In this document: positions 1-45,486 of the stretch, in pieces
Layout of the letters: each line of letters begins with the position of its first letter
How positions within the stretch are numbered: the stretch's first letter is position 1
Source of the DNA: Burkholderiaceae bacterium
GTDB taxonomy: Bacteria; Pseudomonadota; Gammaproteobacteria; Burkholderiales; Burkholderiaceae
Reading direction: 5' to 3'
Length of the DNA stretch: 45,486 bases
NCBI GenBank assembly: GCA_947449305.1
Contig: CANFRA010000007.1
Location: 1-45,486 of the forward strand
The notes under the pieces: model-generated
Database searches by the model: none
Seen by the model: only the letters and a program-made list of their open reading frames with translations
What the model was told of the DNA's origin: nothing
Program-made: the position numbers and the translations under genes

Positions 1-104
1 CTGCTCAACAAAATCAAGTGAATCATTGCTGCAAGACCAAACAGAAAAATACCTTGAACAACCATTGATCGCAACGGATCATACAGTTTCCAAATTCTCC
101 ACAT
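1..104 (-). CDS. pufA: Light-harvesting complex 1 alpha polypeptide (partial, runs off the window start)
   Basis: Minus-strand translation from ATG at 104: [34 protein letters not shown]...; typical LH1 alpha N-terminus ([10 protein letters not shown]) and TM helix with BChl-ligating His (AAMIHL). Below the ORF-track length cutoff. Confidence 0.93.
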
Positions 105-113
105 AATCTTCTC

Positions 114-338
114 CTAATTTAAGTAAGACATAAAGCCATAGACTGCCGACTTCGTACCATCGATAAGCGATTTTTCTTCAGCTCCTGGAAGCCAAGAACT
201 CCACTTATTGGGCAAAATCTGGGTAAATAAAGAAATAGCAAAGCACACTAAAAAACACAAAATAAAAATAAGATTGAAAGTAATTGAATCCTCTCTGATC
301 ATATTTTTTTCTTTGCTCATAACGTGACTAATTTTCAT
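114..338 (-). CDS. Small single-TM protein of unknown function inserted between pufB and pufA
   Basis: 74-aa ORF, SD-like AGGGGA just upstream of ATG at 338, 28 nt after pufB stop and 9 nt between its stop and pufA start. One hydrophobic helix (FNLIFILCFLVCFAISLFTQIL), no His in the TM, positively charged N-terminus. Confidence 0.8.
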   Translation of the reverse strand: MKISHVMSKEKNMIREDSITFNLIFILCFLVCFAISLFTQILPNKWSSWLPGAEEKSLIDGTKSAVYGFMSYLN

Positions 339-365
339 TTCATTCCCCTAAGATTTGGTCCGATT

Positions 366-518
366 TCAATGGAACCAAGGACGCCAAGCCCAAACCAAAA
401 TATGGGCCACTACAGCAATTGAACTAAAACCAACTAAACCTTGGACGTACAACTGGTGAAACTCCTTGGCTTCGTCATCAGTAAGGCCAGATATTGAACC
501 TGTTCTGTGGTCGCTCAT
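366..518 (-). CDS. pufB: Light-harvesting complex 1 beta polypeptide
   Basis: 50-aa minus-strand [55 protein letters not shown] beta signature (LT..EA.EFH, AH..VW.WRPW). Preceded by AAGGAGG. Not in the ORF track because of length. Confidence 0.95.
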
Positions 519-661
519 AACCAATTACCTCCTTCAAAAATAGCCTTGCGGCCGTTATCGCGCTTTACCCGCGCGACATGGGCTGTAGCGTACGGCATGC
601 CACATTCTGCTTCCAACAAATCAAGTGACTTGTTGTACTTAACTGTTATCAAGAAGGCCAT
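515..661 (-). CDS. Putative 48-aa protein between bchZ and pufB, unknown function
   Basis: Minus-strand [51 protein letters not shown]; start overlaps bchZ stop (TAATG) and stop overlaps pufB start (ATGA). Not in the ORF track because of length. Confidence 0.6.
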
Positions 662-2118
662 TAAGCTTCAACCTCTTCAATGATTTCTTTGCAAGAAGAC
701 TTCACTCTTGCCGCTGTAACTCTTTCTTCGCCCGCTTTTTCTGCATCCTGCTCTACACGATCGCGCATCTCTTTAGCAGCAGAAATCTGAATCAGTACTG
801 GTCTCGTTTTAATGAAGTCAGCTACCAACTTCTGAGCATCTTGATCCCAAGGCAGCGAATTAGAGCGATAAGTACGGGTGAGTGAAGCATCAACCTTGTC
901 CATATCAGTGCCTAGTGGCAGGATATAAAAGAGTGCGTCGAATAAACCATTACAAAATTCTTGAATGATGTAGGTTGCGCCGGCATAGCCCATAAATGGC
1001 GTACCAGTATGACGACGAATAATGGCGCCAGGGAATGATGATGGAATATACGATGCCTTGCTACCGGTCTCAGCTAAATACATTCTCTCGTTGTAGCTGC
1101 CAAACATCACAAGCGGAGGCTTCTCTTTAGTGAGCTTGCGCACATCTTGATTATTGGTTTTTTCACCAGGCTTTCTAGGAACAGCAAAGCTACAAGGCAA
1201 TCCCATCTCATCAGATAAGAAATGGCGTATGCCCCGGGTATAAGTTTCATTCGCAACAACTGCATAACTTGCAGTACTAAAAAAATCTTGAGTCACTGAA
1301 CGCCATAAGTCCCAGATTGGCTTAATAGTGGTGTGTTTCTCACGTTCAATAAATGGTTCTGGATCTAACCCAAGCAATTCGCCAAGCTTACGCAAGAATT
1401 GAGTGGTGCTATGTAAACCGAGAGGTGCTTGCAGGTAGGGGCGCTCTAAGGCTTCACACAGCATGCGACCAAACTCACGATACATACAGATGTTGACATC
1501 TGCATTGACCAAGTTCTCAACATCGGCTAAATGAGAGCCTAGTGGGAAGACCATATTAATTTCAGCGCCAATGCCCTCTGCTAAGCGGCGAATCTCTGCA
1601 AGATCGCTTGGCATATTGAAGGTGCCGTAGCATGGTCCAATAATATTGACGCGTGGCTTCTCGCCTTCTGCCCTTGGTTTGCGTTCTGGAATCTTGCGAG
1701 TGCCGTATTCAGTCCACAACCAATACATCGCACGATTAGCGCACTGCCATTGATCTTCATCGATGGTTCTTGGTAAGAAGCGAGCAATATTCATACCCTC
1801 TGGAGTAACGCCACCACCAATCATTTCTGCAATAGAGCCTGTTACCACTACCGCTGGCAGATCAGGATCTAAAGTAGCATGTGCGCGCTTCATCGCACCT
1901 TCTGTACCTTCGCGACCTAACTGCTCTTCCTCTAAACCAGTCACCACAATTGGCAACTCGTGTGGAGGCAAGGCGTCGGTGTAATGCAGTACTGAAGTGA
2001 CCGGTAGGTTTTCACAGCCCACTGGGCCATCAATCACTACTTGTAAGCCTTTGATAGCAGTAAATACATAGACTGCTCCCCAATATCCACCAGCGCGATC
2101 GTGATCAATGACGAACAT
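661..2118 (-). CDS. bchZ: Chlorophyllide a reductase subunit Z
   Basis: 485-aa nitrogenase-like protein ([55 protein letters not shown]), directly after bchY. Confidence 0.96.
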
Positions 2119-3656
2119 TACATCATCTCCTCAGCTTTGCGCTTCTTGATTTTCTTCTCTAGCTTGCGACGTACTTCAGCTTTGAACTCTGGATGATCTT
2201 GTGGAACATTCTCCCAAACGCCAGATTTAAATCCAGATCCCACATCGCCAAAGAATGCCTTCATCTCATCGAAGCGGGCTTGATTGCCAATCGCAGCATT
2301 AATCACTTGTGCTAATGAACCAGCACCTGCAGGCCCCATCAATGGTCTTGCTGAAATCAGGTTCGTAAAGTACAGCGATGGAATTGAAGCTTGTTTAGCA
2401 GCCTGCACTACTGGTGTAGTTCCAATTGCTAAGTCTGGTTTGAACTCTTTCATCGCAGCTAAATCTTGTTCCAAGGAAGCGCGGAATTGAACGTGAACAC
2501 CTTTTGCCTCTAACCATTCGCGATCTTCATCACTCCAAGGAGTGCGTGGGCAGGCAGAACCAACATAACGTACATCGGCACCGCTCTCAATGAGTAAGCG
2601 CGCCACAATCAGCTCAGAGCCTTCATAACCACTTAAGGTAATGCGCCCCTTGATGGGTGCAGCAGCAAGCACACCTTTGATAGCTGGGAGAATACGGTTT
2701 TGTGCAGCTGCAATTAGGTCCTGTGGCGTATTGGTTGATTTACCAATGGCCTCTAACCAACGGGCCGTACCTTCATAACCTACTGGTGCTGAGCCAACAA
2801 TGGAGCGCCCCGCTGCTTCAAATTCACGGATACAAGAAGTGTAGAAAGGATGTAATGCAGCAACGGTTACGCAATCGAGCGCTTGATACATTTCACGCCA
2901 CTCACGCGTTGGTACTGAAGCGCCTACTGCCAGGCCCATCGGCTCAATCATCATGCCAATACCAACTGGATCAGCTGGGAAAATTTCGCCTAATAAAGTA
3001 ATGGTTGGCTTACTGGAGCGGCCAGCACGCGGTGCTTGCACAGGACCAGACATGGCTTCATTACGTGCGTAATTGAGCATAGCACCAGCGAGCACATCTT
3101 TTGCTTCAGCATGTGTTGGTACACCAAATCCTGGCACATCAATGCCGATGATGCGCACACCATTAATTTCTTTTGGTAATAACTGTAGTGGAACACCGCT
3201 AGCAGTTGGTACACATAAATTAATAATGACAATTGCGTCGTACTTTTCTGGATCTGCTTCTTGATAGACAGAATCACGAATGTCTTCAAACAACTTACCG
3301 GTCACCAATGTCTCAGAATTAAATGGCACATAACCAACGCTGCGACGTGCACCATAGAAGTGGGAAGTAAAAGTTAAGCCATATACGCAGCATGCAGAAC
3401 CAGAAAGAATCGTGGCAGTTCTGCGCATCCGCAAGCCTACCCGCAATGCTCCAAATGCAGGACACATACTTTGCGGTTGATCATGCGGGCCCTTAGGATA
3501 GTCTTTTGCATATTGCTGCAAAGTCTCAGACTTACCTGCCGCCTTAGCAGCAGCAAGCATCTCTGCTTCACCTGAGTGACAGCCCAGACCATCACCTAAA
3601 GTAGGATCGGTCTTTAACTTTTCCTCTGGGGTAATCGGTATGATCGTTTTAGTCAT
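2118..3656 (-). CDS. bchY: Chlorophyllide a reductase subunit Y
   Basis: 512-aa nitrogenase-like protein in bchXYZ order; [24 protein letters not shown] motifs. Confidence 0.95.
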
Positions 3657-3680
3657 AGCAGCGGATTGCTCTCTATCTCT

Positions 3681-4688
3681 TTAGGCTTGGTCGTAAATAA
3701 CTTCAAGTGTTTTCTTAATGACTTCGTCTTTGCCCATCATGTCTTTCACAGTCGCTGGCTTCAAAACAATGTCGCGACCAGTTACTTCTGAAGAGAACAA
3801 GCCCAACAACTCATCCTGACTTAATGGCTTAGGACGAACTGGCGGGGCTTCAGAAACATTAGTAGCAAGCTCTTCAAATAGTGGGGCCCACTGCGTGCCA
3901 GGCTGGCCAATAATTTCATAGCTAGCACTCTTACGACGAATATCTTCGTTCGCAGGAATCGCTGCTAATACTGGAATGCCTGCCTTTTCAGCAAAAGCTT
4001 GTGCTTCACCAGTGAGATCATCCTTATTAATCACCATGCCAGCTACGCCAACGTTGCCGCCTAATTTGCGGAAGTACTCTACTGCTGAGCAAACGTTGTT
4101 CGCAACATAAAGAGATTGCAAATCGTTACTTGCAACTACGATGACCTTTTGGCACATATCACGCGCGATTGGCAAACCGAAGCCGCCACAAACCACGTCA
4201 CCCAAGAAATCGAGAAGAACATAGTCAAAGCCCCAATCATGGAAGCCCAGTTTTTCTAAGGTTTCAAAGCCGTGAATAATGCCGCGACCACCACAACCTC
4301 TTCCTACTTCTGGGCCGCCTAACTCCATCGCAAATACGCCATCACGAATAAAGCAAACGTCGCCAATCGATACTGATTCACCAGCTAATTTTTTCTTCGA
4401 AGAGGTTTCAATAATGGTTGGGCAAGCCTTGCCGCCAAACAGGAGTGAAGTGGTATCGCTTTTAGGATCACAACCAATCAGCAATACTTTCTTGCCTTGC
4501 TGAGCCATCATGTAAGAGAGATTGGCAAGCGTAAAGCTCTTGCCAATTCCGCCCTTGCCATAAATAGCAATGATTTGGGTTTCTTTGGTCACTGGACCTG
4601 TAGAAACTGGATCAGGCTCAATAGCGGCTTCTTTTTTGAGGTCCATGAATTGCACTGTTGCTGTTGCTGGGATGCTTGATGAACTCAT
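3681..4688 (-). CDS. bchX: Chlorophyllide a reductase iron protein subunit X
   Basis: NifH/BchL-like P-loop ATPase ([45 protein letters not shown]). Start chosen at 4688 (MSSSSIPAT) because it overlaps the bchC stop as ATGA; the ORF track extends to 4724. Confidence 0.95.
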   Translation of the reverse strand: MSSSSIPATATVQFMDLKKEAAIEPDPVSTGPVTKETQIIAIYGKGGIGKSFTLANLSYMMAQQGKKVLLIGCDPKSDTTSLLFGGKACPTIIETSSKKKLAGESVSIGDVCFIRDGVFAMELGGPEVGRGCGGRGIIHGFETLEKLGFHDWGFDYVLLDFLGDVVCGGFGLPIARDMCQKVIVVASNDLQSLYVANNVCSAVEYFRKLGGNVGVAGMVINKDDLTGEAQAFAEKAGIPVLAAIPANEDIRRKSASYEIIGQPGTQWAPLFEELATNVSEAPPVRPKPLSQDELLGLFSSEVTGRDIVLKPATVKDMMGKDEVIKKTLEVIYDQA

Positions 4689-5632
4689 TGCAGATTTCTC
4701 CAATCTAGAACCATTTTTAAACAATCAATATTGTTGAAAGCCGTGTGATAGGCCTCATTTGCATCATTAGGTGAAGAGCGATGCGTAATCAAACCATCCA
4801 AACTTAACTTGCCCGACTCCACCAAATCCTTAATTGCAACTAAATCTCCTGGTGCCCACTGTGCTGCGATACGAATGCGTGCTTCCCGCATAAATGCTTG
4901 CGGAAATGAAAAAGAAATCGTGTCATAAAAACCTGCCAAAACAATTTCCCCACCAGGACTAAGGCAGCTGATCAATGTATCCAGTAGCTTGGCATCGCCA
5001 CTCACGTCCACAATCGTTTTGTATTTCTTAATCTGATCGTCTTTAGGATCTATGGCGTCATAACCTACAGCACCTTCTCGGCGAGCTGCATTGGTCTCCC
5101 ACACTACTGGGCGCTTGCCTTTAGCAACTGCGATACGCGCAATCAAGCGACCTAATACACCATGTCCAATAATTAAATCGGGTTGCTCCTGTCCAGGACC
5201 AGAGGTGACGTGATATCCAGTTGCAGCTAAAGCAAAGAGAATTGCCTCTTCACCCAAATGATCTTGAATGGCGATCACGCGATTACTATCCACAATCACA
5301 CGTGAGGCTGCACCACCAAATAAACCTTTAATCTCACCGTAGCATTTCGCTCCGGGTACAAATACTCGTTGACCTACTTTGAGTGTGGAGTCTGTACCGA
5401 CTTTCACTACCCTACCTACAGATTCGTAACCAGGAACTAGCGGATAACCCATGCCAGGAAAGTTGGGCATTTTGCCTGTCCACAATAATTTTTCTGTGCC
5501 AGTGCTAATGCCACTCCATTCCATGTCCACTACGACATCGATCGGGGTCATAGGTGTTAATTCAAGATCAGCAAGAATGACGCTTTCTGGCTTTTCCAGA
5601 ACAATTGCTCTTGTTTGATACCTATCAGCCAT
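4685..5632 (-). CDS. bchC: Bacteriochlorophyllide 3-hydroxyethyl dehydrogenase
   Basis: 315-aa medium-chain dehydrogenase-like protein upstream of bchX; GTEKLLWTGKMPNFPGMGYPLVPGYESVG motif typical of BchC. Confidence 0.95.
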   Translation of the reverse strand: MADRYQTRAIVLEKPESVILADLELTPMTPIDVVVDMEWSGISTGTEKLLWTGKMPNFPGMGYPLVPGYESVGRVVKVGTDSTLKVGQRVFVPGAKCYGEIKGLFGGAASRVIVDSNRVIAIQDHLGEEAILFALAATGYHVTSGPGQEQPDLIIGHGVLGRLIARIAVAKGKRPVVWETNAARREGAVGYDAIDPKDDQIKKYKTIVDVSGDAKLLDTLISCLSPGGEIVLAGFYDTISFSFPQAFMREARIRIAAQWAPGDLVAIKDLVESGKLSLDGLITHRSSPNDANEAYHTAFNNIDCLKMVLDWRNLQ

Positions 5633-5664
5633 ATCTCTTTAGGTGCTCTATTTCTCGTCAAAAG

Positions 5665-5682
5665 TGTAAAAAAATGTTTACA
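5665..5682. promoter_or_regulatory. Candidate PpsR/CrtJ site (TGT-N12-ACA) upstream of bchC
   Basis: TGTAAAAAAATGTTTACA matches TGT-N12-ACA in the crtF-bchC intergenic region. Confidence 0.6.
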
Positions 5683-5784
5683 CAATAGTTTTTAATCCTT
5701 AATTGCCCACTTGTCATCTAGGGGTTTTCTCTACTAAATGAGATGCTTTTAGGGGTCTAAATAGAGGGATTCCTGAGCTAGGCT

Positions 5785-6921
5785 TTATGCTGTAGGAGTG
5801 CTAGGCTTATTGCACTGCAATATTTGTGCATTTAAGGGCATATAAGAATTTAATAGCCTGATACCTGTAAACCCTGCTTGACTTAATAAGCCGCTGATTT
5901 CAGCTTCAGTTCGCGGCCTTCCCCTGCCCATTGCTAGCAAATAGAATCCAAAATAGGCGTGGCCCATCGCCTCAAAGCCTTTGGTCTCAGCCATGGGTTC
6001 TGCCAGCAATAAAGTGCCGCCCGGCTTGAGGGCGTTAAACACATTGGCAAGCAATTGCTTTACACGGGCATCGTCATGATCAAAAATCACCCGCACAAGG
6101 GTAGCTAGGTCGCACCCCTGAGGCAGCGAATCTTGGAAAAAGTTACCGCCAATCGCTTGAGCCCGCTTTGAGAGCCCAATTTCCCCAAAGTGAGCATTGG
6201 AGAGCTCTGCCACCCCAGGAATATCAAATAATTTGAATTCCAAATGCGGGTAGCGAGCAGCCAACCTTTTAACGAAGGCGCCCTGACCACCGCCAATATC
6301 AAGAACCATGTGATGCTTGTCCATGGGATAGGCATCAATGATCTCGTCGGTCACTAGGGATTGGGTATGCGCCATCAATTTGGAGTAATCAGCAACCTTT
6401 TCAGCAGATAAGTTTTCTGGTGCAGCGCCCTGCTCTGGAGTGATATACGGCCAGTACTCATTCAAAGCTGCAGAGCTTGTATCGCCCTGCAATAAAGCGA
6501 TTGGATCAGAGAGGTCGCGATAAAAATCGGCATGGTGCTTAACCATATCTAGAATCGCGACGTTACCCACTAAAGGGGCGCCCATCATGCTTAGGGCATA
6601 ACGGTCTTCACTGCGCTTAACGAGTAACTTGATCGCTACTGCAGCATCTAATAGACGTCTTAAGCCGGCTGGCTTTAATGGAATTTTTTTTTGTAAGTCA
6701 TTAAAGCTCACAGCACCCTTCGCCAAAATATCAAAGAGATTGACTTGGGTACAGGCAAGCAGAACTTGGGTGTAAACAAACCCTGCCATCAAATCAAAGA
6801 TATCGGATGCTTGCTTTCTGACTAACCAACGGGTGAGGGGAAAACGAGTCGCCCAGCGCTGAAAGCTAGGTGAGGCAATCAAACGATTTCGCCAATCGAA
6901 GAAGCTTTCCATGAAAGGCAA
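5785..6921 (-). CDS. crtF: Carotenoid O-methyltransferase (hydroxyneurosporene methyltransferase type)
   Basis: 378-aa SAM methyltransferase (VLDIGGGQGAFVKRLAARYP; LARVIFDHDD-like region; GRPRTEAEI), located between crtE and bchC. Confidence 0.92.
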   Translation of the reverse strand: MPFMESFFDWRNRLIASPSFQRWATRFPLTRWLVRKQASDIFDLMAGFVYTQVLLACTQVNLFDILAKGAVSFNDLQKKIPLKPAGLRRLLDAAVAIKLLVKRSEDRYALSMMGAPLVGNVAILDMVKHHADFYRDLSDPIALLQGDTSSAALNEYWPYITPEQGAAPENLSAEKVADYSKLMAHTQSLVTDEIIDAYPMDKHHMVLDIGGGQGAFVKRLAARYPHLEFKLFDIPGVAELSNAHFGEIGLSKRAQAIGGNFFQDSLPQGCDLATLVRVIFDHDDARVKQLLANVFNALKPGGTLLLAEPMAETKGFEAMGHAYFGFYLLAMGRGRPRTEAEISGLLSQAGFTGIRLLNSYMPLNAQILQCNKPSTPTA

Positions 6922-6951
6922 TTGAGAACCTAGACTGCAGTAGTATGAAAA

Positions 6952-7860
6952 TTAAGAATGGCTGGTTTGACGAAACAAAATTTTTCTTTTCGCATCCTTA
7001 AACCAATCTGAAGGCACGAGACGCTCAGACTCTTGGGTAACAAGAGCGCGTAACATTTTCTCGCCCTTGCAATGAGGTATCGAAGCAATCGACTTTTGTA
7101 CTAACTCATCAAAACGCTGCACGGCACCGCTCAGACCTAAATCTCTTGCAGAACTAGGTCGATCATGAGCGATATCCTGACCCGCAGGCTTACCTAATTC
7201 AGCTTGATCAGCAACGACATCACGAATGTCATCTGCAACTTGATAGGCCTCACCAAGCCACTCACCTAGAGGTCTCCAAGTCGCTGCATCAGCACCTGCT
7301 GCTTGTGCACCAGCAGCAGTAGCAGCCTCAAATAATGAACCCGTTTTTGCGCGTTGATAATCCCTTAATACGACTTTTGATTCACACTCCCAGGCTTGGC
7401 CAGCAACAATTCCGTTGGGCGAGCCAACACTCGTTGCAATGGTATTCATGAGAGGGCCTAAGCGGAAGATAGAGCGTGAACCAGAATTGGCTAAGACCTG
7501 GAAAGCTAAAACAATCAAAGCATCGCCTGCTAGCACTGCTATGCGCTCACCATAGGCAGCATGTACAGATGGTCTGCCACGGCGAAGCTCTGCATTATCA
7601 AAACAAGGTAAGTCATCGTGAACTAAGGAAGCGCAGTGCAAAATCTCAATCGCACTCGCTGCTGCATTTGATAATGCAGGATCATCATCACCGCAAGCTG
7701 CAGCCACAGCCAAACATAATTGCGGACGAATTCTGGCACCCCCAGGAAACACTGAGTAGTGCATCGCTTCTTGCAAGAGCTGTGGCCCTTGTTTTGAATG
7801 CGCCAAAATCATGGCTTTTTCAAGGCTTTGATTGATTCGGTCTAAGGTGCTCATAGTCAT
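6952..7860 (-). CDS. crtE: Geranylgeranyl diphosphate synthase (polyprenyl synthetase family)
   Basis: Two Asp-rich motifs (LVHDDLPCFDNAELRRGRPSVH; QVADDIRDVVAD). Confidence 0.92.
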   Translation of the reverse strand: MTMSTLDRINQSLEKAMILAHSKQGPQLLQEAMHYSVFPGGARIRPQLCLAVAAACGDDDPALSNAAASAIEILHCASLVHDDLPCFDNAELRRGRPSVHAAYGERIAVLAGDALIVLAFQVLANSGSRSIFRLGPLMNTIATSVGSPNGIVAGQAWECESKVVLRDYQRAKTGSLFEAATAAGAQAAGADAATWRPLGEWLGEAYQVADDIRDVVADQAELGKPAGQDIAHDRPSSARDLGLSGAVQRFDELVQKSIASIPHCKGEKMLRALVTQESERLVPSDWFKDAKRKILFRQTSHS

Positions 7861-7920
7861 TTTGTGTTGTTTTGTGTTGAAGTGATGTGTTTAAGAAAAA
7901 GGTCTGGCTACTGGAATAAA

Positions 7921-10900
7921 TTAGGCTGCTAAAGAGTTGTTGTCATAGATACCTTCTAAGCGATCCTCTAGCTCATCATTAGCTTCTTGCATTGCCTTGA
8001 GCATTTCTGGTTCAGGCTGCCAATAATTTCTTTGTGAGGCCTCAGTAAGACGATTTGCTAAACGGGCAGCAGCAGTTGGATTGAGCTTAGCCAAGCGCTC
8101 ACGCATTTCTGGGTTGAGCATGAAAGTTTCAGTCAGCTGCTTATAGACCCAAGGCTGAACTTGGCCAGTGGTTGCAGACCATCCCATGGTATTGGTGATG
8201 TGTACCTCAATTTGACGCACGCCTTCATAACCACTCTCTAACATGCCTTCGTACCATTTTGGATTGAGCATGCGAGTACGAGTTTCTAGGGAGACCTGTT
8301 CCGAGAGTGTTCTGACAGCGCCCTCACCTTTGGTTTGATCGCCAATAAAGACAGGCACATCAGCTCCACCCTTAGCGCGCTTCACAGCCCTAGTAATACC
8401 TCCTAAAGTATCGAAATAGTTATCGATCGTTGTAACACCTAACTCCATTGAATCTAGATTTTGATACGTCATTTGCACGTCAGATAAAACGCTCTTCAAT
8501 AAAGCATTGTTCTGAATCGGCACGCCAGAGCGTCCAAAAGCAAATCCTTTTCTGCGTGTATAGGTTTCTGCTAACTCATCCTCTTCTTCCCATACGCTGT
8601 TCTCAACCATATTGCTCACATTAGAACCATAAGCACCATCGGCGTTGCCATAAACACGTAATGACGCAGTCTCTAAATCACAGCCATGTTCTTTTTGATA
8701 AGCCAAGGCATGCTTACGGATAAAGTTTTGCTCCAGTGGCTCATCTTCTGCAGAGGCCGCCATAAATGCGGCTTCAGCCAATAACTTAATTTGCAAGGGC
8801 AAGAGGTCACGGAAGATGCCAGACAAGGTGATCACGACGTCAACTCTCGGACGACCAAGCTCACTCAAAGGAATGAGTTGCGCGCCAGCTAAACGACCAT
8901 AACTATCAAAGCGAGGTTTAGCGCCCATCAATGCAAGCGCTTGACCAATCTGGCCGCCTTCCGATTTCAAGTTATCACTTCCCCATAAAACCATCGCAAT
9001 GGATTCTGGTAGTGAGTGACTATCTTCTTGGTATTTATCCAGAATGCGCTGCGCTTGCTTAGCGCCATCCTTGACAGCAAAGACGCTTGGAATTCTGAAA
9101 GGATCAAATCCATGTAAGTTGCGGCCTGTTGGCAATACTTCAGGATTGCGCATCACATCGCCACCTGCTGCCGGGCGAATAAAGCGTCCGTCTAATGCAT
9201 CTAACATGCCAGTAACTTCAGTTTCTGCAGACATCAGCTCATTGGATTTGACCATCTTGCCAAATAGCTCTTCTAATATCTCGCGGTTACCAAGCTCTAG
9301 TAACTCTGGATGGGCATCAATGACATTGCCAAAACTCTCGCCATTCATCAGCGCCTCTACCACGGCATCCTCAACCGGATGATCCAAAGCAACATCAGCC
9401 ATTGCTTTTAATAAACCAAAGCGCTCAGCTAAGGGGGGAACTGCGCCTACCACATGCAAGCCATGCGGTATCAAGGTGTACTCCAACTCAAGCAACTCAT
9501 TAAAGAGATTGCTCACGATATTTTGCAACCCATTCAGATCAGTCTTATCCCATACCGGCTCAGCTTTGCACAGATCAATCTCTGCCGCTTGTGCCTGAAT
9601 CAGCTCTCCTAAATCAATCCGCTCCTGATCTGCATCCTTATCCAAAGATCTAAAGCGCTCAATCGAGGCTTTTAAATCTGCAAGGCCGGCATATAAACCG
9701 GCTTGGGTTACTGGAGGAGTTAAATAACTAATCAGGGTTGCACCAGAGCGACGTTTTGCAATCGCGCCCTCAGAAGGATTGTTCGATGCATACAAATAAA
9801 TATTAGGCAGATCATTAATTAAACGATCTGGCCAACATGCTCCACTCATACCCGTTTGTTTGCCTGGCATGAACTCCAGAGCACCATGTGTGCCAAAGTG
9901 AATCACTGCTGTAGCAGCAAAGTCTTCACGCAAGTAACGGTAGTAGGCAGAAAATGCATGGGTTGGTGCAAAGCCACGCTCAAACAGCAAGCGCATTGGG
10001 TCACCCTCATAACCAAAAGAAGGTTGAACTGAGATCAGCACATTGCCAAACTGCTTACCAAGAACAAAGATGGAGCTGCCGTTCGAGAGTTGTTTGCCTG
10101 GAGCTGGGCCCCACTGCGCTTCAATCTCTTTTAACCAGCGCTCACGACGCACATGGTCATCCACCGGAATTAAGGTATGCACGTTGGCATCTGCGCCATA
10201 TTGCTGAGCATTGCCTTTCAGAATCGAATCACGCAACTCATCAACCGATTCTGGAACCTCGACGGTATAACCGCGCTCTTTCATGCCAATCAATAAGTTT
10301 TGCACCGACTGAAATACGCTCAAGTACGCTGCGCTACCAATATTGCCGGCATTCGGTGGGAAGTTAAACAATACGATGCCCACCTTGCGCTCTGCGCGCT
10401 CTGAACGACGCAGGTCAACCAATTTACCAACGCGTGCAGCCAACATTCCTACGCGCTCGGTACAGGTGAACATGTCTTGTGGGTTATGGTCATCCGTAAA
10501 TGAGCATTGCTTATGGCAACCATTGCAGGTAGTACCGGATGCGCCAGGGCGTCCGCCATAAACCATTGGAATCGTAGAGCCATCTAACTCAGGTATCGCC
10601 ACCATGATGGTGCTCTCTACCGGGAGTAAGCCACGCTCGGAGCCTCCCCACTGCTCCAGATTCTGAAACTCAACAGGGTGAGCAGCGATGTAAGGAATAT
10701 CTAATTTAGCCAGTACTTCTTCAGCAGCATGTGCATCGTTATAAGCAGGTCCGCCTACCAAAGAAAAGCCTGTTAAAGAAATCATGGCATCAATGGTTGG
10801 CTTACCGTCTTGAGTAAAGTAATCATCAATAGCAGGACGGGCATCTAGGCCAGCAGAAAATGCGGGGACTACTTGTAGGCCTTGCGCCTCTAATGCGGCG

Positions 10901-11739
10901 ATGACCGGATCATAGTGGCCACTATTACCGGAGACCAAGTAAGAGCGCAGCACTAAGAGCCCTACTCGACCACGGGCTTTGGCATCTGGCACTACTTTTG
11001 GTAAATCACTTAAATTACTACTCAAGCGATTTTTCATACGGGGGTGATAGACACCAGAGTCTGGATACTCGACTGGATCAAGCGCCTTGGCATTCTTACG
11101 CAAAGACTCGCGCGAGCCCGAGGCATAGCGATTAATCAGGTTGGCCATCATGTTGTACATGTTCTCTTGAGAGCCACCCAACCAATACTGCAATGATAAG
11201 AAATAAGCCCTTAGATCCTGAGCAGTACCTGGAACAAAGCGCAACATCTGCGGAATCACGCGCAGCATCTTCATTTGCTTAGCGCCTGCGGTCGAGCTCT
11301 TGCTTTTACCGTCTTTATCTTTAGCACTTGGGCGTAATTTTTTCAGCATGGCCATCAAACCACTGGCCGGCTTACTCATATCTAACTTACCAATTTTGGT
11401 CAGCTTGGTAACGTCTCCTGCAGACATAGCGCAAACCATGGCATCACAATGATCTCGCCTTGCTTTGAGATCATCCAAGATGGGTAAATAGTGATCCTCA
11501 AGAAACAACATTGTGGCAATCACAATGTCAGCACTAGCAATATCCTGTTTGCATTGTTGTAAATGGGTGGGATTGCCAGAAAATTCACTAGCCGAGTGAA
11601 TACTCAGTGTTGCCCCTGGAATTACCTTCTTCAGGTCCTGATAAGCGCGATTCGCAGCGCTATTCAGGTGGGTATCCATCGTCACTAGCACTAGCTTGAT
11701 CGGCTCATGCAAGTTGGAGGATTTTGTTTTGGTCAACAT
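7921..11739 (-). CDS. bchH: Magnesium chelatase subunit H
   Basis: 1272-aa CobN/BchH family protein ([44 protein letters not shown]). Confidence 0.97.
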   Translation of the reverse strand: [1272 protein letters not shown]

Positions 11740-11838
11740 TGAATAGTTTTGATTAAAAAGTTTGAAGTTCTCTAAATTTACTGTTCGCTCTTTTTGATCC
11801 TTTTGTCTGAGATTGATTCTTAAAGAATCCTACAATAG

Positions 11839-11856
11839 TGTCAACTAAAATTGACA
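11839..11856. promoter_or_regulatory. Candidate PpsR/CrtJ site (TGT-N12-ACA) in the divergent bchH/bchI promoter region
   Basis: TGTCAACTAAAATTGACA, dyad-symmetric TGTCAA...TTGACA with TGT-N12-ACA spacing. Confidence 0.7.
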
Positions 11857-11998
11857 TCTATTTCCCTTCAAAGCTATCATTTATAGGGTAAATCCCAATA
11901 AAAATGAATGCCAGTATATTTAGATCGTCGTCTTCTAATCCAGCGTTTTGTTGCTCTGCAATAAGTTAGTTTCAGTACAAAAATTTCAAGGAATCTTA

Positions 11999-13045
11999 AT
12001 GGCGCGTAATTACCCTTTCTCAGCAATCGTTGGGCAGGAGGATATGAAGTTAGCAATCTTGATTGCAGCTCTCGATTCCAGCGTGGGTGGAGTATTGGTC
12101 ATGGGGGATCGCGGGACTGGAAAATCCACCGCTGTTCGTGCCCTGGCAGCATTACTCCCAGAGATGAGCTCAGTTCAACATTGTGTTTATGCTTGCGATC
12201 CAAGAGCCCCAGCAGGAACCTGCCCTATTTGTGATGAACTACGCTCAAAGCTCAAGGCTGGTGGAAAACTCAAAACCGTGAAGAAACCAGTACCCGTGGT
12301 TGACTTGCCTTTAGGCGCCACTGAAGACCGTGTGATTGGCGCGTTGGATATTGAAAAAGCGCTGAGCTCTGGAGAAAAAGCTTACGAGCCTGGTTTGCTT
12401 GCCAAAGCACATCGCGGCTTTTTGTATATAGACGAGGTCAATCTTTTAGAAGATCACTTGGTGGACTTATTAATTGACGTCGCTGCTTCTGGAGCAAATG
12501 TCGTTGAAAGAGAAGGTTTGAGTGTTCGTCATCCGGCCAAATTTGTCTTGGTAGGCAGCGGCAACCCTGAAGAAGGCGAGCTACGCCCTCAACTGCTGGA
12601 TCGTTTTGGTCTTGCAATTGAAGTGAAGACACCGCAAGAACCCAAAGCCCGTGTAGAAATTATTAAGCGACGTGATGAGTTTGAGCGCAATCAAGCCAAA
12701 TTCATGAAGACTTGGGAAAAAGAAGACGACGTTATTCGAGCACAGATCCAAGCTGGCAAAAAGAAATTGCCAAACGTCAAAGTCGATGACGCTATGCTGG
12801 AAAAAGTCACTCAGCTATGCAGCCACTTAGGCACCGATGGCCTTCGCGGCGAGCTCACCCTTCTTAGAGCAATGCGTGCTTATGCAGCTTTGTGCGGAAA
12901 AAATCAGGTGACGATCGAGCATCTGAAAAAGATTGCAGTCCCTGCTCTTCAACATCGTCTCAGACGCAACCCTTTGGATGACTCGAGTTCTGGCGTTAGA
13001 GTCAAAAGAGCCTTAGAAGAGTTGTTTCCAGAAAAAAGTAAGTAA
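11999..13045 (+). CDS. bchI: Magnesium chelatase ATPase subunit I
   Basis: AAA+ protein (MARNYPFSAIVGQEDMKLAILIAALDSSVGGVLVMGDRGTGKSTAVRALAALLP). ATG at 11999 preferred over the upstream non-ATG start in the ORF track. Confidence 0.96.
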   Translation: MARNYPFSAIVGQEDMKLAILIAALDSSVGGVLVMGDRGTGKSTAVRALAALLPEMSSVQHCVYACDPRAPAGTCPICDELRSKLKAGGKLKTVKKPVPVVDLPLGATEDRVIGALDIEKALSSGEKAYEPGLLAKAHRGFLYIDEVNLLEDHLVDLLIDVAASGANVVEREGLSVRHPAKFVLVGSGNPEEGELRPQLLDRFGLAIEVKTPQEPKARVEIIKRRDEFERNQAKFMKTWEKEDDVIRAQIQAGKKKLPNVKVDDAMLEKVTQLCSHLGTDGLRGELTLLRAMRAYAALCGKNQVTIEHLKKIAVPALQHRLRRNPLDDSSSGVRVKRALEELFPEKSK

Positions 13046-13071
13046 TTAACTGAATAAACACATACTGTCTT

Positions 13072-14976
13072 TTGGAAAATCCCGAACAAACGCAAGAGAT
13101 CAGTAAGAGCGCCAAGCTCGAAACTTGGTTGCGCGCACTCCAGGTCGCTCAGCTCTTAGTCATTAACCCCCATGGTTTAGGTGGCGTCATCCTGCGAGCA
13201 CGCTCTGGCCCTGTGCGAGATCGTTGGTTAGCTTATCTCAATACCATCGCTCAATTAGGCGGTATGCGCCTACCCCTGCGCAAGATGCCACTTGGCATCT
13301 CTGATGAAAACCTGATTGGTGGAATCGATCTCGATCAAACATTACGCACCGGTAAGGCTGTTCTGAGACAAGGCTTACTTGCTCAATGCGATCAGCAGCT
13401 ATTACTCATGCCAATGGCGGAGAGAGTTGAAGTCGGCGCTGTGGCAAAAGTAGTGAGCGCTTTAGATAATGGATTTATTGCGATTGAGCGTGATGGTCAA
13501 AGTCGAAGAATTGAAAGTCACTTTGGTATTGTGGCGCTCGATGAGGGTATCGAAGATGACGAACAGCCGAATGAAAAAATTCGGCAAAGAGCAGCCTTTC
13601 TATTGAACCTTGATATCCTCGGCTGGAGAGATTTACCAGAAACCGATGATGACTTTGTGCCTGACGCTGCTTTACTTGAAGATGCGCGTGAGAACTTCTC
13701 AAACGTTACTATCAGTGAAGATAGTCTGAATGCCTTAGTAGGTGTTGCCGAGCAGCTAGGGGTGATATCAATACGGGCTCTGAATTTAGCAATGAATACC
13801 GCAAAGTGTTTGGCTGCTTTTGACAGAGAAGATGAAGTCAGTAGCATGCACTTGCAACGTGCAATTGCCTTGGTTCTATCCCCACGCGCTACGCGCATGC
13901 CGCAAAGCGCTCCTCCAGAAGAGGAAGAGATCCCATCACAATCAGATGAGCAGCCTGAGAATGAGCAAGATCCTATAGATCAAGAACCTCCGCCACCGCC
14001 AGAAACTTCGCCAGAAGATCAGAAGCAGGATGAAGAACAAGAAGATCAGGAACCTGAAACTAATACAGAAACTCCGCAAGCTTTAGAAGATGAAATTCTA
14101 GAAGCAGCTCAAGCAGCGATCCCTTCAGATCTCTTGGCCCGCTTGGCAGATTTAGCGGATCTGAAATCACCTAAAGGCATGGGCGGTAAAACAGGTGCTG
14201 TCAAGGTGGGTCGTATGCGTGGTCGCCCACTTGGCAATATGCCGGGTATGCCTGAAGGCGGTAAGACGCTGAGCATCATTGATACCTTACGAGCCGCTGT
14301 TCCTTGGCAAAGGGTTCGTCGCGCAGAAATGCTAGCGGCTGGCAAAACTGTCCCTCTTGGAAAAATAATGATTCGTAAAGAAGATTTTCGGATCAAGCGC
14401 TATCAAGAGCGCACTCAAACTTTAACGATGTTTATCGTCGATGCTTCGGGCTCTTCTGCTATGCATCGCTTGGCAGAAGCCAAGGGTGCTGTAGAACTCT
14501 TATTAGCTGAATGCTATATCCGACGAGATCAAGTAGCAGTAATGTCGTTTAGAGGCAGCACTGCTGAACTGATTCTAGCTCCTACTCGCTCTCTAGTAAA
14601 AGCTAAGCGCGCTTTAAGTGGGCTTCCTGGCGGAGGAGGAACTCCCTTATCTCGCGCGATTGATGAATCTTTTGAAGTAGCAAATGCATCGATGCGAAAA
14701 GGATTAACCCCTGCTTTGGTTTTCTTAACTGATGGTAGGGCCAATATTGCTAAAGATGGTTCTCCTGGCAGACCAAAAGCCATGGAAGATGCGCAGCAGT
14801 CAGCCAGATCCGCTTCTTTTTACTCATTTAAGTCATTGTGGATTGATACTTCACCGCAAGCCAGGGATGAAGGTAAAGCAATGGCAGCGTTACTGGGTTC
14901 AATGTACTTGCCCCTGCCCAACGCCGGCGCAAATGAAGTTTCTCAAGCCATCATGCAAGGGCTTAAAAGAGCTTAG
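13072..14976 (+). CDS. bchD: Magnesium chelatase subunit D
   Basis: 634 aa, AAA-like N-terminus, acidic/proline-rich linker, C-terminal VWA domain with MIDAS-type motif (FIVDASGSSAMHRLAEAKGAVELLL). TTG start is uncertain. Confidence 0.93.
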   Translation: MENPEQTQEISKSAKLETWLRALQVAQLLVINPHGLGGVILRARSGPVRDRWLAYLNTIAQLGGMRLPLRKMPLGISDENLIGGIDLDQTLRTGKAVLRQGLLAQCDQQLLLMPMAERVEVGAVAKVVSALDNGFIAIERDGQSRRIESHFGIVALDEGIEDDEQPNEKIRQRAAFLLNLDILGWRDLPETDDDFVPDAALLEDARENFSNVTISEDSLNALVGVAEQLGVISIRALNLAMNTAKCLAAFDREDEVSSMHLQRAIALVLSPRATRMPQSAPPEEEEIPSQSDEQPENEQDPIDQEPPPPPETSPEDQKQDEEQEDQEPETNTETPQALEDEILEAAQAAIPSDLLARLADLADLKSPKGMGGKTGAVKVGRMRGRPLGNMPGMPEGGKTLSIIDTLRAAVPWQRVRRAEMLAAGKTVPLGKIMIRKEDFRIKRYQERTQTLTMFIVDASGSSAMHRLAEAKGAVELLLAECYIRRDQVAVMSFRGSTAELILAPTRSLVKAKRALSGLPGGGGTPLSRAIDESFEVANASMRKGLTPALVFLTDGRANIAKDGSPGRPKAMEDAQQSARSASFYSFKSLWIDTSPQARDEGKAMAALLGSMYLPLPNAGANEVSQAIMQGLKRA

Positions 14977-14995
14977 CTACCAGCCCTTAGTTACT

Positions 14996-15850
14996 CTACT
15001 GCGCTAGTCCTGCAAGAATCAGTTGCGCCACCTTAGCAGGTTCTAGCTCATGCATGATGTGACCACCCTCCCACTTCAATACTTCTGCAGTAGGAAAATG
15101 TTCTTGGATAATTTTCTCTAACGGTTTAGCCGGTATCCACGCGTCCTGATTACCCAATACGCAAATCAATTTACCGCGATACAAATTGGCTTCTGCTAAC
15201 ACTTTATGAATATCTGCTGCTGCCATAAAGTTCATGGAACCGCGCACGTGATCAGGACGCTCAAAAAGTGTACGGTAATAGACTCTGCGAGCCTCCGGCA
15301 AAATGGTATTGGTGGAGTCTAATAACTTATCTACCATTCCAAGACTCGGTGATAGTGAAGCAAGCAAGCTAGAAAGGGTTGAAGATCTGGTGATGGGTCC
15401 TAAGAGTGGTCCAAAGAAACTGGTGTAGACCGGTGGTGGCGGTATAAAAGATGGGTTCAATGCAATCACTAGCTTAGGCTGCTTTGCTGCGGCTACTGCA
15501 AACCGAATCGCTAAGGGTGCACCAGCAGAATGCCCTACTACGATCGATGGCGCCTCGATTCCTAATTGATCAATCAGCAATTGCAATGAACGGGCAATTT
15601 CATCGAGCTTGAGGTCCTCTAATTTTGCGCCTAAGGTAAAAGCATGGCCTGGTAAATCCGGTACTAGCACTTGCGCATGGCCTGCTAATAAAGGAATCAG
15701 ATCAGACCAAGAGTGAGTTGAGCTACCCGTGCCATGAAGAAGTAAGACAACGGGGCCTTTACCGGTGAGCTGTACATGCCAATCGATATTGCCAACAGAG
15801 ACAATACTGCTATGTTCTCGGTTAGGCCAATCTAAGGGGATTCGTTTCAT
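14996..15850 (-). CDS. bchO: Alpha/beta hydrolase, BchO type
   Basis: Follows bchID; contains VVGHSAGAPLAIRFA nucleophile elbow, ALNPSFIPPPPVYTSFFGPLLGP, and GGHIMHELEP. Confidence 0.88.
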   Translation of the reverse strand: MKRIPLDWPNREHSSIVSVGNIDWHVQLTGKGPVVLLLHGTGSSTHSWSDLIPLLAGHAQVLVPDLPGHAFTLGAKLEDLKLDEIARSLQLLIDQLGIEAPSIVVGHSAGAPLAIRFAVAAAKQPKLVIALNPSFIPPPPVYTSFFGPLLGPITRSSTLSSLLASLSPSLGMVDKLLDSTNTILPEARRVYYRTLFERPDHVRGSMNFMAAADIHKVLAEANLYRGKLICVLGNQDAWIPAKPLEKIIQEHFPTAEVLKWEGGHIMHELEPAKVAQLILAGLAQ

Positions 15851-15853
15851 TGC

Positions 15854-16780
15854 TTATAAAAATTCTTTGAGTACTTGTAGACCAATGGAAGGCTGCTCTT
15901 CTTGCGGTAAGTGACCAATATTCGGTAAGGATACTCTTTTAGCGTTGGGCATCACCTTCAAATAATCATTGGAATTGCTAATCGGAATGAAAGCATCTTT
16001 TTCACCCCAGATTAATAAGGTGGGGATTTGAATGCTCGCCAAGGACGGCACTGGGTCTTGCAAAACGGTTTGCTGCATACGGGCCAAGATGGCGCCTCGT
16101 ACTCCAGGGGCTAACATCAAATCATAGTAACGATTGACTAGAGCATCACTTAAGGTCTTTGGATTAGCGTAAGCGGGTTCCAGGTTCATTACTAAAAATG
16201 TTTTAGAAAAGAAATAGCGATAGAGATCGGTAATGGCTGGAACATCTGGTTTTTTACCGTACTGTATTCCAGGACTTGCATATCCATCTGGGGATATGAG
16301 TACCAACTTAGAAACTTGATTGGGATAGCGGGCTGCAAATTGCCAAGCAAACTTGCCACCCATAGAATTACCCACCAGTACTACCTTAGCAATCTTGAGC
16401 TCTTTAAGAAAAGCCTCTAAGACTTCCACACTTCTCTGATCGGTATAGATACCGCTAGGATCCTCCCCAGTTAAACCAAATCCTGGCAGGTCAACAGAAA
16501 TCACACGGTAGTCTTCACTTAAAGCTTGTGCCCAGGTCTCCCATGTTTGTAGGCTCGCACCAAAGCCATGCAAAAACAAAATGGGGATCGCGTTTTTGGA
16601 GGGGCCAGTATCTTGATAATGGAGATTGACACCCAATGCACTAACGTAGGCATTTTTAGGTGAGCTGTAGGTTTTTTCTAACTCTGCTTTAGACTTATCC
16701 GGCGTCCATAAAAAGAGAGCAGCCAGTAATATCAAGCTAATGAATGCAAGAGCAATGATCTTGAATGCTTTGAGCAACAT
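15854..16780 (-). CDS. Membrane-anchored alpha/beta hydrolase
   Basis: N-terminal TM segment (MLLKAFKIIALAFISLILLAALFLW), HGFGASLQTW, VGNSMGGKFAW, IWGEKDAFIP, NIGHLPQEEQP triad motifs. Confidence 0.85.
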   Translation of the reverse strand: MLLKAFKIIALAFISLILLAALFLWTPDKSKAELEKTYSSPKNAYVSALGVNLHYQDTGPSKNAIPILFLHGFGASLQTWETWAQALSEDYRVISVDLPGFGLTGEDPSGIYTDQRSVEVLEAFLKELKIAKVVLVGNSMGGKFAWQFAARYPNQVSKLVLISPDGYASPGIQYGKKPDVPAITDLYRYFFSKTFLVMNLEPAYANPKTLSDALVNRYYDLMLAPGVRGAILARMQQTVLQDPVPSLASIQIPTLLIWGEKDAFIPISNSNDYLKVMPNAKRVSLPNIGHLPQEEQPSIGLQVLKEFL

Positions 16781-16842
16781 CGATTTCTAGCCTTAAAATG
16801 AAAACAATGAATCTTTACCAACACTAAGACTGTAATAGAAAA

Positions 16843-17820
16843 ATGACCTCCACTAGCAATCAACCACTTGCCATTATTACTGGATCTTCTTCTGGTGTTG
16901 GTTTATATGCTGCAAAAGCCCTACTCGCCAGAAATTGGCGACTGATTCTGGCGGTCCGCGATCCCCAAAAAATGGAGTTGGCTGCCAAGGCGCATCAATT
17001 TGATTCTAGCCAATATGAAATCTGGCAATTAGACCTAGGCAACCTTGATAGTGTTCGAGCATTTGTGAAGCACTTTAATGACAGCGGCCAAAAGCTCAAT
17101 GCCCTGCTATGCAATGCAGCTACCTATCTGCCGCTCTTGAAAGAGCCTGCACGTTCGCCTCAAGGGTTTGAGATCAGTGTTGCCACCAATTATTTTGGGC
17201 ACTATGTTCTGAGCAGAATGTTGCTAGAAAATCTGATCCAAACTGCTAAAGTACATGAGCATGCCCGCCTCATTACTTTGGGCACTGTTACTGCCAATTC
17301 AGAAGAGTTTGGCGGTAAAGTACCCATTCCGGCGCCTGCAGACATTGGCGCACTAGAAGGTCTGATGGCTGGCTTTAAAGCCCCAATCGCCATGATCAAC
17401 GGCAAGCCCTTTAAACCAGGCAAAGCCTACAAAGACAGTAAGTTATGCAATATGGTCATGAATCGTGAGCTACAAAAAAGATATCACGCAAGTACGGGTG
17501 TGATCTTTAATACTTTATATCCAGGATGCGTAGCTGAGACAGCGCTCTTTAGAGATACGCCACCACTCTTTCAGAAAATATTCCCTTGGTTTCAGAAGAA
17601 CATTACTAAAGGGTTTGTGAGCCAAGAGCTTGCGGGTGATCGAGTTGCTCAAGTCGTAGCCGATCCGCGCTTTACCCAATCGGGTGTTCACTGGAGTTGG
17701 GGAAATCGCAATTCAGCGATTAGAGAGCCTTTCGCTCAAGAGCTTTCGATGAAAGCCAAGAGCGAGAAACTGAGTAAAGATCTCTGGGAAGTTACTGCCA
17801 AGCTTGTTGGAATGCCCAGT

Positions 17821-17826
<6 letters not shown>
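16843..17826 (+). CDS. Light-dependent protochlorophyllide oxidoreductase-like SDR (LPOR)
   Basis: 327-aa SDR with LPOR-like blocks: [53 protein letters not shown] (YxxxK), [49 protein letters not shown]. Confidence 0.88.
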
Positions 17827-18780
<954 letters not shown>

Positions 18781-18804
18781 CTATTTTTGACCTAAGGTCA
18801 TGAT

Positions 18805-21683
<2,879 letters not shown>

Positions 21684-21909
21684 TTACCTCAGACTTTGCT
21701 ATAAGAAATGAATAGAAAATTGAATTGGTTTGTCTTCAAACCAATTTCAAAAAGGGGGTCAAGCCAAAAATGAGTCATACCGTAAAACGTTGATCTATAG
21801 ATGCCTTAGTAAAAGCCTCTTGAGGGGTTTTAGATATAAGTGTTTACACCGATTAAATGGGGTTTAATAGGGTTCTGAGGTATTGGGCGGGCTATTTTGG
21901 GCCCAAAGA

Positions 21910-21944
21910 AAAAGCCCCAAAAACTGCAATATTGTGGGGCTTTT
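21910..21944 (-). terminator. Rho-independent terminator
   Basis: Inverted repeat aaaagcccca ... tggggctttt, downstream of the minus-strand 21964..22167 ORF, with T-run on the minus strand. Confidence 0.75.
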
Positions 21945-21963
21945 ATCGGTTCAGAATTGGCTT

Positions 21964-22167
21964 TTAACGCTGGGACTTGAGCAGCGCCTTAAAGCTAAGA
22001 CCACTTAATGCCAAGCCAATTCCAAGTGATACGATCAACGTGGCTGATTTAGATTGAGTCTCGCCCGCCGATAAGATCAGATAAAAAGCTACGGTAATGC
22101 TAGTCACCATGCCGCAAAATCCAGCTATTTTAGAAATCTGGTCTCTGACATCATGAAATTTCATCAT
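21964..22167 (-). CDS. Hypothetical small membrane protein (2 TM)
   Basis: 67-aa ORF with two hydrophobic stretches, followed by a terminator. Confidence 0.6.
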   Translation of the reverse strand: MMKFHDVRDQISKIAGFCGMVTSITVAFYLILSAGETQSKSATLIVSLGIGLALSGLSFKALLKSQR

Positions 22168-22314
22168 GCTTTGTATCCTTTCAAGGTTTTTATCTGTTGC
22201 GCACGAGATCTTTATTAGATCTTCAGTGCACCAGCAATGTATCAGTACTTATTTACTGTGAAAACTTTAAACCGCGACATTCTTGGAGTCAAGATATCTA
22301 GGGTAAACCCTTGA

Positions 22315-23289
22315 TTAAATATGATTTTTCTCTATTTCTAGCATGCCCTCTTCCATCCCATAGATCGGCTCATAAGCCAATTGCTCTTTAGCTTTGGTAA
22401 TCGAGACAGAAAACGGGTGCGCCATTAAGTGGACCATCTCCCGAATTAAAGGGGGCTCTCCACGTAGCGGTAAGTAGTTCCAACCATTTTCCGTAAAGCG
22501 TGCCAATGGCCAGGCTAAGAAACGGGGGATGGATAAAGTAGGCACTTTGTAATGGCCTGCCAAAAGTCTTCTACTCATCCATTGCCTAAAGAGAACTGGC
22601 GGTCCATCGCTAATAAAAAAGCTTTCTCGATTTGATTTAGATAGCAAGGCTTTATTAACTGCTGCGCACAGGTTGTCAATGTTGCAAGTGGAAAAGAGAT
22701 AGTTACCCTGATCAAACCAGCCAAATTGATTCAAGTTAGCAGCCTTACCTAAGATGCGATCAATGAGATCCCCTTTTCCCCAAATTGATGCAGGTCGAAG
22801 GCTGATGACTCGAAAAGACTCATCTCCAGCCGCTAGAACATACTGCTCTGCTAAGGACTTGCTATGGCTATAGGGAAATTTTTGTAGAGATGGCAAAGCG
22901 CGCGATTCGCTAACTTCTAAATTAGGCATAGACGGATCTTTAGCAACCGATGCATCACTCATATATATGAACTGCGGAACGCTAGCCTGCTTAGCAGCCT
23001 TCAGAATATGCTCTGTCATGAGCACATTGGTCTCATGTAATGCTTTTTCGCTATTCCATAACCTCATCTCTGCTGCGCAATGAATCACACTATCGATACC
23101 TTGTAGTCGCTTGGCTAAACTTTGAACATCATTTAAGTCACCCGACCACACTTCAACATGATTCTCAGGCTTGATATTGAGCGACTGTGGTGAGCGATAG
23201 TGCGCAACGATCTCATGGCCTGCCGATACAAGAGACTGGACTAAATGACTTCCTACAAAACCGCTGGCGCCAGTCAAAAAGATTTTCAT
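22315..23289 (-). CDS. NAD-dependent epimerase/dehydratase family protein
   Basis: Extended SDR: MKIFLTGASGFVGSHLVQSLVSAGHEIVAHYR; YSHSKSLAEQYV. Start at 23289 preferred over the track start 23340. Confidence 0.88.
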   Translation of the reverse strand: MKIFLTGASGFVGSHLVQSLVSAGHEIVAHYRSPQSLNIKPENHVEVWSGDLNDVQSLAKRLQGIDSVIHCAAEMRLWNSEKALHETNVLMTEHILKAAKQASVPQFIYMSDASVAKDPSMPNLEVSESRALPSLQKFPYSHSKSLAEQYVLAAGDESFRVISLRPASIWGKGDLIDRILGKAANLNQFGWFDQGNYLFSTCNIDNLCAAVNKALLSKSNRESFFISDGPPVLFRQWMSRRLLAGHYKVPTLSIPRFLAWPLARFTENGWNYLPLRGEPPLIREMVHLMAHPFSVSITKAKEQLAYEPIYGMEEGMLEIEKNHI

Positions 23290-23296
23290 TGAGCGC

Positions 23297-23596
23297 TCAT
23301 TTGCTGAACCGCTGGCCAAGATACATAGCAGATCGTCCATAGTAATAGGCGGTGGCTAGCAATACTTTTGGCGAGAGGCAAACAATTGTCAGGAGAAGCA
23401 GAATCCCAAAGGACCAATGCTGTGTTGAGCCGAAACTGGCAAAGATAATCAGTCCTAGAAAAATGATCTTGCGTGTTTGACCGCGAGGTAGCCAGGGGCT
23501 TCTTTTGTATAGGGGGTCTTTATTTGTTGCGGAGCTCTCGCCTGCCATCTTCCTGATATCTCTAAAAGTCCAAAGCCAATCTAAGTGAACTATCAT
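23297..23596 (-). CDS. Hypothetical membrane protein
   Basis: 99-aa ORF (possibly starting at 23548, MAGESSATNK), hydrophobic segments, just upstream of the epimerase gene. Confidence 0.5.
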   Translation of the reverse strand: MIVHLDWLWTFRDIRKMAGESSATNKDPLYKRSPWLPRGQTRKIIFLGLIIFASFGSTQHWSFGILLLLTIVCLSPKVLLATAYYYGRSAMYLGQRFSK

Positions 23597-23619
23597 AGAT
23601 AATTATTAGGGATTATTCA

Positions 23620-25392
23620 ATGACCAAGCAGAGCAACAAGACCAATCCCCGTGGGTTTCGTACCCTAGCAGCACTAACTCCTTTTCTAAAGCCCTATAAA
23701 AAGCAATTTGTCTTAGCGATCTTTAGTCTGGTTCTAGCTGCTAGTGCAACCTTAGCTGTTCCCTTCTCTTTTAGACAAATCATTGATTTGGGATTTAATG
23801 CCAATAGCGGCAGCCAAATCAATACCACTTTTTTAACCTTATTTGCTGTAGCTTGTTTAGTGGCATTAGGCACCTCTCTGCGTTTTTACATGGTGTCCTG
23901 GCTTGGCGAAAAAATTACGACTGATATTCGCTCAGCGGTCTATAGCCATGTCATCAAACAAAGTCCTGAGTTCTTTGAATCTACGCACAGCGGTGAAATT
24001 CTCTCGCGCCTGAATACTGATACCGTCCTGATTCAGACCTTGATTGGCACTAGTGTCTCGATGGCTATCCGCAATATGCTCTTGCTAGCAGGTGGTTTAG
24101 TGATGATGTTTATCACCAGCCCAAAACTATCTGTCCTGATTTTTGCTACCTTGCTCATGACCATCATTCCTACTGTGATCATGGGAAGGCGTGTTCGCAA
24201 GCTCTCACGAAATTCACAAGATAAGATTGCCGATGCCTCTGCACTAGCAAGTGAGAAATTAAACGCGATTCCAACGATTCAGTCTTTTACCAATGAAAAG
24301 ATTGAAATCAATCGCTTTAACCAATCCATTCAAACTGCACTTGTAGCGGCGATCACCCGGACACAAGCTCGGTCATTGCTGACCTTTGTGGCAATTCTAT
24401 TTGGCTTTACCAGCATTATTTTGGTTCTCTGGCTTGGTGCTTATGCCGTTATGGACAATCAAATTACCGCTGGAGAGCTCTCTCAATTTATTTTGTATGC
24501 CGTAATCGTTGCTGGTGCGATTGCCGGTATCTCTGAAGTAGTAGGCGATACCCAAAGAGCCATTGGAGCTAGTGATCGTCTTTTAGAACTACTCAACGTT
24601 CAGTCATCTATTCAAACGGTAGCAGTTGTGGAATCAATCCCTCAGGTGAATGCCAATGGTATTGGAGTAGCAGTAGATAACTTGTGCTTTCACTATCCTT
24701 CTAATCAAAACAGCGTTTTATCGGATGTCTCTTTTGAGATTAAACCTGGTGAGCGCATTGCCGTTGTCGGCCCCTCAGGTGCTGGTAAGACCACCCTCTT
24801 TCAACTTCTTCAGCGCTTTTATGATCCCACCAGCGGAAAGATTCTATTTAATGGCATCAACATTAAAGATCTTGAATTGGAAGCTCTGCGAAAAATGATT
24901 GGTGTAGTGCCACAAGATATTGTGATTTTTTCTGATAACGCCATGGAAAATATTCGCTTTGGAAAAATGGATGCCACCGATGAGGAAGTGTTCGCTGCCG
25001 CTCGCCTAGCAATTGCCGATGAATTTATCTCTAAATTACCTGAAGGCTATCAAAGCTTCTTAGGTGATCGGGGTATTCGTTTATCAGGAGGACAAAAGCA
25101 GCGCATTGCTATTGCCAGAGTCCTCTTAAAAAATCCTGCCCTGTTACTTTTAGATGAAGCCACAAGCGCTCTTGATGCTGAATCTGAATTACTAGTTCAG
25201 CGCGCTCTAGAAGCTGCCATGGATCACCGTACTACTATTGTGATTGCGCATCGCCTGTCTACAGTCAAGCAAGCCGATAAAATTTTGGTGTTAGAGAATG
25301 GACGAATTATTGAAACGGGGACCCATGCGGATTTAATTCTTCGTAGTGGTCTGTATGCCCGTTTGGCTAAACTGCAATTTACGGATAAATAA
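23620..25392 (+). CDS. ABC transporter, fused permease/ATP-binding (MsbA/lipid-exporter-like)
   Basis: 590 aa; Walker A GPSGAGKTT, signature LSGGQKQRIAIARVLL, Walker B LLLLDEATSALD, N-terminal TM domain. Confidence 0.93.
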   Translation: MTKQSNKTNPRGFRTLAALTPFLKPYKKQFVLAIFSLVLAASATLAVPFSFRQIIDLGFNANSGSQINTTFLTLFAVACLVALGTSLRFYMVSWLGEKITTDIRSAVYSHVIKQSPEFFESTHSGEILSRLNTDTVLIQTLIGTSVSMAIRNMLLLAGGLVMMFITSPKLSVLIFATLLMTIIPTVIMGRRVRKLSRNSQDKIADASALASEKLNAIPTIQSFTNEKIEINRFNQSIQTALVAAITRTQARSLLTFVAILFGFTSIILVLWLGAYAVMDNQITAGELSQFILYAVIVAGAIAGISEVVGDTQRAIGASDRLLELLNVQSSIQTVAVVESIPQVNANGIGVAVDNLCFHYPSNQNSVLSDVSFEIKPGERIAVVGPSGAGKTTLFQLLQRFYDPTSGKILFNGINIKDLELEALRKMIGVVPQDIVIFSDNAMENIRFGKMDATDEEVFAAARLAIADEFISKLPEGYQSFLGDRGIRLSGGQKQRIAIARVLLKNPALLLLDEATSALDAESELLVQRALEAAMDHRTTIVIAHRLSTVKQADKILVLENGRIIETGTHADLILRSGLYARLAKLQFTDK

Positions 25393-25548
25393 GAGTCCAA
25401 TAAGGCAGAGTGGCCTTAGATTATCCGTAGCATTTTCAGCATTCCCCAGATCATCCAAATAATAGCTAGCACTAGGACAGTTCTGGCGTCTAGTGAGATT
25501 CTAAATAACTGTAATTGCCTGTGAGAACACTCTATAGAAACTCGCAAA

Positions 25549-25578
25549 GCTGACCTCCTCTATATAGAAGAGTTCAGC
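25549..25578. other. Imperfect hairpin in the intergenic region of convergent genes
   Basis: gctgacctcctctatatagaagagttcagc folds as a 14-bp stem with two mismatches. Confidence 0.4.
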
Positions 25579-25688
25579 GTAGAGCTATTAGTAGGCAATG
25601 GATAGAGATTGGGGATGAATTGGGCGTAGGAAAGCATTACCTCTTTGTAATACTCTCCAGCAGATAAATGCTGTAGATTTTCTAAAAT

Positions 25689-26555
25689 CTAAACGCGAGC
25701 AATATCTAGAGTGGTTACTCGAGTCAGCTCACGCTTATAAAGCTTATCGTCAAATGGACGCGCTCTATGCATCGTTGTGCGGTTATCCCAAATGACTAAA
25801 TCTCCCAAGGTCCATTCGTGATAATGCACAAACTGTGGCTGCGTGGCATGCTCCATCAATTCTTTTAACAAGAGACGCCCTTCAGGCACCGGCCACTCCA
25901 CTACATGGTCAGCATGAGAAGCAAGATATAAGCCCTTGCGCGCAGAGCCTGGAATCATCTTGACTAATGGTTGTGTTGCTCCTGGAAGTTTAGCTTTTTC
26001 TTCCTCAGCAAAATCAAAACCCATTGTATGCCGTGAATACACAATTGAATGGCGTACATGTAAATTTGCAATCGTCTCTTTAGTTTGTTCATCTAAAGCA
26101 TCATAGGCAGCACGCATATCTGCAAATTCGGTATCGGCGCGCACTGGTGGAATATTGCGTGCAAAGAGCATAGAGTAGCGCCCTGCTGGATCGACAAAGG
26201 ATGCATCGGTATGCCAAATACGATTGCTAATATTGTTCATGCGGCGCCGATCGTCGGCCGCCATAATATCGCCGTCTTGGGTCACGTTCGAAATATCAGT
26301 TAAGGCATCATTACCAAAACGGTTCTTGCTCACCGCTGAATTAGATGTTTTGGAATGCAACTCACCGTCGAGGCGCTGGGCAAAATCAAGCTGATCTTGG
26401 AGTGAGAACTCTTGGCCTTTAAATACTAGGACGCCATATTCTGTCATTCCCTTGCGCAGCTCTTCAAGCGAGGCTTCATCACTGAGCTCACGTAAATTGA
26501 TGGGGCTCACCTCAGCCATAAAGGTGGGATGTAGTTTTTTAAAGGTGATCGTCAT
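25689..26555 (-). CDS. TauD/TfdA family Fe(II)/2-oxoglutarate-dependent dioxygenase
   Basis: IWHTDASF (HxD), WDNRTTMHRARPF (distal His and Arg). Confidence 0.92.
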   Translation of the reverse strand: MTITFKKLHPTFMAEVSPINLRELSDEASLEELRKGMTEYGVLVFKGQEFSLQDQLDFAQRLDGELHSKTSNSAVSKNRFGNDALTDISNVTQDGDIMAADDRRRMNNISNRIWHTDASFVDPAGRYSMLFARNIPPVRADTEFADMRAAYDALDEQTKETIANLHVRHSIVYSRHTMGFDFAEEEKAKLPGATQPLVKMIPGSARKGLYLASHADHVVEWPVPEGRLLLKELMEHATQPQFVHYHEWTLGDLVIWDNRTTMHRARPFDDKLYKRELTRVTTLDIARV

Positions 26556-26584
26556 ATCAGATTAATGTAAGAGATATCGCCAAA

Positions 26585-27565
26585 CTAGTCTAGTGTCACG
26601 TTGTTTTCACGCGCTACCTTACCCCACTTAGCAATCTCAGACTTCACATAGGCGTCAAATTGCTTTGGCGTAGAGCCTACTGTCTCAGCGCCATAACTCT
26701 TGAGCTTCTCTGCAACATCAGGCATCTTCAGAATCTTCAGAATCTCGCTATTTAAGCGATCAATAATGGCTGGAGGTGTTCCGGCTGGCACCATTACACC
26801 GCCCCAAGATACTGACTCAAATCCAGGTATGGTTTCTGCAACAGTTGGCACATCCGGAAATGAAGGTAAGCGCTTATTGCTAGTCACCGCTAAAGCACGT
26901 AATTGGCCTGAACGAATAAAAGGTGTGGCGGCAATGGCTGTTGGCAAGGCAACAGTTACTTGCCCTGACATCACATCGACAAGGCCTGGTGCATCGCCCT
27001 TATATGGAACATGCACCATCTTGATCCCTGCCATGGAGTTAAATAGCTCACCAGAAAGGTGGTTTGATGCGCCGTTGCCTGCTGAGGCAAACGTGACCTT
27101 TCCAGGATTGGCTTTTGCATAGGCAATCAGATCAGCCAAGGAATTAATTGGCTGGGTTGGCGCAACCACAATAAATTGGGGAACGATGGTCGTTAAGGTA
27201 ACTGCTGAGAAGTCTTTAACAGCATCATATGGCAGTTTTTTGTACACCACCGGATTAATTGCATTTGGTCCTAAGTTAGCCATTAAGAGGGTATAACCAT
27301 CAGGAGCTGCCTTAGCTACGTATTCGGTTGCAATAATGCCGTTAGCTCCTGGCTTATTTTCTACCACTACTGACTGCCCAATTGACTCAGATAGTTTTGT
27401 AGCGATTAATCTTGCTGTGACATCGGAAGCGCCACCAGCCGGATAAACCACAATAAATTTAATGGGCTGTTTGGTAGGCCAAGCCTGAGCCTGCACCGCT
27501 AACGGGAAAATCAAGACTGCTAAAAATAACGCTGCGATGCGAATAATGCTCGTAAAAAGATTCAT
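26585..27565 (-). CDS. Bug/TctC-type tripartite tricarboxylate transporter substrate-binding protein
   Basis: Signal peptide then WPTKQPIKFIVVYPAGGASDVTARLIATKLSESIGQSVVVENKPGANG. Confidence 0.94.
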   Translation of the reverse strand: MNLFTSIIRIAALFLAVLIFPLAVQAQAWPTKQPIKFIVVYPAGGASDVTARLIATKLSESIGQSVVVENKPGANGIIATEYVAKAAPDGYTLLMANLGPNAINPVVYKKLPYDAVKDFSAVTLTTIVPQFIVVAPTQPINSLADLIAYAKANPGKVTFASAGNGASNHLSGELFNSMAGIKMVHVPYKGDAPGLVDVMSGQVTVALPTAIAATPFIRSGQLRALAVTSNKRLPSFPDVPTVAETIPGFESVSWGGVMVPAGTPPAIIDRLNSEILKILKMPDVAEKLKSYGAETVGSTPKQFDAYVKSEIAKWGKVARENNVTLD

Positions 27566-27579
27566 ATTTAATTCTACCC

Positions 27580-29319
27580 TTAAAAAATATCTGGCTCTGG
27601 CACTGGTTTACCAAAGCTGGTTTCTAGGAAATCAAAGTCACATCCATCTTCTGCTTGCAGAATATGGCGGCTGAACATCCAGCCATAGCCACGTTCATAT
27701 TTAGGCGCTGGTGCAACCCATTTGGCTTTTCTTTGATTGAGATCTTCATCACTAATCTCTAAATGAATTTTTCTGTTGGGTACATCGACGGTGATCAGAT
27801 CTCCTGTTTTAACGAGCGCTAATGGTCCACCGATATAGGCTTCTGGCGAGGCATGCAATATGCAAGCACCATAACTCGTCCCACTCATCCGTGCATCGGA
27901 TAAGCGCAGCATATCGCGTACACCTTGCTTAACGAGTTTTACTGGAATCGGTAACATGCCCCACTCGGGCATGCCAGGTCCGCCTTTGGGGCCGGCGTTT
28001 CTGAGTACTAAGATGTGATTTTCGGTGACGTCAAGATTTTCATCTTCAACGGCTTTTTTCATTTCAGGATAGCTATCAAACACTAAGGCTGGACCAGTAT
28101 GCTTTAAGAATTTTTCTGCACAGGCGCTTGGCTTAATCACTGCGCCACCAGGAGCGATATTGCCTTTAAGTACCGCGAGCGCGCCTTCTTGGTAGATTGC
28201 TTTATTTAAGGGCCTGATGACATCTTCGTTATGCACTCGCGCATCTTGAATATTCTCACCAATGGTTTTACCGGTGATAGTCATCGCTTTTGGATTGAGA
28301 TGGGAGCCCATTTGCTTGAGGAGTGCAGGCATGCCTCCTGCGTAATAAAAGTCTTCCATCAAATATTGATCACCACTAGGACGGATATTGGCAATCACGG
28401 GGACTTTTCTGCTGGCCTTATCAAAATCATCTAGGGTCACAGTGCACTCTGCTCCAGCACGTCTTGACATCGCTATCAAATGAATGATGGCGTTCGTACT
28501 GCAGCCCATGGCCATAGCAGCATTAATAGCATTTAAGAAGCTCGTTTTATTTAAGACTTTTGCTGGGGTTAAATCTTCCCAGACCATCTCTACTATTCTT
28601 CTGCCGCAGGCTGCAGCCATGCGTGGATGACTTGCATCGGCCGCCGGAATACTTGATGCACCGGGTAGCGTGAGTCCTAATGCTTCGGCAATACCCATCA
28701 TGGTCGCTGCTGTGCCCATCGTCATACAAGTGCCATGACTGCGCGCGATACCGCCCTCTACTTCTAACCATTGAGCTTCTGAGAGCTTGCCAGCGCGGCG
28801 CTCATCCCAATACTTCCAAGCATCAGATCCTGAACCGAGAACTTTGCCTTTCCAATTACCCCGCAACATCGGACCAGCAGGTAGATATACAAATGGCAAG
28901 CCAGCAGATAAAGCGCCCATCACTAAACCAGGAGTTGTTTTATCGCAGCCACCCATAAGTACTGCACCATCAACAGGATGAGAGCGAATGAGCTCTTCGG
29001 TTTCCATGGCGAGCATATTTCGATAGAGCATGGTTGTCGGTTTGACATACTGCTCTGCCAGTGAAATTGCTGGCAGCTCTAGCGGGAATCCACCTGCTTG
29101 AAAAATACCGCGCTTGACATCCTCAACCCGTTGTTTGAAATGCGTATGGCAAGGATTAATGTCTGACCAAGTATTAATAATGGCAATCACTGGCTTACCA
29201 GCCCAATCCTCGGGGCCATAGCCCATTTGCATGGCGCGCGAGCGATGCCCAAATGAGCGTAAATCATCTGGTGCAAACCAGCGGGCACTACGCAGGGATT
29301 CTTTTGTCTTTTTTGGCAT
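27580..29319 (-). CDS. IlvD/Edd family dehydratase, sugar-acid (L-arabonate-like) dehydratase type
   Basis: 579 aa; INTWSDINPCHTHFKQRVEDVKRG, MGGCDKTTPG, GTCMTMGTAATM, SDARMSGTSYG. Confidence 0.9.
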   Translation of the reverse strand: MPKKTKESLRSARWFAPDDLRSFGHRSRAMQMGYGPEDWAGKPVIAIINTWSDINPCHTHFKQRVEDVKRGIFQAGGFPLELPAISLAEQYVKPTTMLYRNMLAMETEELIRSHPVDGAVLMGGCDKTTPGLVMGALSAGLPFVYLPAGPMLRGNWKGKVLGSGSDAWKYWDERRAGKLSEAQWLEVEGGIARSHGTCMTMGTAATMMGIAEALGLTLPGASSIPAADASHPRMAAACGRRIVEMVWEDLTPAKVLNKTSFLNAINAAMAMGCSTNAIIHLIAMSRRAGAECTVTLDDFDKASRKVPVIANIRPSGDQYLMEDFYYAGGMPALLKQMGSHLNPKAMTITGKTIGENIQDARVHNEDVIRPLNKAIYQEGALAVLKGNIAPGGAVIKPSACAEKFLKHTGPALVFDSYPEMKKAVEDENLDVTENHILVLRNAGPKGGPGMPEWGMLPIPVKLVKQGVRDMLRLSDARMSGTSYGACILHASPEAYIGGPLALVKTGDLITVDVPNRKIHLEISDEDLNQRKAKWVAPAPKYERGYGWMFSRHILQAEDGCDFDFLETSFGKPVPEPDIF

Positions 29320-29394
29320 TGGGGTTTGGCCCAGATTTAAACATCACTATATTAATACTTGCTCTCAAATAAAGGGTATGCCTGTAGCATTTCC

Positions 29395-30360
29395 TTAATC
29401 GACTGTGATTTTCGCCTTTTCAACCACTTTAGCCCAACGGCTTTGCTCAGTTTTAATGAATGCTCCAAACTGAGCAGGTGTATCTCCCACTAACACCGCT
29501 CCATCATCTAGCATCCTTTTAGAATCTTCTTTTGACTTTAAAGATTTCGCAATCTCTTTTTGCAAGCGATCGATCACCGGTTGCGGCGTACCGGCAGGAG
29601 CCATAATTCCATACCATTGTGAAGTCTCAAATCCTTTGTACCCAGACTCAGCGATGGTGGGTATATTAGGCAGCACCTTTGAGCGCTCCAATGATCCAAC
29701 AGCTAGTGGACGTAATGCGCCACCTTTAATCTGACCCATTAATGAAGGTAAGCCATTGAATGTTGCCTGAATTTGACCGCCGATTAAATCGGTGAGCATT
29801 GGGCCAGAACCTTTGTAAGGTACATGTACTAAATCAATTCCGGCTTCAGATGAAAAATATTCCATTGCCAAGTGCCCTGCACTGCCATTGCCTGCAGAGC
29901 CATAGTTTATTTTTCCCGGATTCTTTTTAGCATCTGCCACTAAATCGGCCAAGGTCTTGTAATTGCTTTTCTCACTCACTGCAATCACATTGGGCACTTT
30001 TGCTACTAAGGTTACGGGCGCAAAATCTTTGTTGGGATCATAAGGAAGTTTTTTACCAAATAGCGCAGGGTTCACAGCTAAAGTTCCGACATGACCCAAT
30101 ATCAAGGTGTAGCCATCTGGATTAGCGCGTTTGACCTCTTCCATGGCAATGTTGCCAGCACCACCAGGCTTGTTATCCACATAGACAGATTGGCCTAGGC
30201 TTGTACTGAGGCTACTGGCCACAGAGCGCGCAATGATCTCTGAAGTTCCTCCAGTAGCAAATGGCACCACTAAGCGAATCGACTTTTCGGGATAGTCCGC
30301 ATATGCGAGTGAAGAGCAAATGAAGGCCGATGCCGTTACAAAAATTTTTAATGCGCTCAT
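29395..30360 (-). CDS. Bug/TctC-type substrate-binding protein
   Basis: Signal peptide and YPEKSIRLVVPFATGGTSEIIARSVASSLSTSLGQSVYVDNKPGGAG. Confidence 0.94.
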   Translation of the reverse strand: MSALKIFVTASAFICSSLAYADYPEKSIRLVVPFATGGTSEIIARSVASSLSTSLGQSVYVDNKPGGAGNIAMEEVKRANPDGYTLILGHVGTLAVNPALFGKKLPYDPNKDFAPVTLVAKVPNVIAVSEKSNYKTLADLVADAKKNPGKINYGSAGNGSAGHLAMEYFSSEAGIDLVHVPYKGSGPMLTDLIGGQIQATFNGLPSLMGQIKGGALRPLAVGSLERSKVLPNIPTIAESGYKGFETSQWYGIMAPAGTPQPVIDRLQKEIAKSLKSKEDSKRMLDDGAVLVGDTPAQFGAFIKTEQSRWAKVVEKAKITVD

Positions 30361-30372
30361 TCTTCTCTCTTG

Positions 30373-30729
30373 CTAATGATCAACATTTCTACTTAAGCGT
30401 CTTTGCCTAGCTACTTCTTGTAGCCTCTGACAATCCGGATTCGGTGTTCCATCCTCATTGAGAATATTAAATTCTCGGCAAGGGCTTGGTCGATCATCAT
30501 AAATAGAGCAGCGCCAGCCTTCTTCTTTGTTATGAGTGAGCGCTATGCAAGGTGCCCCGCCCTTCTCTGTGCCCTTCATACAAGCGAGGTGCTCGGTAAT
30601 TTTAGTGGTGAGCTCTGCTGGCACTATGCCAACACCATTGCCTGCAATTTCAGCATGATAAAAACTCACCCGAAAATGTTGGCAACACTGGCCGCATTCA
30701 AAACAAGGGTTTGATGTCATTTTGCTCAT
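30373..30729 (-). CDS. YkgJ family cysteine cluster protein
   Basis: CFECGQCCQHFRVSFY and CSIYDDRPSPCREF Cys motifs. Confidence 0.9.
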   Translation of the reverse strand: MSKMTSNPCFECGQCCQHFRVSFYHAEIAGNGVGIVPAELTTKITEHLACMKGTEKGGAPCIALTHNKEEGWRCSIYDDRPSPCREFNILNEDGTPNPDCQRLQEVARQRRLSRNVDH

Positions 30730-30785
30730 TTCGATTGAGTGAGAGCCTTACTCTGGAATTCTGAGTAGGCTAGCTGCCCTCATTC

Positions 30786-31328
30786 TCAATGGGGTTTGTG
30801 AGCTGAAGTCACTATTTTTTCGGTATAGGCAATGGCAACGGCAGACAATACAAAGGTAACGTGAATGAGCGTCTGCCACATTAATGTCTTTTCATCATAG
30901 GATGCGGCATTAATAAAAGTCTTGAGCAAATGAATCGATGAAATACCAATAATGGCTGTTGCTAGCTTCACTTTCAGAACGCCAGCATTCACATGAGATA
31001 ACCACTCAGGCTGATCGGGATGATTTTGCAACTCCAAACGTGAAACAAAGGTCTCCCAGCCACCAACGATGACCATGACTAATAGGTTAGAGATCATTAC
31101 AACGTCTATTAAACCTAAGACAACAAGCATTAATGCTGTTTCAGTCATGCTCTTATTCGCCATCATGGCAATCAGATGGTAGAGCTCTATCCAGAACTGC
31201 CAAACATAAACACCTTGGGCAACGATGAGGCCAATATATAAAGGTGCCTGCAACCAACGGGACATAAATATCCAGCGTGGTAATGGGCGTAATTTTTTAT
31301 CTAAATAGGATTGCTTGTCTTCATTCAT
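30786..31328 (-). CDS. UPF0114/YqhA-like integral membrane protein
   Basis: [29 protein letters not shown]...[17 protein letters not shown], multiple TM. Confidence 0.85.
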
Positions 31329-31432
31329 TTTTCAATATTAACGAACTTTGTCCTTTTGTTATTTTATGAAAAGCCATACATTACTTAGGGGCATTATGCC
31401 CAATAACCTTATCCCGAGCCCCAAAAGAATTA

Positions 31433-31464
31433 GGGAATAAGGAATCCGTGATTTCCTTACTCCC
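31433..31464. terminator. Hairpin, possible terminator of the small ORF at 31511..31654
   Basis: gggaataaggaa tccgtgat ttccttactccc stem, one mismatch; weak T-rich tail on the minus strand. Confidence 0.4.
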
Positions 31465-31510
31465 CTCTGCTTTCAAAACCCACTGCGGTTTACTGCTTGT
31501 TTACTAATCT

Positions 31511-31654
31511 TTACTCGTATCTACGATTAAATACTGGCTTTGTTTCGCCTTCATGACGCTTAGTGTTTTTGAGCACTGCGCAGTAAGACAAAATCATGAT
31601 GACTGCCAATGAGATGCCGTTAAAGTTGTTCATTAAGTTGCTGATGGTTTCCAT
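31511..31654 (-). CDS. Putative 47-aa single-TM protein
   Basis: METISNLMNNFNGISLAVIMILSYCAVLKNTKRHEGETKPVFNRRYE; strong SD (AGAGGAGAAGTAA-ATG). Below the ORF-track cutoff. Confidence 0.6.
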   Translation of the reverse strand: METISNLMNNFNGISLAVIMILSYCAVLKNTKRHEGETKPVFNRRYE

Positions 31655-31712
31655 TTACTTCTCCTCTTTCGCTATTGTGTTTGTTGCTACATATTCAGAT
31701 TAGTGGGTCAAA

Positions 31713-31731
31713 AGCTCACAAAATGAGCTTG
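31713..31731 (-). terminator. Probable terminator after umuC
   Basis: AAGCTCA caaaa TGAGCTT hairpin with T-rich flanks on the minus strand. Confidence 0.5.
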
Positions 31732-31783
31732 TAAAAAATAACTGTTTTGCTGTAGTTTTTTTATTTCTTTTTTCATTTTTTTC

Positions 31784-33076
31784 TTATCTTGCTACTGGTA
31801 ACTCATCCCACTGCGTGGTGTAGTTTGGTGACTTATTACCCGCTTTCATTTGCCACTCTTGCTTTGTACCGTTGGTTCCTGCTGCCGCTGATCTCAGTAC
31901 TGCATTACCAAAACGCGTATTGATCTGATCCATCGCCTTCATGAGATGTGCCGACTTGCCTTTACTTTCAATGTCTTCAAACAAGGATTGCTGCATTGTT
32001 GGCTTGTCACTAATGAGGTTGAGAATGACGCCCGCTTTCTTATAACGAAAGTTCGGTTTATAGATTTGCTTTAAACCTGCAAGGGCTGCATTAGTTAATG
32101 TCAGTGTGTTATCGCTTGGGTCGGGCAGTGGAATCGTGACGCTCTGATGATGCTGCGGCTCGTATTGCTTAAACGGATTAGTTTGAATAAATACGGTGAG
32201 CGCGCCGGTAGTGCTGTTTTGGGCCCTCAGCTTCTCTGCTGCGCGTGCTACATGGGTAGCAACTGACTGGGCAAGCTCTGCCTGGCTAGTCACAAGCTTT
32301 CCAAAACTACGTGAGGCAATGATTTGTTGTTTGGCTGGTGCCACTTCTTCGAGTTCTAAACAAGAAGTCCCACGCAGCTCATAACAAAGGCGTTCCATTA
32401 CCACCCCAAACTGTTGGCGCATCGCTTGTGGTGAAGCTTGCAAGAGATCAAATACGCTATGAATATTTTGGGCTGTGAGTTTTTTGGCGATTTGTCTACC
32501 AACACCCCATACCTCACCAACGGGCGTCTCACTCATCCACTGATAGAGCTCTGGCTTTGCCATGGCATTTACGTCGCACACTCCAGAAAACTGTTTGTGT
32601 TTCTTAGCCAAGTGATTGGCTAACTTGGCTAGGGTCTTGCTCGCCCCAATGCCGACACAGACCGGCAGACCAGTAGTGTCTTTAACTTGCTGCTTAATTT
32701 TTGCTCCCAACTCGATCGTGTCTTGATATTGTTTTAAGACTGTCTCGATCTGCAAAAAGCTCTCATCGATACTATAGACCTCAAGATTTGGCGTAAAGGC
32801 TTTAAGTACTTGCACTACGCGGCTACTCATATCCCCATACAGAGTGTAGTTGGATGAATAAGCCTGGATTCCATGCTTCTTAGCAAGCTCTTGCATCTGA
32901 AACCAAGGTGTCCCCATCTTGACACCCAGCGCTTTGACTTCTGCACTACGCGCGACTGCGCAGCCATCGTTATTAGAGAGCACTACCATTGGCACTTCTT
33001 CTAGCTTGGGCTGAAACACGCGCTCACAAGAAACATAAAAGTTATTGACATCAACGAGTGCAAAAAGGGGGTTCAT
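31784..33076 (-). CDS. umuC: DNA polymerase V catalytic subunit (Y-family)
   Basis: [47 protein letters not shown]; overlaps umuD stop. Confidence 0.95.
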
Positions 33077-33576
33077 GACTTTGCCTCCTTGTTGTATCTC
33101 GTACTTGCATTGCTGTACTTGCGCACTACCCCGACAACGACACCCCAGATTTGCAGCTCACTACCTTCGTTAAAGGTGATGGCTTGATAGTTCGGGTTTT
33201 CTGCTTGGAGTTCAATACGGCCGCGTAATTGATACAGGCGTTTGATGGTGTACTCGCTGTCGACTACCGCTACTACGATGTCTTTATGTTTTGGCTTCAG
33301 GGCTTTATCAACGACGACCTTGTCACCATCACAAATTCCTGCTCCCAGCATGGAATCACCCTTCACTGTGAACATGAAAGTGGCCGGCTTGTTCTGAACT
33401 AAGTAATGGTTCAAATCGAGGCCATCCTCAGCGTAATCTGCCGCCGGACTAGGAAATCCTGCCGAAATTCGATGGCTCAGGAGTCTAGTCTCATAGGCGG
33501 CAAAATAAGCGCCCAAGGCTTGTGGGCTCTGGCTTAGGCTTACTTTGGTGGGACTGATTGGCTGGTTCATAGTCAT
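33073..33576 (-). CDS. umuD: SOS mutagenesis protein UmuD (LexA-like peptidase)
   Basis: [65 protein letters not shown]. Confidence 0.95.
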
Positions 33577-33583
33577 TAATATA

Positions 33584-33599
33584 CTGTATGTTTATACAG
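33584..33599. promoter_or_regulatory. LexA (SOS) box upstream of umuDC
   Basis: CTGTATGTTTATACAG, perfect CTGT-N8-ACAG, 8 nt upstream of the umuD start. Confidence 0.9.
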
Positions 33600-33724
33600 T
33601 ATATGTAAAAACCGTAAAAATGAGGCTATTTTTGTTGTTTTGAGGTCTTTAGGGGGTCAGGGATTGCATAATGGGTCAAATAGCTGCCGATGCAGTTATC
33701 CATAAAAAGAACAGTAGGAGACAC

Positions 33725-34792
33725 ATGAAGACGTACAAGATAGCGTCCATTCCGGGTGACGGAATTGGCAAGGAGGTCATTCCTGAGTGCGAAAAGGTTC
33801 TGAATGCCTTAAGCAAAAAACATCCTGAAATCGCTTTTGATTTTGAGCACTTTGATTGGGGCGGTGATTACTACCGTAAACACGGCATCATGATGCCCGA
33901 TGATGGTCTGGAGCCTTTGCGCTCTAAAGACACCATCTTGTTCGGTTCAGCTGGCGATCCAAAAATTCCTGATCACATTACTTTGTGGGGCTTGCGTCTC
34001 AAAATCTGCCAGGGCTTTGATCAGTATGCAAACGTGCGCCCTACTCGCATTCTTCCCGGAATTGAAACGCCCCTACGTAATTGCAAGCCTGGTCAACTCG
34101 ATTGGGTGATCGTGCGTGAGAACTCTGAAGGCGAATACTCTGGTGTCGGCGGCAGAGCACATCAAGGCCATCCGATTGAAGTGGCTTCCGATATGAGCAT
34201 CATGACGCGCGTTGGAGTTGAGCGTGTACAGCGCTTTGCTTTTAAGTTAGCTCAGTCACGCCCTCGTAAGCATCTGACCGTCATCACTAAATCGAATGCC
34301 CAACGTCATGGCATGGTGATGTGGGATGAAATCGCCAACATCGTTGCTAAAGATTTTCCGGATGTCACTTGGGATAAAGAATTGGTTGATGCTGCAACAG
34401 CGCGTATGGTCAATCGTCCTGAGTCTTTAGACACCATTGTGGCTACTAACTTGCATGCAGACGTGCTAAGTGATTTAGCCGCAGCACTCGCAGGTAGCTT
34501 AGGTATTGCACCAACCGCCAACCTAGATCCAGAGCGCCGCTATCCATCGATGTTTGAACCCATTCATGGCTCTGCGTTTGACATCATGGGCAAAGGCCTT
34601 GCTAATCCCATTGGCACTTTCTGGTCAGCAGTGATGATGCTCGACTTCCTAGGTGAAAAAGCCCTAGGCGCTAAATTAATGGCCGCGATTGAAAAAGTGA
34701 CAGCCAATCCAAAGCTACACACTCGTGATCTTGGCGGCAGCGCGATGATGAGTGATGTTACTAGTGCAGTTATCGAGGAGATTTCTAAATGA
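33725..34792 (+). CDS. Tartrate dehydrogenase-like isocitrate/isopropylmalate dehydrogenase family protein
   Basis: MKTYKIASIPGDGIGKEVIPECEKVL...ENSEGEYSGVGGR...; SD TAGGAG upstream of ATG at 33725 (track start 33671 is less likely). Confidence 0.9.
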   Translation: MKTYKIASIPGDGIGKEVIPECEKVLNALSKKHPEIAFDFEHFDWGGDYYRKHGIMMPDDGLEPLRSKDTILFGSAGDPKIPDHITLWGLRLKICQGFDQYANVRPTRILPGIETPLRNCKPGQLDWVIVRENSEGEYSGVGGRAHQGHPIEVASDMSIMTRVGVERVQRFAFKLAQSRPRKHLTVITKSNAQRHGMVMWDEIANIVAKDFPDVTWDKELVDAATARMVNRPESLDTIVATNLHADVLSDLAAALAGSLGIAPTANLDPERRYPSMFEPIHGSAFDIMGKGLANPIGTFWSAVMMLDFLGEKALGAKLMAAIEKVTANPKLHTRDLGGSAMMSDVTSAVIEEISK

Positions 34793-35751
34793 AGCTATTT
34801 AAATTACTGAGTACCTTACTAAGCGCCTGCCTGCTTTCTTTTGGTTTGCTATCGGGTGCTAGCGCTCAACCTTTCCCAGACAAAACTATTCAGTACATCA
34901 TTCCCTTTCCTGCTGCGGGTGAGTCTGATTTAGTAGCGCGTTATCAAGCCGATATTTCTGCCAAGAAATTTAATCAGCCCATGGTAGTGATGAATCGCGC
35001 TGGTGCTGGCGGCGCTTTGGTATGGAGCGCTCTCAACACCTATCCTGCTGACGGCACTACCGTAGTGGGTGTCAATATTCCGCATACGATCTTGCAGCCT
35101 TTACAAGAAGGTATTCAGTACAAGACCGAAGACATTAATGCGATCTACTACTACCACTTCACTCCAGATGCCTTGATGGTCTCTGCTGATAGTCCGTATA
35201 AGACCTATCAAGAATTTGTTGCGGCTGCCAAGAAAGATCCAGGCAAGATGTCTTTAGCAGGTTCAGCACAGTTCTCTGCAAACCATATGGCTGTAGAGCG
35301 CTTAAATAAATTAGCTGGCGTCAAAATCAATTACGTTCCCTTTAAAGGTACCGGTGATTTAATCACTGCCTTGATTGGGATGCACGTAGATGGCGCAATG
35401 GGGTATCTGCCATTAGCGATTCAGCAAAAAGGTAAGGTACGTACGCTAGCCATTGCTACTGAGAAACGTAGCCCTGCCCTCCCAGACGTGCCAACCTTTA
35501 AAGAATTAGGTCTGAACTGGGTAGACGGCGCTTATCGCGGCGTTGCCGTACCTAAAGCCACTCCACTGGTATTACAGCAAAAACTATCTGACTACTTTGC
35601 CAAGCTCAATGCCGATCCAGAAACCAAGAAGAAACTAGAAGACTCTGGGTTTGTGATTGTGGATGTGCCTTTGGCAAAAATGCCGGCCTTCATGAAAGAG
35701 AAAATTCCTCAAGCCATGGAAGATGCAAAGAATGCAGGAATGATTAAGTAG
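34789..35751 (+). CDS. Bug/TctC-type substrate-binding protein
   Basis: Signal peptide then QPFPDKTIQYIIPFPAAGESDLVARYQADISAKKFNQPMVVMNRAGAGG; overlaps the upstream dehydrogenase (ATGA). Confidence 0.92.
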   Translation: MKLFKLLSTLLSACLLSFGLLSGASAQPFPDKTIQYIIPFPAAGESDLVARYQADISAKKFNQPMVVMNRAGAGGALVWSALNTYPADGTTVVGVNIPHTILQPLQEGIQYKTEDINAIYYYHFTPDALMVSADSPYKTYQEFVAAAKKDPGKMSLAGSAQFSANHMAVERLNKLAGVKINYVPFKGTGDLITALIGMHVDGAMGYLPLAIQQKGKVRTLAIATEKRSPALPDVPTFKELGLNWVDGAYRGVAVPKATPLVLQQKLSDYFAKLNADPETKKKLEDSGFVIVDVPLAKMPAFMKEKIPQAMEDAKNAGMIK

Positions 35752-35781
35752 ATCTTTCCCAACCTTTCTTTTGCTTCAAAT

Positions 35782-35807
35782 AAAAACCACCGCATGCGGT
35801 GGTTTTT
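35782..35807 (+). terminator. Rho-independent terminator
   Basis: Perfect palindrome aaaaaccaccgcatgcggtggttttt downstream of the Bug gene. Confidence 0.85.
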
Positions 35808-36051
35808 ATTTAGCAGAACACAAATGCCAATATTGCAGGGTCATCTACAAAAGTATTCGATAGATAAATGCTGGCACGGTATAGCCAAGGCTGCACGGTT
35901 TCTACTATTTCGATGATGATGGGAAATCGTTCCATACTTCAATAATAGTGGTTTATTTAGCATTTCAGTGTGGTTTTCTAAATATTCCCTTATTTTTTGT
36001 AGTTATATTAATTCATTGATGTTATGATTTAACGTAGCTACAATATTTCGG

Positions 36052-36324
36052 ATGAAATTCACTTATGATGCGGCAAAAAATGATTCAAATATTACAAAGC
36101 ATGGCCTACCCCTCTCAGATGCAAAGTTGCTTGATTGGAATGCAGCCTTTAGTTGGGTCGATCAAAAAAAAGATTATGGCGAGGACAGGCGTATTGCCTT
36201 GGCTCCGATTGACCAACGCCTGTACTGCGTAGTTTATGTTGAGTCAAAAGGAGCGATGAGAATTATTAGCCTACGAAAAGCAAATAACCGTGAGATGAAG
36301 ATCTATGAAGAAGAAATTAATTAG
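36052..36324 (+). CDS. brnT: BrnT family toxin
   Basis: MKFTYDAAKNDSNITKHGLPLSDAKLLDWNAAFSWVDQKKDYGEDRRIALAPIDQRLYCVVY...MRIISLRKANNREMKIYEE. Confidence 0.9.
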   Translation: MKFTYDAAKNDSNITKHGLPLSDAKLLDWNAAFSWVDQKKDYGEDRRIALAPIDQRLYCVVYVESKGAMRIISLRKANNREMKIYEEEIN

Positions 36325-36652
36325 ACTGAGTGCCGAAGAGGATGCTGCTATTACTAAAGCAGCCTTATCTGACCCTGACAACCCACCTATCACAGAAGAA
36401 GAGTGGAATGAGATTAAACACAGGGTAGTTCGTGGCAGAGGAAGGCCTATAGGCAGTGGAACTAAAGAGCAAGTCACCCTAAGAATTGATAAGGATGTTT
36501 TGGATTTTTATAAATCTAAGGGTGAAGGCTGGCAAACCTTTATCAACCAAGTACTTGGCGAAGTCAAAAGAGAGTCTAAGTCAATATCGAGCGTTGAAAA
36601 GAAGCTAAACAAAGGCGCTCTGATTAATAACAAATTCAAGGCTGCCGCTTAG
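36305..36652 (+). CDS. brnA: BrnA family antitoxin
   Basis: Overlaps brnT end by 20 nt; GRPIGSGTKEQVTLRIDKDVLDFYKSKGEGWQTFINQVL. Confidence 0.88.
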   Translation: MKKKLIRLSAEEDAAITKAALSDPDNPPITEEEWNEIKHRVVRGRGRPIGSGTKEQVTLRIDKDVLDFYKSKGEGWQTFINQVLGEVKRESKSISSVEKKLNKGALINNKFKAAA

Positions 36653-36656
36653 CACC

Positions 36657-39600
36657 CTACTTCACTTCCACTATCTCACCTGTAGAAGAAATTAAGTAAG
36701 CCTTATTCGGCTTGTCTTTCCGAATGCGTGTGAGCTCATGCTGATAGACCTGTAGCTGCTTGCGATACTTTTCATACTTCTCAGTGCCGATATCTGGAAT
36801 CGTGAGTTTGTAGTCAATGATGGCTAGATGGTCATCTAACTCGACCAAGCGGTCCATGCGGTAACTCTTGCCCTCTTCACTAGCAATATCGAGCTCATTC
36901 CAAGCCTGGATCCACTGCCCTGAGGTGAGGTAGCGCTTCAATTCTGGCGCTTCTAATACTGTGTTGGTTCGAGCAATTAACTTTTGGGCGTGCGCTTGAT
37001 CTACGCCTAGCCAATTCATTACCTCTTGCTCACTTGGCATGGGAGGTTTGGCTGGGTTGCTTGAGTCTGCGGTCAAGAACTCAAGTAGCTTATGAAAGTT
37101 CGTGCCCTCTTCCAGAATTTCTGGGTCAGGCTCTTCTTTTGCCTGCTCTAAGGATTTTGCCGCAAGCTCTTTCGCTAGTGCTCCACTCTCAATCTTTAAA
37201 ATCGAGTCTTGATAATTTTTCTGAGCTTGATCCCATGCGATCTCAAAGTGATCAATCTTAAATGGCATGCTACCTAACTCTACCTTGATCTCATCCTGTT
37301 TTTTGGGAGACTCCTCAAGGCCAAGTGTATGGATATCTAAAATTGCTATCCCTGCATTGAGGGCTCTGCCATACCAGGAGCGCTCATTAACACCTGTTTT
37401 AGTTCTGCTTTGAACGCCGCTAAGCCATAGGCCCTGCTTAGCCCTGGTCATTGCAACGTATAGCAAGTTCCAGTTTTCATTCTGACTGACTTCGTTTTCT
37501 TTTTTGAAAATGTCACTGCGCTCACCAGTCAGTGTCTTAGCGGTATACAGAGAAAGATGGCTTGGGCTAGCGTGCTCTGGAGACCAATCGAGTAGAACGC
37601 CTCGATGTGGTGCCCGCCATTCAGTGTTATTGGCATCGAGCATGATGACAAACGGTGACTCTAATCCTTTAGCACCATGTATCGTCATTAAGCGTACGCG
37701 CTTGTGCCGGTCTTCTTCTGACATCTCGCTTTGCTCATCGACTTCGCCAATATCTTCATTGGCATCGGCCTCTGCCTCTACATCTCCCTCATCCGGCGTC
37801 TCATCATCATCGCCACGACGCATTGCATTCATATCATCAATGAAACGACTCAGACTTGGATAGCGTCCACCATCTTGATTTAAGGCGAGCTCTAAGAAAG
37901 CATCTAAATTTGCTAAGACTTGCGCACGCGCCAGATTTTGAGCAGCAATGGCATAACTCACTCGCAAATGACTCTCGTTATAAATCAAATCGAGTAAGTC
38001 ATGGACTGGCAATGCCTCACCTAGAGCGCGCCAATGCTCTAAATACCTTGCTGCCCTCTGTATCCCTGGGTCTTGGCTAGCCTGTAAGGCCTCCCACCAA
38101 GAGCGATAGCCCTCATTGCCACCAGTACTCATACTCAGCATTTGCATCTGCGCTTCAGTAAAGCTAAAGATCGGACTGCGCAGTATCTGAGCTAAGGGTA
38201 AATCATGCCTTGGAGAAACTAAGACCGTCAGTAAGGCAATCAAGTCATCAATCTCTAAGGTATTTAAGAGGCCACCTAAACGTGAGCTGTCATAAGCTAG
38301 GCCTGCTTCTCGTAAAGCTCTCTCAAATTGCGGTAAATACTGACGGCGCTTCACTAATAAGATGAAGTCACTCGCTCTTGCAGCACGCCAATACTCCTTA
38401 CCGTCCTTTTTATCCATTACTTGACGTGTCGCAATCACATGATGAATGAGGCGACTAATTTGCTTGCCTTCTTCATAGCGCTGTTGCACATCAATCGTTT
38501 GACTCGCATCTTTAATAGCATTATCAAAAGCTGTGCCAGATCGGTCTGGCTGCACCTTCTCAACCCGCTCAATCAGCGGCAGTAATTGCGCTTCGCCTTT
38601 TGCCGCATAGTCTTCTGCTGGAATGCCATCTAGCAAAGGCTTCCAGGCAGTGTTCTGCTTGGTATATTGATAACTCTCGGGTAAGGCACCCGCCAAGAAC
38701 ACATCATTCACCGCATCATTAATAGCGGGTGCGTTTCTGCGTGTCTTGTTCTGTGACAAAGGCTCGGCATTTAACTTATTCACCAGAAATTTTCTCGCAC
38801 TATCAAATAGCCTTGGATCAGCACGGCGGAAACGATAAATAGACTGTTTAGGATCACCCACAATAAAGACACTTGGCATAGAACCATCATCACCATAGCC
38901 ATCTAACCAAGAACGCAATATTTGCCATTGCAATGGGTTGGTATCTTGAAACTCATCAATCAGAATATGTTTGTACTTTGCATCCAGGCGGGCCTGTAGA
39001 TAAGATGCATTAGCAGAGCTAGCCATTAATTGACTAACGCCAATTTCTAGATCATCAAAGTCACGTACCCGCATAGACTCTTTAGCTTTTTCCATATGGC
39101 TTAGCATCGCTTCGCTCATAGCAAACCAGGCTTCATTGAGTTCATGTATGAGATGCTCGCTTTGCCAAGCAAACAGAGCTTCATAGGCCTGCACCCAATC
39201 ATTACGAATAGCAGTAATTTGCGTGGGATCTCCACCCGTTTTACTGAGGTACTTGAGCATAGGAGCGGAAGTTTTTTCGATATCAGCTAATGGCGCGCGT
39301 TTTTGGGTAAAGAAATAAGTCTCCCATTGATCTGCAATATCCATTACAGATCCGCCGGCAGCATGATGCTGCATCACATACTCTATATATGGAGAATTAT
39401 TTATTTGAGTTGGTGTGCCATTACTAAAACACTTGTAGAGTATTTCTAGATTCTCTTTAGTTTCAGGGCGCTCCCAAAATATTTGTAGCGGGTTTTTCTG
39501 ATTGAGGTATGGCAAGACCTGATCTAAATAATCAATCGCTTGAATATTTTTAGCGGTACAAGCCTCTTGGAAAAATGTCCATGCACCTCTTTGCTTAAAG

Positions 39601-40178
39601 AGACTGTAATTACCCATCAAGAACTTTTGGGTTTCGCTTGCACCAAATTCAGCTAGGAGCACGTCATAGTGTTTTTTGAGATTGTCAGGTAGATCGCCCC
39701 ACCAGTCTTGCATGCACTCTTCTTGGAGGCGCTTGGCATCTTCTCTCAGATTAAAGCCTGGCTGCACTTCTGTTGATACCGGTGCTGCACCCAATAAGCG
39801 TCCAAACCAACCATGGAAAGTATCAATGACGATGGCCTGTGGACTGGATAAGACTTTGATATACAGAGCCCGTGCTTGAGGCAGTAACTTGGTCGCCTCT
39901 TCTTTTGTCAGGCCTCTGATATGCAACTCATGTATGAGTGTATTGTCATCAGCAGTAGAAAACTCCTCTAGCAAGCCATACAGACGATCACGCATTTCTT
40001 GTGCGGCTTTACGAGTAAAGGTTAAGGCTAGAATTTCTTGTGGTTTTGCACCCGCTAACAATAGTCTGATCATGCGGGCTACCAACAACCAAGTTTTGCC
40101 ACTGCCGGCACAGGCAGACACAATGACCGATCTTTCAGGATTACAGGCTAAGGGGTAATCAAACTCTTCGCTCACCAC
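36657..40178 (-). CDS. addA: UvrD/REP family helicase-exonuclease, AddA type
   Basis: 1173 aa; VSACAGSGKTWLLVARMIRLLLAG, EILALTFTRKAAQEMRDRL, LIDEFQDTNPLQW, VGDPKQSIYRFRRAD, C-terminal nuclease region. Confidence 0.9.
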   Translation of the reverse strand: MVSEEFDYPLACNPERSVIVSACAGSGKTWLLVARMIRLLLAGAKPQEILALTFTRKAAQEMRDRLYGLLEEFSTADDNTLIHELHIRGLTKEEATKLLPQARALYIKVLSSPQAIVIDTFHGWFGRLLGAAPVSTEVQPGFNLREDAKRLQEECMQDWWGDLPDNLKKHYDVLLAEFGASETQKFLMGNYSLFKQRGAWTFFQEACTAKNIQAIDYLDQVLPYLNQKNPLQIFWERPETKENLEILYKCFSNGTPTQINNSPYIEYVMQHHAAGGSVMDIADQWETYFFTQKRAPLADIEKTSAPMLKYLSKTGGDPTQITAIRNDWVQAYEALFAWQSEHLIHELNEAWFAMSEAMLSHMEKAKESMRVRDFDDLEIGVSQLMASSANASYLQARLDAKYKHILIDEFQDTNPLQWQILRSWLDGYGDDGSMPSVFIVGDPKQSIYRFRRADPRLFDSARKFLVNKLNAEPLSQNKTRRNAPAINDAVNDVFLAGALPESYQYTKQNTAWKPLLDGIPAEDYAAKGEAQLLPLIERVEKVQPDRSGTAFDNAIKDASQTIDVQQRYEEGKQISRLIHHVIATRQVMDKKDGKEYWRAARASDFILLVKRRQYLPQFERALREAGLAYDSSRLGGLLNTLEIDDLIALLTVLVSPRHDLPLAQILRSPIFSFTEAQMQMLSMSTGGNEGYRSWWEALQASQDPGIQRAARYLEHWRALGEALPVHDLLDLIYNESHLRVSYAIAAQNLARAQVLANLDAFLELALNQDGGRYPSLSRFIDDMNAMRRGDDDETPDEGDVEAEADANEDIGEVDEQSEMSEEDRHKRVRLMTIHGAKGLESPFVIMLDANNTEWRAPHRGVLLDWSPEHASPSHLSLYTAKTLTGERSDIFKKENEVSQNENWNLLYVAMTRAKQGLWLSGVQSRTKTGVNERSWYGRALNAGIAILDIHTLGLEESPKKQDEIKVELGSMPFKIDHFEIAWDQAQKNYQDSILKIESGALAKELAAKSLEQAKEEPDPEILEEGTNFHKLLEFLTADSSNPAKPPMPSEQEVMNWLGVDQAHAQKLIARTNTVLEAPELKRYLTSGQWIQAWNELDIASEEGKSYRMDRLVELDDHLAIIDYKLTIPDIGTEKYEKYRKQLQVYQHELTRIRKDKPNKAYLISSTGEIVEVK

Positions 40179-43177
40179 ATCCCCTTTCTGCAGACGCCTC
40201 TAGCTTCGCAGTATTGGCATACGCTATCGGGCGCAAATGCTTGCATGGGCTTGCGCGCCCACAAACTATTAAGGTCTTTCTCGATCTGCTCAGAAAATTG
40301 AGCCATCATGTCTGGCATATCTTCTACCGTATGTGCCCGGATATTCTTATCCTCACCTTTATCAAGCTCTGCTTTGAGTGAGACCCACTGCGCCTCCCCT
40401 ACTATCCGTCCTGGCAGATGGGCTGCAATGGCATTCTCATTGGCAGCGCGAGCATAGATTAAAAGCTGTGGATCATCTAAGATATTTTCGGAGCGATCCA
40501 CAATCTTTTTCATCTTCTGATTTTTATAGTCAATCACTGCTGCCGCAGTGCTATCAGATTCATGAATATCAAATCGATCAGCGCGCCCTGCAATACGGAT
40601 ATCTCTTTGTACCCCATCAGGATCGATCAAACTTAATGTAAAACCAATGGGTAGTTCAGCATCGTGATAACGCCAGCCTTCACCTTCTCTTTTGATCTGC
40701 CAATCAACAAAGCTAGGGATTTGTTTTTGCCAATCTCTCAACGTTCCTAATACTCGGGCATCGCCAGCAATAAGGCGTTCAAACTCTTTTTCTGAACACT
40801 TCATTAAATGATCGATCATCCACTGACGTCGTGTCTCAATGCCTTGGTGTATGGGTGAATGTGACTTCTCTTCTTCAGTCTTGAGTGCTTGAAAAAAGGT
40901 TTTGAGAAGTGCATGCAATGTCTGTCCCGCTAAAGAAGCATCAAAGCCCTCTTCAAATTCTTTTGCCTTACGTAGGCCCAATAAATTGCTGACGTAATAG
41001 CGATAAGGGCAATCACGCAAAGCCTTATAGGCACTGGGTGAAACAGTGACTGGAATAGCCAAGTTCTGATCAGGCGTACTGACCGACATCGTAATGGGTT
41101 GAGATTGGCCTTCATACGCATCTGGCTTCGCATCGATGACTCGCCAGTCTTTTAATTGAGTCTGTAAACGCGCAATCCAAGCCGACGGCCTTAACGGCTC
41201 TCCGCTTTTACTTTTGCTCTGCCAAAGGAGATCAACATTTTTGCAAGATACGAGCAACTGAGACAGGTCTCTGGCTTGCTGGATGTACTGCGCTGCAATC
41301 GTAGATGATTTTAAGTATCGACTCAGCGTATCCGAGAAAAATAAAGGCGGCTCGGAAAATGCGGGCAATTGCTGCTCATCACAACCCACTACAACTACCG
41401 CATCAAATTGACGCAGCCGTGTTGAGCTCAGCGGCAAAATACTGAGGGTTGCTTGCGCCTCTTGGCCAGCCTCTTCATATGATGCTTCTTCGATGACTGT
41501 CTTGAGAAGGCTTAGCCACTCGGGCAAACGCATCTTGACGTCTTTATAAATACCGCTACTGAAATCAAATCCTTTTAATACTTCGAGGAGCTGCTTACCT
41601 GCGGCATCCTTTTCAAGGCGCTGTGCCATGCCTGTTTCTTGAAGGTTTTTTTGCAAGAGTCTATAGGCGCTAGAGCAATCAACCATTGGCTGTTGCCAGC
41701 CGATATAGAGACGCCTGACAAACTTGATGAGATCAATTAAATGCGCGTTGGGCGAACCGCCATTGCTGGCAGCATAACTATTGGCTCGCTCTATCGCCAT
41801 CATAAAAGTTTCCCAACCAGATTTTGCTTGGCTGGCAATCAAAATATCCTCAAGCTGAGCAATCAGACCATTACATACTTCAGGTGATTGTTTCAAACTG
41901 AGAGGGAGATCAAAATATGGATTTTGTAAAAACTCTAGCAAAGCGCTCGCACTTGGCCCCTCTTTAGGAGCGCGCATGATTTCTAGCCAGCTATCCAATG
42001 CTGCAGCAGTTCTAGTAGTCGATAATTTCCAACCAGTTTCATCACGAATACGTAATGCATTACCCAGGCGACTGAGTAATGCTCGCGCTCTGCGTGCTGC
42101 CAAACGATCCTGCGCAACTAAGGCAATATTTTTCTTACCGGCAATCAGATGTGACTCAATCGCTTTAGTTGCAGCCCAGGCTAATTCTTCAAAACGTCTT
42201 GCTGCCAATAAGCGCCAACTATCCTGCTGATGAGATTGAATATTGCTCCTAATTTGAGAGTCTTCTTGAGTATTGGCAACTGCGATATGACCCTCTGCAT
42301 CGAATCCACAAAGTGCCTCAGGCCATAAGGCAACGGATTGCCAACTCAGATCTACACGTACTACTGTTGCGAATTGAGCGTAATCATGAAGGTAGCCATC
42401 GATTAACTCTTGCTCAATTGGCTTTGGATCGGCAGTCTGCACCCAGATAAATGGGCGCACTGCAGCGTAATCTTTTTCTGCATTGGTTTTTGCCAATTGC
42501 ATATGGGCAGCCATCGCTAAATGCTTGCGAATCACTGGATCACCAATATTGGTTAGGTAACGCCAGAAAGTTAAGAGCACTGCAGACTCTTCATCGACTA
42601 CATTGCGTGAGAGTCCTACATAAGCTTTTGCAATCGCTTGATCTAAAACAAGCTCTACTTTTTTGAGCCAGGCTTCGGTATCGAGTGTATGGGTTTGTAG
42701 CAAGTCATTTAACTCGCTTTGTAATTGCGGAACAACCACCTCTGATAATGAGTCACACGCATCAATAACAGCTTGCGCTAATCCCCATGCACCCGCTTCA
42801 CTCTCTGCCTTAAACCAGCTTTGCAACACCTTGTGTTTACGCAAATTCACAAAGACCGATAACCATCTCTCTAAATCCGTTTGCTTTTTTGGAAACTTCC
42901 ATGCACCCGGTGCTGCCTCTAGCCAATCAGCAAAACTAATGACTTGCGGCAAGAAGGCAATGTTATCGGGAAGATCCTTTGGTCGGTTTTGCTCTAAGGC
43001 TGCCCTCACCCCAATGAGTGGCCCAGCAGTACTGAGGACTACTAGGGGGCGTTTTTGGGTTTGTTTTGCACAATCCCAAATACCTTTGGCCAATTCAGTA
43101 AGCGCCTGGCTATTGGGCGTAATTGCCCAAGCCTGTGGCTGCTTTTGCTTTGAAATGGTTGGAAATGGGTGAGGCAT
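40172..43177 (-). CDS. addB: PD-(D/E)XK nuclease family protein, AddB type
   Basis: 1001 aa; C-terminal RADRFDIHESDSTAAAVIDYKNQK nuclease motif and Cys cluster; overlaps addA start. Confidence 0.88.
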   Translation of the reverse strand: MPHPFPTISKQKQPQAWAITPNSQALTELAKGIWDCAKQTQKRPLVVLSTAGPLIGVRAALEQNRPKDLPDNIAFLPQVISFADWLEAAPGAWKFPKKQTDLERWLSVFVNLRKHKVLQSWFKAESEAGAWGLAQAVIDACDSLSEVVVPQLQSELNDLLQTHTLDTEAWLKKVELVLDQAIAKAYVGLSRNVVDEESAVLLTFWRYLTNIGDPVIRKHLAMAAHMQLAKTNAEKDYAAVRPFIWVQTADPKPIEQELIDGYLHDYAQFATVVRVDLSWQSVALWPEALCGFDAEGHIAVANTQEDSQIRSNIQSHQQDSWRLLAARRFEELAWAATKAIESHLIAGKKNIALVAQDRLAARRARALLSRLGNALRIRDETGWKLSTTRTAAALDSWLEIMRAPKEGPSASALLEFLQNPYFDLPLSLKQSPEVCNGLIAQLEDILIASQAKSGWETFMMAIERANSYAASNGGSPNAHLIDLIKFVRRLYIGWQQPMVDCSSAYRLLQKNLQETGMAQRLEKDAAGKQLLEVLKGFDFSSGIYKDVKMRLPEWLSLLKTVIEEASYEEAGQEAQATLSILPLSSTRLRQFDAVVVVGCDEQQLPAFSEPPLFFSDTLSRYLKSSTIAAQYIQQARDLSQLLVSCKNVDLLWQSKSKSGEPLRPSAWIARLQTQLKDWRVIDAKPDAYEGQSQPITMSVSTPDQNLAIPVTVSPSAYKALRDCPYRYYVSNLLGLRKAKEFEEGFDASLAGQTLHALLKTFFQALKTEEEKSHSPIHQGIETRRQWMIDHLMKCSEKEFERLIAGDARVLGTLRDWQKQIPSFVDWQIKREGEGWRYHDAELPIGFTLSLIDPDGVQRDIRIAGRADRFDIHESDSTAAAVIDYKNQKMKKIVDRSENILDDPQLLIYARAANENAIAAHLPGRIVGEAQWVSLKAELDKGEDKNIRAHTVEDMPDMMAQFSEQIEKDLNSLWARKPMQAFAPDSVCQYCEARGVCRKGMW

Positions 43178-43309
43178 TACAGGGGCTATTTAATTAGGGT
43201 TTTGGGGCTTATTTGGAAAATTCGGCAGAATGTTTGGCTTATTGCTAATATAAGCTTTGTAACGCCACAATTAAATAACACGCTAAATAAGTCTAAATAA
43301 GGAATTTTC

Positions 43310-43636
43310 ATGAGTGCCGGTATTAAATACGTAACTGACGCCTCTTTCGAACAAGACGTCCTCAAGTCCGATAAACCTGTTCTCCTCGATTTCTGGGCTG
43401 AATGGTGTGGTCCTTGCAAAATGATTGGCCCAATCCTGGAAGAGCTTTCCGGTGAGTATGGCGACAAGTTGCAAATCGCAAAAATGAACGTGGACGAAAA
43501 CCAAGGCGTTCCAGCCCAGTTCAATATTCGCGGCATTCCGACCTTAATCCTATTCAAAAATGGCACTGTGGCTGCTCAAAAAGTAGGCGCTTTGGCCAAA
43601 TCCCAGTTATCTGCCTTTATTGACAGCAATATCTAA
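43310..43636 (+). CDS. trxA: Thioredoxin
   Basis: [34 protein letters not shown]. Confidence 0.97.
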
Positions 43637-43646
43637 GGATCCCATC

Positions 43647-43678
43647 CCACAGGTTCACCAGTTGAGCCTGTGGTTTTT
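43647..43678 (+). terminator. Rho-independent terminator after trxA
   Basis: ccacaggttca ccagt tgagcctgtgg followed by ttttt. Confidence 0.85.
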
Positions 43679-43913
43679 ACCTGCTTCCCCTACTTGCCAG
43701 ACCCGTTTTTTAGTGTAGTATTGCGTTTAACAGTAGTTCAGCGCCTCGCCCTTTTTAAAGCACAGCGCCCATTTCCAGCAATTACCTCCCCCATCTTTTA
43801 AGTAAATCTCCCAAATTCTGTTTTTCCACATCTGCTTGATTTCCATCAGCGCAGCGATACCCCAAAACCAATTGATCTAATCCCTTTTTTCTTTATCAAC
43901 ACCAGAGAACCAC

Positions 43914-45176
43914 ATGCAATTAACTGAACTCAAAGTCCTCCACGTATCCGCCCTGCTTGAAATGGCAGCTAGCTTGGAGATTGAAAATACGCAACGGATG
44001 CGCAAACAAGAATTGATGTTTGCCATTCTGAAGAAGCGCGCTAAAGCCGGTGAAATGGTTTTTGGTGACGGTACTTTAGAGGTATTACCAGATGGCTTTG
44101 GTTTCTTGCGCTCTCCTGAAGCCTCTTACATGGCTTCACCAGACGATATTTATATTTCCCCCGCACAGATTCGCCGCTTTAACCTCCACACCGGTGACAG
44201 CGTTGAAGGTGAAGTACGTACACCAAAAGATGGTGAGCGTTACTTTGCATTAGTCAAAGTCGACAAGATTAACGGTTTGGCTCCAGAAGCCCTGAAGAAC
44301 CGCATCATGTTTGAGAACTTAACCCCACTACACCCAAATCGTACGATTTTGTTAGAGCGCGATATCAAGGCAGAAGAAAATTTAACTGGCCGAATCATTG
44401 ATATGATTTCTCCGATTGGCTTTGGCCAACGCGGTTTGATTGTGTCTTCGCCTAAATCCGGTAAGACAGTGATGATGCAGCACATCGCTCACGCTATCTC
44501 CGCTAATAACCCTGATGCAATCTTGATTGTTCTCCTAGTCGATGAGCGTCCTGAAGAAGTAACCGAGATGCAGCGCTCCGTTCGCGGCGAAGTGGTCGCC
44601 TCTACTTTTGATGAGCCAGCAGTGCGTCACGTTCAAGTTGCTGAGATGGTGATTGAAAAAGCCAAGCGTTTAGTGGAGATGGGTAAAGATGTCATCATCT
44701 TGCTTGACTCTATTACCCGCCTTGCTCGTGCATACAACACCGTCATTCCTTCATCCGGAAAAGTACTTTCTGGTGGTGTGGATGCCAATGCTTTGCAACG
44801 TCCAAAGCGCTTTTTCGGTGCAGCCCGAAATATTGAAGAAGGTGGCTCATTAACCATCATCGCCACTGCCCTGATTGAAACCGGTAGCCGTATGGATGAC
44901 CTCATTTATGAAGAGTTCAAAGGTACCGGCAATATGGAAGTTCATCTTGAGCGTCGCTTGGCTGAGCGTCGCGTTTACCCATCGATTAACCTCAATAAGT
45001 CTGGTACCCGCCGCGAGGAATTATTGGTCAAGGCAGAAAACCTCCAGAAAATCTGGGTATTGCGTAAATTACTGGCCGATATGGACGATATTGAAGCGAT
45101 GAACTTCATCGTGGATAAGCTCAAATCGACCAAAAACAACAGTGAATTCTTTGACCTAATGCGTCGCGGAGGCTAA
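43914..45176 (+). CDS. rho: Transcription termination factor Rho
   Basis: 420 aa; [53 protein letters not shown]. Confidence 0.98.
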
Positions 45177-45354
45177 TTTGAGGGCTATTTACAGGCTTAG
45201 GGGCTGTTTTAGGCCTGTTTAGACCCCAAAAGTGCGCTTTGTTGTTGATTTCATGGCATAATTTCGCCTTTGTTGCACCAATCACTGCTTTTAAAAACTG
45301 GGAAAGTATTTAGGTTCTTTTAACTTAAACGGCTACCCGCTCATAGGACTCAAA

Positions 45355-45486
45355 ATGAAACCTGGCATTCACCCCGAATATCGTGAAATCGTCTTCGTAG
45401 ACGTTTCTAATAACTTCAGCTTCAAGACTCGCTCCACTATGTCTACCAAAGAGACAATCAAGTGGGAAGATGGCAAAGAATATCCA
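45355..45486 (+). CDS. rpmE2: Ribosomal protein L31 type B (partial, runs off the window end)
   Basis: [44 protein letters not shown]. Confidence 0.93.

Follow-up and report, generated by a model that had tools for sequence, protein, structure and literature searches.

ORF74, a conserved histidine-less homologue of LH1 beta encoded between pufB and pufA, is a candidate PufQ-like protein of Burkholderiales phototrophs

The pufB-pufA interval and its setting

The window (the whole stretch of 45,486 nucleotides analysed here) lies at the end of contig C7, part of a 1.48-Mb draft genome. Its close relatives in the named collection belong to Polynucleobacter. Genes on the minus strand run in the order bchX-bchY-bchZ, pufB, ORF74 and the start of pufA. 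No PufQ-like gene lies between bchZ, at 661..2118 (-), and pufB, at 366..518 (-). The latter encodes a 50-residue LH1 beta polypeptide (PF00556, E 7.8e-12; NF040862, E 4.5e-23) that keeps the transmembrane histidine, and has a real ATG at 518 with a strong Shine-Dalgarno (SD) sequence, AAGGAGGT. Only the 5' part of pufA, encoding LH1 alpha, is present at 1..104 (-), because the assembly breaks within the puf operon and the contig end cuts the gene. A complete 68-residue reading is found on G000:C43, which continues pufA-pufL-pufM-pufC-crtI-crtB; window positions 1-149 and G000:C43:12798-12946 share 149 identical bases.

ORF74 itself, at 114..338 (-) with the stop included, comprises 74 codons plus a stop and sits within the 261-nt interval from the pufB stop (366) to the pufA ATG (104). 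Its start is preceded by TTAGGGGAATGAAATG, and its SD region, TTAGGGGAATGAA at 339..358 (-), has a predicted anti-SD duplex energy of -6.4 kcal/mol. The protein has one hydrophobic helix, which contains no histidine. In an AlphaFold2 model of modest confidence (mean pLDDT 64.5) helices span residues 14-41, the transmembrane (TM) segment, 43-49 and 58-73. The topology is not readable from the charges of the flanking segments, the mean net charge in the positive-inside test being 0.18 for the N-terminal and 0.29 for the C-terminal flank. The possibility that a 48-residue ORF at 515-661, in the bchZ-pufB gap, is a displaced PufQ was rejected; this ORF has no family match, overlaps the RNA leader described below and is probably not a gene.

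The predicted SD duplexes of the window have energies of -13.0 kcal/mol for pufB and -7.3 for pufA, and over 76 loci the medians are -8.7 for pufB, -7.7 for ORF74 and -7.3 for pufA. The ORF74 site is about equal to that of pufA, being the weaker of the two in 40 of the 76, which suggests that more ORF74 protein is made than a regulator would need. A strong hairpin (-27.4 kcal/mol, z -3.4) lies between pufA and pufL at L003:7600-7700 (-), G000:C43, and is likely to stabilise the 3' end of the pufB-ORF74-pufA mRNA; such loops are described in PMC5725709 as stabilising the pufBA message in Rhodobacter. This places ORF74 within the abundant portion of the operon mRNA; in Rhodobacter PufQ is encoded in front of that portion.

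Upstream of pufB, at 519..600 (-), is a structured RNA leader consisting of a 5' hairpin, a CGCGC/GCGCG hairpin and a GGCC-GNRA-GGC hairpin, followed by the SD. The GGGN loop of the second hairpin is predicted to pair with an upstream NCCC to form a pseudoknot. In an alignment of 26 diverse leaders (A4) 86% of cells pair, against 36-45% with slid partners, a comparison that favours the proposed structure because it was drawn from one of the aligned sequences. Compensatory changes are present and the covariation score is 0.37, against 0.235 in shuffles (reached in 0 of 500). Rfam gave no match for the window, the leader included. Judged by its pairing and covariation, the leader is a conserved, pseudoknot-containing RNA.

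ORF74 in the Burkholderiales

A search with the ORF74 protein gave matches in 15 of 61 related genomes, and within the order the family profile had a match in 49 of the 400 genomes searched. The reaction-centre (RC) family PF00124 was found in 49 of the same 400. A strong ORF74 match is present in 45 of these 49, or 45 of the 48 that are evaluable, the RC genome G334 having been left out as its contig ends within pufL. The three RC genomes without ORF74 (G104, G223 and G254) belong to a single genus, g65, and gave only weak matches, which came from pufB and from an ORF upstream. The sole ORF74 match without an RC hit, in G308, is in a bchZ-pufB-ORF74-pufA array that runs into the contig end. 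Among the named betaproteobacterial loci 76 of 80 are fully readable, and these have pufB, 13-66 nt, ORF74, 9-16 nt and pufA in that order. ORF74 is thus nearly universal in Burkholderiales phototrophs.

Selection on the protein is evident from 13 same-length copies of the Polynucleobacter group, for which dN/dS is 0.17, compared with 0.07 for pufB and 0.05 for pufA; ORF74 is under purifying selection. Across the family W46, W49, P51, G52, Y67 and S71 are invariant. A chance ORF is ruled out by this dN/dS together with the occurrence of the same protein in the pufB-pufA interval across the order, and ORF74 is a real puf gene of long-standing conservation. The synteny and dN/dS comparisons that the preliminary description had called for therefore bear out its central observation, a real co-operonic single-helix ORF that lacks a TM histidine. 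Its statement that pufB and pufA are established neighbours does not hold for the betaproteobacteria, where ORF74 intervenes, and the ORF is no peculiarity of the window.

The gene has also been reported before and so is not itself new. RD2015_RS05155 of Roseateles depolymerans, listed as 'ORF74' in the transcriptome paper PMC10037100, lies between pufB (RS05150) and pufA (RS05160). It is the same gene as that of the window, with 74 residues, the same interval and the same family (L118:5959-6183). Citing Suyama et al. 2002, that text gives pufB, ORF74 and pufA as co-transcribed in the major 1-kb puf transcript, and it lists ORF74, pufA and pufB as the three transcripts most reduced in a sigma-factor mutant. 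The gene carries no name there, and the text searched gives neither homology nor function. In the literature on ORF74 and the puf operon, where PMC10037100 was the sole match, no family assignment was found. What is new here is the homology to LH1 beta with loss of the histidine, the homology to a protein of the PufQ position, and the finding that no sampled locus has the two forms together.

Relationship to LH1 beta and to the PufQ-position protein

The single ORF74 protein could not be assigned by searches of Pfam, NCBIfam and the PDB; only the family profile gave an assignment. Among PDB entries this matched LH1 beta chains (8z81_B, E 2e-15; 7xxf_B, E 2.8e-13), a homology that the preliminary description had overlooked. 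Profile-profile alignment with hhalign against the long-tailed alphaproteobacterial betas gave a score of 94.7 and a probability of 99.2%. In 200 control profiles, made by shuffling columns within the N-terminal, the TM and the C-terminal part each on its own, the score was 15.3 +/- 4.1 with a maximum of 33.6, so that none reached that of the real pair. The two profiles stay in register along the helix and on into A(H/Q)xLxxxWRxWLPG. Helix length, F-x-x-IF..SF and the spacing of this motif are shared with LH1 beta (PufB, PF00556 / NF040862), and the long-tailed betas also align over the tail. In contrast to LH1 beta, the EAxEFH N-terminal motif is lost and the TM histidine that ligates bacteriochlorophyll (BChl) is missing from all 93 ORF74 proteins, the column being Gln in 67, Leu in 7, Ser in 4, Thr in 4 and other residues in the rest. 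ORF74 also forms a separate clade and is always additional to a normal pufB. PF00556 gave no match for ORF74, and the best NF040862 score among its relatives was 23.6 bits, below the cut-off of 61. LH1 betas with histidine that a search of the phylum returned from alphaproteobacteria were set aside as true betas and hence not members of the family. On these alignments ORF74 is a distant homologue of LH1 beta in which the BChl-ligating histidine is never kept.

The ORF74 profile also matched a small protein encoded directly upstream of pufB, in the place of pufQ, in several other proteobacteria. The two families align with a score of 70 (69 in reverse) and a probability of 98.2%, compared with 11.5 +/- 2.4 for the controls, and none of 200 shuffles reached the score in either direction. 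LH1 beta aligned with the PufQ-position family with a score of 47.7, above all shuffles. Homology of ORF74 to the protein of the bchZ-pufB interval in proteobacteria other than Rhodobacter is clear from these scores. The PufQ-position protein differs from ORF74 in having Arg (10 of 10), not Gln, at the beta histidine column, while ORF74 keeps the beta-like WRxWLPG. In a tree of 59 proteins ORF74, the PufQ-position proteins and LH1 beta form one clade each; the tree rests on few columns and is rooted only at its midpoint. By profile comparison, then, ORF74 is a third family of a group of single-helix proteins that also contains LH1 beta and the PufQ-position protein. A divergent ORF74 in G087 (L164:2709-3008) lies beside pufB in the same slot, where the contig ends. 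Its C-terminal ending, SLFDGVRKAANSVIPLMFM, is intermediate between the usual ORF74 ending, SLFGGVKAAVYTFMSHL, and that of the PufQ-position proteins, SVFGEAKAAANKVLPFAFM.

The relationship to canonical PufQ is less firm. PF05398 (PufQ) matched neither ORF74 nor any of three relatives at E<=10, had no match in the window's genome, and scored one PufQ-position protein at 15.4 bits, below the cut-off. Against the PufQ of Rhodobacter the hhalign probability was 22-45%, with 3 of 200 and 1 of 200 shuffles reaching the score, so this match is suggestive. Because PF05398 is without a match and the Rhodobacter score falls in the upper tail of the shuffled ones, homology is claimed to the PufQ-position protein and not to PF05398. 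ORF74 resembles PufQ and the PufQ-position protein in being short, with one TM helix and a conserved C-terminal amphipathic segment, and in belonging to the puf operon. Its gene lies downstream of pufB, unlike that of PufQ in the bchZ-pufB interval. On plasmid pTs485 of Candidatus Thiodictyon syntrophicum the bchZ-pufB protein (L191:2486-2710, WP_100923003.1) is annotated as 'hypothetical'; it matches the ORF74 HMM with 35 bits (E 1.7e-9). The authors of PMC5944118 call a Thiodictyon puf-operon protein PufQ. This is likely to be the same protein, though not proven, because the locus tags of the paper and the record differ. The review PMC8877833, in contrast to the finding of this protein in Thiodictyon, states that Chromatiaceae lack pufQ.

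The two forms have a complementary distribution. When the PufQ-position HMM was run on 1.5 kb upstream of 69 ORF74 loci it found pufB itself and a PufQ-type gene in none, and no ORF74 was found between pufB and pufA in the PufQ-position loci examined. No sampled locus has both. Genus g65 (L156, L157 and L158), the sole sampled RC-bearing Burkholderiales genus without ORF74, has the upstream form instead, with MNINAQQGIQIDGQRHHLKKRDERLFQAIFLVSFPVFLVVVLTTRLLPVANESKKQTSILGEASNKARSTLAMALMD between bchZ and pufB. Some phototrophs apparently have neither form, among them the loci with a very short bchZ-pufB gap. Sphingomonadales are described as being without any pufQ (PMC3176799), so a PufQ-type protein is not indispensable for all phototrophs.

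Possible role of ORF74

Among the readings offered in the preliminary description, the one with the best support is that ORF74 is a relocated, divergent PufQ-like protein: the PufQ-position homology and the complementary distribution speak for it, while the PF05398 match is absent. We give about an even chance to ORF74 being such a photosystem-biogenesis factor built on the LH1-beta fold. The wider proposal is more tentative, namely that ORF74 and the PufQ-position proteins are ligand-less, beta-derived biogenesis factors and that ORF74 is the betaproteobacterial replacement for PufQ, encoded within the pufBA message and influencing both the flux of tetrapyrroles and the assembly of LH1. On the even-chance reading ORF74 would have descended from a beta-like polypeptide that lost its BChl-ligating histidine, and in Burkholderiales phototrophs it would substitute for the protein of the pufQ slot, moved to the pufB-pufA interval. 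Synthesised alongside LH1 beta and alpha from a stable pufB-ORF74-pufA mRNA, it would insert as one TM helix, its amphipathic C-terminal helix resting at the surface of the membrane, and couple pigment supply to assembly of LH1 and the RC. According to PMC5725709, PufQ binds ferrochelatase and directs porphyrin to BChl, and its deletion gives low BChl, all in Rba. sphaeroides only. The function and partners of ORF74 are modelled on PufQ by analogy. It might dock to enzymes of the tetrapyrrole or BChl pathway as PufQ does to ferrochelatase, or sit transiently in the beta position beside nascent alpha, holding no pigment, unlike beta, or do both; contact with alpha or the growing ring is suggested by the likeness to beta.

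It is possible, if rather doubtful, that ORF74 is instead a structural accessory subunit of RC-LH1, a histidine-less beta-like chain that occupies one or a few places within the LH1 ring or next to it. As such it might open a quinone gate or fix the size of the ring in the manner of PufX, protein-W or the Blastochloris gamma subunit. These share with ORF74 a small size, a single helix and a place in the RC-LH1 complex or its gene set; their gene positions differ from that of ORF74, and at E<=10 the ORF74 profile found none of them in the PDB. In favour of this reading, the closest solved relatives of ORF74 are LH1 beta chains, and the gene lies inside the LH1 message with an SD comparable to that of pufA. 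A betaproteobacterial RC-LH1 structure already containing ORF74 was sought in the PDB and not found. PufL has no close betaproteobacterial RC among its PDB hits, the best being from Dinoroseobacter shibae, so such a subunit could have been missed. The dN/dS values argue against a place in the ring, whose subunits are far more conserved (0.05-0.07 for pufA and pufB), as does the mutual exclusion of ORF74 and its PufQ-position homologue, which has no reported structural place in RC-LH1.

Some plant antenna sites have glutamine as a chlorophyll ligand. Since Gln dominates the histidine column of ORF74, often with the beta-like Ala retained four positions earlier, a pigment-binding antenna variant of beta in which Gln ligates BChl in place of histidine was considered. 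This is improbable. The column is Leu, Ser, Thr, Val, Tyr, Lys or another residue in 26 of the 93 proteins, members of the window's own genus among them, so that no ligand is generally conserved, and no second alpha accompanies ORF74. Marginally more improbable still is a mainly translational or spacer device that sets the pufB:pufA ratio, with an incidental product, as has been proposed for Rhodobacter pufK. Its position and the short, tight spacers (9-16 nt to pufA) would suit such a device. The product, however, is conserved as a protein across families of the order, at the invariant residues given above and by its dN/dS, and is homologous to that of a free-standing upstream gene.

The betaproteobacterial RC-LH1 may hold an overlooked subunit or assembly partner, and a common origin with LH1 beta, if true, would explain the long-suspected link of PufQ to pigment. 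ORF74 is the probable stand-in for PufQ, a photosystem-building factor seemingly missing from Burkholderiales phototrophs, and is conserved in nearly all of them, including the abundant aerobic phototrophs of freshwater. Deletion methods exist for a cultured carrier of the gene, Roseateles depolymerans (PMC10037100).
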